DNA of 64,000 nt from Pseudomonas tensinigenes (GTDB taxonomy: Bacteria; Pseudomonadota; Gammaproteobacteria; Pseudomonadales; Pseudomonadaceae). The stretch lies in assembly GCF_014268445.2 (NCBI RefSeq), contig NZ_CP077089.1, positions 4,085,501-4,149,500 on the forward strand, in the 5' to 3' direction. The position numbers were made by a program, and so were the translations under genes. The notes beneath the pieces were generated by a model. The model was not told the origin of the DNA and made no database searches. It saw only the letters and a program-made list of their open reading frames with translations. Shown here one piece after another: positions 1-64,000 of this stretch. The stretch's first letter is position 1; each line of letters opens with the position of its first letter.

Positions 1-1883
1 GAACCTGAGGTGTAAATCACATAAGCGAGGTTGTTCGTGGCCAACCCCGGCAGGTCAGGATCGGTCGTGTTGTCGAGCGACCATTCTCGGCGATCAAGCT
101 CGATCACTGGCAGCGCTGTGGCGGGCAAGCGATCACGCAAATCACTTTGCGTCAGCAGCGCGACCGGAGCACTGTCGCCGAGCAAATAACTCAGGCGCTC
201 GGGCGGATGCGCCGGGTCAATCGGCACATAAGCAGCACCAGCCTTGAGAATCGCCAGTAGCCCGATCAATGTCTCCAGGCTCCTGCGCGCGATGATCGCC
301 ACGCGGTCATCCGGCCGTACACCGAGGCCCAGCAGATGATGGGCCAACGCATTGGCTTGCTGGTTCAGCTCGGCATAGCTCAGGGTTCGTCCCTGATACG
401 TCGCGACCACCGCGTCCGGTTGTTCGGCCACTCGGGATAAGAATCGCTGATGAATCAGTGGGCCTTGCGGATAACTGACGCGGGTGTTGTTCCACTCATT
501 GAGCAGAATGAGCTCTGCCGGGCTATTGAGGTTGAAATCGGCGATCGCCAGTGCCGGGCATTCCAGACCCTGCTCCAGTATCAACAACAAGCGCTCGGTC
601 AACGACGCGATCTCGTCTGCCGAGAAATAGGCCGGCGAGTACACCAGATGCAGCCAGGCCTTGTCGTTGTAACGGTTGCTGCGCAGGTGAAGGGCCAGCG
701 GTGTCGCCTCGTGCTGGTTGGAGACCTTGACCGAGTGTCCCGACGCCTCACCGTAGCGATAATCATGGTCGTCCTGCTCGTAGGACACCGACAACTCGAA
801 CAGTTGCGCTCGGTCTTCACGCAACAGACCCAGCGCGCGGTTCATCTCGCTTAGCGGGTAGCGTTGATGGCGAAAATCCTGCTTCAGGCTATCGCCGATT
901 GCCTTGATCAATTGGCCAAATGACAGCGCCCGGCCAAAGCCCATGCGCATTGCACTGACCTGGGTGAACAAGCCCAAGGTGCTTTTAAAGCGGGCACCGG
1001 AACGATTGAGAATCGGCAAACCGACCACCCACTCGTCACGCTGGGCGGTACGACTGAAATACACATGCAGCGCCGCCAGCAACACGTGAAACGCCGAGCC
1101 ACCGAATTGTCGCGCGCAATCTTTCATGCGCTCGTGCAGCACGGCAGGAAAAGCCTCGACGTGGATGCGACTGGGCGCCGCTTCAGGCTCAAGGGGTTCG
1201 CGATGACGGGGAATCAACAAGGGTTCAGGCAGGCGGCGGTACTTGTCCAGCCAGTAGCGTTGATCGCGCTCATAGCGAGGTGACTGATGGTAGCGCGCGT
1301 CATCTTCGATAAAGCCGACATAGGACGGTGCCGCCCTGCGCGGATGCTCGCCACGGCACAACGCGCTGTAGATCTCGCCCACCGACTTGAACAGCAGCGC
1401 GAACGCCCAGCCATCGATGATTAAGTGATGGGCCTGGGCCGCCAACCAGTGGCGATGCCGATCGAGGCGAATCAGGCTGAAACGGAACAACGCTTGCCCG
1501 CTCAACACAAAGGCCTGCGTCATCTGCGCTTCGACCAGCGCCCGGGCTGCCGACCGCGGATCGGGTTGCCCGCTGACATCATGCACCGGCATGACCACCC
1601 GCAGCGCCTGCGCAAACCCTTGCAACGGCAACCCATCGTGACCAACGTCCGAGAGCAGAACAATGCGCAAGGCGTCGTTCGCTGCCACCAGAGATTCAAG
1701 CGCCGATTGCAGCAATGCCGGATCCAGCGGCCCGCTCAGTTCGACGTAACCGCCAATGTTATACAGCGGCGAATCACCGCGGCTGAGTTGGTCCAGCCAG
1801 ATATCCCGTTGGGCGGCAGTCAGCGCGAATGTCTCGACAGGCACGGACAGATCGCCCGCCACGTTGGCAGAAGTAGGCTGCAT
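1..1883 (-). CDS. Non-ribosomal peptide synthetase, first module (3' end outside window)
   Basis: The 627 visible residues form the start of a modular peptide synthetase. A condensation domain covers about residues 15-440, with the catalytic motif HHLIIDG at 152-158. An adenylation domain follows, with LSYAELNQQANALA near residue 497, then LKAGAAYVPIDP, and LAYVIYTSGS as the sequence runs off the edge. A condensation domain at the very N-terminus is known from lipopeptide synthetases, where it joins a fatty acid to the first amino acid. The text AQRDIWLDQL and YNIGGYVEL resembles such starter domains. The ATG has a good AAGGA ribosome site 5 nt upstream. The amino acid activated cannot be predicted, because the substrate-pocket motifs lie beyond the edge. 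The divergent LuxR regulator and NodT protein support a cyclic-lipopeptide cluster. NRPS is certain, lipopeptide is inferred. Confidence 0.93.
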   Translation of the reverse strand, partial: MQPTSANVAGDLSVPVETFALTAAQRDIWLDQLSRGDSPLYNIGGYVELSGPLDPALLQSALESLVAANDALRIVLLSDVGHDGLPLQGFAQALRVVMPVHDVSGQPDPRSAARALVEAQMTQAFVLSGQALFRFSLIRLDRHRHWLAAQAHHLIIDGWAFALLFKSVGEIYSALCRGEHPRRAAPSYVGFIEDDARYHQSPRYERDQRYWLDKYRRLPEPLLIPRHREPLEPEAAPSRIHVEAFPAVLHERMKDCARQFGGSAFHVLLAALHVYFSRTAQRDEWVVGLPILNRSGARFKSTLGLFTQVSAMRMGFGRALSFGQLIKAIGDSLKQDFRHQRYPLSEMNRALGLLREDRAQLFELSVSYEQDDHDYRYGEASGHSVKVSNQHEATPLALHLRSNRYNDKAWLHLVYSPAYFSADEIASLTERLLLILEQGLECPALAIADFNLNSPAELILLNEWNNTRVSYPQGPLIHQRFLSRVAEQPDAVVATYQGRTLSYAELNQQANALAHHLLGLGVRPDDRVAIIARRSLETLIGLLAILKAGAAYVPIDPAHPPERLSYLLGDSAPVALLTQSDLRDRLPATALPVIELDRREWSLDNTTDPDLPGLATNNLAYVIYTSG

Positions 1884-2360
1884 AAGATCCTTCTCATGAA
1901 ATTTTGCCGGTATTCAAGCATCGGCCCCGCCACCGACATGACACCTGAAACCCGGACAACCAACACCCTGATATGCGCCATCGGCGTGGTTATCGCAGGC
2001 AACGTCTAAAAATTCGGAGAGGAAATACTGAAAAGCTTGTAGGAAAAAAACCACATACCAGCGCCGCCATTTGCCCGAGCGCTGCCGATCAGAATTCACC
2101 ATCACCCGGTTTTCCGGGGCCTGAGCGTGACTGAACAGTCACGCTCGCCGTTACGCCGGTGTTCAACACCGTCAGAACCCCGGCGCCAACAATCAGAAAT
2201 AGTGGCACTTTGTGTCCCTGTTTTCCCCTACAGACGTAGGACAAATCCATAGGCTTAAATCCCGCTCCAGATCGTGTTCAAGGAGAAATGACGGCGTGGG
2301 CGGTTTTTGCAGAGACGGCAGACGATTCAGTGAGGGTTCTGAACCAGGGATGACAAGGAT
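1884..2360. other. Divergent intergenic region between NRPS and luxR-type gene
   Basis: These 477 bases carry the promoters of both the synthetase and the LuxR-type regulator. No convincing coding sequence is present. The notable content is a run of three adjacent hairpins, listed separately, about 220-290 nt upstream of the synthetase start. The part nearest the synthetase is AT-rich compared with the coding DNA. No confident -35/-10 pair or lux-box could be assigned by eye. Confidence 0.6.
2105..2171. promoter_or_regulatory. Three consecutive inverted repeats upstream of NRPS
   Basis: Three palindromes sit side by side. CCCGG-TTTT-CCGGG is at 2105-2118. A perfect 10-bp stem, GAGCGTGACT-GAAC-AGTCACGCTC, is at 2123-2146. 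A 15-mer, CGGTGTT-C-AACACCG, is at 2157-2171. None is followed by a T-run on either strand, so they are not simple terminators. They could be operators for the LuxR-type protein or structure in the long 5' leader of the synthetase mRNA. Confidence 0.5.
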
Positions 2361-3155
2361 ATGAATCTGACCGGCAGTATTCGCAATATGGAAAACCCGC
2401 ACTTCTATTGGCAACTGGGGGAACTGATCGCAAGCACGGGCGATGATCACTTCGCCACGAACATGTTTCAGTTGGTGGACACGTTGGTGCCGGTCAATCG
2501 GGTCGATCTTAGTGAATGGACGCTCGATGAACGTCAGGCCAGCGTGGTTGAAATCAAGCCGTTGGGCAGTGCCGGCTTACCGCAGACTTTCCCCCCGCCC
2601 GATCCGCTGGAGAGACTGGACGATCATCCGTTGTTGCAGAAAATAATCGAAATGAATGACTCGTTGCTGATTCAGTTGAAAGCCTCACTGCTACCGCGTC
2701 ATCCACAGCACAGCGTGCATCAGTGCAACCTGGTGTCGCGCACTTCAAACCGCCGCTGCGTCATCTCGTTTTACCGTCCGCACACCCAGCGAGTTTTTTC
2801 TCTGCCGGAGCTGTCGTTTCTCAAGCGCCTGTCCGACACCCTGCTGCCGCTGATAGAACGACATGCGCAAATCAGCCGACAATCCCTCGCCAAACAGCCA
2901 CGCCAACCCTTGGCCGAGCTGGATCAGGCTCCGCTGGCGCAAGTATTCGATGAGCGCCTGGCGATCAGCGACATCGCCTTGTCGGTGCGTGAGAAAGAAG
3001 TCTGCCTGGGCCTGCTGACCGGCGGCACCGTGCCGCAAATGGCGGAAAAGCTGCGGGTGAAAAACAGTTCGATCGAGACGTACCTGAAACGCGCCACGGC
3101 CAAACTCGGCGTCAGTGGCCGCCATGGTCTGGCGAAATGGATGGCCGGGGCCTGA
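2361..3155 (+). CDS. LuxR-family transcriptional regulator of the NRPS locus
   Basis: This 264-residue DNA-binding regulator has a C-terminal LuxR-type helix-turn-helix (about residues 205-260) beginning LSVREKEVCLGLLTGG and containing IETYLKRATAKLGV. The N-terminal 190 residues show no recognisable acyl-homoserine-lactone-binding motif, so it is probably one of the non-quorum-sensing LuxR proteins that flank lipopeptide clusters in Pseudomonas. It is transcribed away from the synthetase gene and lies 33 bp before the NodT-type gene, so the two may be co-transcribed. Its likely role is activation of the adjacent synthetase. The effector signal is unknown. Confidence 0.88.
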   Translation: MNLTGSIRNMENPHFYWQLGELIASTGDDHFATNMFQLVDTLVPVNRVDLSEWTLDERQASVVEIKPLGSAGLPQTFPPPDPLERLDDHPLLQKIIEMNDSLLIQLKASLLPRHPQHSVHQCNLVSRTSNRRCVISFYRPHTQRVFSLPELSFLKRLSDTLLPLIERHAQISRQSLAKQPRQPLAELDQAPLAQVFDERLAISDIALSVREKEVCLGLLTGGTVPQMAEKLRVKNSSIETYLKRATAKLGVSGRHGLAKWMAGA

Positions 3156-3188
3156 GCACAACGCTCTTTACATGCATGAGGCAGTTCG

Positions 3189-4583
3189 ATGTTTACGTTG
3201 CGACTTTCCCTGCTGTCCATCGCGGTGCTGATGGGCGGCTGTTCATTGATTCCCGAGTATCAGCGCCCCGCTTCCCCCACCGCCGCGCAGTATCCGACAG
3301 CAACGCAGGCTGCAACGGGCAGCGAGGACTGGCGCACACTGTTCACTGACCCGGCGCTGCAACAGTTGATCGAAAGCGCGCTGGTCAACAACCGCGACCT
3401 GCGCGTGGCGGCCCTCAACGTCGAAGCCTTCCAGGCGCAGTACCGCATTCAGCGCGCCGACCTGTTCCCGGCGGTGTCGGCTAATGCCAACGAGCTGCGC
3501 CAGCGCATGCCGCCGAGCGTGACCCAGGGCAAGGCGCTGATCAATTCGACGTACTCGGCCAACCTCGGTATCAGCGCCTATGAGCTGGATTTCTTCGGTC
3601 GCGTACGCAGCCTCAGTGAGCAGGCGTTGCAGACCTGGCTCTCGACTGAAGAGGCGCGGCGCAGTGCCGAGCTGAGTCTGGTCGCCAACGTCGCCAACGC
3701 CTACCTGACCTGGCGTGCCGATCAGGAGCTGCTGGTTCTCACTCGCGAGACCCTCGCCGCCGATGAACAGAGCCTGCACCTGACCACCCGCAACCGCGAG
3801 GCCGGCAAGTCGTCGGCGCTGGAGCAGGCGCAGGCGCAGACCAGCGTCGACAGCTCACGGGCCAATCTGGCGCGCTATCAACGTCAAGTCGCCCAGGACC
3901 TCAACAGCCTGACCTTGCTGGTCGGCGCACCGGTGCCGGACGCCCTGCCCGGCCGTCCGCTGGCCAGCGATCTGGTGCAACAACTGCCGGCCGGGCTGCC
4001 TTCGGATTTGTTGCAACGGCGCCCGGACATTCTTCAAGCGGAATACAAACTGAAAGCCGCCAACGCCAATATCGGCGCAGCGCGGGCGGCGTTTTTCCCC
4101 AGTGTCAGCCTGACGGCGAATGCCGGCACCTCCAGTCGTGACCTGTCCGGATTGTTCGGCGGCGGCTCGGGCGCGTGGATGTTTCAGCCACAGATCAGCC
4201 TGCCGATCTTCAATGCCGGCAGCCTGCGCGCGAGTCTCGATTATTCGAAGTTGCAGAAAGATGTCGCGGTGGCCGAATACGAAAAATCCATTCAAACCGC
4301 GTTTCAGGAAGTCGCCGACGGCCTCGCTGCACGCAGTACCTATCAGCAGCAATTGCAGGCGCAGCGCGATCTGGTCGCGGCCACCCAGACCTACTACAAC
4401 CTGGCGCAGAACCGCTATCAGAATGGCGTCGACAGCAGCCTGACGTTCCTTGATGCGCAGCGTTCGCTGTTCAGTTCGCAGCAGGGTCTGATCACCGATC
4501 GCCTCGCGCAACTGGTCGCCGAGGTCAATCTGTACACCGCGCTGGGCGGGGGCTGGAGCGTTGAGGATTCGCGGGTGCAGTGA
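3189..4583 (+). CDS. NodT-family outer-membrane efflux lipoprotein
   Basis: This 464-residue outer-membrane channel belongs to the TolC/OprM (RND outer-membrane factor) family. The N-terminus is a lipoprotein signal ending in the lipobox LMGG-C, so the mature protein is acylated and sent to the outer membrane. Two repeated outer-membrane-efflux domains follow (about residues 60-250 and 260-450), with the typical [20 protein letters not shown] segment between them and a [20 protein letters not shown] motif near the end. Such NodT genes commonly lie beside lipopeptide synthetases and are thought to form the outer part of the product export pump. The inner-membrane MacA/MacB-type partners would be expected at the far end of the cluster, outside this window. 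Confidence 0.92.
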
Positions 4584-4696
4584 GTCCGTCGTCACTTTTT
4601 CTTACACCTTTTGTCGCTCGATCCTGTGCCGTGCGGCGATCCGTGGCCGGCCTCTGCCCTCAGTTTGGTATCATGCGCCGCTTTTACGGTTAACCC

Positions 4697-4721
4697 CCCG
4701 CCAGTCCTGCTGACTGACGGG
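4697..4721. promoter_or_regulatory. Hairpin in leader of the Sco gene
   Basis: CCCGCCAGTC and GACTGACGGG form a 10-bp stem with one mismatch around the loop CTGCT, ending 19 bp before the Sco start codon. It is not followed by a T-run. It may be a leader structure or an operator for a copper- or redox-responsive regulator. No function is assigned. Confidence 0.35.
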
Positions 4722-4740
4722 CTGCAAAAGGCGGTATTAG

Positions 4741-5346
4741 ATGACGGCTTTGTTGACTCGCCGCAAGGTGCTTGCGGGAATGGGCGTGCTCGGGCTCGGC
4801 CTGCTCGCCGGCTGCGACACCCGCGGCCAACTGTCGTACAAGTACGGCAAGGATCTGAGTAACAAGATCATGGGGCGCACCTTCAAACTGAAGAACACCG
4901 ATGGCGAAACCATGACGCTGTCGAGCTTCCGCGGCATGATGCCGATGGTCTTCTTCGGCTTTACCCAGTGCCCGGCAGTCTGCCCGACCACCCTCGCCCG
5001 CGCGGCGAAAATCAAGAAACTGATGGGCGCCGATGGCGACCGTTTGCAGGTGATCTTCATCAGCCTCGATCCCGAGCGCGATACGCCAGAAATCCTCGAC
5101 GCTTACATGAAAGCCTTCGACCCGACCTTCGTTGCGCTGTACGGCACGCTTGAGGAAACCGCAGCCACGGCCAAGGAATTCGACGTGTTCTACGAGAAAG
5201 TCCCGGCCGGCGACACGTACACCATCTCGCACACCGCCACCAGTTACGTTTACGACTCCAACGGCGGCTTGCGCCTGGGTCTGTCCACCTCGCTTTCGGC
5301 AGAACAATGCACGGAAGATTTGCTTACTGTTATGGAGGTTTGCTGA
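4741..5346 (+). CDS. Sco1/SenC/PrrC-family copper chaperone lipoprotein
   Basis: Sco proteins are membrane-anchored thioredoxin-fold proteins that deliver copper to the CuA site of cytochrome c oxidase. This 201-residue copy has an N-terminal RR-containing signal and lipobox LLAG-C25, the copper-ligand motif C77-PAV-C81-P and the downstream ligand H164 in the TISHTAT segment. The complete ligand set argues for a functional metallochaperone. Its stop codon overlaps the next start by one base (TGATG), so translation of the PCuAC partner is probably coupled. A dedicated Sco/PCuAC pair away from the oxidase genes is known in Pseudomonas and is often induced by copper limitation. Confidence 0.92.
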   Translation: MTALLTRRKVLAGMGVLGLGLLAGCDTRGQLSYKYGKDLSNKIMGRTFKLKNTDGETMTLSSFRGMMPMVFFGFTQCPAVCPTTLARAAKIKKLMGADGDRLQVIFISLDPERDTPEILDAYMKAFDPTFVALYGTLEETAATAKEFDVFYEKVPAGDTYTISHTATSYVYDSNGGLRLGLSTSLSAEQCTEDLLTVMEVC

Positions 5347-5825
5347 TGCAACCTGTTCTGAACCACCTCAAACGCGCTGTCATCGGTCTGTCTCTGCTGG
5401 GTCTGGCATTCCAGGCGACCGCAGCGACCAAAGTCGACGATGCCTGGGTCCGTGCCACCGTGCCGACCCAGTCCGCCAGCGGCGCGTTCATGACCCTCAC
5501 CGCCGACAGCGACAGCAAGCTGCTCAGCGTCGCCACCCCAGCGGCCCGAGACGTGCAGATCCACGAAATGACCATGAAGAACGACGTCATGAGCATGGGC
5601 CCGGTGAAGTTCGTCGAGCTGCCAGCCGGCAAAGCCGTGAAGCTTGATCCTAACGGCTACCACGTGATGCTGATGGGCCTGACCGCTCAGCTGAAGGAAG
5701 GCGACAGCGTGCCGCTGACCCTGACCGTGGAAAACGCCAAGGGCGTGAAAGAGACCATTGAAGTTAAAGCGCCGGTGCGCGCGCTGACCAACATGGAAGG
5801 TCACGATCACAGCAAAATGCACTGA
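5346..5825 (+). CDS. PCu(A)C-type periplasmic copper chaperone
   Basis: This 159-residue secreted protein has a cleavable signal peptide ending near FQATAA and a single PCu(A)C domain. The copper ligands of the H(M)x10Mx21HxM pattern are visible as IHEMTMKNDVMSM followed by YHVMLM. Family members bind Cu(I) and pass it to Sco proteins or directly to oxidase subunits. The tail GHDHSKMH adds possible metal ligands. The start used here overlaps the Sco stop codon. A longer in-frame ATG 39 bp upstream would lie inside the Sco gene and would spoil the signal peptide. A strong terminator follows 18 bp after the stop. Confidence 0.92.
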   Translation: MQPVLNHLKRAVIGLSLLGLAFQATAATKVDDAWVRATVPTQSASGAFMTLTADSDSKLLSVATPAARDVQIHEMTMKNDVMSMGPVKFVELPAGKAVKLDPNGYHVMLMGLTAQLKEGDSVPLTLTVENAKGVKETIEVKAPVRALTNMEGHDHSKMH

Positions 5826-5842
5826 TCTGACTGAGCGGCAAT

Positions 5843-5885
5843 AAAAAAGGGGCGGCCTGATCGATGATCAGGCCGCCCCTTTTTT
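5843..5885. terminator. Bidirectional rho-independent terminator
   Basis: A perfect 20-bp stem (six A, then GGGGCGGCCTGATC, and the complement) surrounds the 3-nt loop GAT and ends in a T-run on both strands. It separates the plus-strand Sco/PCuAC operon from the minus-strand membrane-protein gene that ends at 5905, so it can serve both. Confidence 0.95.
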
Positions 5886-5904
5886 GTTTTTGATGTGTGC
5901 CGAA

Positions 5905-6402
5905 TTAACGATTGCGAGCCAAAGCCCTGCGCACGCTTTCCCGTGACATCCGCGAGCCGGAACGGGGCACGGCTTCAACAACGGTTGCCTTGGCCAACTG
6001 TTCCTTGCGCTTTTCCACCTCACGCCACTGGTAACCGAGATATCCGCCTGCCGCCACAATCCCCAGCCAACCGAACACCGAACTGACAAAGAACCACAGC
6101 GCCAGTGTGATCCACACGGTTTTCGAGGTGAACAACTTCAAACTGTCATCGACAGGCGGCGGTTCCTCCGGTTCAACCGCTGCCTGCGTCACCGGTACTC
6201 TATGCACCCCATCCAGATCAATGCGCCAAGCGAAGTCCGCCCCGGCCACCGGAATGTCTAGCTGATTGCCTTCAGCACGATGCACCCGAATGTCGCCATC
6301 GACGAGCGACATGGAGCTGAAACTGATCTGGGCTTCATAGTGAATCTCGCCGTGGACCTGGGTCATGACCGTTCGTTTTTGGTCAATGGGGGTGTCGCGC
6401 AT
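5905..6402 (-). CDS. Membrane-anchored protein of unknown function, paralogue of the gene at 7240-7944
   Basis: The family of this 165-residue protein was not recognised. The N-terminal half is a soluble, beta-rich stretch, followed by a proline/glutamate-rich linker (VEPEEPPPVDD) and one long or two short membrane segments (WITLALWFFVSSVFGWLGIVAAGG, in part), then a basic C-terminal tail ending SVRRALARNR. The same tail type (NVRKALSRNG), the same domain order and a near-identical promoter occur in the second gene 1.3 kb away, so the two are probably diverged duplicates. The start has an AAGGA site 6 nt upstream. The topology suggests an inner-membrane protein with a cytoplasmic tail. Confidence 0.75.
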   Translation of the reverse strand: MRDTPIDQKRTVMTQVHGEIHYEAQISFSSMSLVDGDIRVHRAEGNQLDIPVAGADFAWRIDLDGVHRVPVTQAAVEPEEPPPVDDSLKLFTSKTVWITLALWFFVSSVFGWLGIVAAGGYLGYQWREVEKRKEQLAKATVVEAVPRSGSRMSRESVRRALARNR

Positions 6403-6462
6403 GTCGATTCCTTGAGCGTTCCACGTCGGACGACGTGCGAAGGGATAATCCGTTGGGCTCGA

Positions 6463-6491
6463 ATGCTACTGAGTGGTTATTACGCTGTCCA
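6463..6491 (-). promoter_or_regulatory. Sigma-70-type promoter, copy A
   Basis: Read on the minus strand, TGGACA (6486-6491) and TAGCAT (6463-6468) are separated by exactly 17 bp. The same pair with the same spacing lies upstream of the paralogue (7999-8027). Over a 35-bp core, 29 bases are identical between the two, including both hexamers, which supports the assignment. Confidence 0.7.
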
Positions 6492-6575
6492 GAAAGCGTG
6501 ACCCTAAGCTGCAGACCTACGCGAAATCCTCCGGCATGAGTATGTTCGCGGCTACCAGCCATGATGGAAAGCGTG

Positions 6576-6623
6576 CTTTACATCGGATAAGTCTTCGGCG
6601 ACCATGTAAAGGGTCTTTTACAT
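6576..6623 (+). promoter_or_regulatory. Probable operator of the XRE regulator: three TTTACAT half-sites
   Basis: TTTACAT occurs at 6577-6583, inverted at 6604-6610 and again at 6617-6623. The last two form a perfect ATGTAAA-N6-TTTACAT palindrome. The cluster ends 12 bp before the membrane-protein start and overlaps the expected promoter. Small XRE regulators usually bind such symmetric sites, so autorepression by the regulator at 7007-7213 is the simplest reading. Confidence 0.6.
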
Positions 6624-6635
6624 AGGAAGTAAAGA

Positions 6636-7010
6636 ATGAACCGGTACTACCTCGAATTGGGCGCTGCATTAATCATCTACATGCTGGTCCTGACAGCTTC
6701 ATTGATTGCCTCGCAATACCTGATGGACGCCCCCATCGTGCTGCGCTCGGCCGTCGCACTGACCCCGATCCTTCCAGCAGGCCTGATGTGCTGGGCCATC
6801 GTGCGCAATATGCGGCGCATGGACGAAATGCATCTGCGCATCCAGTTCGAAGCCTTGGGGTTTGCCTTCGCCGCCTCGGCACTGTTGACCTTCAGCTACG
6901 GTTTTCTGGAAAACGTCGGCGCTCCGCACATTCCGTGGACGTGTGTGTGGCCGGTGATGGGGCTGATGTGGATTGTCGGCCTGCAAATTGCGCGACGCCG
7001 CTACCAATGA
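6636..7010 (+). CDS. Small four-helix membrane protein paired with an XRE regulator
   Basis: This 124-residue hydrophobic protein has about four predicted membrane helices (IIYMLVLTASLIAS, VALTPILPAGLMCWAIV, FAFAASALLTFSYGF and WPVMGLMWIVGLQIA) separated by a short charged loop RNMRRMDEMH. Its family was not named, but membrane protein plus tiny XRE repressor is a recurrent bacterial pair. Its TGA overlaps the ATG of the regulator (ATGA), indicating translational coupling. A GGAAG ribosome site lies directly after the palindromic operator. Confidence 0.8.
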   Translation: MNRYYLELGAALIIYMLVLTASLIASQYLMDAPIVLRSAVALTPILPAGLMCWAIVRNMRRMDEMHLRIQFEALGFAFAASALLTFSYGFLENVGAPHIPWTCVWPVMGLMWIVGLQIARRRYQ

Positions 7011-7213
7011 AAAACCGCCTCAAGGAATTGCGCGCCGAGCGCAAATGGTCGCAAGTCGATCTGGCAGAACGCCTGAACGTGTCGCGCCAGACCATCAACG
7101 CGATTGAAAACGAACGCTACGACCCGAGTCTGCCATTGGCTTTTCAGATTGCCCGGGCGTTCGAGATGCCGATTGAAAGCATTTTTGATGATGGCGAACC
7201 TGCGCGCGACTGA
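7007..7213 (+). CDS. Small XRE/Cro-type transcriptional regulator
   Basis: This 68-residue protein is almost entirely a helix-turn-helix domain: LKELRAERKWSQVDLAERL, then VSRQTINAIENERYDP, then PLAFQIARAFEMPIESIF. This matches the small YozG/Cro-like stand-alone regulators. The start chosen overlaps the upstream stop codon, and a longer reading would run through the membrane-protein gene in another frame. It probably represses its own operon through the TTTACAT palindrome upstream of 6636. It could also act on the two flanking paralogous genes, but their promoters lack that motif. Confidence 0.9.
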   Translation: MKNRLKELRAERKWSQVDLAERLNVSRQTINAIENERYDPSLPLAFQIARAFEMPIESIFDDGEPARD

Positions 7214-7239
7214 CCGTCGCACGCGGCTCGACGACGTGC

Positions 7240-7944
7240 TCAGCCGTTGCGTGACAACGCCTTGCGCACATTGATGCTGGTCACGGCTGCGGGCTGGGTC
7301 GGTGCCTGCACCTCGGGCTGATCGGGCGCTTGTGCCTGGGCAGGTTGCGGTGCGTGATATTGGCTTTCGACCCGCTGATTCAATTGGGCAAGAAAGCTAT
7401 CCAGTGCCGTGATCAGCAGCTTCTTGCGCTTGGAGCCTTTGACGCACTGATAAATGTAGTAGCCCGCCCCCACCAGAAAACCCAGTACGCCTGAAACGAA
7501 ACCGATGCCGACCCACAAGACAAAAGCAATCAGCAAAGGCTTCCAGCGAAACGGTGACAGTTCGAGTTCGGTGTTCAGCGCCTTGCCATCGCGAATCTGA
7601 TATGTCTTGGCTGAGGTCTGGTTTTGCAGGTGAGTGTGCAAAACGGTCTTGCCATCGTTGCTGACGGCGCTGATCAGCGAAATGTCCTGCCCGCTGCGCA
7701 GAGGAATATCGAGACCGCGCAAATGGATATCGTGTTCGATGCCGTCGGCCGTTTTGATCCAGAACTCATGATTGACGACCAACACAGTGTTGATCTGAAG
7801 TGCGACAGATTGGCCAAGGCTGTTGACTTGTCCGTTACCACCGGTGGAGGTGATGTGGGTTTCGCTCATTTTTTCGCTGCCCACCACTTCACCGCTCAAC
7901 ACAGTGAAGTCAACGGTCAGATCGCCATGGGTGAACTTGTGCAT
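7240..7944 (-). CDS. Membrane protein of unknown function, paralogue of the gene at 5905-6402
   Basis: This 234-residue protein has a soluble N-terminal part (about 1-130), a hydrophobic pair of segments (PLLIAFVLWVGIGFVSGVLG and FLVGAGYYIYQ), a basic stretch GSKRKKLL, a glutamine/proline-rich linker and a C-terminal tail ending NVRKALSRNG. No family was recognised. The ATG chosen has AAGGA 6 nt upstream. A longer reading starting 45 bp earlier lacks a ribosome site. The arrangement and promoter match the shorter paralogue on the far side of the XRE pair. Confidence 0.75.
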   Translation of the reverse strand: MHKFTHGDLTVDFTVLSGEVVGSEKMSETHITSTGGNGQVNSLGQSVALQINTVLVVNHEFWIKTADGIEHDIHLRGLDIPLRSGQDISLISAVSNDGKTVLHTHLQNQTSAKTYQIRDGKALNTELELSPFRWKPLLIAFVLWVGIGFVSGVLGFLVGAGYYIYQCVKGSKRKKLLITALDSFLAQLNQRVESQYHAPQPAQAQAPDQPEVQAPTQPAAVTSINVRKALSRNG

Positions 7945-7998
7945 TGGGGGTCCTTGATGCGTCGGCCGACGTTCGGGATAGAAATCCATAAGCCGCGA

Positions 7999-8027
7999 AT
8001 GCTACTAAGTGGCCATCTCCCTGTCCA
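7999..8027 (-). promoter_or_regulatory. Sigma-70-type promoter, copy B
   Basis: On the minus strand TGGACA (8022-8027) is followed after 17 bp by TAGCAT (7999-8004). The flanking bases are largely the same as in copy A, and a GTCGG block lies exactly 35 bp on the gene side of the shared core in both copies. This indicates that promoter and gene were duplicated together. Confidence 0.7.
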
Positions 8028-8060
8028 GAACGCCACGCCCCCTCGTCATCAATCGCCCAC

Positions 8061-9077
8061 TTAGCTCCCCGCGCCACCATGCGCCTCTTCAAAAAAGTAA
8101 TCCTTCCAGCTGTCAGCCTTGTTCTTCAGTACGCCCAGCTCCTGCAACTTCTCGGCGTAGATAAAGGTGCGCTGCGGCACCACGGTGAAATCGATTTCCG
8201 GGTCCTTGACGATTTGCTCAACCAGGGCCAGCGGCAACTTCGACTGTTCGACACGAATGTACGCCTGAGCCGCCGCCGGTTTGTCGGCCTTGATGATCTT
8301 CTCGGCCTCGGCCAGCGCGTCGTAGAACGCCTTGTAGGTTTTCGGGTTTTCGTCGTGGAATTTTTCCGTGGTGTAGAGCACGTTGAACGTCGCCTGGCCG
8401 CCGAGCACGTCATAAGAGCTCAGCACTTTGTGCACGTTGGGATTCTGCAACGCCTGATACTGGAACGGCGGGCTGGAGAAGTGCGAGTTGATTTCCGAGC
8501 CGCCGGCAATCAGCGCCGCCGTCGCATCGGGGTGCGGCAGGCTGACCGAGATGTCGTCGAATTTCTTGTACTGTGCATCACCGAATTCCTTGGCGGTTTC
8601 GATCTGCAAGGTGCGCGACTGGAAGCCTACGCCGGCGGCAGGCACGGCAATCCGGTCCTTGTCGGTGAAGTCCTTGAGGGTCTTGATGTTCGGATTGTTG
8701 GTCAACAAATAGTTGGGCATCGAACCCAGCGCGGCAATGGCTTTGACGTTCTGTTTGCCTTTGGTGCGATCCCACACGGTGAGCATCGGCGGGACACCAG
8801 CAGACACCACGTCGAGCGAGCCGGTGAGCAACGCTTCGTTCATCGCCGTGGCACCGGAGATGCTGTTCCAGTCGACCTTGATGTCGAGGCCCTGCGCCTT
8901 ACCGTGTTTTTCGATGAGGTTCTGATCGCGTACCACATCGAGAATCAGATAACCGATACCGAATTGCTGGGCGATGCTGATCTTGCCTTCGGCCTGAGCG
9001 CCGGTGCTGAACAACGCACTCGCCGCCAGAGAAGTGGCCAGCAGAGTCAGTGCAGAACGTTTGAACGGTGTGGCCAT
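8061..9077 (-). CDS. ABC transporter periplasmic substrate-binding protein, NitT/TauT (SsuA-like) family
   Basis: This 338-residue secreted binding protein has a signal peptide ending ALFSTGAQA and continues GKISIAQQFGIGYLILDVVRDQ, typical of the nitrate/taurine/aliphatic-sulfonate group. Further family features are the ISGATAMNEALLTGSLDVVSAG segment and the HPDATAALIAGGSEINSHF segment. It should capture a small anionic or sulfonated compound in the periplasm, but the ligand is not predictable. No ATPase or permease gene lies beside it, so it is an orphan that must share a transporter encoded elsewhere. The region upstream is strongly AT-rich, as is common for sulfur-starvation promoters. Confidence 0.87.
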   Translation of the reverse strand: MATPFKRSALTLLATSLAASALFSTGAQAEGKISIAQQFGIGYLILDVVRDQNLIEKHGKAQGLDIKVDWNSISGATAMNEALLTGSLDVVSAGVPPMLTVWDRTKGKQNVKAIAALGSMPNYLLTNNPNIKTLKDFTDKDRIAVPAAGVGFQSRTLQIETAKEFGDAQYKKFDDISVSLPHPDATAALIAGGSEINSHFSSPPFQYQALQNPNVHKVLSSYDVLGGQATFNVLYTTEKFHDENPKTYKAFYDALAEAEKIIKADKPAAAQAYIRVEQSKLPLALVEQIVKDPEIDFTVVPQRTFIYAEKLQELGVLKNKADSWKDYFFEEAHGGAGS

Positions 9078-9495
9078 GACAACCTCGCAGCATGGGGTGG
9101 TTTGCTGAAAGGCCTGACTTTATAGATATAAAAAACAGAAATTAAATATCTTTATCGCATATCGATAGCACGGGTTGTTGAGCGGAATGAGGATGAGAGC
9201 TTTTGATTCCGGGTTCCGATAACAAGATCAAAAGATCGCAGCGTGCCGCAGCTCCTACATTGGAATTCGGTGGCGGCTCGAAGGGTTAAACAGCCTGAAA
9301 CAATAAATCTACCAGCCTCGATATCGTCGATTGCCGTGTGACCCGAGGGCCGGTCAGGGCTGCAGACGCGCCATCACCTTCGAAAGCCCGCGCACCAACG
9401 CATCAGTTGAGCGTTTAAAAGGGCGATCAGACAGCCCACCCTTGGTATCATCGCGCACACTTTTATGACGATTTAATGGCTGGAAGGTCTTTTTT
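9078..9495. other. Intergenic region with AT-rich promoter DNA and a half REP element
   Basis: The first 100 bases are AT-rich promoter DNA for the minus-strand binding protein. A single arm of the second REP family (AAAAGATCGCAGC...GCAGCTCCTACA) lies at about 9230-9259 without its partner. The remainder up to the GTG start of the next gene shows no open frame that looks coding. A possible -10 (TATCAT) lies near 9448. Confidence 0.55.
9230..9259. repeat. Single arm of REP family 2
   Basis: The sequence begins AAAAGATCGCAGC and ends GCAGCTCCTACA, matching both arms of the inverted pair at 29075-29151. Here only one arm is present, so it is a solo or decayed copy. Confidence 0.7.
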
Positions 9496-11706
9496 GTGAG
9501 CGCTCTTTTTAACCGGTTGCGGCAGCCACATGCCCGCCTCTTTTCGTTGATCTTTCTCGTGCTGATTGTGCCGGTGTGCCTGCGTGCGGCACTGGGCTGG
9601 TCGGCACCGCTGGGTTATTTGTCGGACCTGGCCATTGGCAGTCTGTTGGTGGTATTGCTGCATCGCCGGGCGTGGTGGCTGGCCTTGCCGGTATTGCTGT
9701 TCTGGGGTTTGCTGGCGGTGGCGACCGCTGAACTGGTCAGCGCTGTCGGGCGTCTGCCGACGCCTTCCGACATTCATTACCTGATCGATCCGCAGTTCGT
9801 GGAAAATTCCACGGGTGGCGGGCTGGCGCATCCGGCGCTGGGCATCACTTTGCTGCTGGCTCTGGTGTTGTGGCTGCTGGCCCAATTTGCTGGCCGTGGC
9901 ATGCAGCGTCCGCCCCTGCCCCGCGCTGTCTGGGGTGCGCCGCTGGTACTGTTCGCCGCGCACTGGGGCGCGCAGAACCTGTGGCCGAGCGAGGCCGATC
10001 CATGGCGCCAGTACAACCTGCCGCACCAGTTGCTGGCCACTGAAGTTGCTGATCTGCAGATTCGGGGCGAGGAATGGCTGGACGGTGATATCGAAGAACC
10101 TGCGCCGGCCATGGCCGGGCTCACCGATGTCGACCTCAATGGGCAGAAACTGCTGGCCGCACCGGGGCAAGCGCGCAATGTGCTGGTCATCGCCCTGGAA
10201 GGCATTCCCGGCGCCTATATCCGCGCCAACCGCGAGGCCATCGGCAGCCATTATCAGGAAGACCTGATGCCCAACCTCAGCCGCTGGGCCGAGCGCGGCA
10301 TGAACACTCCGGATTACGTGCTGCACACGCACCAGACCATTCGCGGTCTGTACGCGATGCTTTGCGGCGATTACGACAAACTCAACAACGGCACGCCCAA
10401 AGGCGTGGAGATGCTCACCCTCAACGAGCGCAATCAGGCCTGCCTGCCGGCACAACTGCGTGAACACGGCTTCAGCACGCACTATCTGCAAGGTGCCGGG
10501 CTGCGCTTCATGGCCAAAGACAAGATCATGCCGCACATCGGTTTCGATGCGACTCATGGTCTGGAATGGTTTACCAACAGCAACTATCTGGAGTTCCCGT
10601 GGGGCAAGGATGACAAGGCGTTTTTCGAAGGCGCGCTGGACTATGTCGGCCAACTGAAAAAGCAGAAGCAGCCGTGGATGCTGACATTGCTGACCGTCGG
10701 CACGCATCAGCCCTACTCCGCGCCCGAGCAATACCTGGAGCGCTACGAAACGCCAAAACAGGCGGCCGTCGGTTATCTCGACGATGCGCTGGAGCAGTTC
10801 CTCAACGGCCTCGAACGCCAAGGCGTTCTGAAAGACACGCTGGTAGTGATCACCTCGGATGAATCCCACGGCATCGACGGCGTGCGACTGGCCTCGTCGT
10901 GGGGTTTCAATCTGACCCTGGCGCCGGAGCATGAACAACTGCCGCGCCTGAATGCCGGGGTTTACGGCCACGTCGATCTGAGCGCCTCGATCCTCGACTA
11001 TTTCGACTTGCCGGTACCCACCGCACTGAGCGGCCGCTCATTGTTTCGCGACTACGATACCGGTCGCGAAATCATGTCGTTCACCAACGGCAAGCTGCGC
11101 TATCACAACGGTCAAGGCATCTTCTCCGAATGCGACATGCCGCGCCGCTGCCGCTATTACGAGAGCGCCGGTTTCATCGCCGAAAGCGCCAAATACAAAG
11201 GCAACTACAGCGGCCACCCGGCCCGGCAAATTGCCGCCCGCGCCAACGCGCTGGACCTGTCGCTGCTGCGCACACCGCTCAATCATCGCTATCAGTTCGG
11301 CAGCACCAACGTCATCCCGCTGCAAGCGCAGATCAACGATGACTGGGCCGACAACCTGATCGGCGCGCAGTACCTGGAAATGCCCAAAGGCTCGCACACC
11401 CGCGTGCGCCTGACCGTGCGCTCGGTCGATCCGCAGCAGGCCGCGTACATTCAGCTCAAGGCCAAGGAGTTTGAACAGGACGTGCAGATCGGTTTGCCAC
11501 AGGAGATGGTCGCAACCGCCGACCAGCCACTGGAAATGAACTTCAGCTTCGACAACCCGCAAGAGCGCAAAGCGTTTTCTTTCCATTTGCTGGGTTATGG
11601 GCTGGGCGCGGTTGAGGTGACGGATTTCAGTGTAATTACGGAATTGCCAGGGCAGGAGGACACTTTGGATGAGTCTCCGCTGGTTGATGAAGAGCAAGCC
11701 AGCTGA
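9496..11706 (+). CDS. Sulfatase-fold phosphoglycerol/phosphoethanolamine transferase (LtaS/OpgB-like)
   Basis: This 736-residue inner-membrane enzyme has about four or five N-terminal membrane helices (residues 15-160) followed by a large periplasmic alkaline-phosphatase-fold domain. Metal and catalytic residues are visible: E235 in VIALEGIPG, the nucleophile T281 in HQTIRGLYAMLCG, and D455-E-S-H458 in VVITSDESHG. LtaS-type enzymes move phosphoglycerol or phosphoethanolamine from phospholipid to an acceptor. In Gram-negative bacteria the acceptor is usually periplasmic glucan or a lipid. The C-terminal 150 residues form an extra beta-rich domain. Translation starts with GTG behind GGAAGG. The precise donor and acceptor cannot be told from sequence. 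Confidence 0.87.
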   Translation: MSALFNRLRQPHARLFSLIFLVLIVPVCLRAALGWSAPLGYLSDLAIGSLLVVLLHRRAWWLALPVLLFWGLLAVATAELVSAVGRLPTPSDIHYLIDPQFVENSTGGGLAHPALGITLLLALVLWLLAQFAGRGMQRPPLPRAVWGAPLVLFAAHWGAQNLWPSEADPWRQYNLPHQLLATEVADLQIRGEEWLDGDIEEPAPAMAGLTDVDLNGQKLLAAPGQARNVLVIALEGIPGAYIRANREAIGSHYQEDLMPNLSRWAERGMNTPDYVLHTHQTIRGLYAMLCGDYDKLNNGTPKGVEMLTLNERNQACLPAQLREHGFSTHYLQGAGLRFMAKDKIMPHIGFDATHGLEWFTNSNYLEFPWGKDDKAFFEGALDYVGQLKKQKQPWMLTLLTVGTHQPYSAPEQYLERYETPKQAAVGYLDDALEQFLNGLERQGVLKDTLVVITSDESHGIDGVRLASSWGFNLTLAPEHEQLPRLNAGVYGHVDLSASILDYFDLPVPTALSGRSLFRDYDTGREIMSFTNGKLRYHNGQGIFSECDMPRRCRYYESAGFIAESAKYKGNYSGHPARQIAARANALDLSLLRTPLNHRYQFGSTNVIPLQAQINDDWADNLIGAQYLEMPKGSHTRVRLTVRSVDPQQAAYIQLKAKEFEQDVQIGLPQEMVATADQPLEMNFSFDNPQERKAFSFHLLGYGLGAVEVTDFSVITELPGQEDTLDESPLVDEEQAS

Positions 11707-11737
11707 GCAAATGTTTTCCTGAGCACTCTATATAAGA

Positions 11738-11764
11738 GCGGGGTGCCAAATGGCGGCACCCCGC
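11738..11764. terminator. GC-rich hairpin after the transferase gene
   Basis: GCGGGGTGCC and GGCACCCCGC form a perfect 10-bp stem with a 7-nt loop, 31 bp after the stop codon. It lacks a following T-run on the plus strand, so termination may be weak. It also lies just downstream of the convergent gene that ends at 11775. Confidence 0.6.
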
Positions 11765-11774
11765 AGGCTCCTAA

Positions 11775-12188
11775 CTAAGCTCTCGTAACATAAAACCCGC
11801 CAACCATTGTTATGCCGTCCCCAAGTACGAGATCAATAACTCCATGAATCGTATTGCGATCATCACTCAAAGTATAAGTCGCGAAACCATGGATGGAACG
11901 GTAAGAAACATTGCCAGACTTAATCCACCAAAAATCCAAATGATAGGGCAAGGGCAGCTCTATCTTATGAGGCCCATTACCCACTACAGATAGGGGAAAA
12001 CTCATCCACGCAGTGTTTTCGGAGTCAGCAACCGAGAGAATGTGACAAACGTCCGATAAGACCTCAAAATCCACATCGGCGGTCGCATAAATCAGCCCAT
12101 TACTTACCTCCGCATAAATAAACCCTCCAGCATTTCCTTTAGTTTCCAACAACGACTTCATACGTGCCTCAATCTGATTACGGTCCAT
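11775..12188 (-). CDS. Orphan 137-residue protein in AT-rich DNA
   Basis: No family was recognised. The protein is soluble, with no signal peptide or membrane segment, and beta-rich (GGFIYAEVSNGLIYATADVDF, in part, and HGVIDLVLGDGITMVGGFYV), containing the aromatic patch HLDFWWIKSG. Base and codon use are clearly more AT-rich than in either neighbour, and it points against both, which suggests recent acquisition. Small soluble orphan proteins of this kind are often immunity proteins or phage-derived genes, but nothing here shows that. The ATG has a weak GAGGA site 6 nt upstream (GAGGAGAATAT). Confidence 0.65.
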   Translation of the reverse strand: MDRNQIEARMKSLLETKGNAGGFIYAEVSNGLIYATADVDFEVLSDVCHILSVADSENTAWMSFPLSVVGNGPHKIELPLPYHLDFWWIKSGNVSYRSIHGFATYTLSDDRNTIHGVIDLVLGDGITMVGGFYVTRA

Positions 12189-12266
12189 ATATTCTCCTCA
12201 ACGCTCTCATAGTTAATTTTGTATTTGAAACACTGCTACGTTAGGCGCGCACGTTCTTTCTGATCT

Positions 12267-12290
12267 ACTGTCATAAATGACAGTTTTTTA
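12267..12290 (+). terminator. Palindrome with T-run upstream of katG
   Basis: ACTGTCAT-AA-ATGACAGT is a perfect 8-bp hairpin followed directly by six T on the plus strand. It reads as a rho-independent terminator, yet no plus-strand gene ends just before it. It may stop read-through from the transferase gene into katG, or act as an operator for the AT-rich gene or katG. Confidence 0.55.
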
Positions 12291-12379
12291 TATCAATAAG
12301 AAATAAAAACCCCGCCAGATAACATTTAGTTAACACGCGAAAGACTTTGCCTATCAGCCTCCAATAGTCGGCCTATTAG

Positions 12380-14731
<2,352 letters not shown>

Positions 14732-14743
14732 TTTTCGGTAGAT

Positions 14744-14776
14744 AAAAACGCCGCATTTTTTAATGCGGCGTTTTTT
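14744..14776. terminator. Rho-independent terminator of katG
   Basis: AAAAACGCCGCATT-TTTT-AATGCGGCGTTTTT forms a 14-bp stem with a T-run, 12 bp after the katG stop codon. The A-run on the other side makes it usable in both directions. Confidence 0.95.
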
Positions 14777-14816
14777 GTGTGTACGGCTTGGGTTTTGTGG
14801 TGATGCGTGAATCCTA

Positions 14817-14978
14817 CCCCCTCACCCCAGCCCTCTCCCCCAGGGGGGCGAGGGGGAAAGGGAGCCGATCTTCGTGTTGTTCAAAACCTGAGTTCGACTC
14901 CGGACTTTCAGGTCGGCGTATAGCGCAAAGACACCTCGGTCAGTCCCCTCTCCCACTGGGAGAGGGCTAGGGTGAGGG
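14817..14978. repeat. Long intergenic repeat with CCCTCACCC ends, single unit
   Basis: The element starts CCCCTCACCCCAGCCCTCTCC, in part, and ends with the inverted form GGGAGAGGGCTAGGGTGAGGG. Between the ends lies a core containing GAGTTCGACTC. The same ends and core recur at 33912-34278 and 49064-49447. It lies between the convergent katG and pepN genes. It is not a tRNA, although the core resembles a T-loop. Confidence 0.85.
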
Positions 14979-15014
14979 CCGATCCGCAGCTGGAACACCG
15001 ACTCCAACACACCA

Positions 15015-17672
15015 TCAAGCCAGACTTTTGCTCACCACCTCATACACATCACTCGACAACTGCCCCGATGCCCGAATCCGCTCCAGCTCGCCCTTCATCA
15101 AGGCCTGACGCGCATCGTCATATTTGCGCCAGCGAGTCAGCGGCGCCAACTGCCGCGATGCGATCTGCGGGTTAAAGCCGTTCAGCTCGATCACCAGATC
15201 CGCGAGGAAACGATAGCCGGAGCCATCCGCCGCGTGGAAGTTGATCAGGTTCTGCCCGGCAAATGCACCTACTAGCGCACGCACCTTGTTCGGGTTCTTG
15301 ATGTTGAACGCCGGGTGCTGCATCAACGCTTTCACCCGCTCCAGACCGCCGGGCAAGGTGCTGCCGGCCTGCACGCTGAACCACTGATCCATGACCAGCG
15401 GGTTATCCTTGAAGTGCTCGGCAAAACTCGCCAGCGCCAGTGCTTTCTGCTCTTCGAACGGTGAGTTGACCAACACCGCCAGCGCAGTCAGGCGCTCGGT
15501 CATGTTGTCGGCGTTTTCAAACTGCTCCAGCGCCGCCGCCAATACTTCCGGCTTACCACTAAGCATCAGATAAGACAGCGCAATGTTCTGCAGCGCGCGA
15601 CGAGCAAAGTGCTCGGCCTCGGCCACATACAGGGTCTTTTTCGACAGGTCACGGTTGGCCTGATAACGCAGCCACAGCGCCTCGAACAAGCCTTCGGCCA
15701 ATTGCTTGCGCGCGAACTCGCGAGCGATATGGATCGCATCGACATCCGCCACTTCGCTGATTTCAGTGAGGTACGCCTCACCCGGCAGCGAGAGCATTTC
15801 CGCGACCATGGCCTGATCCAGCGATTCGTCCGACAGCACCGTGCGCAACGCCGAAACCAGACGCGGATCAAGCTTCAGGCTCTCGCCCTTCTGCTGCTGA
15901 CCAATCAGCTCTTGCAGCACTTGCACCGACAGTTGTTGACCGGCATCCCAGCGGTTGAAGCCATCGCTGTCGTGCTGCATCAGGAACATCAATTGATCGC
16001 GGTTGTACGGGAAGCTCAGTTTCACCGGCGCCGAGAAGCCGCGCAGCAGCGATGGCAGCGGTTGCTCAGCGATGTCGACGAAGGTGAAGGTCTGCTCGGC
16101 TTCGGTGACCGAGATCACGCGGGTGGTGCCTTGCGCCGACGCTTCACCGCTCAGACGCAGGGCAATCTCGTTGCCCTGGCTGTCCAGCAGGCCGAGTTCG
16201 ACCGGAATCACGAACGGCAGTTTTTCTACTTTGTCCGGGGTTTCCGGGCAGCTCTGGCGGAAGGTCAGGCTGTAAGTTTTCGCGGCGGCGTCGTAAGACT
16301 CGCTCACCGCCAGACGCGGTGTGCCGGCCTGGCTGTACCAGCGCTTGAACTGGGTCAGGTCGACGCCGTTGGCATCTTCCATCGCCTTGATGAAGTCATC
16401 GCACGTCACGGCTTGGCCGTCGTGGCGCTCGAAGTACAGATCGCTGCCCTTACGGAAACCTTCAGCGCCGAGCAAGGTATGGATCATGCCGACCACTTCC
16501 GAACCCTTTTCGTACACGGTCAGGGTGTAGAAGTTGGAGATCTCGATGAAGCTGTCCGGGCGCACGGCGTGAGCCATCGGGCCGGCATCTTCGGCGAACT
16601 GATGGGTACGCAGATAAGCCACGTCCTGAATGCGCTTGACCGTGGCCGAGTTCATGTCGGCGGAGAAGCCGGAATCACGGAATACGGTGAAGCCTTCTTT
16701 CAGCGACAGCTGGAACCAGTCGCGGCAGGTCACGCGGTTGCCCGACCAGTTGTGGAAATATTCGTGGGCGACGATTGCTTCAACGCGCTGGTGTGCAGCG
16801 TCGGTGGCGGTTTCGGCGCGAGCGAGTACGGCGCTGGAGTTGAAGATGTTGAGGCCTTTGTTCTCCATCGCGCCCATGTTGAAGTCGTTGACCGCGACGA
16901 TCATGAAGATGTCCAGATCGTACTCGCGACCGTAGACCTCTTCGTCCCAGCGCATCGACTTCTTCAGGCTGGTCATCGCGTGCTGGCACTTGTCGATGTT
17001 TTCCGGCTCGACGTAGATGCGCAGCGCAACATCGCGGTCGGTCATGGTGGTGAAGCTGTCTTCAACGCACCACAAATCACCGGCCACCAGCGCGAACAGG
17101 TACGCCGGTTTCATGAACGGGTCTTCCCAGGTTGCCCAGTGCCGGCCGTCTTCGCCCGGGCCCGAGGCAATCGGGTTGCCGTTGGAGAGCAGCACCGGGT
17201 AACTGTGCTGTTCGGCGACCACGGTGGTGGTGAACTTGCTCATCACATCCGGACGGTCGAGGTAATAGGTGATCTTGCGGAAACCTTCGGCCTCGCACTG
17301 GGTACAGAACATCGTGCCGGACTTGTACAGGCCTTCCAGCGCGGTGTTGGTTTCCGGGTGGATCTTGACGCTGGTGTCGACCGTGAAGGTTTCGGCTGTC
17401 GGCTGCAGGGTCAGATGGTTTTCAGACAATTGATAGTCAGCAGCGCCAAGCTCTTTATCGGCCAGCGTCACCGAGAGCAATTCCAGCTGCTGGCCGTCGA
17501 GCACCAACGGCGGCAAGCCCGGGCCACGTGCCGGGTTGCGGCGCATGACCAACTGCGCGTGCACCAGGCTGTGATCCTCGAACAACTCGAAGGTCAGGTG
17601 TGTTTCGTCGATCAGGTACTCGGGCGCCTGATAGTCCTTCAGGTAAATCATCTTCGGTTGTTCGGTGCGCAT
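15015..17672 (-). CDS. pepN: Aminopeptidase N
   Basis: This 885-residue M1-family zinc metallopeptidase removes N-terminal residues from peptides in the cytoplasm. The substrate-anchoring motif GAMENKGLNIF and the zinc motif HEYFHNWSGNRVTCRDW with the downstream glutamate in LSLKEG lie around residues 265-330. The C-terminal helical domain (about 550-885) is complete. It is the last gene of a minus-strand operon, 10 bp after the DUF2797 gene, with an AAGGA site before the ATG. In the other direction it faces katG across a repeat element. Confidence 0.97.
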   Translation of the reverse strand: MRTEQPKMIYLKDYQAPEYLIDETHLTFELFEDHSLVHAQLVMRRNPARGPGLPPLVLDGQQLELLSVTLADKELGAADYQLSENHLTLQPTAETFTVDTSVKIHPETNTALEGLYKSGTMFCTQCEAEGFRKITYYLDRPDVMSKFTTTVVAEQHSYPVLLSNGNPIASGPGEDGRHWATWEDPFMKPAYLFALVAGDLWCVEDSFTTMTDRDVALRIYVEPENIDKCQHAMTSLKKSMRWDEEVYGREYDLDIFMIVAVNDFNMGAMENKGLNIFNSSAVLARAETATDAAHQRVEAIVAHEYFHNWSGNRVTCRDWFQLSLKEGFTVFRDSGFSADMNSATVKRIQDVAYLRTHQFAEDAGPMAHAVRPDSFIEISNFYTLTVYEKGSEVVGMIHTLLGAEGFRKGSDLYFERHDGQAVTCDDFIKAMEDANGVDLTQFKRWYSQAGTPRLAVSESYDAAAKTYSLTFRQSCPETPDKVEKLPFVIPVELGLLDSQGNEIALRLSGEASAQGTTRVISVTEAEQTFTFVDIAEQPLPSLLRGFSAPVKLSFPYNRDQLMFLMQHDSDGFNRWDAGQQLSVQVLQELIGQQQKGESLKLDPRLVSALRTVLSDESLDQAMVAEMLSLPGEAYLTEISEVADVDAIHIAREFARKQLAEGLFEALWLRYQANRDLSKKTLYVAEAEHFARRALQNIALSYLMLSGKPEVLAAALEQFENADNMTERLTALAVLVNSPFEEQKALALASFAEHFKDNPLVMDQWFSVQAGSTLPGGLERVKALMQHPAFNIKNPNKVRALVGAFAGQNLINFHAADGSGYRFLADLVIELNGFNPQIASRQLAPLTRWRKYDDARQALMKGELERIRASGQLSSDVYEVVSKSLA

Positions 17673-17682
17673 GCTGGAGTCC

Positions 17683-18513
17683 TTATTGATGCACGGCGAG
17701 CTGATAGGCCGTGTACTTGCGAATATTGATCACGCCGGTATCGAAGATCAGGTACTGGCCTTTGATGCCCAACAACGTGCCTTCGGCAATCGGGTTCTTG
17801 TCCAGGTTGAAGCTGACGATTTTCGCCGGGTATTGCTCGACCGGATAGCGGATTTCGAGAGGTTCTACATCGGCAATCGTCTGAATAGCTTGTAGGCCGA
17901 ATCGCTCTTGCAGGCCTTGCAGACCTTCGGCGCAACTGTCGAACAGCTGATCGCGCACCTGCGCCAGATCGACCGCCGCCGCATCGCCTTTGAGTAGCGC
18001 GCGCCAGTTGGTTTTGTCAGCCACTTGACTGCGGAACAGATCTTCAACGAAACCGGACTGCTGCCGTGTGGCAACGCGCATGATCGGCAACGCCTGACAC
18101 GCACCCTGATCAATCCAGCGAGTCGGCAGCTGCGTAGCACGAGTGATGCCAACCTTGATCCCCGACGAATTGGACAGGTAAACCACGTGGTCGGTCATGC
18201 AGAATTTCTCGCCCCACTCAGGCTCGCGGCAGGTACCGGCCTCATAGTGGCAGCGCTCCGGGCTCATGATGCACAGGTCGCACTGCGCCAGTTTGGTCAT
18301 GCACGGGTAGCAATAGCCCTGACTGAAACTGGTTTTGGTCTTGCGCCCGCAATGGGTGCAGTGGATCGCCCCCAGGTACTCCAGACGCACCGTGGTGCCG
18401 ATCAACGGGTTGACCGGCACCTCGACGTCATCCAGACGAAACGCGTATTGCACGTTCGGCCCGTCCAGGCGCGCCGACATTTTGCTGATTGCACCGCGGC
18501 CAATCTCGATCAA
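17683..18513 (-). CDS. DUF2797-family protein
   Basis: This protein of about 276 residues carries cysteine clusters CTHCGRKT, GYCYPC and CDLCIMSPERCHYEAGTC, which look like two zinc sites. These are followed by VVYLSNSSGIKVGITR and QLPTRWIDQGA, a GIY-YIG-like segment. I recognise the overall pattern as DUF2797, whose biochemical role is not established. No ATG fits the family N-terminus. The best start is a TTG overlapping the yeaC stop codon (CATTGATC), giving L/M-IEIGRGAISKMSARL. The next ATG would remove the first 11 residues. It lies inside the nadK-pepN operon. Confidence 0.85.
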   Translation of the reverse strand: MIEIGRGAISKMSARLDGPNVQYAFRLDDVEVPVNPLIGTTVRLEYLGAIHCTHCGRKTKTSFSQGYCYPCMTKLAQCDLCIMSPERCHYEAGTCREPEWGEKFCMTDHVVYLSNSSGIKVGITRATQLPTRWIDQGACQALPIMRVATRQQSGFVEDLFRSQVADKTNWRALLKGDAAAVDLAQVRDQLFDSCAEGLQGLQERFGLQAIQTIADVEPLEIRYPVEQYPAKIVSFNLDKNPIAEGTLLGIKGQYLIFDTGVINIRKYTAYQLAVHQ

Positions 18514-18770
18514 TGGATGGCATCCGACTTGAACAGGATGTTCGGCACTTCGATCGACTTCGACGCACATTCCTGCGGGCCCATGTAACCGGTGCGCTGG
18601 TCTTCAGGCAGGTTCTGGATTTCCCAGGCGATCATCGCCTGCAACGACAGCTCGCGCTGCTCAGCGGTGAGTTTGCCACCGTCCGACCACTTGCCGATTT
18701 CCACGGCCAGTTTCAGACTCTCGTAGATGTCCGGGGTAATGTTGTTGATCATGTCGTTAAAAGAGGACAT
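18510..18770 (-). CDS. yeaC: YeaC-family small protein (DUF1315)
   Basis: This 86-residue cytoplasmic protein begins MSSFNDMINNITPDIYESLK and contains IGKWSDGGKLT and MIAWEIQNLPEDQRTGYM, characteristic of the DUF1315/YeaC family of unknown function. It lies 33 bp after the rhomboid gene and overlaps the proposed DUF2797 start by 4 bp, so the three are probably co-translated. Confidence 0.88.
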   Translation of the reverse strand: MSSFNDMINNITPDIYESLKLAVEIGKWSDGGKLTAEQRELSLQAMIAWEIQNLPEDQRTGYMGPQECASKSIEVPNILFKSDAIH

Positions 18771-18803
18771 CAGGGTCTCCGTGCTCTTTATTCACTGAAA
18801 ATT

Positions 18804-19673
18804 TTAGGCGGCCAGTTTACGGCGGTTATACAAACCACCCAACAAACCGGTGAAGCATCCGATGAGTAACCCGCTGACATGCGCGGCGTTGGCGATTTCG
18901 CCGAAGCCGATCACCGAGATCAGCCCGGACATGCACACCAACAACCAGATCAGCATCATTGCCAGTACACCACGCGGCAGACGATAGGCCGGGTTCGGCG
19001 ACAGCAGCTGGAAGATCCAGCAATGCCCGAGCAAGCCGTAAAGTACTCCGGACAGACCACCGAACAAGGTCGCGCCGCTCCAGACAAACTGCGCGTAGTT
19101 GGAAACGAGGCTGAACAGCAGCGTCAGGCCGATCAGGTTGATGCTGCCCTGGCGCGACTCGATACGCCGCCCCAGCTCCCAGTACCACATGCCGTTCATG
19201 GCCAGGTGGAGGATGCCGAAGTGGATCAGCATCGGCGTGACCAGCCGCCACCACTGCCCCGCCGCCAGACTGTCGGCCAACGGCGTGAAGTGGATGTATT
19301 CGCCGATCACCTGAAAATCGAGAAAGGTCAGCCAGCGCAGGGTCTGCAGGTTTTCGCCCAGATAAGTCAGCCCGCCAACGATCAGGCACAACAACAGGAT
19401 GAACCCCGTGGCCTTGGCGTATTTCAGTTGCTCGGCAAAGCTCGGCCGCTTGAAGGTCGGCGCGACCGGGATGTCCATTTGCTGATCGGGATCGCCCGCC
19501 GGGAAGCGCTCGTACAAGGAGCGCACGTCTTCGCTGATTTCTGCCGGCGCCCACAACACTTGTTCGCCGGCCTCTTCGCTGACCCGATGCGGGACCTGCA
19601 TGCGTTGCAGCAGTTTGACGAAACCACTCAAGTCCACCGCCAACGGCAGACGTAATACCGCTACCGCACTCAT
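18804..19673 (-). CDS. Rhomboid-family intramembrane serine protease (GlpG-like)
   Basis: This 289-residue polytopic membrane protease has a cytoplasmic N-terminal domain (about 1-90) as in GlpG, followed by about six or seven helices. The catalytic serine is in FGGLSGVLYGLLG (GxSG), the catalytic histidine in IANAAHVSGLLIG, and the family motif HLAMNGMWYWELGRRIE is in the second helix. All core residues are present. Its ATG overlaps the stop of the upstream phosphoesterase gene. Natural substrates of bacterial GlpG proteins are mostly unknown. Confidence 0.93.
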   Translation of the reverse strand: MSAVAVLRLPLAVDLSGFVKLLQRMQVPHRVSEEAGEQVLWAPAEISEDVRSLYERFPAGDPDQQMDIPVAPTFKRPSFAEQLKYAKATGFILLLCLIVGGLTYLGENLQTLRWLTFLDFQVIGEYIHFTPLADSLAAGQWWRLVTPMLIHFGILHLAMNGMWYWELGRRIESRQGSINLIGLTLLFSLVSNYAQFVWSGATLFGGLSGVLYGLLGHCWIFQLLSPNPAYRLPRGVLAMMLIWLLVCMSGLISVIGFGEIANAAHVSGLLIGCFTGLLGGLYNRRKLAA

Positions 19674-20641
19674 TGCAGCACCTCCGGCCGCTCGACATCG
19701 ACCCAGACAAATTTATGCGGATCCAGACGTGTTTCCTGATCCAGACGATAGGCGACCAGTTTGCCGTAGAGCACCGCGCTGTAATCCAGACACGCGAGGT
19801 TCGGGCGGATCGGCGCCGGTTTGCCGCTGCGCCAATAGTGGCCGACGAACAACAACGGCTCGTCGACGCCGTAGCGCAGCAGGTTGTTTTTTTCGCTGGA
19901 GGTCAGCGGCTTCTGCGCCACCGGATCTGGCAGTGCATCAGGCTGGAAAACGATATCGCCGTAAGTCTTCGGATCGTCCTCCCAGAACTTGGTGCGGAAG
20001 AACGAGCGCACCAGACCGTCGCCGCTGGTCATGGTCAGACCATCCGGCAGGCGCATATCGGTGCCGCGCAACAGACGGTCGAACACGGTGCAAGCGAAAC
20101 TGTCCGGCACCGCCGAGGCCTGCAGGAAGTGTTCGTCGATGCAGCCATCGGGGAACAGCGCGCGCAACGGTTCGATCAGTCCGGCATCCCAGCAAGCGTG
20201 GACAACACGGAAACGTCCGGCGTCGACAAACAGCGGCAGCTCATAGAACCAGCGCTGGAAATCATGCCAGTCGCCAGGATGGTCTTCGAACTGGGTCAGG
20301 GTTTCGTGCAGCAGGCGCGCATGGCGCGGCGTGTGTTCGCGGACGAACTGCTTGCCGCTGCCCGGTAGCGCCGGCGTGCTCCAGCCGAGCGCGTTGAATT
20401 CGTGGTTGCCCATGATGCACAAGGCCTGACCGGCCTCGACCATGTCGTGAACGATGTGCAGCGCCTCGCGAATGCGCGGGCCACGGTCGATGATGTCGCC
20501 GACGAACACGGCCATGCGCGAAGGATGCCGCCAGACCCCGCCCTGCTTGTGATAACCGAGACGGTCCAGCAAGTGTTCGAGGGTCAGGGCGCATCCGTGC
20601 ACGTCACCAATCAGGTCATAACTGCGCGCGGGATCGAGCAT
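19670..20641 (-). CDS. Metallophosphoesterase (PP2A-like/PrpE-type)
   Basis: This 323-residue member of the calcineurin-like phosphoesterase superfamily has the metal motifs GDVHGC near residue 13, FVGDIIDRGP near residue 46, and MGNHEFNALGW near residue 77. A histidine in VVHACWD provides the late ligand. It may be a protein phosphatase or a nucleotide hydrolase of the ApaH/PrpE type. The substrate cannot be decided. Both ends overlap its neighbours by ATGA-type junctions (nadK upstream, rhomboid downstream), so expression is tightly tied to nadK. Confidence 0.88.
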   Translation of the reverse strand: MLDPARSYDLIGDVHGCALTLEHLLDRLGYHKQGGVWRHPSRMAVFVGDIIDRGPRIREALHIVHDMVEAGQALCIMGNHEFNALGWSTPALPGSGKQFVREHTPRHARLLHETLTQFEDHPGDWHDFQRWFYELPLFVDAGRFRVVHACWDAGLIEPLRALFPDGCIDEHFLQASAVPDSFACTVFDRLLRGTDMRLPDGLTMTSGDGLVRSFFRTKFWEDDPKTYGDIVFQPDALPDPVAQKPLTSSEKNNLLRYGVDEPLLFVGHYWRSGKPAPIRPNLACLDYSAVLYGKLVAYRLDQETRLDPHKFVWVDVERPEVLQ

Positions 20642-21531
20642 CAGTCGCCTCCACCGCCCAGCTTGCTGCCCCAGCCGAGCTTGGTGCGGCAGACTTCGTA
20701 GTAGTTGTGATCGAGCGGGTGAATCAGCCGCAGCTTCTGCGCTTTCTTGCTGACGGTGATGGTGTCGCCCGGCGCGCAGGTGAAATGGTTCTGCCCGTCA
20801 CAGGAGACTTGCGGGTAAATCTGCATGTTTTTCGACACGACGATTTTCAGCTCACTGTTGCCATCGACCACAATTGGCCGGCTCGACAACATATGGGGGT
20901 ACATCGGCACGATCACAATGGCATCGAGCTTGGGATGCATGATCGGCCCGCCGGCGGACAGTGCGTAAGCGGTGGAACCGGTCGGCGTGGCGACGATCAG
21001 GCCGTCGGCCTTCTGGCTGCAGACGAACTGGCCGTCGATGTACAGCTCGAACTCGATCATCCGCGTCGATTTTCCCGGGTGCAGCACCACGTCGTTGAGC
21101 GCATCGCCCTGACCGATGGCCTCGGCATGGCGGCGCACTTCGGCCTGCAGCAGGAAGCGGTTTTCCACCAGATAGTGGCCGTCGAGCACCTTGGCGACTT
21201 CGACTTCCAGCTCGTCCGGGCGAATATCGGTGAGGAAACCGAGGCTGCCACGGTTGATCCCCAGCACCGGAATATTGTGTTTGGCCAGCGCTCGCGCGGC
21301 GCCGAGCAGGCTGCCGTCACCGCCGACGACGATGACCATGTCGCAGACTTCGCCGAGCATCTTGCGCGACGAAGTTTGCAGGCCGTGGCCCGGCAGGACT
21401 TCGGCGATAGTGTCTTCGAGGATCACATGCAGGTGACGATCGAGCAGAAACCGTTTCAGTCGGCGGACGGTATCCAGCACCTGGGAACTGCCCAGGCGAC
21501 CGATGATGCCGATATTACGAAATTGCTCCAT
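20641..21531 (-). CDS. nadK: NAD kinase
   Basis: NadK phosphorylates NAD to NADP in the cytoplasm. The 296-residue product has the catalytic VVGGDGSLLGAARAL motif, INRGSLGFLTDI, and the conserved PTGSTAYALSAGGPI loop. Length and N-terminus (MEQFRNIGIIGRLG) are normal. It is the first gene of the six-gene minus-strand operon ending in pepN and diverges from the DUF1853 gene. The 115-bp gap between them must contain both promoters. Confidence 0.97.
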   Translation of the reverse strand: MEQFRNIGIIGRLGSSQVLDTVRRLKRFLLDRHLHVILEDTIAEVLPGHGLQTSSRKMLGEVCDMVIVVGGDGSLLGAARALAKHNIPVLGINRGSLGFLTDIRPDELEVEVAKVLDGHYLVENRFLLQAEVRRHAEAIGQGDALNDVVLHPGKSTRMIEFELYIDGQFVCSQKADGLIVATPTGSTAYALSAGGPIMHPKLDAIVIVPMYPHMLSSRPIVVDGNSELKIVVSKNMQIYPQVSCDGQNHFTCAPGDTITVSKKAQKLRLIHPLDHNYYEVCRTKLGWGSKLGGGGD

Positions 21532-21646
21532 GGGACCTCTGCGGACAATCGAAAACGCGAAAAACCCGATTATGGGCGAAAGCGCCGGTTAGACAAAATC
21601 CTTTCAGCCTCAAGGGTGCGCTCGTGTTTACGGCTATGCTCGCAAG

Positions 21647-22597
21647 ATGATCCTATTTCCTGACTTGCTGCAGTTGCCCCACCAATTACGCCACCCGGAA
21701 GTGCGCGATCTGGCGTGGGTGATCCTCGCCCCGCCGATGCTCGCCACCACGCCGTGGCCGCAGCGCCATCCGCTGGCGGGCAGCGATTGGGTGCACGATC
21801 CAGAGCGACTGGAACACTGGTTGCGCCAGCTCGACCGCGACAGTTATGGCTTGCTGCATTGGTTGTCGCAGGCACGCACGCGGCGCCTGGGCCTGTATTA
21901 CGAGCGGCTGTGGCAGTTTGCCGTGGAGCATGCGCCGGGCATCGAGCTGATCGCCGCCAACCTGCCGATCCGCCGCGAGGGCCACACCCTCGGCGAACTG
22001 GACATGCTGCTGCGTGACCGCGATGGCGTGCATCACCTGGAGCTGGCGATCAAGCTTTATCTCGGCCCACAGAATGGCGACGGTCGTGATGCGGCGCAGT
22101 GGCTGGGGCCGGGCTGTCATGATCGGCTGGATCGCAAACTGGCGCATCTGGCCGAACATCAGTTGCCAATCTCGGCGCGTCCGGAAAGTCGCGAAGTGCT
22201 GGCGGCGCTGGATATCGAGGTGTTCAGTGCGCAACTGTGGCTGGGCGGTTATTTGTTGTATCCGTGGCCTGGACAGGCTGAATCACCGAGCGGCGCACAT
22301 CCGCAGCATTTGCGCGGTAGCTGGTTGCATCAAAAGGATTGGCCGGCGTTTGTCGCGCAACGCCCGGCCGGGCGCTGGCAACCCCTGCCCCGGCATGCCT
22401 GGCTGGCGCCGGCGCATTACCCGGCGGATCAGACCTGGACGTTGGAGCATTTACGGATGTGGCTGGAAGACCTGGAGCCGCTCGCCCCGGCGCAACTGTT
22501 GGTGCGCCTGACAGAGAATGCGCGGGGGGAATGGGAAGAGGCGGAGCGGTTGTTTCTGGTGTCCGATCTTTGGCCGAATGTCCCCGGCCAGGCCTGA
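21647..22597 (+). CDS. DUF1853-family protein
   Basis: This 316-residue cytoplasmic protein is recognised as DUF1853 from its start ([21 protein letters not shown]) and the segment [24 protein letters not shown]. That segment has the E/D...ExK pattern of PD-(D/E)XK nuclease folds, which suggests but does not prove a nuclease-related activity. It diverges from nadK, as in my memory of P. aeruginosa. A REPIN hairpin follows 25 bp after the stop and may end the transcript. Confidence 0.85.
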
Positions 22598-22622
22598 AGT
22601 TTTTAGTGCGTGACCCGGCCTC

Positions 22623-22713
22623 TTCGCGAGCAGGCTCGCTCCCACATTTGGACTGCATTTCAAATGTAGGGAGAGGCGATACATCCCCCTGTGGGAGCGA
22701 GCCTGCTCGCGAA
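22623..22713. repeat. REPIN (inverted REP pair)
   Basis: Two REP sequences of the GTGGGAGCGAGCCTGCTCG family lie in opposite orientation, at 22623-22646 and 22690-22713, around a 43-bp spacer. The pair sits between the converging DUF1853 and arsB genes and can act as a shared terminator. Confidence 0.93.
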
Positions 22714-22727
22714 TGGGCCACCTCGGT

Positions 22728-24017
22728 CTAGAGCGAAAGCCGCACAGCCAAAGCCGCCAACGTCACCAACAACACCGGCACCGTCAACACAATCCCGACC
22801 CGGAAGTAATACCCCCAGCCAATGTGAATGCCCTTGCGCTCCAGCACATGCAGCCACAGCAACGTCGCCAGACTGCCAATCGGGGTAATCTTCGGCCCCA
22901 GGTCACTGCCGATCACATTGGCGTAAATCATCGCCTCCTTGATCACTCCACTGGCCTGACTGGCATCAATCGACAACAAACCAATCAACACCGTCGGCAG
23001 GTTATTCATGATCGACGACAGCAACGCCGTCAGCACGCCCGTGCCCATTGCTGCGCCCCACACACCATGACCGGCAAAGACATCCAGCCAACCGGCCAGA
23101 TACCCGGTCAGCCCGGCATTGCGCAGGCCATACACCACCAGATACATGCCCAGCGAAAAAATCACGATCTGCCAAGGCGCTTCTTTCATGACCTTGCGCG
23201 TGGAAATCTTGTGGCCACGGGCAGCGATGCCCAACAACAGCGCGGCGCACACGGCGGAAATCGCACTGATCGGAATGCCCAAGGGCTCCAAGGCGAAACA
23301 GCCGATCAACAGGATCGCCAACACCGCCCAGCCCGCATAAAACGTGGCTTTGTCATGGATCGCGGTTTCTGGATGCTCAAGCTGCTCCGGGTCGTAAGCC
23401 TTGGGAATGTCGCGGCGGAAAAACCACAGCAACATGCCCAGCGTTGCCGCGACGCTGACAAAGTTGACCGGCACCATCACCGCTGCGTAGCGGTTGAAGC
23501 CGATGTGAAAGAAGTCCGCCGAAACGATGTTGACCAGGTTCGACACCACCAGCGGCAGGCTCGCGGTGTCAGCGATAAACCCTGCGCCCATGACGAATGC
23601 CAACGTCGCCGCCGGGGAAAAGCGCAGCGCCAGCAACATCGAAATCACGATCGGCGTGAGGATCAGCGCCGCGCCGTCATTGGCGAACAACGCCGACACC
23701 AGCGCGCCGAGCAGCACCATAAACGCAAACAACTTGCGCCCACTGCCGCGCCCCCAGCGCGCCACGTGCAATGCGGCCCAATTGAAAAAACCGGCTTCGT
23801 CGAGCAATAGACTGATGATGATCAGCGCGACGAAGGTGCCGGTAGCGTTCCAGATGATCTGCCACACCAGCGGGATATCGCTCAGGTGCACAACGCCAAA
23901 GATCAGCGCCAGCACCGCGCCAAGCGTCGCACTCCAGCCGACGCCGAGGCCTTTGGGCTGCCAGATGACAAGGGTAATGGTCAGCAGGAAAATCAGTGAC
24001 GCAGCGAGCATCCGCAA
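22728..24017 (-). CDS. arsB: Arsenite efflux permease ArsB
   Basis: This 429-residue inner-membrane carrier has about 11-12 helices and is close to E. coli ArsB along its whole length, for example [56 protein letters not shown] and [17 protein letters not shown]. ArsB expels arsenite or antimonite. Usually arsR precedes it and arsC and arsH follow, but here no arsR or arsC is adjacent. Upstream are only a 38-bp-stem hairpin and an FMN-reductase gene. Loss or relocation of the regulator is therefore likely. Confidence 0.94.
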
Positions 24018-24059
24018 CAGCCTTAAATTGAAATGGGGTTATGAAGCCAACACAAAACC

Positions 24060-24148
24060 TGTAGGAGTGAGCCTGCTCGCGATAGCGGTGAGTCAGTCGC
24101 TTAATCGTCAACTGACTCACCGCTATCGCGAGCAGGCTCACTCCTACA
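24060..24148. repeat. REPIN variant with perfect 38-bp stem
   Basis: The two arms TGTAGGAGTGAGCC...GTGAGTCAGT and their exact complement pair over 38 bp without mismatch around a 13-nt loop. The arms are a GTAGGAGTGAGCC variant of the common REP. It lies between the FMN-reductase stop and the arsB start, both on the minus strand, so a transcript from the reductase would meet it before arsB. Confidence 0.93.
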
Positions 24149-24166
24149 TTGTGTTCCGTGTATGGC

Positions 24167-24724
24167 TTACTTTTTGTGTTGCTCTACGAACTGTCCGTAC
24201 GCATTGATAAAACTTTGCAGAAAAGGTTTCACCGATTCGCTCAACTTGCCCGCCTCGTCAAACGCCGAACCCGCGCCGCCCAGATACGCTTCCGGCTGCT
24301 GCATGCACGGCACATTGAGAAACACGAACGACTGGCGCAGATGCTGGTTGGCACCGAAACCACCAATGGCACCCGGCGATACACTGATCACCGCCCCCGG
24401 CTTGCCACTCCAGACGGCCTTGCCATAAGGCCGCGAACCAACGTCGATGGCATTCTTCAGCGGCGCCGGCACCGAACGGTTGTATTCGGGCGTGACAAAC
24501 AGCACCGCGTCGGATGAACCCACTTTTTGTCGAAAAGTGCTGTAGGCTGCCGGCGGTGAATCGCCGTCGATGTCTTCGTTATAAAGTGGCAGATCGCCAA
24601 TTTCGACAATCTCAAGCTTGAGGTTCGCCGGGGCCAGCTCCGCCAGCGCCAGGGCGACTTTGCGATTGATCGAAGCTTTGCGCAGGCTACCGACCACTAC
24701 AGCGACGTTGTAGACATTGCTCAT
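24167..24724 (-). CDS. NADPH-dependent FMN reductase (ChrR/azoreductase-like)
   Basis: This 185-residue flavodoxin-fold oxidoreductase begins VVVGSLRKASINRKVALAL, the phosphate-binding loop for FMN, and contains PEYNRSVPAPLKNAIDVGSRP, the family signature. Members reduce quinones, chromate or azo compounds with NAD(P)H. The partner gene arsB suggests a link to metal or redox stress. It is shorter than ArsH, whose role is also flavin-based, and ArsH-specific N-terminal sequence is absent. A large hairpin separates it from arsB, so the two may not share a full-length transcript. Confidence 0.9.
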   Translation of the reverse strand: MSNVYNVAVVVGSLRKASINRKVALALAELAPANLKLEIVEIGDLPLYNEDIDGDSPPAAYSTFRQKVGSSDAVLFVTPEYNRSVPAPLKNAIDVGSRPYGKAVWSGKPGAVISVSPGAIGGFGANQHLRQSFVFLNVPCMQQPEAYLGGAGSAFDEAGKLSESVKPFLQSFINAYGQFVEQHKK

Positions 24725-24828
24725 GGAAGAACTCTCGATGGTCCGTGGGAGGAGCCCGTAGTTATAGATGATCCGGTGACGATTCCACCAGCACCCGAGG
24801 TAAATTCCCGCGTGTTGATTATTTTTTT

Positions 24829-24848
24829 CCTGTAGGAAAACTTACAGG
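24829..24848. promoter_or_regulatory. Short palindrome upstream of the 76-residue gene
   Basis: CCTGTA-GGAAAACT-TACAGG is an inverted repeat in a T-rich stretch about 60 bp before the next start codon, in the divergent gap between the FMN reductase and the small gene. It is a plausible operator, with no assigned regulator. Confidence 0.35.
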
Positions 24849-24908
24849 CCTTGATGGCGGTCTACCAAGCCGCAAATCAAGCGTTTTATCTCCAGAGGTT
24901 CTAAGCAG

Positions 24909-25139
24909 ATGGCAGCAGTACTGGTCGGTCAGTTCCATGCAAGAGATGCGGAAGGCCGCGTTTATTCCGTGCATGAGTTCCAGGAATCCAACCCGTCGGC
25001 AGACGGTTCCACTGGCTCGGAGCCGATTTACAAGTTGGCCATTGGCGATCGCGTCAACAAGGTCAACGAGAACGAGTTTCTCCTGGTTCAGTCAGGCATC
25101 ACCCTGATCCGCGAGCCCGAGCCAACCGTCGCTTCATAA
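24909..25139 (+). CDS. Small conserved-looking protein, 76 residues
   Basis: The protein is acidic, soluble and without signal peptide or cysteine. It begins MAAVLVGQFHARDAEGRVYS and has the beta-rich segments YKLAIGDRVNKVNENEFLLV and SGITLIREPEP. No function was recognised. Coding is supported by GC-rich third positions, a CAGAGG-type ribosome site just upstream and an uninterrupted frame between two regulatory gaps. Confidence 0.7.
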   Translation: MAAVLVGQFHARDAEGRVYSVHEFQESNPSADGSTGSEPIYKLAIGDRVNKVNENEFLLVQSGITLIREPEPTVAS

Positions 25140-25224
25140 CTGGCCGTTATGAGCAGAAGTCATATGCGCAGACTTGGGGTAGGATTCAGCCACTGACCCC
25201 ACCTGCTGAACATGGACTTCACGC

Positions 25225-26118
25225 ATGCGTTTACGTCATATCGAAGTGATTCAGGCGCTCTTGCAGACCGGTCACCTGGGCACCGCGGCCGAATGGCTGC
25301 AGTTGCCGGTGACCGAGGTCGAAGAGCGTTTGCGCGAAGCCGAGAGTCAGTTGGGGTTCATGCTGTTCGCCAGCGTGCGCGGGCGCCTGCAATCGACGCC
25401 CGAAGCAAGGGCGTTACAGGTAGAAATCGCTCACGTTTATGAAGCGTTGGAACCCGTGCAACGGCTGGCCAGCAGCCTCAAGCAATACCTCGCCCCGCCA
25501 CTGCGCATCATCGGCACCCCGCCGCTGGCGCAACAATTACTCCCGCAAAGCCTTGCTGCCCTGCGCCGACGCCTGCCCGATGCGCCGTGCAGCCTGCTCA
25601 GTGCGCCGACCCGCGATATCGTCCGCAGCCTGTTGTTGCGCGAAAGCGAACTGGGCTTGAGCCTGCACGACCCCGAACATCCCGACATTGATTGCCGGCC
25701 ATTGGCCCAGGGCAAGCTGCAACTGCTCGCGCCCCACGGCTGGCTGCAACCGAAACAGAAATACATTTCCCTGCAGGATCTCGCGGGCCAGGCCATGGTC
25801 GGCCTCGAAGGCCAAGACCCGTTGAGCCCGGCGCTGGAAAACAAACTTCAGGCGCTGCGCCCGGCACCGAGCATCCAGACCCGGGTGCAAACCCATCAGA
25901 TGATGCGCAGCATGGTCGAGGCCGGCGAAGGCCTGGCCATCGTCGACCCGTTCACCGCACTGGGCGCGCGCGCCGCCGGGCTGGATGTCTGCCCGCTGTC
26001 GCCAGCCGTGCCGATCAGCCTCTACGCGCTGACCTTCAAGCACGCCGCGCCGTCGGCGGCGATTCAGACGTTACTGGCGATCATCACGGAACAAGCCGAG
26101 GCGATGCTGGCGAGCTGA
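25225..26118 (+). CDS. LysR-family transcriptional regulator
   Basis: This 297-residue regulator has an N-terminal winged helix-turn-helix (MRLRHIEVIQALLQTGHLGT, then AAEWLQLPVTEVEERLREAESQLG) in which the usual S-x-A-A-x-x-L pattern is somewhat altered, followed by a substrate-sensing domain from about residue 90. The effector and target genes are unknown. Its last 35 bp overlap the 3' end of the convergent GNAT gene, so the transcripts of the two are partly antisense to each other. Confidence 0.9.
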   Translation: MRLRHIEVIQALLQTGHLGTAAEWLQLPVTEVEERLREAESQLGFMLFASVRGRLQSTPEARALQVEIAHVYEALEPVQRLASSLKQYLAPPLRIIGTPPLAQQLLPQSLAALRRRLPDAPCSLLSAPTRDIVRSLLLRESELGLSLHDPEHPDIDCRPLAQGKLQLLAPHGWLQPKQKYISLQDLAGQAMVGLEGQDPLSPALENKLQALRPAPSIQTRVQTHQMMRSMVEAGEGLAIVDPFTALGARAAGLDVCPLSPAVPISLYALTFKHAAPSAAIQTLLAIITEQAEAMLAS

Positions 26119-26716
26119 GCGAGTTCTCCAGCGGATTATCGAACAATCGATACCAGAACAACGCCACTTCGGCGGTGTTCGGATCAATGCCGCGATAGCG
26201 CAACTGGTCCACGCCACCAATCACGTAGCCACAACGCTCATACAATCGACAGGCGCCGAGGTTGTTGTTCTGGGTTTCGAGCATGATGCCCGGCAGCTTT
26301 TTCTTGCGACTCCAGAACTGCGCGACATCGAGCAACGCCTTGGCCACACCATGACGCCGGGCCGGCGCATGCACCGCCAGCTCATCGATGTGCGCAAAAC
26401 CGTTCCAGTTGGTGCTGATCACCAGATGGCCAACCGGCTCATCGTCGAGATAGGCCATGAAAATCGCGCTGTCCGGCGCGTTGTGGAAAGCGCTGAACTC
26501 TTCCGGATCAATGCCGTAGCATTTGCGGTACGGCACGATCGGCGTCACCCGCCATTGCTCGACCGGCTGACCAATGACGGCGGCGCCATAAGCGGCGACT
26601 TCGAAACTGAAGTCGCTGCCCCAGATATACGGCGCAAAGCCTTCATCGGCGACGCGCACCGACAGCCCTGGGTATTTCGGATTCATGACCGGTTGCATAC
26701 TGGGAAAAGTCCTCAT
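26084..26716 (-). CDS. GNAT-family N-acetyltransferase coupled to the decarboxylase gene
   Basis: This protein of about 210 residues has the acetyl-CoA-binding core IDELAVHAPARRHGVAKALL (motif A with R-R-H-G-V-A) and the C-terminal LETQNNNLGACRLYERCGYVIGG segment typical of GNAT enzymes. The N-terminal 80 residues are an unrecognised extension. The start used overlaps the decarboxylase stop codon (ATGA), so translation is probably coupled and the substrate may be linked to lysine or cadaverine metabolism. The 3' end overlaps the convergent LysR gene. Other in-frame starts exist 12 bp upstream and 18 bp downstream. Confidence 0.85.
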   Translation of the reverse strand: MRTFPSMQPVMNPKYPGLSVRVADEGFAPYIWGSDFSFEVAAYGAAVIGQPVEQWRVTPIVPYRKCYGIDPEEFSAFHNAPDSAIFMAYLDDEPVGHLVISTNWNGFAHIDELAVHAPARRHGVAKALLDVAQFWSRKKKLPGIMLETQNNNLGACRLYERCGYVIGGVDQLRYRGIDPNTAEVALFWYRLFDNPLENSLSSPASPRLVP

Positions 26717-28968
26717 TCCTTGACGCAATCGACAGTGTACTGCCGTCCATTGCCTTCATCTTCGTGCTGCAATCCATGCACATCCGCGACAAAACCGGGG
26801 AAGCTGCTATCGAACGTGCGAGCAAATTTCAGGTAATCAATGATCGAGCGGGTCGATTCGGTAAAGCGTTCGCCGGGCATGATCAATGGAATCCCCGGCG
26901 GATACGGTACTAGCATGACCGCAGCAATCCTGCCTTCCAGCTCATCGATCGGCACCGCCTCGACTTCGCCGCGCACCAGATGATCGTAGGCGTGAGCCGG
27001 TTTCATGGCAATTTCCGGAAGCACGGTGTACATGCGTTTGAGGTGTTTGGCTGTGGCGTTGCTGCGGTAGCAGGCGTGCAATTGATCGCACAGATCGCGC
27101 AGGCCCATGCCGCGATAACGCGCGGTGTCTTCTTGTGCCACACACGGCAGGCAAGTTTCCAGACGCACGTTGGCATCGTAGCTGCGTTTGAATTCGAGCA
27201 ATTCGGTGAGCAGCGTGCTCCATTTGCCTTTGGTAATGCCCATCGAGAACAGCACCAGAAACGAATACAGCCCGGTTTTTTCGACAACCAGTCCACGCTC
27301 CCAAAGAAACTTGCTGACCACCGCCGCCGGAATCCCCTTCTCGCTCAACGCACCGCCGGCATTCAATCCCGGCATCACCAGCGTGACTTTGATCGGATCG
27401 AGCAAAACGTAATCGTCACTGACTTCGCCAAAACCGTGCCACTCGGCGTCCGGCTGCAATAACCAGTCTGCGGTCTGCACGCGGTCGATGCCCTCGACGC
27501 CCGGCGGCTGCCAGATCGAAAACCACCAGTCATCGGCGGCGATGTGCTGACGCAGATTGGCCAGCGCGCGGCGAAAGCTCAGCGCTTCGTCAAAGGTTTC
27601 CTGCAACAGCGAACGCCCGGCCGGGCCCTCCATCATCGCCGACGCCACGTCCAACGAGGCGATGATGCTGTACTGCGGCGAGGTCGAGATGTGCATCATG
27701 AACGCTTCATTGAAACGGTCGCGGTCGAGTTGCCGCGCTCCGCCGTCCTGCACATGAATCATCGACGCCTGACTGAAGGCGGCAAGCAGCTTGTGCGTGG
27801 AATGCGTGGTGAATACCAGCGGACTGTCTTCGCTGCGCGAAGTGGCCATGCCGTAGCGCCCGGCGAAGAATTCGTGAAACGCCGCATAGGCGTACCAGGC
27901 TTCGTCGAAATGCAGCACTTCGACACTGTTGCCGAGGCTTTGCTTGATCAGTTCGGCGTTGTAGCAGAGGCCGTCGTAGGTCGAGTTGGTGACCACGGCG
28001 AGTTTGACTTTCGCTGCGCGACCCTTGGTCAACGGACTGGCGTCGATCTTCGCTTGAATCGATTCGCGGCTGAACTCGCTCAGCGGAATCGGCCCGATAA
28101 TCCCCAGTTCATTACGCTCCGGGCACAGGTACAGCGGAATCGCACCGGTCATGATGATCGCGTGCAAAACAGACTTGTGGCAGTTGCGATCGACCAGCAC
28201 CAGATCGTCGCGCGCGACCATCGAGTGCCAGACAATCTTGTTGGCGGTCGAGGTGCCATTGATCACGAAAAAGGTGTGATCGGCGCCGAAATTGCGCGCT
28301 GCACGCGCTTCGGCTTCAGCGAGCGGCCCGGTGTGATCGAGCAGCGAACCAAGCTCTGGCACCGACACAGACAAATCCGAACGCAAGGTGTTTTCACCAA
28401 AGAACTGATGAAACGCCTGCCCTACCGGACTCTTGTGATAAGCCACCCCACCGCCATGGCCGGGGGTGTGCCAGGAATAATTGGAATCGGCGGTGTGCTG
28501 CACCAGCGCCTTGAAAAACGGCGGCAGCAAGCCGTCCAGATACTTGCGCGCTGCGCGGGCGACTTGCCGGGCGAGGAACGGCACGGTGTCTTCGAACAGA
28601 TAGAGGATGCCGCGCAGTTGATTGAGCTCCGCCATGGCATCGGCCGGTGCATTTTCCAGGGTGACTTGCTCGCCGAGGGCGAAGATCGGCAGATCCGGTG
28701 CGCGCACCCGCGCCAGACCGATCAGTTCGGCCATGTTCTGCAACAGATGCGAGTTGGTGCTGGCGTCCTCGGCGGCAATCAGCATGCACGCGAGGCCATG
28801 GTGAGTCGATGCCACCAACCGCCCTTCGGTGTAGTCGATGGCCGAAACGATATTGAAACCTTCCTGCTCCAACTCCCGGGCGATGCCACGGATACGGTCA
28901 CCGGCGACCGTGTCGGCCTTGATGTCGCGATGGACGATCAACACCGGAAACTTCAAATCTTTGTACAT
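26713..28968 (-). CDS. ldcA: Lysine/arginine/ornithine decarboxylase (LdcA-like)
   Basis: This 751-residue PLP-dependent fold-III decarboxylase has an N-terminal wing domain with response-regulator fold (1-130), a core PLP domain (about 150-430) with the lysine in TTHSTHKLLAAFSQAS, and a C-terminal domain. The length and the position beside dnaQ match P. aeruginosa LdcA, which makes cadaverine from lysine and is induced by arginine through ArgR. The sequence alone does not exclude arginine or ornithine as substrate. The start MYKDLKFPVL was chosen over an in-frame reading 45 bp upstream. Instead of an ldcB antiporter, the next gene here is a coupled acetyltransferase. Confidence 0.88.
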   Translation of the reverse strand: MYKDLKFPVLIVHRDIKADTVAGDRIRGIARELEQEGFNIVSAIDYTEGRLVASTHHGLACMLIAAEDASTNSHLLQNMAELIGLARVRAPDLPIFALGEQVTLENAPADAMAELNQLRGILYLFEDTVPFLARQVARAARKYLDGLLPPFFKALVQHTADSNYSWHTPGHGGGVAYHKSPVGQAFHQFFGENTLRSDLSVSVPELGSLLDHTGPLAEAEARAARNFGADHTFFVINGTSTANKIVWHSMVARDDLVLVDRNCHKSVLHAIIMTGAIPLYLCPERNELGIIGPIPLSEFSRESIQAKIDASPLTKGRAAKVKLAVVTNSTYDGLCYNAELIKQSLGNSVEVLHFDEAWYAYAAFHEFFAGRYGMATSRSEDSPLVFTTHSTHKLLAAFSQASMIHVQDGGARQLDRDRFNEAFMMHISTSPQYSIIASLDVASAMMEGPAGRSLLQETFDEALSFRRALANLRQHIAADDWWFSIWQPPGVEGIDRVQTADWLLQPDAEWHGFGEVSDDYVLLDPIKVTLVMPGLNAGGALSEKGIPAAVVSKFLWERGLVVEKTGLYSFLVLFSMGITKGKWSTLLTELLEFKRSYDANVRLETCLPCVAQEDTARYRGMGLRDLCDQLHACYRSNATAKHLKRMYTVLPEIAMKPAHAYDHLVRGEVEAVPIDELEGRIAAVMLVPYPPGIPLIMPGERFTESTRSIIDYLKFARTFDSSFPGFVADVHGLQHEDEGNGRQYTVDCVKE

Positions 28969-29074
28969 GAGGCTCAGTGTCCTGAGGCGGCAGGTTTGAA
29001 TCTGCCAATGCACTCAGGGTAGAGGGTTGCAGCGAAAGTGGCGAGGGTGGCCAGTTGTCAGTATTTCCAGAAAC

Positions 29075-29151
29075 AAAAAGATCGCAGCCTCCGGCAGCTC
29101 CTACATTGGAATGTGATCCCCTGTAGGAGCTGCCGCAGGCTGCGATCTTTT
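29075..29151. repeat. REP family 2 inverted pair, probable dnaQ terminator
   Basis: AAAAGATCGCAGCCTCCGGC...CTCCTACA and its complement form a 30-bp stem with a single mismatch around a short spacer. It starts 7 bp after the dnaQ stop codon on the minus strand and ends in a run of A (U in the dnaQ transcript is not present after the stem). It is the complete version of the half element at 9230-9259. Confidence 0.88.
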
Positions 29152-29157
29152 GATCTT

Positions 29158-29916
29158 TCAGGCTTGAGCGTCAGCCTCGGCGATCTGCGTCCACATCGCA
29201 GGGCCGCCCGCCGATTTGGCAATAATTTCCAACCGCACCAGATGCGCCGCCAATTCATCTTCCGTCGCACGAATGATCCGCGCAGGCTGACGATCCGCCG
29301 GCAAGCGCCGAATCTCGGTGGCCGAGTTGTCCGCGCCATCGCCCGTGCCATTGCCATCAGACGCATTACCCGCCAGCGACAGACTGGTCTGGCCGCCGGT
29401 CATGGTCAGGTAGACGTCGGCGAGAATTTCCGAGTCGAGCAAGGCGCCGTGCAATTCACGGCCAGAGTTGTCGACACCGTAACGTTTGCACAAGGCATCG
29501 AGGCTGTTGCGCTGCCCCGGGTGACGCTCCCGGGCCATCATCAGGGTGTCGAGGATCGAGCAGTGCTGGGTGATGTCAGCACGATCCTTCTGGCCCATCA
29601 GCGCGAATTCGTTGTTGATGAAACCAACGTCGAACGCCGCGTTGTGGATGATCAGCTGTGCGCCTTTGATGAACTCGAAGAACTCGTCGGCGACTTCGGC
29701 AAAGCGCGGCTTGCCGACGAGGAATTCGTTGGTGATGCCGTGGACGCCGATGGCGCCTTCATCACTCTCGCGATCCGGTTGCAGGTAAACGTGAAAATGC
29801 CGGCCCGTCAGGCGCCGACCGATCAGTTCGACACAGCCGATTTCAATGATCCGGTGACCATCGGTCACCGGCATGCCGGTGGTTTCGGTATCGAGTACAA
29901 CGGATCTGGTGGCCAT
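29158..29916 (-). CDS. dnaQ: DNA polymerase III epsilon subunit (3'-5' proofreading exonuclease)
   Basis: This 252-residue exonuclease of the DEDDh group has ExoI LDTETTG near residue 8, ExoII HNAAFDVGFI near residue 91, and ExoIII HGALLDSE near residue 155. A sliding-clamp-binding motif QTSLSL lies just after the nuclease domain, followed by a flexible glycine/asparagine linker and a C-terminal segment for binding the polymerase subunit. In Pseudomonas dnaQ lies beside rnhA, as here (211 bp apart, same strand, with a REPIN between), rather than divergent from it as in E. coli. Confidence 0.96.
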   Translation of the reverse strand: MATRSVVLDTETTGMPVTDGHRIIEIGCVELIGRRLTGRHFHVYLQPDRESDEGAIGVHGITNEFLVGKPRFAEVADEFFEFIKGAQLIIHNAAFDVGFINNEFALMGQKDRADITQHCSILDTLMMARERHPGQRNSLDALCKRYGVDNSGRELHGALLDSEILADVYLTMTGGQTSLSLAGNASDGNGTGDGADNSATEIRRLPADRQPARIIRATEDELAAHLVRLEIIAKSAGGPAMWTQIAEADAQA

Positions 29917-30005
29917 CAGTGTTCAGCTCTCAACGGGTCGATCTTGCAAAAAACGCGGATATTAGCACGCTCGGTGGGGTGTTTCAGGTGGACCGTGGCG
30001 CGCCC

Positions 30006-30099
30006 TTCGCGAGCAGGCTCGCTCCCACATTGGAATGCATTCCAATATGGGCATCAGATCTGGAATGCATTTCCCTGTGGGAGCGAGCCTGCTCGCGAA
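30006..30099. repeat. REPIN between rnhA and dnaQ
   Basis: REP arms at 30006-30029 and 30076-30099 are inverted around a spacer containing GGAATGCAT twice. It lies 28 bp after the rnhA stop on the minus strand and before the dnaQ start at 29916, so dnaQ expression may depend partly on read-through of this hairpin. Confidence 0.92.
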
Positions 30100-30127
30100 T
30101 GGCCGCACCACGGTGCATCAGAGAGAA

Positions 30128-30598
30128 TCAGGTCTGCTTGTAGCCACGAACCTCATCCACGCCACGGTTCGCCAACTGGTCCGCCCGCTCGTTACCGTGA
30201 TGGCCAATGTGCCCACGCACCCATTTCCAGGTGACCTTGTGGCGGTTGACCTGCTCGTCCAGCTCTTTCCACAGATCAGCGTTTTTCACGGGTTCTTTCG
30301 CTGCGGTTTTCCAGCCACGCTTCTTCCAGTTGGCCATCCACTCGTTGATGCCCTTCATCACGTATTGCGAGTCGGTCACCAGCAGCACTTCGCACGGGCG
30401 CTTCAAGGCTTCGAGGCCACGGATCGCGCCAAGCAGTTCCATGCGGTTGTTGGTGGTATTGGCTTCGCCGCCCCACAGTTCCTTTTCAACGCCCTTGCAC
30501 ACCAGCAAGGCGCCCCAGCCGCCCGGGCCGGGATTGCCTTTGCAGGCGCCGTCAGTGAACAGTTCTACGGTGTCGACGCTTTCAACGCTTTCGCTCAT
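30128..30598 (-). CDS. rnhA: Ribonuclease HI
   Basis: This 156-residue enzyme cuts the RNA strand of RNA-DNA hybrids. The active-site acidic residues are seen in [27 protein letters not shown] and [11 protein letters not shown], with the late histidine/aspartate in [12 protein letters not shown]. It begins with about eight extra residues before the conserved core. A downstream start is less likely because the core begins at VELFTDGA. It is placed between the methyltransferase gene and dnaQ on the same strand. Confidence 0.96.
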
Positions 30599-30653
30599 GC
30601 CACTCTATCCAGAAAAATGCCTGTCTTGCCGATCACGGATCGACAATGACCGA

Positions 30654-30672
30654 GGCCGGGACAAGCCCGGCC
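30654..30672. terminator. Hairpin between methyltransferase and rnhA
   Basis: GGCCGGG-ACAAG-CCCGGCC forms a 7-bp GC stem 16 bp after the methyltransferase stop on the minus strand. No T-run follows in that direction, so it may only reduce read-through into rnhA. Confidence 0.4.
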
Positions 30673-30688
30673 ACAAATAAAAGAAGGT

Positions 30689-31447
30689 TTACGGTTCGAT
30701 GCGCCGGCGGTTGACCTTGGCCATCGGCAGCGGAATCAGCTTGCCCATCGGCTCGCGGCGTTCCTGACGCAACGGCCTGAGCCCCACGACGATCTTGCGC
30801 GCGACCAATAAATAGAAGCCACCGCCCGACAGTTGCCAGTCACCGGCCTTGCGTTCCCAGCCGGCCAGACGGGCCTGCCACTTGGGTGACGCGAGCGGCG
30901 GACGATAGCACCCGAAGCGGCGTTTCTCCAGCGCAAAGCCGAGCAGATTGAGCCAGTCGGCGACCCGCGACGGCGAGATACAGCGCGCCTTTCGCAGGGC
31001 GTCGTGGGCGAAAACATGGCGCAAGCCCCAGGTGCTCCAAGGGTTGATGCCGATGATCAGCAAATGCCCGCCGGGACGCACGCTGCTTGCCGCTTCACGG
31101 AGTAAACCGTGGGGTGACAGGCAGAAATCCAGACCGTGCTGCATCACCACCACGTCGGCGGCATGCTCGCTCAGCGGCCAGGCCTGCTCTTCGCAGACGA
31201 TTTCGACGCCCGGCAACGGCGCACCGAGGCGCACATTGCGCTGCACTTGCGGCGCTGCCGGCGGGGTTTCGGCCGATGGCCCGTAATGCACCAGATAACC
31301 GCCAAAGAATCGGCCCAACTCGTCTTCGAGCATGCGCCGCTCTTCATCGAGCAGAAATTGCCCGAGCGGGCCGGACAGCCATTCACGGGCTGCACCGATC
31401 AGGGCCAGCCAGTCAGGATCAGCCTGTGCGAACGCTTTATCACTCAT
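30689..31447 (-). CDS. Class I SAM-dependent methyltransferase
   Basis: This 252-residue protein has a degenerate methyltransferase core: GAPLPGVEIVCEEQAWPL, then the segment ADVVVMQHGLDFCLSPHGLL and VRPGGHLLIIGINPWSTWG, as in the UbiE/BioC-like methyltransferase_11 group. The glycine-rich first motif is weak, so activity is not certain. The start MSDKAFAQ has a GGAG site 6 nt upstream. A TTG 12 bp earlier was rejected. It diverges from gloB across 66 bp and precedes rnhA. The substrate is unknown. Confidence 0.82.
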   Translation of the reverse strand: MSDKAFAQADPDWLALIGAAREWLSGPLGQFLLDEERRMLEDELGRFFGGYLVHYGPSAETPPAAPQVQRNVRLGAPLPGVEIVCEEQAWPLSEHAADVVVMQHGLDFCLSPHGLLREAASSVRPGGHLLIIGINPWSTWGLRHVFAHDALRKARCISPSRVADWLNLLGFALEKRRFGCYRPPLASPKWQARLAGWERKAGDWQLSGGGFYLLVARKIVVGLRPLRQERREPMGKLIPLPMAKVNRRRIEP

Positions 31448-31513
31448 CGCATTCTCCAAAGCGCCAGGAACTACTAAGATGCGCCAATGTTTTCCGCTTG
31501 GCGAATTCCGACG

Positions 31514-32281
31514 ATGATACAGATCAGTGCCCTGCCCGCGTTCACCGACAACTACATCTGGTTGTTACAGGATCACCGCACCCAGCGCTGCGCGGTGGTC
31601 GACCCGGGCGATGCCGCGCCGGTGCAGGCGTGGCTTGACGCGCATCCGAGCTGGGTGTTGAGCGATATCCTGATCACCCACCATCACCATGATCACGTCG
31701 GCGGCGTCGAACGCCTGAAAGCGGCGACCGGGGCGAAAGTCTACGGCCCGGCCAGCGAAAGCATTCCGGGGCGCGATGTGGCGCTCCAGGACAACGACAC
31801 GGTCAGCGTGCTCGGCTGGGACTTCGACGTCTATGCGGTGCCCGGTCACACCTTGGGACACATTGCCTACTATCACCACGGTCTGCTGTTCTGCGGCGAC
31901 ACGCTGTTCGCTGCCGGTTGCGGACGCCTGTTCGAAGGCACGCCGGAGCAAATGCACCACTCGCTCGGGCGACTCGCCGCGTTACCGGAAGATACGCTGG
32001 TCTACTGCACTCATGAATACACCTTGAGCAATCTGAAGTTTGCCGCCGCCGTCGAGCCAAGCAATCCGCACATTGCCGCCCGTCTGGAAAAAGTCACCCA
32101 GCAACGGCAAAACGGCGTGATGACCCTGCCCTCGACCCTCGCTCTGGAAAAGCTCACAAACCCGTTTTTGCGTACCACTGAAACATTAGTTACACAAAAA
32201 GTGGACGAACGGGCAGGCGCTCAAAACCGGGCGCCGAGTGAGGTATTTGCGGCTCTGCGGGCATGGAAAGATACGTTCTAA
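31514..32281 (+). CDS. gloB: Hydroxyacylglutathione hydrolase (glyoxalase II)
   Basis: This 255-residue metallo-beta-lactamase-fold thioesterase splits S-lactoylglutathione to lactate and glutathione, the second step of methylglyoxal removal. The binuclear metal motif [10 protein letters not shown] is near residue 57, further ligands are in [19 protein letters not shown] and CTHEYTLSN, and the C-terminal substrate domain is complete. The start [16 protein letters not shown] is the conserved family N-terminus, so the longer in-frame reading was not used. It lies 99 bp upstream of mltD. Confidence 0.96.
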
Positions 32282-32315
32282 GTGACCCAGCACTTGATAC
32301 AAAAATTCTGAATGG

Positions 32316-32344
32316 TTGACCTAGGGGGGTGCGCTTTCTAGAAT
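32316..32344 (+). promoter_or_regulatory. Sigma-70-type promoter of mltD
   Basis: TTGACC (32316-32321) and TAGAAT (32339-32344) are separated by exactly 17 bp and end 36 bp before the mltD start codon. Both hexamers differ from consensus at one position. Confidence 0.7.
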
Positions 32345-32380
32345 CGCCCGACATTTTTGCCCGGAACTTACTTCCAGCCA

Positions 32381-33844
32381 ATGTCGTCATCCATACGTAA
32401 GTCCGTCAATTCAGACGCATTGACCCGCTTGGCGCAAGCCATCGCGGTGGCTGTGTCCGCCACGCTGGCGGGCTGTTCCAGCCATGCTCCGCAGACTGAA
32501 GCGACCCATACGCCGAACATTGCTGCGCGAGCCAAGCAGAAGCCGATCTGGCTGACCGAAAAGCCCAGCCCACAGGTTCCCCAGGACATCTGGGAACGCA
32601 TGCGCCAGGGCTTTCAGCTGCAGGAAGGCCTCGGCGTCAACCCGCGCATCGAGCAACAGCGCCTGTGGTTCGCCAGCAATCCCTCTTTCCTCGAGAACGC
32701 CGGCGAACGCGGCAGTCTCTATATTCACTACATCGTCGAACGCCTCGAAGAACGCAACATGCCGCTGGAACTGGCCCTGCTGCCAGTCATTGAAAGCGCC
32801 TACAACCCGATGGCCTATTCCCGGGCCGATGCGGTGGGTCTGTGGCAATTCATTCCTTCCACCGGGCGTTACTTCAACCTGCGTCAGACCCGCTTCTACG
32901 ATGGCCGTCGCGATATCACCGCGTCGACCACCGCAGCGATGGATTACCTGACCCGTCTGCACGACATGTTCAACGGCGACTGGCTGCTGGCCCTTGCCGC
33001 GTACAACGCCGGTGAAGGCACGGTCAGCCGCGCGATCGAGCGTAACGAAAAACTTGGTTTGCCAACCGACTACTGGAACCTGCCGCTGCCGGCGGAAACC
33101 CAGGCGTACGTGCCGAAATTGCTGGCGCTGTCGCAAGTGGTCCTGGCGCCGGAAGCCTACGGCGTGAATCTCAACCCGATCGCCAACGAACCGTACTTCC
33201 AGGTCGTCGAAATCAACCAGCGCATGGACCTGTCCAAGGTTGCTGCGGTGGCCAACATCGACGAAGACGAACTGTTCCAGCTCAATCCGGCCTTCAAGCA
33301 ACGCACCACCATCGACGGCCCTCAGCATCTGCTGGTGCCAACGTCGAAGGCGCAATTGCTCACCGCCAGCTTGCAGACCATGCGACCTGACGAACTGATC
33401 AGCCCGCGTTCGCTGAAGCCGGTATTCGAGGGTGCTGACCCATCGGAAGTGGCCAAGCTCAAGCGTGCTTATCGCGTGAAGCGTGGCGACAACCTCGGCT
33501 CCATCGCCAAGGCCAACAAGGTCGAAGTCAAGGATCTGCAACGCTGGAACAAGCTGACCGGCAAGAACCTCAAGGTTGGCCAGACGTTGGTGATGCAAGA
33601 CACCACCAAGCGCGCTCCGGCACGCAAGTCTGGGCGCGTCAATACAGTGATTGCGGCCAACAGCAAGAGCAAAGGCAAGGACGACAGCGCGCAGCAGACT
33701 CAGTACAAGGTCAAACGCGGCGATACGCTGTATGTCGTGGCCAAGCGTTTCAACGTTGAGATGCAGCATCTCAAGCGCTGGAATCCGGGTGCGGGTAAAG
33801 CACTGAAGCCGGGGCAGATGCTCACGGTTTATCAGCCGCACTGA
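32381..33844 (+). CDS. mltD: Membrane-bound lytic murein transglycosylase D
   Basis: This 487-residue cell-wall lipoprotein has a lipobox TLAG-C in the N-terminal signal, an SLT/lysozyme-like domain (about 110-240) with the catalytic glutamate in LPVIESAYNPMA and the AVGLWQFIPSTGRYF segment, and two C-terminal LysM repeats (YRVKRGDNLGSIAKANKV and YKVKRGDTLYVVAKRFNV) for peptidoglycan binding. It cleaves glycan strands to 1,6-anhydro-muropeptides in the periplasm. Start MSSSIRKS is preferred to the longer frame because it sits correctly behind the promoter and gives a normal signal. It is followed by a clear terminator. Confidence 0.96.
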   Translation: MSSSIRKSVNSDALTRLAQAIAVAVSATLAGCSSHAPQTEATHTPNIAARAKQKPIWLTEKPSPQVPQDIWERMRQGFQLQEGLGVNPRIEQQRLWFASNPSFLENAGERGSLYIHYIVERLEERNMPLELALLPVIESAYNPMAYSRADAVGLWQFIPSTGRYFNLRQTRFYDGRRDITASTTAAMDYLTRLHDMFNGDWLLALAAYNAGEGTVSRAIERNEKLGLPTDYWNLPLPAETQAYVPKLLALSQVVLAPEAYGVNLNPIANEPYFQVVEINQRMDLSKVAAVANIDEDELFQLNPAFKQRTTIDGPQHLLVPTSKAQLLTASLQTMRPDELISPRSLKPVFEGADPSEVAKLKRAYRVKRGDNLGSIAKANKVEVKDLQRWNKLTGKNLKVGQTLVMQDTTKRAPARKSGRVNTVIAANSKSKGKDDSAQQTQYKVKRGDTLYVVAKRFNVEMQHLKRWNPGAGKALKPGQMLTVYQPH

Positions 33845-33849
33845 TGAAG

Positions 33850-33878
33850 AGCCCCTGAGTTTTCAGGGGCTTTTTTTT
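33850..33878 (+). terminator. Rho-independent terminator of mltD
   Basis: AGCCCCTGA-GTTT-TCAGGGGCT followed by a run of eight T begins 6 bp after the stop codon. Confidence 0.95.
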
Positions 33879-33911
33879 GGATCAGGTTTTTGTGGTGTGC
33901 TTTAGATCCCT

Positions 33912-34278
33912 CCCCCTCACCCCAGCCCTCTCCCCCAAGGGGGCGAGGGGGGAAAGGGAGCCGATCTCCGTGCTGTTCAAAATCCGAGTTCGACTCGGTA
34001 TCGCACGTCGGCACAACCCTCCAAAACACCGCGATCAGTCCCCTCTCCCCCCGGGAGAGGGTTAGGGTGAGGGGCTTTTCAAACGTGAGTTCAACTCGGT
34101 ATCGCACGTCGGCGCAACCCTCCAAAACACCGCGATCAGTCCCCTCTCCCTCCGGGAGAGGGTTAGGGTGAGGGGCTTTTCAAAACGTGAGTTCGACTCG
34201 GTATCGCACGTCGGCGCAGCTCTCGCAAACACCACGGTCAGTCCCCTCTCCCCCCGGGAGAGGGTTAGGGTGAGGGGC
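33912..34278. repeat. Long CCCTCACCC repeat, array of three units of about 101 bp
   Basis: After a left end with the CCCCCTCACCCCAGCCCTC type, three units follow. Each has the core GAGTTCGACTCGGTATCGCA and ends in GGGAGAGGGTTAGGGTGAGGG-type text. The core marker CTCGGTA begins at 33994, 34095 and 34197, giving periods of 101 and 102 bp. The array fills most of the 540-bp gap between mltD and the peptide-binding gene. No promoter was seen inside it. Confidence 0.9.
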
Positions 34279-34384
34279 TCTTCGCGCAAACGATTAACCC
34301 TGCATTAACCCGCATCTTTTTCCTGTCCAGACAAGCTGTTACTGTACGGCCCACTAAGCCCAAGCCGCCTGGATCGGATCTGAC

Positions 34385-36217
34385 TTGAAGCGTCCCCTCC
34401 TCCTGCTCCTGATCAGCCTGGCCTTGAGCTCAACCGCAAGCGCGACGATTACCGAAAGTCACGGTTATGCGCAGTTCGGCACGCTCAAGTACCCGGCCAG
34501 ATTTACCCACTTCGACTGGGTCAACCCGCAAGCGCCCAAGGGCGGTACGTTGCGGGTGATGGCGTTCGGCACCTTCGATACGGTCAACCCGTACACCTTC
34601 AAGGGCACCAGCCCGGTCACCACAGCGAATTTCCTCCAGTACGGCATCAATGAGCTGAACGAGCCGCTGATGGTCGGCACCGGCCAGTACTCGCCTTCCG
34701 GTGACGAGCCCGCTTCGAGTTACGGCTTGATCGCGCAATCGGTGGAGTACAGCGAAGATCGCAGCTGGGTGGTGTTCAATCTGCGCCCGGAAGCGCGTTT
34801 TCACGACGGCACTCCGATCACCGCTTATGACGTAGCGTTCTCCTATCGAACACTGCTCAAGGACGGCCACCCGCTGTACCGCACCGCGTTGCAGGAAGTG
34901 CTGCGGGTCGACATTCTCAACAAACAGCGCATTCGCTTCGTGCTCAAGCGCTCGGGCAATCCGCTGTTGATCCTGCGCCTCGGTGAGTTACCGGTGCTGC
35001 CGCAGCATTACTGGAAAGACCGCGACTTCAAAGCCACCACCTTCGAACCGCCACTGGGCAGCGGCCCGTATCGCATCACTTCGGTGACGCCGGGCCGGCA
35101 ACTGATCTTTGAACGGGTCAAGGATTACTGGGGCAAGGACTTGCCGGTCAATCGCGGCAAGTACAACTTCGATCGCATGCAAGTCGAGTTCTACCGCGAC
35201 AGCGACGTGGCCTTCGAAGCGTTCAAGGCTGGCGAGTTCGACATCTACATCGAGCATCAGGCGAAGAACTGGGCCAACGGCTACAACTTCCCGGCGATAC
35301 GCCGTGGCGATGTGATCAAGGCGCAGATCCCGCATCAGATCCCGACCCAGAGTCAGGGCCTGTTCATGAACACCCGCCGCGCAACCTTCGCCGATGTGAA
35401 AACCCGCGAAGCGCTGGGCCTGATGTTCGACTTCGAGTGGACCAACCGCGCGCTGTTCAGCGATGCCTACAAACGCACCACCAGTTACTACCCCAACAGT
35501 GAATTCACAACCTCCGGCCTGCCGGTCGGGCATGAATGGCTGATGCTCAAGCCGTACAAGGATCAACTGCCGGCCAAGCTGTTCACCGAGCCGTTCACCC
35601 TGCCAAAAACCGACGGTCGCGGCATTCCCCGGGACACCATGCGCAAAGCCTTGGCATTGCTCGCCGAGGCCGGCTGGAAGCTCAACGGTCAGCGCCTGCA
35701 AAACGCAAACGGCCAACCGCTGCGGTTCGAGCTGTTGCTGGTCAATCCGAATCTGGAGCGCCTCTACCAACCGTACATCGAGAACCTCAACAGCATCGGC
35801 ATCGACGCGCGCCTGCGTACCGTGGATCGTGCGCAGTACAAGCAGCGCCTCGATCAATTTGATTTCGACATGATCTCGATGACGCTCAACCAGACCCTCA
35901 GCCCGGGCCTTGAGCAGTGGCAGTACTTCCACTCCAGCCAGGTCGGGGTCAAGGGCAGCAAGAATTACGCGGGCATCGCCAATCCGGTGGTCGATCACCT
36001 GCTCGAACAATTGCTCGCCGCGCGCACTCGCGACGAGCAGGTCGCCGCCGGCAAGGCGCTCGACCGCGTGCTGCTCTGGCAGCATTACAGCATTCCCAAC
36101 TGGTACCTCAATTATCACCGTCTGGCCTACCGCAACCGGTTGGCCTTCGTCACCACGCCGCCCTACACCCTGGGCCTGAGCGCGTGGTGGCTGAAGTCTT
36201 CGGAGAAAGATCGATGA
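34385..36217 (+). CDS. Extracellular peptide-binding protein, YejA/NppA-like (first copy)
   Basis: This 610-residue SBP_bac_5 family binding protein of an oligopeptide ABC importer has a signal peptide (MKRPLLLLLISLALSSTASA). It continues YAQFGTLKYPARFTHFDWVNP and PKGGTLRVMAFGTFDTVNPY, the YejA hallmark. The TTG start at 34385 gives the signal peptide exactly. No ATG is available before it. Its stop overlaps the start of a second, related binding protein (ATGA). In P. aeruginosa such a five-gene set is known as npp and imports peptidyl-nucleoside antibiotics and other peptides. Confidence 0.9.
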   Translation: MKRPLLLLLISLALSSTASATITESHGYAQFGTLKYPARFTHFDWVNPQAPKGGTLRVMAFGTFDTVNPYTFKGTSPVTTANFLQYGINELNEPLMVGTGQYSPSGDEPASSYGLIAQSVEYSEDRSWVVFNLRPEARFHDGTPITAYDVAFSYRTLLKDGHPLYRTALQEVLRVDILNKQRIRFVLKRSGNPLLILRLGELPVLPQHYWKDRDFKATTFEPPLGSGPYRITSVTPGRQLIFERVKDYWGKDLPVNRGKYNFDRMQVEFYRDSDVAFEAFKAGEFDIYIEHQAKNWANGYNFPAIRRGDVIKAQIPHQIPTQSQGLFMNTRRATFADVKTREALGLMFDFEWTNRALFSDAYKRTTSYYPNSEFTTSGLPVGHEWLMLKPYKDQLPAKLFTEPFTLPKTDGRGIPRDTMRKALALLAEAGWKLNGQRLQNANGQPLRFELLLVNPNLERLYQPYIENLNSIGIDARLRTVDRAQYKQRLDQFDFDMISMTLNQTLSPGLEQWQYFHSSQVGVKGSKNYAGIANPVVDHLLEQLLAARTRDEQVAAGKALDRVLLWQHYSIPNWYLNYHRLAYRNRLAFVTTPPYTLGLSAWWLKSSEKDR

Positions 36218-38055
36218 AACCTATCCGCGCCCTGCTCGTCCAGGCTAGCGGTTTGCTGTTTGCCGGGCTGGCGTTTGCCGCCCCGCAACACGCCGTGACC
36301 CTGTACAACGAGCCGCCGAAATACCCGGCCGATTTCAAGCAGTTCGATTACGTGAACGCCGACGCGCCCAAGGGCGGCATCTTCCGTCAGGCCGGGTTCG
36401 GCGGCTTCGACAGCCTCAACCCGTTTATCAGCAAAGGCGTGCCGGCCGATGACGTCGGGCAGATCTACGACACCCTGACCAAGCACAGCCTCGACGAGCC
36501 GTTCACCGAATACGGCCTGATCGCCGGCAAAATCGAAAAAGCCCCGGACAACAGCTGGGTGCGCTTCTACCTGCGTCCCGAAGCGCGCTTCCATGACGGT
36601 CACCCGGTGCGCGCCGACGACGTGGTGTTCAGCTTCAACACGCTGACCAAAGAAGGCTCGCCGATGTTTCGCGGCTACTACAGCGACGTTTCTGAAGTCA
36701 TCGCTGAAGACCCGCTGAAAGTGCTGTTCAAGTTCAAACACAGCAACAACCGCGAGTTGCCGCTGATCCTCGGCCAGTTGCCGGTGCTGCCAAAACACTG
36801 GTGGGCTGATCGCGATTTCACCAAAGGCAATCTGGAAATCCCGCTCGGTAGCGGCCCGTACAAGGTCGCCGAAGTAAAGGCCGGGCGTTCGGTGCGTTAC
36901 GAGCGGGTCAAGGATTATTGGGGCAAGGACTTGCCGGTCAACCGTGGCTTCTACAATTTCGACACGATGACCACCGATTACTACCGCGACAACACCGTCG
37001 CCCTCGAAGCCTTGAAGGCCGGGCAGTTCGATTACTGGCTGGAAATGACCGCGAAAAACTGGGCCAACGCCTACAACATTCCGGCGGTCACCGAAGGCCG
37101 CTTGATCAAGGAACAGATCGCCAACAGCAACCCGACCGGTATGCAGGGTTTCGTCTTCAACCTACGCCGCCCGCTGTTCCAGGACGCGCGCGTGCGTCAG
37201 GCGCTCGGTCTGCTGTTCGACTTCGAATGGACCAACAAACAGCTGTTCAACGGTGCCTACTTCCGCACTCGCAGCTATTTCGAAAACTCGGAAATGGCCG
37301 CCACCGGACTGCCCGACGCCGATCAACGGGCGATCCTCGAGCCGTTTCGCAGCAAACTGCCGGCGCAAGTGTTCAGTGAAGCCTTCGAAAACCCCAAGAC
37401 CGATGCCAGCGGCATGATCCGCGCTCAGCAGCGCGAGGCCTATCAACTGCTGCAAGAGGCCGGTTGGAAGATCGTCGACGACAAAATGGTCGACGCCACC
37501 GGCAAACCGGTGGTGATCGAGTTCCTGCTCGCGCAGACCGAGTTCGAACGGGTTTTGCTGCCGTTCAAGCGCAACCTCAGCGACCTTGGCATCGATCTGG
37601 TGATCCGCCGCGTCGACGTTTCGCAGTACATCAACCGCGTGCGTTCGCGGGACTTCGACATGATGGTCGGCAGCTTCCCGCAGTCCAACTCGCCGGGTAA
37701 CGAGCAGCGCGAATACTGGATGAGCGCCGCTGCCGACAAGGCCAGCAGCCGTAACACCATGGGGCTGAAGGAGCCGATCGTCGATCAACTGGTCGAGAAC
37801 CTGATCAACGCCGACTCGCGCAAAAGCCTGGTGGCCCATGCCCGTGCGCTGGATCGTGTGCTGCAATGGGGTTACTACGTGATCCCCAACTGGCACATCA
37901 AGACCTGGCGCGTGGCTTACTGGAATCACATCGGTCACCCGAAGGTCTCACCCAAGTACGACATCGGCATCAACACCTGGTGGGTCAAGCCTGACGCGAA
38001 ACCGGCGATAGAAGTCGAAACCAAACTGCAAGCCGACCCTGCGGGCACGGAGTAA
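36214..38055 (+). CDS. Extracellular peptide-binding protein, YejA/NppA-like (second copy)
   Basis: This 613-residue protein has a signal peptide ending LAFA, then [19 protein letters not shown] and [20 protein letters not shown]. It is clearly paralogous to the preceding gene. Shared landmarks include [14 protein letters not shown] and [13 protein letters not shown] text at the same positions. A tandem pair suggests a split ligand range feeding one transporter. An in-frame upward extension exists but runs through the first gene, so the ATG that overlaps the previous stop is used. The permease gene follows 4 bp later. Confidence 0.92.
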
Positions 38056-38059
38056 TCAG

Positions 38060-39133
38060 ATGCTGGCGTATATTTTTCGGCGACTGCTGCTGATCATCCC
38101 GACGCTGTTCGGCATTCTGCTGATCAACTTCGTGATCATTCAGGCCGCACCCGGTGGCCCGGTGGAACAGATGATCGCCAAGCTCGAAGGCTTCGAAGGC
38201 GCCACCAGCCGGATTGCCGGCGGCGGTGCCGAGGTGTCGGTGGCCGGCTCGTCCTATCGCGGCGCGCAGGGGCTGGATCCGGCGCTGATCAAGGAAATCG
38301 AGCACATGTACGGGTTCGACAAATCGGCCCCGGAACGTCTGTGGATCATGGTCAAGAACTACGCACAGCTGGATTTCGGCGACAGTTTTTTCCGCGACGC
38401 CAAGGTCATCGACCTGATCAAGGAAAAGATGCCGGTGTCGATCTCGCTGGGGCTGTGGAGCACGCTGATCATGTACCTGGTGTCGATCCCGCTGGGGATC
38501 GCCAAGGCTACGCGACACGGCAGCCACTTCGATGTGTGGACCAGTTCGGCGATCATCGTCGGCTATGCGATCCCGGCGTTCCTTTTTGCGATTCTGCTGA
38601 TCGTGGTGTTTGCAGGCGGCAGTTATCTCGACTGGTTTCCGTTACGCGGGCTGACCTCGAACAACTTCGATGAACTGAGCTTCGGCGGCAAGATCCTCGA
38701 TTACTTCTGGCACTTGGCGCTGCCGGTGACTGCACTGGTGATCGGCAACTTCGCGACCATGACCCTGCTGACCAAAAACAGCTTCCTCGACGAGATCAAC
38801 AAGCAATACGTGGTCACCGCCAAGGCCAAAGGCCTGACCCGCCACCGCGTGCTCTACGGCCACGTGTTCCGCAACGCCATGTTGCTGGTGATTGCCGGTT
38901 TCCCGTCGGCGTTCATCGGCATCTTCTTCACCGGCTCGCTGCTGGTGGAAGTGATCTTCTCCCTCGACGGCCTCGGCTTGATGAGTTTCGAAGCGGCGAT
39001 CAACCGCGATTACCCGGTGGTGTTCGGCACCTTGTTCATCTTCACCCTGCTCGGGCTGGTGGTGAAACTGATCGGCGACCTCACCTACACCCTGGTCGAT
39101 CCGCGCATCGACTTCGAAAGCCGGGAGCATTGA
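38060..39133 (+). CDS. yejB: Peptide ABC transporter permease YejB-like
   Basis: This 357-residue inner-membrane permease of the DppB/OppB family starts [21 protein letters not shown] and has about six helices. The ATPase-contact (EAA) region is [25 protein letters not shown] large periplasmic loop after helix 1 is typical of the YejB subgroup. It pairs with the following YejE-type permease in the importer. Confidence 0.94.
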
Positions 39134-39134
39134 G

Positions 39135-40154
39135 ATGAACCTGTCCCCTCTCAACCGCCGCCGCTTCGAACTGTTCAAGGCCAACAAGCGTGGCTGGTGG
39201 TCGCTGTGGCTGTTTCTGATTCTATTCGGCGCAAGCCTCGGCGCCGAGTTGATCGCCAACGACAAGCCATTGGTGGTGCATTACGACAACAATTGGTATT
39301 TCCCGGCGATCAAGCGTTACCCGGAAACTGCGTTCGGCGGCGAATTCCCGCTGGAAGCCAACTACAAGAGCCCGTACATCCGCGAACTGCTCAAGGCCAA
39401 GGATGCGTGGGTGTTGTGGGCGCCGATTCCCTACAGCTATCAGAGCATCAACTACGACCTGAAGGTCCCGGCGCCGGCGCCACCGTCGGCGGACAACCTG
39501 CTCGGTACCGACGATCAGGGTCGCGATGTGTTGGCGCGGGTGATCTACGGTTTCCGCATCTCGGTGCTGTTCGCGCTGACGTTGACCGTGCTGAGCTCGA
39601 TCATCGGCGTGATTGCCGGCGCATTGCAGGGCTTTTATGGCGGCTGGGTCGACTTGGCCGGGCAGCGTTTTCTGGAGATCTGGTCGGGCTTGCCGGTGCT
39701 GTATCTGCTGATAATCCTCGCCAGTTTCGTCCAGCCGAATTTCTGGTGGCTGCTGGGGATCATGCTGCTGTTCTCGTGGATGAGCCTGGTCGACGTGGTG
39801 CGCGCCGAGTTCCTCCGTGGCCGCAACCTCGAATACGTGCGTGCGGCACGGGCGCTGGGCATGCAGAACGGCGCGATCATGTTCCGCCACATCCTGCCCA
39901 ATGCGATGGTCTCGACCATGACGTTTATGCCGTTCATCCTCACCGGCGCCATCGGCACCCTCACCGCTTTGGACTTCCTCGGTTTCGGCTTACCGGCCGG
40001 CAGTCCGTCGCTGGGTGAACTGGTCGCCCAGGGCAAATCCAACCTGCAAGCGCCGTGGCTGGGCATGAGTGCCTTCGCCGTGCTGGCGTTGATGTTGAGT
40101 TTGCTGGTGTTTATCGGCGAGTCCGCTCGCGATGCCTTCGACCCGAGGAAGTGA
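39135..40154 (+). CDS. yejE: Peptide ABC transporter permease YejE-like
   Basis: This 339-residue DppC/OppC-type permease starts with NRRRFELFKANKRGWWSLW as in YejE, has a long periplasmic insert after the first helix (about residues 45-125), then LGTDDQGRDVLARVIYGFRIS and the EAA loop YVRAARALGMQNGAIMFRH. It begins one base after the yejB stop codon and ends one base before the ATPase start, so the three are surely one operon. Confidence 0.94.
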   Translation: MNLSPLNRRRFELFKANKRGWWSLWLFLILFGASLGAELIANDKPLVVHYDNNWYFPAIKRYPETAFGGEFPLEANYKSPYIRELLKAKDAWVLWAPIPYSYQSINYDLKVPAPAPPSADNLLGTDDQGRDVLARVIYGFRISVLFALTLTVLSSIIGVIAGALQGFYGGWVDLAGQRFLEIWSGLPVLYLLIILASFVQPNFWWLLGIMLLFSWMSLVDVVRAEFLRGRNLEYVRAARALGMQNGAIMFRHILPNAMVSTMTFMPFILTGAIGTLTALDFLGFGLPAGSPSLGELVAQGKSNLQAPWLGMSAFAVLALMLSLLVFIGESARDAFDPRK

Positions 40155-40155
40155 A

Positions 40156-41766
<1,611 letters not shown>

Positions 41767-41784
41767 CCTGAAGAGGAGCAACAC

Positions 41785-42579
41785 ATGGGTTTTCTCGCCG
41801 GTAAGCGCGTACTGATCGTCGGTGTCGCCAGCAAGCTGTCCATCGCATCCGGCATCGCTGCCGCCATGCATCGCGAGGGCGCTGAGCTTGCCTTCACTTA
41901 TCAGAACGACAAACTGAAAGGTCGTGTTGAAGAATTCGCCCAAGGCTGGGGTTCGAGCCCTGAGCTGTGCTTCCCGTGCGACGTGGCCAGCGATGAAGAA
42001 ATCGCCAAGGTTTTCGAAGCACTGAGCAAGAAGTGGGACGGCCTGGACTGCATCGTTCACTCCGTTGGCTTCGCTCCGGGCGACCAACTGGACGGCGACT
42101 TCACCGAAGCCACCACCCGTGACGGTTTCCGCATCGCTCACGACATCAGCGCCTACAGCTTCGTGGCCCTGGCCAAAGCCGGCCGCGAAATGATGAAAGG
42201 CCGCAACGGCAGCCTGCTGACCCTGTCGTACCTGGGCGCCGAGCGCACCATGCCTAACTACAACGTGATGGGCATGGCCAAGGCTTCGCTGGAAGCTGGC
42301 GTACGTTACCTGGCCGGCTCCCTGGGCCCGGACGGCACCCGCGTCAACTGCGTATCGGCTGGCCCGATCCGTACCTTGGCAGCCTCGGGCATCAAGAACT
42401 TCCGCAAGATGCTGGCCGCCAACGAAGCGCAAACTCCGCTGCGTCGCAACGTCACCATCGACGAAGTCGGCAACGCCGGCGCCTTCCTGTGCTCCGACCT
42501 GGCGTCGGGCATCAGCGGCGAAATCATGTACGTCGACGGCGGCTTCAACACCACCGCCATGGGCAACATCGAAGAGTGA
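41785..42579 (+). CDS. fabI: Enoyl-[acyl-carrier-protein] reductase (NADH) FabI
   Basis: This 264-residue short-chain-dehydrogenase-type enzyme performs the last reduction of each fatty-acid elongation cycle and is the triclosan target. It starts [20 protein letters not shown], the family nucleotide-binding region, and has the catalytic Y-x6-K as YNVMGMAK with the upstream [10 protein letters not shown] segment. It lies 18 bp after yejF behind an AGGAG site, so it may be co-transcribed with the transporter, and it ends in a strong terminator. Confidence 0.97.
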
Positions 42580-42595
42580 TCTTCGCTTAGCCAAT

Positions 42596-42626
42596 AAAAA
42601 ACCCGCCTGTTCAGGCGGGTTTTTTT
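42596..42626 (+). terminator. Rho-independent terminator of fabI
   Basis: ACCCGCCTG-TT-CAGGCGGGT flanked by A-run and T-run begins 17 bp after the fabI stop codon. Confidence 0.95.
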
Positions 42627-42646
42627 ATGCCTGCAACACTGTCCCC

Positions 42647-43130
42647 TGTGGGAGCGAGCCTGCTCGCGAAGAGGCCGGCACATTCAGCAGAGATGTTGCC
42701 TGATCGGACGTCTTCGCGAGCAAGCTCGCTCCCACATGGATTTGTGGTGAACCGGGATTTTGTGAATACAGTAGGATCTGTGGGAGCGAGCCTGCTCGCG
42801 AAGAGGCCGGCACATTCAACAGAGATGTTGTCTGACCGGACGCCTTCGCGAGCAGGCTCGCTCCCACATGGATTTGTGGTGAACCGGGATTTTTTAAACA
42901 CAGAAGGATCTGTGGGAGTGAGCCTGCTCGCGAAGAGGCCGGCACATTCAGCAGAGATGTTGCCTGATCGGACGTCTTCGCGAGCAGGCTCGCTCCCACA
43001 TGGATTTGTGGTGAACCGGGATGTTGTGAACACAGAAGGATCTGTGGGAGTGAGCCTGCTCACGAAGAGGCCGGCACATTCAACAGAGATGTTGCCTGAC
43101 CGGACGCCTTCGCGAGCAGGCTCACTCCTA
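42647..43130. repeat. Tandem array of four REPIN units, period 132 bp
   Basis: Each unit contains a left REP (TGTGGGAGCGAGCCTGC type), a short spacer GCCGGCACATTCA, a right REP (TTCGCGAGCAGGCTCGC type) and a linker with GGATTTGTGGTGAACCGGG. Units begin at 42647, 42779, 42911 and 43043, exactly 132 bp apart. The last lacks the linker. Units differ by few substitutions. Open frames through it are an effect of the repeat and not genes. Confidence 0.95.
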
Positions 43131-43152
43131 AAGGGGATTTGCGGTGCATTCG

Positions 43153-44124
43153 CTAACAGCGCTTCAGTGCCTGCTTGTGCACATACATCGCACTATCGGC
43201 ATCCGCCAGCAGCCGGTCCACAGTCTCATGGCGCTCAGCGTCGTATTCGATCTGCCCGACACTGAAGCGAATCGCATAGCCCCGGTGCAACGTGGCATTA
43301 CGCTCCTCGAGAATATCCTTGAGCCGCGCCATGATCGCCGTGGTTTCGATATGGCTGGAGCCGGTCAGCAGCGCGAAGAACTCATCCCCGCCCAAACGCC
43401 CGACCACATCACTCTCGCGAAAGGCGATGCGCAGCACGTCGGCAAAGGTCTTCAGCGCACTGTCACCCTCGGCATGTCCATACAGATCGTTGATCTGTTT
43501 GAAGTCATTAAGGTCGAAAAACAGTAAGGTCGCCGGCCGTTTTATCCGCGCGCAGGCGTCCAGCGCATGCTGCGCCAACTGCTTGAAGCCGCGACGGTTG
43601 GACAATAACGTCAACTCGTCCATGCTCGCGATCTGCACTGCGGCCAACTCTTGCTCGGCCATCTCGGCGAGATCCCGCAACAACGCACGCTCTTCCTCGT
43701 CGAGGTCGCGGGGCTTGGTGTCGATCAGGCACAGCGTACCCATTTTGTTGCCATTGGGCACAGTCAGCGGGTAACCGGCGTAGAAGCGAATGTTCGGCGC
43801 ACCGGTGACCAGCGGGTTGTCATGGAAGCGCACATCTTCGCGGGCGTCCGGCACCAACAATAGGCCGTCGTTAAGAATCGCATGGCCGCAGAATGAAACA
43901 TCCCTCGGCGTCTCGCTGACATCAAGCCCCACGCACGACTTGAACCACTGCCGGTTGGTGTCGACCAGCGTCACCAGTGCAATCGGCACATTGAACAGGC
44001 GTTTCGCCAACCGTGTCAGTCGGTCGAAACGCTCTTCAGGGGCGGAATCGAGCAGTTCAAGACCGTGCAACGCTTGAACGCGCGCCGTTTCATTCGCAGG
44101 TTTTCCTGGAACCAGCATCAGCAC
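43153..44124 (-). CDS. GAF-GGDEF diguanylate cyclase
   Basis: This 323-residue soluble enzyme is predicted to make cyclic di-GMP. An N-terminal GAF domain (about 20-150) contains WFKSCVGLDVSETPRDVSFCGHAI, a pattern seen in putative light- or redox-sensing GAF proteins. The C-terminal GGDEF domain (about 165-320) has the intact active site RLGGDEFFALL. The product-inhibition motif RESD lies five residues before it. No membrane segment or receiver domain is present. It ends next to the REPIN array. The signal sensed is unknown. Confidence 0.92.
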   Translation of the reverse strand: MLMLVPGKPANETARVQALHGLELLDSAPEERFDRLTRLAKRLFNVPIALVTLVDTNRQWFKSCVGLDVSETPRDVSFCGHAILNDGLLLVPDAREDVRFHDNPLVTGAPNIRFYAGYPLTVPNGNKMGTLCLIDTKPRDLDEEERALLRDLAEMAEQELAAVQIASMDELTLLSNRRGFKQLAQHALDACARIKRPATLLFFDLNDFKQINDLYGHAEGDSALKTFADVLRIAFRESDVVGRLGGDEFFALLTGSSHIETTAIMARLKDILEERNATLHRGYAIRFSVGQIEYDAERHETVDRLLADADSAMYVHKQALKRC

Positions 44125-44173
44125 ACTCCATTGGCAACAATGCTTTCAAGCGTAGCGCTAATTTGGCAATGGC

Positions 44174-44752
44174 TCACATTTGCGCTACCGGGCATGGCCC
44201 GCCCGCCTCGGCCCAGAGCTTGAATTGCGTGACAAAAATATCGTGCGGCACCGGCACCGGTGCGCGCCCTGCCCCGGGATTCCAGCCCCAGAGCACCAGT
44301 TTGTCTTCGCTGACGTGCTTGATCAGCGCGGCAAAGTCGCGATCGCCGTTGCTGGAGCGATCCTTGATCATCGCGCAGAGCTTGTCCGGTGGCAGGCCGA
44401 TCCAGGCCATTTTGTGCGCCGCCGGCGGCAGGCTCCAGTGCGGCGCACCCGGCGGTGCATGCGGGCCGTAACTGGCCGGCGGATTGTTTTCCGCGTGACA
44501 GGTCGCACACGGCAAACCGGCGGCACCCTTGCCGTCCATGCCGCGCACCACGCTCATCGCATGGGGGATACCGGCGTCGAACTGCAACGGCGAATCACCG
44601 GGAATATGGCAGTTCTGGCAACGCGGGCTCTGGAAGACTTTCTGCACCGTGCCGAACGCCTTCAGCGCTTCCTGATCATCAGCAAACAGGTCCGAGGCAT
44701 AACCGCCCAGCCCCAGCAAAATCACCGTACCCAACACTAGATGTCGTTTCAT
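44174..44752 (-). CDS. Diheme cytochrome c-like protein, partner of the molybdenum hydroxylase
   Basis: This 192-residue exported protein has an N-terminal signal or anchor (HLVLGTVILLGLGGYASDLF) and two heme c motifs, CQNCH and CATCH. A C-terminal KLWAEAGGPCP segment carries an extra cysteine. It starts one base after the stop codon of the large subunit gene, so it is part of the same operon. In related isoquinoline-1-oxidoreductase-type systems a membrane cytochrome takes electrons from the hydroxylase, usually with three hemes. This one is shorter. Confidence 0.87.
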   Translation of the reverse strand: MKRHLVLGTVILLGLGGYASDLFADDQEALKAFGTVQKVFQSPRCQNCHIPGDSPLQFDAGIPHAMSVVRGMDGKGAAGLPCATCHAENNPPASYGPHAPPGAPHWSLPPAAHKMAWIGLPPDKLCAMIKDRSSNGDRDFAALIKHVSEDKLVLWGWNPGAGRAPVPVPHDIFVTQFKLWAEAGGPCPVAQM

Positions 44753-44753
44753 C

Positions 44754-46916
44754 TCACACCCCCGACAGTTGCAGCGGCAACTCGCGCAGGCGTTGCCCTG
44801 TCAGGGCGAACACCGCGTTGGCCACGGCTGGGGCGGTCGGCGGCACACCGGCCTCGCCGATGCCGCCGGGTTTGTCGCTGCTGGGCACGATGTGCACCTC
44901 GACCACCGGCATCTCGTTGAGCCGCAGCACCTGATAATCGTGATAGTTGGATTGCACGACCGCGCCATCCTTGAGCGTCAGTTTGCTGTGCAACGCCATG
45001 CCCAGACCGAAAGTGATGCACGATTCCATCTGCGCGGCGATGCTCTGCGGATTCACCGCGATCCCGCAGTCCACCGCACAGACCACGCGATGCACGCGAA
45101 TCGTCAGATTGTCCTGCGACACCTCGGCGACCTGCGCCACGTAGCTGCCGAACGACTCGTGCACCGCCACGCCCAGCGCATGGCCGTCCGGCAACGGGGC
45201 TTTCCAGTTGGCCTTTTCCACCGCCAGATTGAGCACGCCCAAATGCCGAGGATGGTCCTTGAGCAAGGTTCTTCGGTACTCCACCGGATCTTTGCCCGCC
45301 GCCGTGGCCATCTCATCGATCAGCGATTCCATGACAAAACCGGTATGGCTATGGCCCACCGAGCGCAGCCACAGCACATTGATGCCGGTCTTCGGCGAAT
45401 GCAGATCGACTTGGTGATTGGCCAGGCCTTTGACGTAAGGACTGTCGGAAACGCCTTCGACCGACGTTGCATCAACGCCGTTCTTGACCATGGTTTTTTC
45501 CAGCATCGTGCCGGCCATGATCGACTGCCCGACCAATACATGCTGCCAGCTCGACGGCAGGCCATCGGCACCGAGCCCGATCCGCGCCTGATGCAGGAAC
45601 ATCGAACGGTAGTAACCGCCACGAATATCGTCCTCCCGCGACCACACGGTTTTCACCGGCATGGCCGCGGCTTTCGCCACTTGCACCGCTTCGGCGACAA
45701 AGTCTGAAGTCGGGTTGGCCCGGCGCCCGAAACCGCCGCCAAGGAATTCGGTGTGGATTTCCACCTGCTCCGCCTTCAGTCCGGTGATCTTGCCGGCGAC
45801 CATTTGATCGAGCGTCTGAAACTGCGTACCGGTCCAGATCTCACATTTTTCCGCGCTGATTTTCACCGTGCAATTGAGCGGTTCCATCGGTGCGTGGGCC
45901 AGATACGGCACGCTGTATTCGACGTCGATTTTCTTCGCCGCTTTACCAAAACTGCCCTTGGCATCACCGGCCTGACTGGCTAACGTGCCTTGCGTGGCGG
46001 CCAGTTTGCGGAAACTCGCCAGCAATTTCTCGCTGCTCAGATCCGCATGCGGGCCCAGATCCCAATCGACCTTCAGCGCATCGCGCCCCAGTTTCGCCGC
46101 CCAGTAATGATCAGCGATCACCGCAACGCCCGTCGGCACTTGCAGCACTTTGTGCACGCCCGGCACCGCCAGCGCTTCAGCGCCTTCGAAAGATTTAACA
46201 GTGGCACCGAATACCGGTGGGCGCGCGACCATCGCGGTCATCAGGCCTTCAAACTGCACATCCATGCCGAACTTGGCGCGGCCGGTGATTTTCTCCGGCG
46301 TGTCGAGGCGTTTGGTCGGTTTGCCGATGACTTTCCAGTCTTTGGCTTCCTTGAAAGTGATCGACTTCGGATCCGGCACCGGCAGTTGCCCGGCGGCGTC
46401 CGCCAGCTCGCCGTAAGTTGCGCGTTTGTCGCCAGCGATCACCACACCCGATTCAGTGCGAATCGCCGAAGGCGCCACTTCAAAGCGTTTCGCCGCCGCC
46501 TCCACCAGCATCTGCCGCGCCGTTGCGCCTGCCAGTCGATAACGGTCGAACTCCATCCACGTCGACGTCGAGCCGCCGGTAATCTGCATGCCGCCAAACC
46601 CCGGCATGCCGTAATCCGCCGCCGACGCCGGTGAATGTTCAACGCGGATTTTCGACCAATCGGCGTCCAGCTCCTCGGCAATCAACATAGTCAGGCCGGT
46701 CCAGATGCCCTGGCCCATCTCCGAATGCCCCAGCAAAACGGTGACGCTGTTGTCTGCTGCTATGCGCAAAAACGCATTCGGCGCGAAAACCTTGCCTTCA
46801 TTTTCCGCCGCATAGGCAAACTTATGCCCGCCGGGGACGACAAACGCCACCACCAGCCCGCCGCCCAACACGGCACTGCCTTTGAGAAAACCCCGACGCG
46901 ATACAGGACTGTTCAT
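44754..46916 (-). CDS. Isoquinoline 1-oxidoreductase-type molybdenum hydroxylase, large (molybdopterin) subunit
   Basis: This protein of 720 residues belongs to the xanthine-dehydrogenase/IorB family. It carries a twin-arginine signal (SRRGFLKGSAVLGGGLV), so it is folded with its cofactor and exported to the periplasm. Family features include LGHSEMGQGIWTGL near residue 60, EFLGGGFGRRAN in the middle and IGEAGVPPTAPAVANAV near the C-terminus. The ATG is chosen over the adjacent GTG because the GGAG site is at better distance. The aldehyde or N-heterocycle oxidised is unknown. Confidence 0.92.
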   Translation of the reverse strand: MNSPVSRRGFLKGSAVLGGGLVVAFVVPGGHKFAYAAENEGKVFAPNAFLRIAADNSVTVLLGHSEMGQGIWTGLTMLIAEELDADWSKIRVEHSPASAADYGMPGFGGMQITGGSTSTWMEFDRYRLAGATARQMLVEAAAKRFEVAPSAIRTESGVVIAGDKRATYGELADAAGQLPVPDPKSITFKEAKDWKVIGKPTKRLDTPEKITGRAKFGMDVQFEGLMTAMVARPPVFGATVKSFEGAEALAVPGVHKVLQVPTGVAVIADHYWAAKLGRDALKVDWDLGPHADLSSEKLLASFRKLAATQGTLASQAGDAKGSFGKAAKKIDVEYSVPYLAHAPMEPLNCTVKISAEKCEIWTGTQFQTLDQMVAGKITGLKAEQVEIHTEFLGGGFGRRANPTSDFVAEAVQVAKAAAMPVKTVWSREDDIRGGYYRSMFLHQARIGLGADGLPSSWQHVLVGQSIMAGTMLEKTMVKNGVDATSVEGVSDSPYVKGLANHQVDLHSPKTGINVLWLRSVGHSHTGFVMESLIDEMATAAGKDPVEYRRTLLKDHPRHLGVLNLAVEKANWKAPLPDGHALGVAVHESFGSYVAQVAEVSQDNLTIRVHRVVCAVDCGIAVNPQSIAAQMESCITFGLGMALHSKLTLKDGAVVQSNYHDYQVLRLNEMPVVEVHIVPSSDKPGGIGEAGVPPTAPAVANAVFALTGQRLRELPLQLSGV

Positions 46917-46938
46917 CACCTATCTCCCACAGATTGAA

Positions 46939-47394
46939 TCAGCCGATTTCCGATGCACGCTTAACCGCTGCGCGAATGCGGGGATAGGTGCCGCAACGGC
47001 AGATGTTGCCGGAAAGCGCCTGATCGATATCGCTGTCGGTGGGGTTGGGGATTTTCGCCAATAAGGCTGCGGCAGACATGATCTGCCCCGACTGGCAGTA
47101 ACCGCACTGCACCACGTCGAGTTCGGCCCAGGCTTGCTGCACCGGGTGCGAACCGTCGGTGGACAGGCCTTCGATGGTGAGAATTTTCTGGCCGTGGGCC
47201 ACAGCTGTTGCGGGGGTGATGCAGGCGCGCAACGGTGCGCCGTCAACGTGCACGGTGCAGGCCCCGCACTGGGCCATGCCACAGCCGAATTTGGTGCCGG
47301 TCAGGTGCGCAACATCGCGCAGGACCCAGAGCAACGGCATGTCCGCGGGGACATCGAGCTCCTGATCCTTGCCATTGATATTCAAGGTCAGCAT
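46939..47394 (-). CDS. Isoquinoline 1-oxidoreductase-type small subunit, two [2Fe-2S] clusters
   Basis: This 151-residue electron-transfer subunit has an N-terminal plant-type ferredoxin domain with [16 protein letters not shown] and a C-terminal cluster domain with [10 protein letters not shown] and [12 protein letters not shown]. All eight cysteine ligands are present. It has no signal of its own, so it is presumably exported together with the TAT-carrying large subunit, which starts 22 bp downstream. It is the first gene of the three-gene operon. Confidence 0.95.
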
Positions 47395-47560
47395 CGGGGA
47401 AATTCCTCAGACTCACGGTGTTCTGAAGGGGCGTCGCTGTGGCCATCAATGCCAACGCACGCCTCGGCTTATCCCTTTCAGCAAAGCCTAATTTGCGCAC
47501 GAAGCCAGACGTTACGACCACCGGTCATGCAGATGTCGACTTTAATCCTACAGTTGATAA

Positions 47561-47577
47561 CGGCTCTCACCGAGCCG
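47561..47577. other. Small hairpin in gap upstream of the alpha/beta hydrolase
   Basis: CGGCTC-TCACC-GAGCCG lies in the 266-bp divergent gap between the small-subunit gene and the hydrolase gene. It may be an operator or leader structure. Nothing else was recognised in this gap. Confidence 0.3.
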
Positions 47578-47660
47578 GCACAGTAGAAAACTCGTCATGA
47601 GCGAAACCGGTCCGCGATTACCGCGCGGGTTATCCATCAGATTGGTCTGGAGTTGCGAAC

Positions 47661-48491
47661 ATGGGATTTGTCACCTGCAAAGACGGCGTCGAGATTTTCT
47701 ACAAGGACTGGGGCCCGAAAGATGCGCCGGTGATCCACTTCCACCACGGCTGGCCGCTCAGTTCCGACGATTGGGATGCGCAGATGCTGTTTTTTCTCGG
47801 CAAAGGCTTCCGAGTGGTTGCCCATGATCGGCGGGGGCATGGACGTTCGAGCCAGGTCTGGGACGGCCACGATATGGATCATTACGCCGACGATACGCTG
47901 GCGGTGGTCAATCATCTGGGCCTGAAGAATGTCGTGCATGTCGGTCACTCGACCGGTGGCGGTGAGGTGATCCATTACATTGCCCGGCATGGTCAGGCCA
48001 ACGTCGCCAAAGGCGTGCTGATCAGTGCGGTGCCGCCGTTGATGGTGCAGACCGAGAGCAATCCGGGTGGCCTGCCGAAGTCGGTATTCGATGATTTTCA
48101 GGCACAACTGGCGGCGAATCGCGCGCAGTTTTATCGGGATATTCCGACCGGGCCGTTTTATGGCTACAACCGGCCGGGGGCCACGCCATCGGAAGGGATT
48201 ATTGCCAACTGGTGGCGGCAAGGGATGATTGGTGGGGCGAAGGCGCATTACGATGGGATCGTGGCGTTTTCGCAGACCGATTTCACCGAGGACTTGAAGA
48301 AGGTCACGGTGCCGGTGCTGGTGATGCATGGCGAGGATGATCAGATTGTGCCGTACGCGGACTCGGGGCCGTTGTCGGCGAAGTTGCTGCCCAATGGCAC
48401 GCTGAAGTCGTATCCGGGGTTCCCGCACGGGATGCCGACGACGGAGGCCGAAACGATCAACGCGGATCTGTTGGCGTTTATTCGCGGCTGA
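47661..48491 (+). CDS. Alpha/beta hydrolase, non-heme chloroperoxidase/aryl-esterase type
   Basis: This 276-residue cytoplasmic hydrolase has an oxyanion region HHGWPLSSDDWDAQM, the nucleophile elbow GHSTGGGEVIHY near residue 97, an acid in HGEDDQIVPY and a histidine in FPHGMPTTEAE. This is a complete Ser-Asp-His triad. The group is often annotated as non-heme chloroperoxidase because esterases of this type can perform perhydrolysis. The natural substrate is unknown. It diverges from the molybdenum hydroxylase operon. Confidence 0.9.
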   Translation: MGFVTCKDGVEIFYKDWGPKDAPVIHFHHGWPLSSDDWDAQMLFFLGKGFRVVAHDRRGHGRSSQVWDGHDMDHYADDTLAVVNHLGLKNVVHVGHSTGGGEVIHYIARHGQANVAKGVLISAVPPLMVQTESNPGGLPKSVFDDFQAQLAANRAQFYRDIPTGPFYGYNRPGATPSEGIIANWWRQGMIGGAKAHYDGIVAFSQTDFTEDLKKVTVPVLVMHGEDDQIVPYADSGPLSAKLLPNGTLKSYPGFPHGMPTTEAETINADLLAFIRG

Positions 48492-48514
48492 GATCATTGG
48501 CAGCCATACACTTC

Positions 48515-48594
48515 CCCCCTGCTCGCGAATGCGATCTTTCAGTTGAACTTGAGCTGAATGACCCACCGCTTTCGCGAGCAGGCTCGCTCCCACA
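48515..48594. repeat. REPIN with truncated left arm
   Basis: A shortened REP (about CCCCTGCTCGCGAA) at 48516-48529 faces a complete REP at 48571-48594. It lies between the converging hydrolase and GFA-family genes. Confidence 0.85.
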
Positions 48595-48621
48595 AGGGGG
48601 ATGTGATTGGGCTCACGTCCA

Positions 48622-49014
48622 TTATTCCTCTGTGCGACTTGTGCTTTCGCGATCACGCTCGTAGTGGTGAGCCAATGGCAGCGCCGGTAGCCAAGACTCG
48701 CGGCGGATGGTCCAGAGTTCGTAGGTGGGTTTGAACTGATTAGGCTCATCGAGCGATCCGACGTTGACCTCTACTTCATCTGCCGAACGCGCGAACACCG
48801 GAGAGCCGCAGCGCGGGCAGAAAAAGCGCCCGTTGTAGTCGCGGGTTTCGCCGGTGACCTTCAACGCATCCTCGGGAAATATGGCCGAGGTGCCGAACAG
48901 CGCGCCGTGGCGCTTGCGGCAGTCGAGGCAGTGGCAGATGCCGACGCGGTAGGGTTGACCCGTCATCTCGAAACGCACATCGCCGCATAGGCAACCGCCA
49001 GTCAATCGATTCAT
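48622..49014 (-). CDS. GFA-family zinc protein (glutathione-dependent formaldehyde-activating enzyme-like)
   Basis: This 130-residue protein has cysteine sites CLCGDVRF, CHCLDCRK and CPRCGSPVF that match the GFA/CENP-V fold with structural and catalytic zinc. The best-known member acts in formaldehyde-glutathione chemistry, but most family members have unknown reactions. It is a single gene between a REPIN and a long-repeat array. Confidence 0.9.
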   Translation of the reverse strand: MNRLTGGCLCGDVRFEMTGQPYRVGICHCLDCRKRHGALFGTSAIFPEDALKVTGETRDYNGRFFCPRCGSPVFARSADEVEVNVGSLDEPNQFKPTYELWTIRRESWLPALPLAHHYERDRESTSRTEE

Positions 49015-49063
49015 GTCACACCTCCTCTTCAGAATTTGAAATTACCGATAACCCAGACGACAG

Positions 49064-49447
49064 CCCTCACCCTAACCCTCTCCCAGAGGTAGAGGGAACT
49101 GACCGCGCTGAATGTGCAAGTTGCACCGACTTGAGATACCGAGTCGAACTCAGGTTTGAAGAGCACAAAGATCGGCTCCCTTTCCCCCTCGCCCCTTGGG
49201 GGAGAGGGAACTGACCGCGCTGTATGTGCAAGTTGCACCGACTTGAAATACCGAGTCGAACTCTGGCCTGGAAGTACATGGAGATCTGCTCCCTTCCCCC
49301 TCGCCCCTTGGGGGAGAGGGAACTGACCGCGCTGAATGTGCAAGTTGCACCGACTTGAGATACCGAGTCGAACTCAGGTTTTGAAAGGCCTGGAGATCTG
49401 CTCCCTTCCCCCTCGCCTCCTTTGGGGGAGAGGGCTGGGGTGAGGGG
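49064..49447. repeat. Long CCCTCACCC repeat, array of three units of 112 bp
   Basis: Units with GAACTGACCGCGCTG, then TGCAAGTTGCACCGACTTGA and the core GATACCGAGTCGAACTC repeat with GAGGG markers beginning at 49092, 49204 and 49316, exactly 112 bp apart. The core is the reverse complement of the one at 33912-34278. Left and right ends carry the same CCCTCACCC/GGGTGAGGG inverted text. Spacer sequence between core and ends differs from the other two loci. Confidence 0.92.
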
Positions 49448-49644
49448 GGAATCGCACTGACACACCGCAAAACCCAAAGCCCCCGCCATCCAGTATTTTC
49501 ATCAATAAACACGAAGCCGTGATCACGTTTAAAGCACACAAACCGTTACGCCATCCTCCCTACAACACCTTGCGTCGTTACCTACGCGTACGCCAGAATC
49601 CGCCGGCTTACACGGCTATGGGCCGGGCTATATCGTTGGCCTGT

Positions 49645-49870
49645 CACTGCAAAACAGTGATCGGGTTTGGTAGCCCGCTTTAAATTGTCGTTGTTGCGAC
49701 ACCGTCGATGCTGTCTCCTTTTTTTGAGGTATGGCTTTGAATGGTGGGCATGCGTGGGGCTCATCCGTGAGCGCCGGGTTACCCAATTTGACCGGTCTAC
49801 CAACCCGCGCATGGCCGCCACCCGCCGTTTGGTAGCGAGGGTGATGGCTCCCATTTTTTCAAATTGGAGC
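49645..49870 (+). ncRNA. Structured 5' leader of the DUF6124-type gene (candidate cis-regulatory RNA)
   Basis: This 226-nt stretch contains in order: hairpin CACTG-CAAAA-CAGTG (49645-49659), hairpin CGGG-TTTGGTAG-CCCG (49662-49677), hairpin GTCG-TTGTTG-CGAC (49687-49700), hairpin GCTCA-TCCG-TGAGC (49759-49772), stem CGGGTT/AACCCG (49775-49780 with 49802-49807), and a 10-bp stem with one mismatch pairing 49814-49823 with 49839-49848. The last hairpin, GCTCC-C-ATTT-TTTC-AAAT-T-GGAGC (49847-49870), contains the ribosome site GGAG of the following gene. CTACCAA at 49797-49803 can pair with TTGGTAG at 49667-49673 or at 49829-49835, so alternative folds are possible. No known riboswitch class was recognised. 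Confidence 0.5.
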
Positions 49871-49877
49871 TTTATCT

Positions 49878-50243
49878 ATGTTCAAAATCACGCCAAATCC
49901 ACCGCCCACCGATCCAATCCCTCACGACCCCGCGCTTAACCCGCAAAAGGTCAAAGAAGCCACCGACCGCGCCCTCGACTACTACCTGCGACCCGAAGCA
50001 CTGGGTGCTCCACCAAGCTCGCCTCCGTTTCGCCCCGTCTACCTTGTCGACCCCACGCTGGATGAAGAAACCCTGTTGGTCGAAGCTTGCGAATCACTTT
50101 CATACGCCCACTCCATGGCCGGTAACATCGCCAACTCAATAGGCGGCCCGGAGCGCAAACCGCTGCTGGCGCTGCAACAGGTGATCATGCTGAACGAGCT
50201 GTTGGTCAATCGACTGCTGGACAAGCTGCGCGTACCGCAATAA
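49878..50243 (+). CDS. DUF6124-type small protein
   Basis: The 121-residue soluble protein starts MFKITPNPPPTDPIPHDP and continues KVKEATDRALDYYLRP, which I recall as the start of the Pseudomonas DUF6124 family. The second half, DEETLLVEACESLSYAHSMA with RKPLLALQQVIMLNELLVNRLLD, is helical and resembles small DUF3077-like proteins. The function is unknown. Its ribosome site is in the 3' arm of a hairpin at the end of a long structured leader, so translation is probably controlled. A terminator-like hairpin follows. Confidence 0.82.
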   Translation: MFKITPNPPPTDPIPHDPALNPQKVKEATDRALDYYLRPEALGAPPSSPPFRPVYLVDPTLDEETLLVEACESLSYAHSMAGNIANSIGGPERKPLLALQQVIMLNELLVNRLLDKLRVPQ

Positions 50244-50258
50244 TCACCAGACCGAATG

Positions 50259-50283
50259 AGTGAGGGGTTACCTGCCCCTCACT
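50259..50283 (+). terminator. Hairpin after the DUF6124-type gene
   Basis: AGTGAGGGG-TTACCTG-CCCCTCACT is a perfect 9-bp stem 15 bp after the stop codon. Only a weak T-run follows. The rest of the gap up to the next start at 50472 shows nothing recognisable. Confidence 0.65.
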
Positions 50284-50471
50284 TTCGCTTCGCCCCTCCG
50301 TCGCTTGATGAGCAAAACCCATCAAGCCATCGTGCTGATCCGCACAGTCACCTTCTTTAATATCCGAATCGCCGTGAGCATTCGTCACTGTTTAGGGTTG
50401 CGATTGGTGCGCGTAAGGCTCGCCTGGCGATCAACGTCCATACTGTGGTTTTCGATACAGTGGACACCGCC

Positions 50472-51140
50472 ATGCCCTCCCCCGAATCCAGCCTTTTGCA
50501 GAGCTGGCACGACAACGCTGAGGCCTGGATCGAAGTGATCCGCAGCGGCGCTATCGAAAGCCGTCAGCAGGTAACCGATCAAGCGATTCTGCTGGCGATC
50601 ATGGGCCGGCAGCCGCAGCGCGTACTTGATTTGGGTTGCGGCGAAGGCTGGTTGTTGCGGGCGCTGGCGGATCGCGGGATTGATGCGATCGGTGTGGATG
50701 GCGATGCGCGGCTGGTTGAAGCGGCGTGCCTGGCGGGGGCGGCCCAGGTGCATGTCGCCAGTTATGACGCGTTGGTCGAGGCGAAGGTCGACGTGGGCCG
50801 TGACTATGAGCTGATCTGCGCCAATTTCTCATTGCTGCATCAGGACGTCATCCCGCTGCTGGCGGCGATGAATGCGCTGCTGGTTCCCGGCGGCACGTTG
50901 CTCATTCAGACACTGCATCCATGGTCTGTCGCGGCAGGCAATTACCAGGATGGCTGGCGCGAAGAAACCTTCGCCGGGTTCAAGGGCCAGTGGCAGCCGA
51001 TGCCCTGGTATTTCCGCACGCTGTCGAGCTGGCTTAATGCGCTCGATATGGCCGGGTTCCAACTGGCCAGCCTGCAAGAGCCACAACACCCGCAAAGTCC
51101 CGTGCCGCAGTCATTGCTGATGGTTGCCGAGCGCCGCTGA
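50472..51140 (+). CDS. Class I SAM-dependent methyltransferase
   Basis: This 222-residue protein has the SAM-binding motif VLDLGCGEGWLLRALADRG near residue 54, the acidic motif IGVDGDARLV, and later motifs ICANFSLLHQDVI and LVPGGTLLIQTLHPW. It resembles UbiG/methyltransferase_11 enzymes. The substrate is not predictable. The start MPSPESSLL gives the normal length. An earlier in-frame reading of 9 residues was rejected. A REPIN array follows 24 bp after the stop. Confidence 0.88.
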   Translation: MPSPESSLLQSWHDNAEAWIEVIRSGAIESRQQVTDQAILLAIMGRQPQRVLDLGCGEGWLLRALADRGIDAIGVDGDARLVEAACLAGAAQVHVASYDALVEAKVDVGRDYELICANFSLLHQDVIPLLAAMNALLVPGGTLLIQTLHPWSVAAGNYQDGWREETFAGFKGQWQPMPWYFRTLSSWLNALDMAGFQLASLQEPQHPQSPVPQSLLMVAERR

Positions 51141-51164
51141 GCTTGCAGAATTTCCACCATCCAT

Positions 51165-51520
51165 TGTAGGAGTGAGCCTGCTCGCGATAGCGGTATGTCA
51201 GGCAATACAGATTCAGACTGTGCCAACGTCTTCGCGAGCAGGCTCGCTCCCACAGGGTTTTGCGTTGACCACATATCCAGGGAACGCTGCGGCCCACTGT
51301 GGGAGCGAGCCTGCTCGCGAAAGCGGTGTGTCAGGCAACATAGACTCCGACTGTGCTGACGCCTTCGCGAGCAGGCTCGCTCCCACAGGGTTTTGCGTTG
51401 ACCACATATCCAGGGAACGCTGCGACCCACTGTGGGAGCGAGCCTGCTCGCGAAAGCGGTGTGTCAGGCAACATAGACTCCGACTGTGCTGACGCCTTCG
51501 CGAGCAGGCTCGCTCCCACA
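51165..51520. repeat. Tandem array of three REPIN units, period 133 bp
   Basis: Units start at 51165, 51298 and 51431, exactly 133 bp apart. Each has a left REP, spacer with GTGTGTCAGGCAACATAGAC-type text, right REP and a linker containing GTTGACCACATATCC. The first left arm is the GTAGGAGTGAGCC variant, and units two and three are almost identical. It differs in linker and spacer from the array at 42647-43130. Confidence 0.95.
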
Positions 51521-51525
51521 GGGAT

Positions 51526-51777
51526 CTATGCGGTTTGCGGGATCATCTGCAGACCACGGATGCGGTACTGCGCCAGCAGGCGCATGACGTAGCCGATCTT
51601 GATCAGGGTCGGGCCGAGGATAGTCAGGGCGTGCATCGCCACCCGCAGCGCAATCGGCATGTGGCCGTTGTAGAGATACGCGCCGTAGATGCCGGCCAGC
51701 AGCATGATCAGCCCGGCGACGAGAACTTTGCTCGACAGGTGCAGAACGTTCAGCGGGCTTTCGAAGAAAGTGAGCAT
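51526..51777 (-). CDS. Small two-helix membrane protein (possibly PpyR-like)
   Basis: The 83-residue protein has two membrane segments (VLVAGLIMLLAGIYGAYLY and VAMHALTILGPTLIKIGYV) and short polar ends. It resembles what I recall of the Pseudomonas PpyR transmembrane regulator, a small membrane protein linked to pyoverdine and Psl expression in P. aeruginosa, but I cannot confirm this. It diverges from the FecI-type sigma factor. Its stop codon lies only 5 bp from the REPIN array. Confidence 0.75.
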   Translation of the reverse strand: MLTFFESPLNVLHLSSKVLVAGLIMLLAGIYGAYLYNGHMPIALRVAMHALTILGPTLIKIGYVMRLLAQYRIRGLQMIPQTA

Positions 51778-51875
51778 GGTGGCGTACTCCTGATCGGTTC
51801 GTTGTGTACTTTGAGTACTTCAAGTCCCGTGCCAGATTTTCAAGCCAGAAGAATCAGTCACTTGAAGGGAATCGA

Positions 51876-51911
51876 GTCAATTTGACACAAACGCAATGAA
51901 GTCATTTTGAC
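51876..51911. promoter_or_regulatory. Two GTCA(A/T)TTTGAC palindromes, 25 bp apart
   Basis: GTCAATTTGAC (51876-51886) and GTCATTTTGAC (51901-51911) are near-identical short palindromes in direct repetition, in the divergent promoter region between the small membrane protein and fecI. The 25-bp spacing puts them roughly on one face of the helix only after 2.4 turns. They may be binding sites of one dimeric regulator. Confidence 0.4.
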
Positions 51912-51969
51912 TCTGAACCTTGTCATTAGGACTGCACCCCATAAAAAACCAAAAACCCTCCACCTAAAA

Positions 51970-51988
51970 GCAAACCAATATCATTTGC
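51970..51988 (+). promoter_or_regulatory. Probable Fur box upstream of fecI-type gene
   Basis: The 19-bp sequence GCAAACCAATATCATTTGC has symmetric ends GCAAA/TTTGC and, read on the minus strand, agrees with the Fur consensus at 12 of 19 positions, including the central AATGATA. It lies 77 bp before the sigma-factor start, where Fur boxes of iron-starvation sigma genes are usually found. Confidence 0.6.
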
Positions 51989-52064
51989 GCACTCCCCATC
52001 CTTTTGCTTTAATCGCGACCCATTCTTATTTAGACCGATACCGGTCGCCCTGGACGCTGCGCTG

Positions 52065-52589
52065 ATGACCGTCGCCGATGCCTCGCTCGTGCAAAATCTC
52101 TACCTCAGCCACCATCGCTGGCTGCATGAGCTATTGCGTCGACGCCTGAGCAACGCGATGGATGCCGCCGACCTTGCCCACGACACCTTCGTGCGCGTGC
52201 TCAAGCGTCCACAAGCCTTCAATGGCGAAGTCCATGAGCGCTCCCATCTGGCGACCATCGCCCGTGGGTTGTGCGTTGATCACTGGCGCCGTCGGCAACT
52301 CGAGCAGACCTGGCTCGACACCCTCGCCAGCCGCCCGCCCGCTGTGCAGCCGTCGCCCGAGCAACGGGCGATCATCGTCGAAACCCTGCACGAAGTGGAT
52401 GCCATGCTTCAGCGCCTGCCGCAACGGGTCAGCGCGGCGTTCATCCTCGCCCAGCTGCACGGCATGCCGTACAAACTGATCGCCGCACAGATCGGCGTCA
52501 GCGAGCGGATGATCAAGAAATATCTGGCGCAGGCGATGATGCATTGCGCGATCCTCGAAGCTGAACTCGACGGCTTGCTGATTGAGTAA
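52065..52589 (+). CDS. FecI-type extracytoplasmic-function sigma factor
   Basis: This 174-residue sigma factor has region 2 as DAADLAHDTFVRVLKRPQ and region 4 as LPQRVSAAFILAQLHGMPYKLIAAQIGVSERMIKKYLAQAM. With the downstream FecR-type protein and TonB receptor it forms a cell-surface signalling set. When the cognate siderophore binds the receptor, FecR releases or activates the sigma factor, which transcribes the receptor gene. The promoter region has a probable Fur box, consistent with iron-starvation induction. Confidence 0.93.
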   Translation: MTVADASLVQNLYLSHHRWLHELLRRRLSNAMDAADLAHDTFVRVLKRPQAFNGEVHERSHLATIARGLCVDHWRRRQLEQTWLDTLASRPPAVQPSPEQRAIIVETLHEVDAMLQRLPQRVSAAFILAQLHGMPYKLIAAQIGVSERMIKKYLAQAMMHCAILEAELDGLLIE

Positions 52590-52593
52590 CCCC

Positions 52594-53559
52594 GTGAACA
52601 AACTCAGCCATGCCAGCCTTGAGCAGGCCGCCAACTGGTACGTGCAATTGCATGACGAGCAGGTCGCCGAGCCTGAGCGTCTGCGTTGGCAGGCGTGGCT
52701 GGCGCAAAGCCCCGAGCATCAGGCCGCTTGGCGTTATGTCGAACGAGTTGGGCAACGTTTCGCGCCATTGCAGAACGAAAGCGAAGCCGTCAGCCACGCC
52801 CTGCGCAACAGTGCGCGCAGCTCGATCAGCCGCCGCCAGTCGCTCAAAGCCTTACTGATTCTCGCGGCCACCGGGCTGGCGGGCTGGGCGGTCGGGCGCA
52901 ACACGCCGCTGCTGGACTCGGTCGAACGCTTGAGCGCCGATCTCTCCACTGGCACTGGGGAAACCCGCGAAGCAACCTTGAGCGATGGCAGTCGAATCTG
53001 GCTCAACGCCTTGAGCGCGTTGAACGTGCGTTTCGATGCCCGCCAGCGCTTGCTGCAACTGCGCGCCGGCGAAGTGCTGATCGACACCGCGAAAGACCTT
53101 GGTCGCGCCTTTTGGGTCGAGACCGAACAGGGCCGGATGCGTGCGCTGGGGACGCGTTTCAGCGTGCGCCAGACGGATCGCAACACGCTGCTGAATGTCT
53201 ACGAGGGCGCCGTTGAGGCCACTAACCACCAAGGCGATAGCCAAGTGGTGCAGGCCGGTCAGCAACTGGTATTCAGCGCAGGCCGGTTGTACACCGCGAC
53301 CTCAGCGGATCCAGCGCGCGAAGCCTGGCGCCGGGGCGTGCTGCTGGCTGATAACCTGCCGCTCGGCGAGCTGATCGAAGAACTTAGCCAATATCGGCCG
53401 GGGCATCTGCATTGCGATCCGGCCGTGGCCGCGCTGCCGGTGATGGGTTCATTTCCACTCAAGGACACCGATCAAGCCTTGCGCCTACTGGAGGCGGCGT
53501 TGCCGATCCACATCGATAAAACCTTCAACTGGTGGGTCAGCGTCGGGCCGAAAGTCTGA
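52594..53559 (+). CDS. FecR-type anti-sigma/sigma-regulator
   Basis: This inner-membrane protein of 321 residues has an N-terminal cytoplasmic domain (about 1-85) with the LEQAANWYVQLHDEQVAEPE motif, one membrane segment (ALLILAATGLAGWAVG), and a periplasmic FecR domain with TREATLSDGSRIWLNALSALN and VYEGAVEAT. The start was taken as GTG at 52594. A TTG at 52582 that overlaps the fecI stop codon is also possible, and the text around the ribosome site cannot decide. It transmits the receptor signal to the sigma factor. Confidence 0.92.
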   Translation: MNKLSHASLEQAANWYVQLHDEQVAEPERLRWQAWLAQSPEHQAAWRYVERVGQRFAPLQNESEAVSHALRNSARSSISRRQSLKALLILAATGLAGWAVGRNTPLLDSVERLSADLSTGTGETREATLSDGSRIWLNALSALNVRFDARQRLLQLRAGEVLIDTAKDLGRAFWVETEQGRMRALGTRFSVRQTDRNTLLNVYEGAVEATNHQGDSQVVQAGQQLVFSAGRLYTATSADPAREAWRRGVLLADNLPLGELIEELSQYRPGHLHCDPAVAALPVMGSFPLKDTDQALRLLEAALPIHIDKTFNWWVSVGPKV

Positions 53560-53648
53560 AGATTTTTTCTTCTCTCGGTTCCCTTTTCGCAAGTTCATCC
53601 GGTTAACCCTCAATAGCCCTCACGTCGTTGATCGCCCCCGGGAACTCC

Positions 53649-56069
53649 ATGTTGCGCTCCACCCTCGCCCGCTATCGTTTTGCTCTGGCCATGGCACCCG
53701 CCGTGCCGGGGTTGTGCGTGTCGATGGCGCTGGCAGATGTGCAGAAGCAGCATTACGCAGTGGCGCCCGGCTCATTGGTCACAGCGCTCAACCACTTTGC
53801 CGAACAGAGCGGCGTGTTTATCGCCGGGCACAATGATCTGGCAGCGGACAAACACAGCGCCGGCCTGAGCGGCGATTACACCCCGCAACAGGCCTTGCAA
53901 ATCCTCCTCAAGGGCAGCGGCCTGCAAGCACAGCGCCTGAGCGGCGGCGGTTATGTCCTGCGCAGCACAGCCACTGCAGATCCACTGCAACTGGACGCCA
54001 CCACCATCAGCGGCAAAACCCTCGGCGCCATCACCGAGGACACTCACGCCTACACCACCGGCCTCAGCGCCTCCGCCACCGGCCTGCCGCTGTCCCTGCG
54101 CGAGACCCCGCAATCGGTCACGGTGATCACCCGTCAGCAACTCGACGATCAGGGCGCCAACGGTATCGCCGACGTGTTGCGCCGCGCGCCGGGCATCAGC
54201 GTGCAGAACTACGACAGCGAGCGTTGGGAGTTTTCCAGCCGTGGCGCACCGATCAGCAATTTCCAGTACGACGGCGTCAACACCGACTACGACGGCGTCT
54301 ACGACTACGGCACCACCAGCACCGACATGGCGACCTTCGACCGCGTCGAAATCATCAAGGGTGCCACGGGATTGATGACCGGCTCGGGCGACCCGTCGGC
54401 CACGGTCAACCTGATTCGCAAACGCCCTACTCCTGCGTTCAAAGCCGCACTCAGCGGCAGCGTCGGTTCGTGGGACAACTACCGCAGTGAGTTCGATGTC
54501 TCCGGGCCGCTGAACAACAACCTGCGCGCCCGCTTCGTTGGCGTTCATCAGCAGCGCAGCGCTTACGCCGATCACTACCAGAACAGCAAGGACATCGCCT
54601 ACGCCATCGTCGATGCCGATCTGAACCCGGACACTCTGTTGACCATTGGTTTCGATCAACAGAACACCCGCTCACGCGGCGCCACCTGGACCGGTTTTCC
54701 GATGTTCTACAGCGACGGTTCGCGGACGAATTTCTCGCGCTCGTTCAACCCGGCAACCGACTGGAGCCGCCGCGATTTCATCAACCAGACGCTGTTCGCC
54801 TCCGTCACCCGGCAACTGCCAAACGACTGGATCTTGAAGCTCAGCTACGACCGCAAACACCGCGAACACGACACCTTGCTCGGCTCTGCCAGCGGCAGCA
54901 ATCCGGACCCGCTGAGCGGCGACGGCATGTTCCTCTACATGGGCCAATTCAAGGGCGACGAGGTGCAGGACAACCTCGATATCAACCTCGGCGGGCCGTT
55001 CAGCCTGTTCGGGCGCGAGCACCAGTTGCTGGTCGGTTTCATGTCGATGAACACCCGCCAGGACAACCCGGTTTACGGCTCGGTGTACCCGCCGCTCAAC
55101 GGCAGTATTTTCGACTGGCATGGCGAGTTCGCCAAACCGGATATCCCGCAGATCGGCACGAACGCCATCCGCCAGCGCCAGACCGGCGCATACGTCTCGA
55201 CGCGCTTCAAGGCCAGCGACGATCTGGCGCTGATCCTCGGCGCACGCGTCAGTGATTTCAGGGGCAGCGACCATCTCGATTACAGCAACCCGAACACCGC
55301 CAATGTCCGCGACGGCTACCGCCAGACCGGGGTGGTCACACCTTATGCGGGTGTGGTCTACGACCTCGATGACACCTACTCGCTCTACACCAGCTACACG
55401 CGCATTTATCAACCGCAACTGAGCAAGGACGCCACGGGCCAGATACTCGACCCGGTGCAGGGCGACAGCTACGAAGCGGGGATAAAGGCCGAATATTTCA
55501 ACGGCCGGCTCAACGCCAGTTTTGCCGTGTTTCGCATCGAGCAGGACAACGTCGCCGAACAGGTCAGCGGCTTCGATAATCAGGCTGTGTACCGGGCCGT
55601 GCAAGGCGCGACTACAAAGGGCTTCGAGTTCGAACTGGCCGGTGAAATCGCCGACGGCTGGAACCTCTCCGCCGGCTACGCCTACAACCACACCCGCGAT
55701 GCCAAAGGTGATCCGGTGTACGCCTCGATTCTACAAACCACCGCGCCCGAGCAATTGGTGCGGGTGTTCAGCAGCTATCGCCTCCCCGGCGTCTGGCAAA
55801 ACCTCACCCTGGGCGGCGGCGTCAGTTGGCAAAGCGAATTCTTCGGCGAGGTGTTCCAGCCCGGTACCGAGCAGAACGCGCGCATCACGCAGGACAGTTA
55901 CTACCTGGTCGACGCGATGGCGCGCTATCGCTTCAATGAACACCTGAGCACTTCGCTCAACATCAAGAACCTGTTCGACAAGACCTACTACACCGGCCTT
56001 GGCAATTTCGGCACCGGTTTCTACGGCGAACCGCGCAGCCTGCAACTGACCGCGCGCTGGGATTTTTGA
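53649..56069 (+). CDS. TonB-dependent siderophore receptor with N-terminal signalling domain
   Basis: This outer-membrane transporter of 806 residues has a signal peptide ending SMALA, an STN signalling domain (about 30-105, with HYAVAPGSLVTALNHFAEQSG and DYTPQQALQILLKGSGL), a plug domain (about 140-270) with RETPQSVTVITRQQLDDQG and VEIIKGATGLMTGSGDPSATVN, and a beta-barrel that ends in the terminal phenylalanine motif LQLTARWDF. The STN domain fits regulation by the upstream FecI/FecR pair. The barrel resembles ferripyoverdine/ferrioxamine-type receptors, but the siderophore cannot be named. Confidence 0.94.
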   Translation: MLRSTLARYRFALAMAPAVPGLCVSMALADVQKQHYAVAPGSLVTALNHFAEQSGVFIAGHNDLAADKHSAGLSGDYTPQQALQILLKGSGLQAQRLSGGGYVLRSTATADPLQLDATTISGKTLGAITEDTHAYTTGLSASATGLPLSLRETPQSVTVITRQQLDDQGANGIADVLRRAPGISVQNYDSERWEFSSRGAPISNFQYDGVNTDYDGVYDYGTTSTDMATFDRVEIIKGATGLMTGSGDPSATVNLIRKRPTPAFKAALSGSVGSWDNYRSEFDVSGPLNNNLRARFVGVHQQRSAYADHYQNSKDIAYAIVDADLNPDTLLTIGFDQQNTRSRGATWTGFPMFYSDGSRTNFSRSFNPATDWSRRDFINQTLFASVTRQLPNDWILKLSYDRKHREHDTLLGSASGSNPDPLSGDGMFLYMGQFKGDEVQDNLDINLGGPFSLFGREHQLLVGFMSMNTRQDNPVYGSVYPPLNGSIFDWHGEFAKPDIPQIGTNAIRQRQTGAYVSTRFKASDDLALILGARVSDFRGSDHLDYSNPNTANVRDGYRQTGVVTPYAGVVYDLDDTYSLYTSYTRIYQPQLSKDATGQILDPVQGDSYEAGIKAEYFNGRLNASFAVFRIEQDNVAEQVSGFDNQAVYRAVQGATTKGFEFELAGEIADGWNLSAGYAYNHTRDAKGDPVYASILQTTAPEQLVRVFSSYRLPGVWQNLTLGGGVSWQSEFFGEVFQPGTEQNARITQDSYYLVDAMARYRFNEHLSTSLNIKNLFDKTYYTGLGNFGTGFYGEPRSLQLTARWDF

Positions 56070-56163
56070 CGCACGGCAACTTGTCGATCTACGGCACCGG
56101 CAATCGACCAGGGACTGACTACGCTGTTAATCCAGCGTGTCTAACCTGCCGAGGATGACTGCC

Positions 56164-56667
56164 ATGCAACGCTTTCAGAAACTCACGCCCTGCCTGTGGT
56201 TCGACGATCAGGCCGAAGCAGCCGCGAAGTTTTACTGCTCGATCTTCGATCACGCGAAAATCACCGGCCTGACCCACTACAGCAAGGTCGGCCAGGAATT
56301 TCACGGCAAACCGGAAGGTGCGGTGATGACCGTCAGTTTCGAACTCGATGGCCAGACCTTCACCGGCCTCAACGGTGGGCCGCTGTTCAAGTTCAGCGAG
56401 GCGATCTCGTTTCAGGTCAATTGCCAGAATCAGGAAGAAGTCGACCATTTCTGGGGCAACCTGTCCGAGGGTGGTCCCGTCGAAGCCCAGCAATGCGGCT
56501 GGCTGAAAGACAAGTTCGGCGTGTCGTGGCAGATCGTGCCGGTGGCGTTCATGCACATGATGCTGGATGCCGACACCAGCAAATCGCAGCGCGCCATGCA
56601 GGCGATGTTCACAATGAAAAAACTCGACATTGCCGAACTCGAACGGGCCTTTGCCGGCCAGAGCTAA
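56164..56667 (+). CDS. VOC-family (PhnB/3-demethylubiquinone methyltransferase-like) protein
   Basis: This protein of 167 residues has the vicinal-oxygen-chelate pattern: QKLTPCLWFDDQAEAAAKFY, SIFDHAKITGLTHYSK, and QCGWLKDKFGVSWQIVPVA. Family members are often annotated as methyltransferases, but the fold is that of glyoxalase/PhnB proteins with unknown substrates. The ATG at 56164 has GAGG at the right distance, and in-frame alternatives further upstream lack a ribosome site. It precedes the AraC regulator by 35 bp, so they are probably co-transcribed. Confidence 0.88.
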   Translation: MQRFQKLTPCLWFDDQAEAAAKFYCSIFDHAKITGLTHYSKVGQEFHGKPEGAVMTVSFELDGQTFTGLNGGPLFKFSEAISFQVNCQNQEEVDHFWGNLSEGGPVEAQQCGWLKDKFGVSWQIVPVAFMHMMLDADTSKSQRAMQAMFTMKKLDIAELERAFAGQS

Positions 56668-56702
56668 TACACTGGCGCCCTGGCCTGCCGGGAATAACAA
56701 CG

Positions 56703-57536
56703 ATGAAACACGCTGCCGCCAAACACCCTGAAAAAGCCCCGCGGTTCTGGCGTGACGCGGCGCTGCCGTTCATTGAAGCGCGGGCCATCGCCGATGGCCG
56801 CGAGGTCTGCTACGCACGACATTCCCACGCGCATTTTTCCATTGGCGCGATCACCGCCGGGCGCAGCACCTATGTGCATGAGCAAGCTCAGTTCGAAGTC
56901 GCAGCAGGCACCGTGGTGCTGATGAATCCCGGTGATGTGCATGCGTGCAATCCGATTGATGACCAGCCTTGGTCGTACGTGATGCTGTACGTCGAGACGC
57001 CCTGGCTGACGGATTTGCAGCATCAGCTGGGCTTCGCCAGTGATCTTGAGTTTCGGCGTTTTTCCACCACTCACCTCGACGATGCTGCACTGTTCAATGA
57101 GCTGAATGGACTTTATGAAACGCTGGTCGACCCGCAACAGGATGTGCTGCGCAAACAGAGCGCAGCAGTGGAGTTTTTCAGCGACCTGCAACTGCGTTTG
57201 AACCCCGCCGGCCCCTCTCTGCGCGAGCCCAATTTCAAACTGGAACGCGCTGCGGATTTCATCCGCGAACACTGCACCGAAGTGCTGAACCTCGACGACA
57301 TCTGCGCCGCGGCACAACTGTCACCGTCATACCTGATCCGCGCCTTCAAACAGCATTACGGCATGACGCCCCACGCGTTTCTGGTCAACCAGCGCATCCA
57401 GTTTGCCCGCGAGCGTTTGCGCAGTGGCCAGTTGATTGCGGATGTGGCGCTTGAGGCAGGGTTTGCCGATCAGGCGCATTTTCAGCGAGCGTTCAAGCAG
57501 CATCTGGCGGCCACGCCCGGGCAGTATCGCGGCTGA
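56703..57536 (+). CDS. AraC-family transcriptional regulator
   Basis: This 277-residue regulator has an N-terminal cupin (about 20-115, with HSHAHFSIGAITAGRS and NPGDVHACNPID) and a C-terminal double helix-turn-helix (about 180-277): LDDICAAAQLSPSYLIRAFK and IADVALEAGFADQAHFQRAFK. It belongs to the cupin-AraC group often controlling a nearby exporter or enzyme. Long in-frame reading upstream through the VOC gene is not translation of this protein. The start is the ATG behind AACG. The ligand is unknown. Confidence 0.92.
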   Translation: MKHAAAKHPEKAPRFWRDAALPFIEARAIADGREVCYARHSHAHFSIGAITAGRSTYVHEQAQFEVAAGTVVLMNPGDVHACNPIDDQPWSYVMLYVETPWLTDLQHQLGFASDLEFRRFSTTHLDDAALFNELNGLYETLVDPQQDVLRKQSAAVEFFSDLQLRLNPAGPSLREPNFKLERAADFIREHCTEVLNLDDICAAAQLSPSYLIRAFKQHYGMTPHAFLVNQRIQFARERLRSGQLIADVALEAGFADQAHFQRAFKQHLAATPGQYRG

Positions 57537-57565
57537 CACTTCATCTGAAACTCGACACTGCCCCC

Positions 57566-57654
57566 TGTGGGAGCGAGCCTGCTCGCGAAAGCGGTGTATC
57601 AGTCACGGCGATATTGACTGTGCCAGCGCTTTCGCGAGCAGGCTCGCTCCCACA
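57566..57654. repeat. REPIN between AraC and ArsR-type genes
   Basis: REP arms at 57566-57589 and 57631-57654 are inverted around a 41-bp spacer. It lies 29 bp after the AraC-family stop codon and likely ends that transcript. Confidence 0.93.
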
Positions 57655-57684
57655 GGGTCAGACTCTGGCCAACATATTCAGATA

Positions 57685-57712
57685 TTGACATATCGGTAAA
57701 TTCCGATATCTT
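57685..57712 (+). promoter_or_regulatory. Promoter with operator for the ArsR-type regulator
   Basis: TTGACA (57685-57690) and TATCTT (57707-57712) are 16 bp apart. Between and across them lies the perfect palindrome ATATCG-N8-CGATAT (57690-57709). The predicted transcription start falls on or next to the ATG at 57719, and no ribosome site is seen, so the transcript may be leaderless. The palindrome recurs upstream of the reductase gene. Confidence 0.7.
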
Positions 57713-57718
57713 CGCGGC

Positions 57719-58021
57719 ATGGACCTACTCGAAATCTTCAAAGCCCTCTCGAACCGTACACGCCTGGAAATCCTCAAAGGCCTGAAGGATCCCGAGAAAC
57801 ACTTTCCTCCCCAGGATGAGGGTGACGTGCACACGGTGGGCGTTTGCGTCAGCAGTATTCAGGAGGGCGTCGGGCTGTCGCAGTCGACGGTGTCCGATTA
57901 TCTGGCGACGCTGCAACGCGCCGGCCTGGTCGAAGTCAGGCGCATTGGGCAGTGGACCTATTACAAACGTAACGAAGCAGCGATCAGTGCGCTGGCCGAG
58001 ATCATCGGCAGCGAGCTGTAA
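57719..58021 (+). CDS. ArsR-family winged-helix regulator
   Basis: This 100-residue repressor-type protein has an [22 protein letters not shown] start, the recognition helix [21 protein letters not shown] and a wing [13 protein letters not shown]. Cysteine content is low (a single VCVS), so the classical metal-binding ELCVCDL motif is absent. It is therefore unlikely to be the missing ArsR of arsB and more likely senses an organic or redox signal. Its own promoter and that of the next gene share one palindrome. Confidence 0.92.
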
Positions 58022-58034
58022 TTTTTTGCCCCAA

Positions 58035-58056
58035 GATATCGAGAATTCCCGATATC
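58035..58056 (+). promoter_or_regulatory. Second copy of the ArsR-type operator
   Basis: GATATCG-N8-CGATATC (58035-58056) lies between the regulator stop and the reductase start. Core hexamers and the 8-bp spacing are identical to the site at 57690-57709. Confidence 0.75.
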
Positions 58057-58082
58057 CCTTTTTACCGAAACGAGGCAATGCA

Positions 58083-59066
58083 ATGAAAGCGATGATCCTT
58101 ACATCATTTGGCGGCGCGCAATCGTTCGAGCTGCGCGACGTACCCAAGCCAGTGCCACAAGCGGGCGAAGTGCTGGTGCGGGTGCACGCCACCTCCATCA
58201 ATCCGCTGGATTATCAGGTTCGCCGTGGCGACTATGCCGATCTGGTGCCCCTCCCCGCCATTACCGGCCACGACGTTTCTGGCGTTGTCGAAGCCGTTGG
58301 GCCGGGGGTGACGGCCTTCGTACCGGGCGACGAGGTCTGGTACACCCCGCAAATATTTGCCGGCCCGGGCAGTTATGCCGAGTACCACGTTGCGGCGCAA
58401 AGCATTGTCGCCAAGAAGCCGCCCGCGTTGAGTCACCTCGAAGCGGCCAGCCTGAGCCTGGTGGGCGGAACCGCGTGGGAAGCATTGGTCGTGCGGGCCG
58501 CGCTCAGGGTCGGCGAAAGCATTCTGATCCACGGCGGTGCAGGCGGCGTCGGCCATGTTGCGATTCAGCTGGCCAAAGCCATCGGCGCGAAGGTCTTCAC
58601 CACCGTGCGTGAAGGCAATTTCGAGTTCGCCCAGAGCATGGGCGCCGATGTGCTGATCGATTACGAAAAGGAAGATTACGTCGAGGCGATCCTGCGCGAA
58701 ACCGAGGGCCGCGGCGTCGATGTGGTGTTCGACACCATCGGCGGCAACGCCTTGTCACGCAGCCCGGATGCACTCGCGCAACTGGGCCGCGTGGTGTCGA
58801 TCGTGGACCTTGCCCAGCCTCAGAACCTGATTCAAGCCTGGGGCAAGAACGCCAGCTACCACTTCGTTTTCACCCGACAGAATCGCGGCAAGCTCGATGA
58901 GTTGAGCGCGTTGATCGCCAACGGTCAGTTGCGCCCGCACGTCGGCGCGGTCTATTCGCTGGCCGACATCGGCCTCGCCCATGCACGGCTGGAAAGTCGC
59001 AATAACGGGCTTCAAGGGAAAATCGCGATTGCCGTCGCACCGTCGTCTCAAGTCGACAATCGCTGA
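58083..59066 (+). CDS. Zinc-independent alcohol dehydrogenase/quinone oxidoreductase (MDR superfamily)
   Basis: This 327-residue NADPH-dependent reductase has the GroES-like N-terminal domain ([16 protein letters not shown] and [13 protein letters not shown]) and the nucleotide fold with [23 protein letters not shown]. The zinc-ligand cysteines of classical alcohol dehydrogenases are missing, which places it with the quinone/enoyl reductases. The ATG is chosen because a GAGG site precedes it and the operator lies just upstream. It is followed after 21 bp by a small monooxygenase-type gene, so the two form an operon under the ArsR-type regulator. Confidence 0.92.
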
Positions 59067-59087
59067 ACTCACTTCGAGGAGAACATC

Positions 59088-59396
59088 ATGGTTTACGAGA
59101 TCGCTCTGCTACCCGTTCACCAAGAACAAACTGCAGCGTTTCGGCGTGCGTTTGCCGAGGTCGAGCCGTTGCTCAAACGCGCCAAGGGTTACGGCGGCCA
59201 CCTGCTCGCGCAAGGCATCGAAACGCCCGAGGTCTTCAATCTGATCGTGCGCTGGCAGTCCCTTGAGGATCACACGCCGGGGTTTGAAGCGAGTGAAGAC
59301 CATCGGCTGTTCATGCTGGGGCTGGAAGATTATTTTTCGGACGAGCCGAAGGTCTGGCACATTGAGGGGGGCGATTTTACGCAACCATTCAACTAG
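59088..59396 (+). CDS. Antibiotic-biosynthesis-monooxygenase-type (ABM) small protein
   Basis: This 102-residue protein begins MVYEIALLPVHQEQTAAFRR and has the ABM/YgiN-like ferredoxin fold, with RWQSLEDHTPGFEASEDH in the middle. Such dimeric proteins oxidise quinols or degrade reactive compounds without a cofactor. Paired with the quinone-oxidoreductase gene it fits a quinone or electrophile detoxification unit. An AGGAG site precedes the ATG. Confidence 0.85.
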   Translation: MVYEIALLPVHQEQTAAFRRAFAEVEPLLKRAKGYGGHLLAQGIETPEVFNLIVRWQSLEDHTPGFEASEDHRLFMLGLEDYFSDEPKVWHIEGGDFTQPFN

Positions 59397-59419
59397 TCTC
59401 TGGCAGTGACGCCGATCAA

Positions 59420-59509
59420 TGTGGGAGCGAGCCTGCTCGCGAAAGCGCTGGTTCAGTCGGCATATTCAGTGACTGACACACAGCATTCGCGAGCAGGCTC
59501 GCTCCCACA
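59420..59509. repeat. REPIN between converging genes
   Basis: REP arms at 59420-59443 and 59486-59509 are inverted around a 42-bp spacer. It begins 24 bp after the ABM gene and ends 3 bp before the stop of the convergent LysE-type gene, so it probably ends both transcripts. Confidence 0.93.
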
Positions 59510-59512
59510 GTG

Positions 59513-60100
59513 TCAAGTGCACAACAAGTAGATAGCGCTCAGTGCCAACAACCCCGCCATGCTCCGATTGAACCAGCGCATCCCCGCCGCATTGCTCAAA
59601 TACCCACGCAAAAACGTCCCGGCATACGCCCAGCAGCCGACAGACAGATAACAGATCACCAGATACACCGCCGCAAACTGCCACACCAGCCGCGACTCGC
59701 CATCAGCGACAAACGCGCCCATGCCCGCGACACACGCCAGCCAGGCTTTCGGGTTGAGCCATTGCATCACCGCGCCATAGAGCATTGATGGCGCTCGTCC
59801 GGAATCCTTGGCGTTCAGCTGTCCATCATCCACAGCCAGTTTCCAAGCCATGAACAGCAGAAACGCCACACCGGCCAGTTGCACCACGCGGGTCATGAAT
59901 GGCCAGAGTTTCAGCACCTCGTGCAAACCCAGGCCCATCAACACCAACAGCAACACAAACCCTAACGTGGCCCCGGCAACATGCCGCTGACTGGCGCGAA
60001 ACCCGAACTGCGCCCCGGAACTCAAAGCCACAATATTCACCGGTCCCGGCGTGATCGACGCCGCCAACGCAAACGCCGCCATGGAAACAATCAGACTCAT
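59513..60100 (-). CDS. LysE/RhtB-family amino-acid exporter
   Basis: This 195-residue inner-membrane exporter has six predicted helices and the family motif SITPGPVNIVALSSGAQFGFR near the N-terminus. It contains LNPKAWLACVAGMGAFV before the last helices. LysE/RhtB proteins expel lysine, threonine, homoserine or other small amines. The substrate is unknown. The ATG is the first start of a complete first helix. Confidence 0.92.
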   Translation of the reverse strand: MSLIVSMAAFALAASITPGPVNIVALSSGAQFGFRASQRHVAGATLGFVLLLVLMGLGLHEVLKLWPFMTRVVQLAGVAFLLFMAWKLAVDDGQLNAKDSGRAPSMLYGAVMQWLNPKAWLACVAGMGAFVADGESRLVWQFAAVYLVICYLSVGCWAYAGTFLRGYLSNAAGMRWFNRSMAGLLALSAIYLLCT

Positions 60101-60193
60101 CGCACACCTGCTTCAAATCGAGGAACAAGGTGCTCACCTTAGCCAGCGCCCGATCCCCGGTATTGAAGAAAATGCCCCTGACGACACAAATCC

Positions 60194-60284
60194 TCTGTGG
60201 GAGCGAGCCTGCTCGCGAAAGCGGTGGATCATTCAATGCTGCATTGACAGAACAACCCCATTCGCGAGCAGGCTCGCTCCCACA
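60194..60284. repeat. REPIN after bphP
   Basis: REP arms at 60194-60217 and 60261-60284 are inverted around a 43-bp spacer, ending 13 bp after the bphP stop codon on the minus strand. It lies between bphP and the LysE-type gene, where it may stop the light-sensor transcript. Confidence 0.93.
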
Positions 60285-60297
60285 TTAAAATCTACGC

Positions 60298-62535
60298 TCA
60301 GTCCAGACGCGGCACGGTGAAGCGGAACTCGCTGCCCTGCCCCGGTTCGCTCTCGGCGAAAATCCGCCCGCCATGGGCTTCGACGATGCCTTGGGTGATG
60401 TACAAACCAAGGCCGGTACCGGTCGGGTTGCCCTCTTTCACCGTCCAGTAACGATCGAACACGTGCGGTAGATGCTCCTTGGGAATGCCTTCGCCGCTAT
60501 CGCGAACAGTGAAGACGATTTCATTGCCGACGGAGGTGGCATGCACGCCGACCCTGCCCAGTCGCGGGGTGAATTTGATCGCGTTGCCGACCAGATTGGA
60601 CAGCACCTGGAACAGCCGCTCAGGGTCGGCGTGGATGCGCAGATCAGGATCGGCGTCGAAGGAAATGCTGATGTCCTTGTCCAGTGCCAGCGGCGCGAGC
60701 AACGCCTGCGCTTCTTCGAACATCTGCCCGACGTCAAGTTTCTGCGGGGTGATGGAGTAGCGCCCGGCGTCGATTTTCGAGGTATCGAGCAAATCCTCCA
60801 GCAGCGTGTTCATGCGTCCGGCAGCCTGCTGCATGGTGTCGATGGCCGTGGAGATCCGGCGCGAAGTGTGCGGGCCGTCCGAGCTAAAAGCCTTCTGCAT
60901 CATGCCGCAGAGCATCGAGATCACGGTCATCGGATTGCGCAGATCGTGGGACACCACCGCCACCAGCTCATCGCGGGCGCGCACCGCTTCCTGCTCGCGG
61001 CGCACCTGACGGGCCAGATCGTTTTCCAGCGCCGAACGGCGCAGGTCGTTGGCAGCGAACAGGTCGCCGTGGCTCCACTTGGTGGAGATCCCGGCCATCT
61101 CGACTTTCCAGATTTCAAACGAGGTGCGCGGACGCAAACGCAGGCCGGCGTCGGAGTTTTCCAGGTCCAGTGGCTTGCGCGGATCGCCGCTCCAATTGAT
61201 GTTTTCCTTGACCTCGGGGCGGAACCAGAAAACACCGTTGTCCACCGGTTTTGGCAGGCTCATGGCGAGCACGCCGCTGGCCACCTGCTGATATTGCACG
61301 GCCGGCGGGTAAACGCTGGCCAGGTGATGACTGGCAAACACCGCTTCGCCGCTGTCTTGCAACCACTTGTGCAAGGCGCGGATTTCTTCCGGCTCCGGAC
61401 AGTTGCCGTAGCGGTGCAGTTGTTTGTCTTCGATGATCGCGATACCGCCGGCATTGGTCAGCGCCATCAGGGTTTGCGGTTGGTTGGCGAGGCCGTCGAA
61501 GACATTTTGCGGCGAGTCGATCATCGCTTGATTGAGCAGCGCCAACGCCTCGACTTTCTCTTCACGCTGGCGGCTGATCTCCAGGGCTTCCATGGCGCTG
61601 ATCTGCAGTGACAGCACCTGGCCGATGGTCTGACACGCGGCGCGCAATTCGTGCGGCACGTGCAACGGCTGGCGATTGCCGCAACTGATCAGGCCCCACA
61701 ACTTGTCGCCCTTGAGCAGGGAAATGCTCATCGACGACAACACGCCCATGTTCTTCATGTACTGACAATGGATCGGCGACACGCTGCGCAGCGTGGCAAA
61801 ACTCAGATCCAGCGGCGTGTCGGTGTCCGGGCGCAGCTTTGGCAGCAGCGGCACCGGTTGGTAGTCGGCATTGGGGATGATCCGCAGCCAATTGGTGCGA
61901 TACAGCTCGCGCGCCTGCTCGGGAATGTCCGACGCCGGGAAGAACAGGCCATTGAACACTTCCATCGACGGGTCGGAGGCTTCGGCGATGACCTGGCCAT
62001 GGCCCTCCTCTTCGAAACGATAGATCAGCACCCGGTCGTAACCGGTCATGGCCTGGATTTCCTTGACGCTGATGTCGTACAGCGCCTGCAACGTGGTGGC
62101 CGCTTGCAGACGCTGGAGCATGCGCCCCAGATGCGTCTGGTTGCCGGCAACATTACGTGGCTGGAAGTTCTCGACGTGAATTTCCAGCTCCAGAATCAGC
62201 ACGCCCTGATGCCGATGCAGCAGGCCCTCGAACGCGGTGCCGTTGAGCTTGAAGCGCAGCGGCTGCAAGTCTGACAGCGACGGATGCAGCAAGGCTTCGC
62301 GCACTTGCGCCGCTTCGGCGTCGCCGATCAGGCTTTCCAGCGGCTCGCCGATCAGGCTCTGCGGCTCCCGGGCCAGCAGGGGTTCGACGTTGGCGCTGAC
62401 CTGAATGATCGTCAGCTCAGGTTCGCTCAGTGTCAGCAGCAAGCCGTGGGGCTGGATCGCACCGGGGAAACGAATCGGCTCGTCGGCACAGTTGGCCAGC
62501 AGTTCTTCAAAGGCTTCTTTGTCTTGCGGAGTCAT
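60298..62535 (-). CDS. bphP: Bacteriophytochrome histidine kinase
   Basis: This 745-residue red/far-red light sensor has a PAS domain with chromophore-binding C16 (ANCADEPIRFPG), GAF domain (about 140-310) with PASDIP and CQYMKNMGVLSS, PHY domain with tongue motif RPRTSFEIWKVEM, and a histidine-kinase module with the phosphorylated histidine in VVSHDLRNPM, the N-box NLVGNAIKFTP, DSGEGIP and GTGLGLY. All key residues are present. No receiver domain or separate response-regulator gene is next to it, so its partner must be elsewhere. It overlaps bphO by ATGA. Confidence 0.97.
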   Translation of the reverse strand: MTPQDKEAFEELLANCADEPIRFPGAIQPHGLLLTLSEPELTIIQVSANVEPLLAREPQSLIGEPLESLIGDAEAAQVREALLHPSLSDLQPLRFKLNGTAFEGLLHRHQGVLILELEIHVENFQPRNVAGNQTHLGRMLQRLQAATTLQALYDISVKEIQAMTGYDRVLIYRFEEEGHGQVIAEASDPSMEVFNGLFFPASDIPEQARELYRTNWLRIIPNADYQPVPLLPKLRPDTDTPLDLSFATLRSVSPIHCQYMKNMGVLSSMSISLLKGDKLWGLISCGNRQPLHVPHELRAACQTIGQVLSLQISAMEALEISRQREEKVEALALLNQAMIDSPQNVFDGLANQPQTLMALTNAGGIAIIEDKQLHRYGNCPEPEEIRALHKWLQDSGEAVFASHHLASVYPPAVQYQQVASGVLAMSLPKPVDNGVFWFRPEVKENINWSGDPRKPLDLENSDAGLRLRPRTSFEIWKVEMAGISTKWSHGDLFAANDLRRSALENDLARQVRREQEAVRARDELVAVVSHDLRNPMTVISMLCGMMQKAFSSDGPHTSRRISTAIDTMQQAAGRMNTLLEDLLDTSKIDAGRYSITPQKLDVGQMFEEAQALLAPLALDKDISISFDADPDLRIHADPERLFQVLSNLVGNAIKFTPRLGRVGVHATSVGNEIVFTVRDSGEGIPKEHLPHVFDRYWTVKEGNPTGTGLGLYITQGIVEAHGGRIFAESEPGQGSEFRFTVPRLD

Positions 62536-63146
62536 GCCAGTACCTCCCGGCTTTCGAGCCAGTGCTCGAAACAGCTGAATGTGGTTTGTGCTGCCGTGAC
62601 GACAGCGGCGCGCTCGGCGGCGCTCATTGGCCGACTGCCGAGGTATTCAATAAAGTCACGCCAGCGCCGGCCCGTGGCGGCGCCGTAGATATCGAGAAAA
62701 GCCGCGCCGTTATTGGCTTCCAGGCCTAATCGTGAAGAGATTTCGCGGCGCAGAATCTGCCCGCCGAGGGTCGCACCCTCGAGGACGTAGAGCACGCCCA
62801 GGCAGGCAGCGCTTGAGTCGATGAGCGGCAACTGCTCGCACTGCGGCAGGCTTTGCAGCGCTGCGGCAGATACGCCCAGGGCTAGCAGGTCGGCGCGCAG
62901 GGTTGGCGTTTTGAGACGAGGCGTCAGTTCAAAATCGGCAGGAATGGCATCGCTGCGTAGCAAGGCGTTTTCCAGCGGCAGATAGAAGCCGTAATAAGCC
63001 TGCATCAGCCGCACAAAAGCCTGCGTATCGAGAGCATCGGAGAAAAAAGGAAGGCGTTTTTCCAGTGCGATGTGCAGTTCGGCAGTGCCGGCTCGCAGAT
63101 CTTGCAGCACCGGTGGCACATAAACTTCACGGGCCTTTGCTTGCAT
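62532..63146 (-). CDS. bphO: Biliverdin-producing heme oxygenase
   Basis: This protein of 204 residues is of the HmuO/PigA-BphO heme oxygenase family and makes biliverdin IXalpha, the chromophore of the adjacent phytochrome, by opening heme. The proximal heme ligand is H25 in LHIALEKRL, and the distal-helix glycine region is YVLEGATLGGQI. The start MQAKAREVYVPPV was preferred. A longer in-frame reading of 51 residues has no ribosome site and no family similarity. Its stop overlaps the bphP start, so sensor and chromophore enzyme are made in step. Confidence 0.95.
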   Translation of the reverse strand: MQAKAREVYVPPVLQDLRAGTAELHIALEKRLPFFSDALDTQAFVRLMQAYYGFYLPLENALLRSDAIPADFELTPRLKTPTLRADLLALGVSAAALQSLPQCEQLPLIDSSAACLGVLYVLEGATLGGQILRREISSRLGLEANNGAAFLDIYGAATGRRWRDFIEYLGSRPMSAAERAAVVTAAQTTFSCFEHWLESREVLA

Positions 63147-63421
63147 GTAGATCGCTCTTGGTGGGGCCGCCTGGGGCCAAACGGGGTGGGGGCAACGTCG
63201 GCGAAATTTTACACGGCAATCGCCATTTCTGACCGGATAGATAGTTTTTTCTGACAAAACCATCACCCTATGACTGATACAGAGTGAAAGCTTCTGCAAA
63301 AAGTTCGACCGCGTTGCCCAACAGCGCCGGGCGCTGTACCGCGACAGCGCTGCGTGACTGTATGGGTCTGGGCGCGTGGGGGCTGTGATAAAAATATCGT
63401 TCTCGTTACTGGAGTGCCGTC

Positions 63422-64000
63422 ATGGATCTCGCCACGCTCATCCTGTTTCTTCCGGCCTGTTTCGCCCTGAACATGGCCCCCGGACCAAACAATCTGCTGT
63501 CGGTCAGCAACGCCACGCGTTATGGCTTTCGCCGCGCCTGCACGGCGGGCATCGGGCGGATTCTGGCGTTCGCCGGGATGATTGCGCTGGCCGGTGCGGG
63601 CCTGTCGGTAGTGCTGCAGACCTCGGAATGGCTGTTCCATGCGATCAAGATCATTGGCGCGGGGTATCTGCTGTATCTGGCCTGGCAGTTGTGGCGGGCC
63701 AATCCCGAAGCCGAGCAGCAAGTAACGGGCGCGACCGTTGGTTTTTTTGCATTGGCGCGGCAGGAGTTTCTGGTGGCGGCGGGCAATCCGAAGGCGATCC
63801 TGTTGTTTACCGCGTTTCTGCCGCAGTTCGTCGACCCGGCGCACCCGGTGCCGGCGCAATTCGCGGTACTCGGCGTGCTGTTCCTTTTACTGGAGTGGAT
63901 TGCCATCAGCGCCTACGCCTGGATGGGCCTGCACATGCGCCGCTGGTTCGCCGAGCCGCGCGGCAAACGGATCTTCAATCGTTGCTGCGCAGGCTTGCTG
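63422..64000 (+). CDS. LysE/RhtB-family exporter (3' end outside window)
   Basis: The 193 visible residues are a membrane exporter with helices as in LysE/RhtB proteins: FFPACFALNMAPGPNNLLSVSN-type start, then GRILAFAGMIALAGAGL and GNPKAILLFTAFLPQFVDP. About five or six helices are present, so little is missing. It diverges from bphO. The substrate is unknown, and it is only distantly similar to the exporter at 59513-60100. Confidence 0.93.
   Translation, partial: MDLATLILFLPACFALNMAPGPNNLLSVSNATRYGFRRACTAGIGRILAFAGMIALAGAGLSVVLQTSEWLFHAIKIIGAGYLLYLAWQLWRANPEAEQQVTGATVGFFALARQEFLVAAGNPKAILLFTAFLPQFVDPAHPVPAQFAVLGVLFLLLEWIAISAYAWMGLHMRRWFAEPRGKRIFNRCCAGLL

Follow-up and report, generated by a model that had tools for sequence, protein, structure and literature searches.

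A probable C4-type antisense RNA switch before a DUF6124 gene of Pseudomonas tensinigenes, one of many differently keyed copies in the chromosome

Judged from its sequence, every tested feature of which fits the C4 family, the leader of a DUF6124 gene in Pseudomonas tensinigenes is a C4 antisense RNA carrying both target pairs. We consider it very probable that this leader is a chromosomal antisense switch of the C4/immI type. C4 is the textbook phage immunity device that keeps phage P1 dormant. The device is known, whereas the setting, an expanded and key-diversified chromosomal C4 family tied to DUF6124, looks new. Our reading rests on the elements of the leader and how they complement one another, on covariation, on a conserved promoter, on the number of copies and their linkage to one gene family, and on purifying selection acting on the cargo. 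The window is a stretch of 64,000 nucleotides (contig NZ_CP077089.1, positions 4,085,501 to 4,149,500), and positions within the leader are numbered from its first letter.

Rfam covariance models place a full-length C4 antisense RNA (RF01695) in the leader at 67.9 bits against a cut-off of 45, and a c4-a1b1 element (RF03163) upstream of it at 51.7 bits against a cut-off of 46.7 (E values of 4.7e-11 and 3.8e-10, computed for the whole window). The features are collected in Table 1, where the names of the a and b elements follow the annotation of the phage P1 record. The leader (49645-49885) has a folding z-score of -3.58, and 0 of 200 shuffled sequences fold as well. In the predicted fold of the C4 segment 49743-49825 (-44.4 kcal/mol), the seven unpaired bases of the junction are precisely CTACCAA, and CCAATTTGA lies in a loop of 14 bases. 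An earlier note, made from the letters of the window, had described this heptamer, a', as complementary to TTGGTAG on either side, our a1 and a2, and both the positions and the pairing proved accurate. The extended upstream pairing around one bulged T (CGGGTTTGGTAG with CTACCAACCCG) also holds, with a duplex energy of -15.2 kcal/mol for a'/a1 against -8.4 kcal/mol for a'/a2. We found in addition a second key, b', whose pairing with b2 would cover part of the GGAG ribosome site, and a weak b1 that matches b' over only 6 nt.

Table 1. Positions of the leader, promoter and cargo features within the window.
Feature	Position	Strand	Basis
Half-palindrome TCCGCCGG, candidate operator core	49599..49606	+	directly upstream of -35
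-35 TTACAC (commonest letters among copies: TTGTGC)	49608..49613	+	copy conservation
-10 TATCGT (copies TANNNT)	49631..49636	+	copy conservation
c4-a1b1 element (upstream targets)	49630..49681	+	RF03163, 51.7 bits
First hairpin GTCACTG-CAAAA-CAGTGAT and predicted transcription start (~49643)	49643..49661	+	hairpin within c4-a1b1 match
a1 TTGGTAG	49667..49673	+	complement of a'; in second hairpin of c4-a1b1 match
b1 AAATTG	49682..49687	+	6-nt match to b'
C4 antisense RNA	49737..49825	+	RF01695, 67.9 bits; fold; covariation
GGT in C4	49743-49745	+	fits GGW processing motif
P3 loop holding b'	49778..49791	+	predicted fold; complementarity
b' CCAATTTGA	49783-49791	+	loop of P3
a' CTACCAA	49797..49803	+	unpaired junction, C4 fold
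a2 TTGGTAG	49829..49835	+	complement of a'
b2 TCAAATTGG	49859..49867	+	9-nt exact complement of b'; overlaps ribosome site
Ribosome site GGAG	49866..49869	+	read in sequence
DUF6124 gene, 121 aa (putatively controlled cargo)	49878..50243	+	PF19619, E 2e-16
Hairpin past DUF6124 gene, candidate terminator	50258..50284	+	11-bp stem, weak T run

The final hairpin GCTCC...GGAGC of the earlier note is present, and its view that the ribosome site is sequestered agrees with the isolated targets, in which accessibility lies below that of shuffles in 34 of 43 copies of the cassette. The 10-bp stem at 49814-49848, which it also described, can indeed be drawn, with eight Watson-Crick pairs, one G-U and one C-A. 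Since this stem takes up bases of the outer C4 helix (its 3' arm), it would be an alternative to the C4 fold. Its copy-specific support is weak (complementarity 5.29 for self, 4.96 for other copies and 4.08 for shuffled sequences; the self value is reached in 82 of 5000 permutations by complementarity and in 20 of 5000 by energy), and we dropped the stem as a covarying switch. Past the gene, the region 50246-50285 folds at -19.8 kcal/mol; the hairpin there is absent from the terminator scan listing of the window. The DUF6124 gene is probably alone in its transcript. On the other side, repeated non-coding blocks (CTCCCTTCCCCCTCGCC...GGGGGAGAGGG) occupy 49201-49440, between the neighboring gene and the cassette.

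The leader resembles the c4-icd region of phage P1 in the order of its elements (a1, b1, C4, a2, b2, start codon) and in their similar spacing. In P1, a2 starts 1 nt past the point where the Rfam C4 match ends and the icd start codon follows 47 nt after the a2 start, compared with 4 nt and 49 nt in the window. The P1 region scores 68.8 bits (C4) and 51.0 bits (c4-a1b1), close to the 67.9 and 51.7 bits found here, and its a' lies in the same junction, its b' in the same loop and its a1 in the same a1b1 hairpin. The likeness to the P1/P7 immI class rests on P1 as the phage compared. The P1 record has one c4, with icd and the antirepressor gene ant as targets and C1 as repressor, whereas P. tensinigenes has 48 matches, mostly before DUF6124. 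The window leader is not part of a P1-type immI operon, because the cargo differs: neither icd nor ant lies downstream of it, and the cargo is DUF6124.

According to two papers, C4 of P1 represses the translation of its targets and arises through cleavage by RNase P (PMC8198154, PMC5320573). By its anatomy, which closely resembles that of P1, the same repression and cleavage should hold at the window. We infer that the switch is expressed, processed and repressive, with a decoy role for its upstream part. One promoter (~49608-49636) would give rise to a transcript that contains the a1/b1 leader, C4 and then DUF6124. The C4 segment would fold into three stems and would probably be cleaved by RNase P near 49743, C4 RNAs being processed to about 77 nt; a GGW processing motif is reported for the C4 RNAs of P1, P7 and Acinetobacter (PMC5320573). 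With a' paired to a2 and b' to b2, the ribosome site would be covered and the translation of DUF6124 stopped, whether C4 acts in cis or in trans. At this locus the upstream a1/b1 part, which bears the same target sequences, would compete for C4 or, alternatively, relieve the repression as a short IsrK-like RNA.

The last possibility can be carried further, such that the main product is a short a1/b1 RNA, which switches on the downstream gene by unmasking its ribosome site in trans, and C4 is chiefly a masking segment of the mRNA. The Gifsy-1 IsrK-orf45-anrP locus has a similar two-hairpin leader before an antirepressor mRNA, and IsrK, a precedent for the trans activation by a leader RNA of the a1/b1 kind, boosts anrP translation in its short form about 140-fold in trans (PMC4825925). 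The isrK model (RF01394) matches the window at 49643-49724, the target ribosome site is already partly masked when C4 is absent, and a scan for terminator-like structures lists the a1 hairpin itself (49662-49677). However, the isrK match of 34.8 bits stays below the cut-off of 50, by which we ruled out membership of that family; no terminator is listed between a1b1 and C4 beyond the a1 hairpin, the T run at 49719-49725 lies inside a predicted hairpin, and C4 matches at full length above its cut-off. We regard activation of this kind as unlikely. The sar RNA of P22 is another antisense RNA directed at an antirepressor mRNA (PMC12197685).

The genome of P. tensinigenes (6.62 Mb, one contig) contains at least 48 C4 matches, 47 of them over the cut-off, as a lower bound obtained by scoring 150 of 1764 first-look candidates, and at least 44 c4-a1b1 matches, 20 over the cut-off, from 150 scored of 3894 candidates. 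For 36 of the 48 C4 matches a DUF6124 match with the same orientation, in one case a gutted gene, starts no more than 700 nt downstream, and 38 of the 40 DUF6124 matches in the genome sit behind a C4. The earlier note had stated that genes of this type often have long, similar leaders, and in this it was right: in a second genome (G010), C4 is found upstream of 25 of the 26 DUF6124 matches listed and compared, out of 29, and C4 scored above the cut-off in all 20 named Pseudomonas loci scanned, of 78. The gene downstream in the window is of the DUF6124 type, as that note had read it.

Of the 12 C4 copies without a DUF6124 match downstream, two lie before DUF3077 genes, three before Bro-N antirepressor-like genes, four (546134, 755572, 3247507 and 4185900) before small proteins that match no Pfam family, and one (1120263) before a longer ORF; copy 1091666 is followed by a truncated DUF6124-like end and copy 580462 by no long frame. 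The Bro-N cargo, of the classical phage type, lies behind copies 6609507, 5986101 and 1460668, the last being the sole match in the genome below the cut-off (40.3 bits). The four small proteins share a LIDT...PLD motif with proteins of G010 (loci L246, L247 and L254) and, by this resemblance, form a further cargo type. Copy 1120263 is a strong C4 (80.5 bits); the long ORF behind it is set off by a wider gap, and no Pfam family matches its first 130 residues. In the pair of copies 4046103 and 3812939, one C4 precedes a DUF6124 frame that resembles two fused genes and whose second match contains a TAG, and the other copy is then followed by two DUF6124 matches. One c4-a1b1 match (5418915-5418966) has no listed C4 within 120 nt downstream, the next complete copy following some 3.7 kb later; it is possibly a stand-alone target or a deletion.

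The covariation analysis and the Rfam search had both been proposed in the earlier note; the latter returned the two families above their cut-offs. In an alignment of 30 of the 48 copies, changes on both sides occur at 14 of the 23 predicted C4 pairs. RNAalifold kept the stems P1 and P2 in this alignment and lost P3, which is present in the window's own fold and in the Rfam alignment.

The complementarity is specific to the individual copy. Fixed slices were taken from each of the 48 copies for a', b', the target and the upstream regions, and the longest exact complement was compared between the own slices and those of all other copies. For b'-b2 the mean is 6.92 with the own target and 4.11 with others, and matches of at least 6 nt are found in 37/48 copies, compared with 7.3% of other pairs. 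Own and other means are 6.27 and 4.75 for b'-b1 (30/48 vs 18.5% of other pairs), 7.19 and 4.18 for a'-a2 (47/48 vs 12.3%), and 7.42 and 5.03 for a'-a1 (48/48 vs 28.9%). The own-target preference was reached in 0 of 10,000 permutations for each of the four pairings, b1 being the weakest of them across copies. A check of a1-a' in a fixed register, without a search for the best site, found 81% of cells paired in 43 copies versus 64% when permuted (0/5000). The best 30 of the 36 C4 matches in G010 gave own and other means of 7.83 and 4.27 for b'-b2 and of 7.03 and 4.30 for a'-a2, with b'-b2 matches of at least 6 nt in 26/30 vs 10.9% of other pairs and a'-a2 matches of at least 7 nt in 30/30. Among the 78 named Pseudomonas loci, which hold 30 distinct b', b'-b2 reaches 6 nt in 27/30 vs 9.7%, b'-b1 does so in only 16/30 distinct keys vs 19.8%, and a' is nearly uniform and discriminates little (4 and 2 of 5000 permutations). 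The mutually exclusive pairings that the earlier note had suspected in a regulatory RNA track one another across the 48 copies here and the 30 of G010.

This self-preference is real on average yet not exclusive, and strict orthogonality is disfavored. Ranked by the combined a' and b' duplex energy, a copy's own target comes first in 33/48 rows (median gap 1.6 kcal/mol); ranked by the longest b'-b2 match, it comes first or ties in 31/48 and comes first without a tie in 24/48. There are 47 distinct b' slices among the 48 copies, and a further pair of copies, 2046811 and 3390565, shares TTCTAGAGTC. As nearly every copy has its own b' key, a switch can be expected to act chiefly on its own gene.

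These comparisons bear on two other explanations. The earlier note had classed the leader as an attenuator, riboswitch or thermosensor, and a leader that senses a ligand or temperature would agree with the strong fold, the mutually exclusive pairings and the partly hidden ribosome site. The leader matches C4 at family score instead, and its hypervariable loop tracks its complement, unlike an aptamer. Variability is highest in this loop and its complement changes with it, the reverse of what a conserved ligand pocket would show. The Rfam scan of the leader matched no riboswitch or thermosensor class, although a new class without conserved sequence could escape such tests. On the Rfam match and the loop variability we rejected these classes, and a sensing leader appears extremely improbable.

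The other explanation is that the C4 RNAs act chiefly in trans on other RNAs, of incoming phages or of the host, with DUF6124 as an incidental neighbor. In Acinetobacter baumannii, many C4-like RNAs with differing specificity regions are expressed; the Group 1 sRNAs likewise form a multicopy chromosomal family with the C4 fold, and apparently are processed from longer transcripts (PMC5320573, as far as its available text goes). Cross-pairing between copies is also possible inside the P. tensinigenes genome. On the other hand, 36 of 48 C4 matches lie directly upstream of one gene family and, on average, a matching b2 lies at the ribosome site of that family. The targets in A. baumannii are discussed as possibilities in the available part of the same source, whereas most copies here adjoin their own target and have complementary sites on both sides. 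We find a chiefly trans-acting role most unlikely.

The promoter of the cassette is also conserved. In an alignment anchored on the 44 c4-a1b1 matches of the genome, the -10 hexamer has the form TANNNT (T in 40, A in 44 and T in 40 of 44 copies), the first three letters of the -35 hexamer are T in 42, T in 36 and G in 32 of 44, and the spacer is 17 nt. The offsets of both hexamers from the a1b1 match are identical to those of the annotated P1c4 promoter, whose -10 is TATAGT. The alignment predicts a start near 49643 in the window, 7 nt past the -10, and not past ~49830, where, according to the earlier note, a start would remove most of the leader. A generic promoter scan of the window found no site at this leader, because the hexamers are poor consensus matches. 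The motif TCCGYCGG occurs in the 60 nt upstream of 31/44 a1b1 copies, the window included, and adjoins the -35 in two otherwise differing flank classes. It is a candidate operator for a shared regulator, though shared descent could also account for its conservation.

Comparison of keys and cargo shows that keys move independently of the genes that they precede: near-identical DUF6124 genes carry unrelated keys, and do so also where two species have the cassette at one and the same site. Among 17 protein pairs that are more than 85% identical, one has the same b' and the other 16 have b' identities of 0.11-0.50. Of 115 pairs of named loci with coding DNA at least 93% identical, which are not independent pairs, 57 have different b' (identity up to 0.6) and 44 have matching b' (over 0.8). 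In copies 3008634 and 3010979, strong homology begins shortly 5' of the start codon, at +124/+128 from the C4 start. At the window's site in a second species (G019), the DUF6124 protein is 99% identical over the 103 residues covered, C4 and c4-a1b1 both score above the cut-off, and the key is different, with b' CCTATTGCAG opposite b2 CTGCGATAGG and one G-U pair. The key has therefore been replaced in concert at its sites. Twelve methyltransferase loci were compared; DUF6124 is upstream in P. tensinigenes and G019, and no DUF6124 lies within 1500 nt in the other ten, so the cassette comes and goes. In G011 and G016 the second neighbor is also common and other ORFs fill the cassette site. This cassette-free intergenic site is a variable spot, with ORFs at L299 1004-1426 and L298 1310-2533, which we take to be a 140-aa ORF recalling YafO-type toxins and a GGDEF-like gene.

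We surveyed 149 Pseudomonas genomes, P. tensinigenes included, and found DUF6124 in 118 and C4 in 138; at most 38 DUF6124 and 27 C4 candidates per genome were scored, so that high copy counts are lower bounds. In a class-wide gammaproteobacterial sample of 274 genomes, DUF6124 occurs in P. tensinigenes only (0/273 others) and C4 in 17/273 others, with 1-6 copies each; neither was found in 14 control genomes. A tblastn search with the window protein gave one match in 50,697 phage records, in Pseudomonas phage DVM-2008, where DUF6124 adjoins prtR and C4 is also present, and none in 72,556 plasmids. DUF6124 is encoded at 75 IMG/VR loci, of which 36 are no more than 2 kb away from a contig end by the listed lengths, and C4 was found in all four of these 75 loci that were scanned. 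Phage carriage of DUF6124 thus exists, and the family is not purely chromosomal.

The cassettes might then be prophage fossils without present function. The cargo is truncated in copies 1091666 and 3390565, copy 580462 has no long frame, three copies precede the Bro-N genes, and DUF6124 occurs at the IMG/VR loci described above. Against this, the median dN/dS of DUF6124 is 0.139 over 629 pairs (36 sequences, the window's closer relatives), indicating purifying selection; the phage and plasmid records hold almost none of these genes (1/50,697 and 0/72,556), and the window's neighbors, by our own naming, look like ordinary genes. Promoter, keys and start spacing are kept in dozens of copies, the even spacing of start codons arising partly by construction because the selection rule preferred an ATG 40-66 nt after C4 (copy 1420585 has a TTG start at offset 59). 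We consider a fossil origin without function very unlikely.

An AlphaFold model of DUF6124 (pLDDT 76.9, pTM 0.47) has a confident helical hairpin and a poorly placed N-terminal part. Neither the best Foldseek match of this model (E 1.1) nor one PDB sequence (E 0.91) is significant, and no function was therefore inferred. For one cargo protein a match to DUF3077 (3.1e-10) and a weak one to DUF6124 (0.014) were obtained. Comparisons of DUF6124 with DUF3077 and with the small orphan proteins of the cargo did not show shared ancestry (hhalign probabilities 4.7, 4.3 and 0.1). A literature search, to which subscription papers and supplements were out of reach, found no paper on DUF6124, and DUF3077 appears with Pseudomonas as an incidental mutation in P. 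putida. No report of a C4-DUF6124 linkage was found within this search, and an additional file of PMC2864571 may hold notes on it.

A more far-reaching reading, which we put forward tentatively and consider doubtful, is that the dozens of C4 switches of a Pseudomonas chromosome form a library of private locks and keys, in which key and cargo modules are swapped. Such a library would be an RNA-based incompatibility or immunity system derived from a phage heteroimmunity device. Through the action of C4 in trans, the key already in the cell would silence any cassette or phage that arrives with an identical key, whereas a new key would be expressed on entry. The absence of key avoidance within genomes speaks against incompatibility. 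Identical b' slices occur in 1/1128 pairs within P. tensinigenes, 2/435 within G010 and 2/1440 between the two genomes, and b' slices sharing at least 8 nt in 4, 7 and 9 pairs, respectively; in the slices of these two genomes we found no avoidance beyond baseline diversity.

The antisense switch proposed here is a phage immunity device copied dozens of times in one chromosome and present across most of the genus sample. With it, DUF6124 gains a control logic that can be tested, and dozens of natural antisense pairs become material on how RNA specificity diverges. They also raise the question of why one bacterium keeps so many separately addressed switches.
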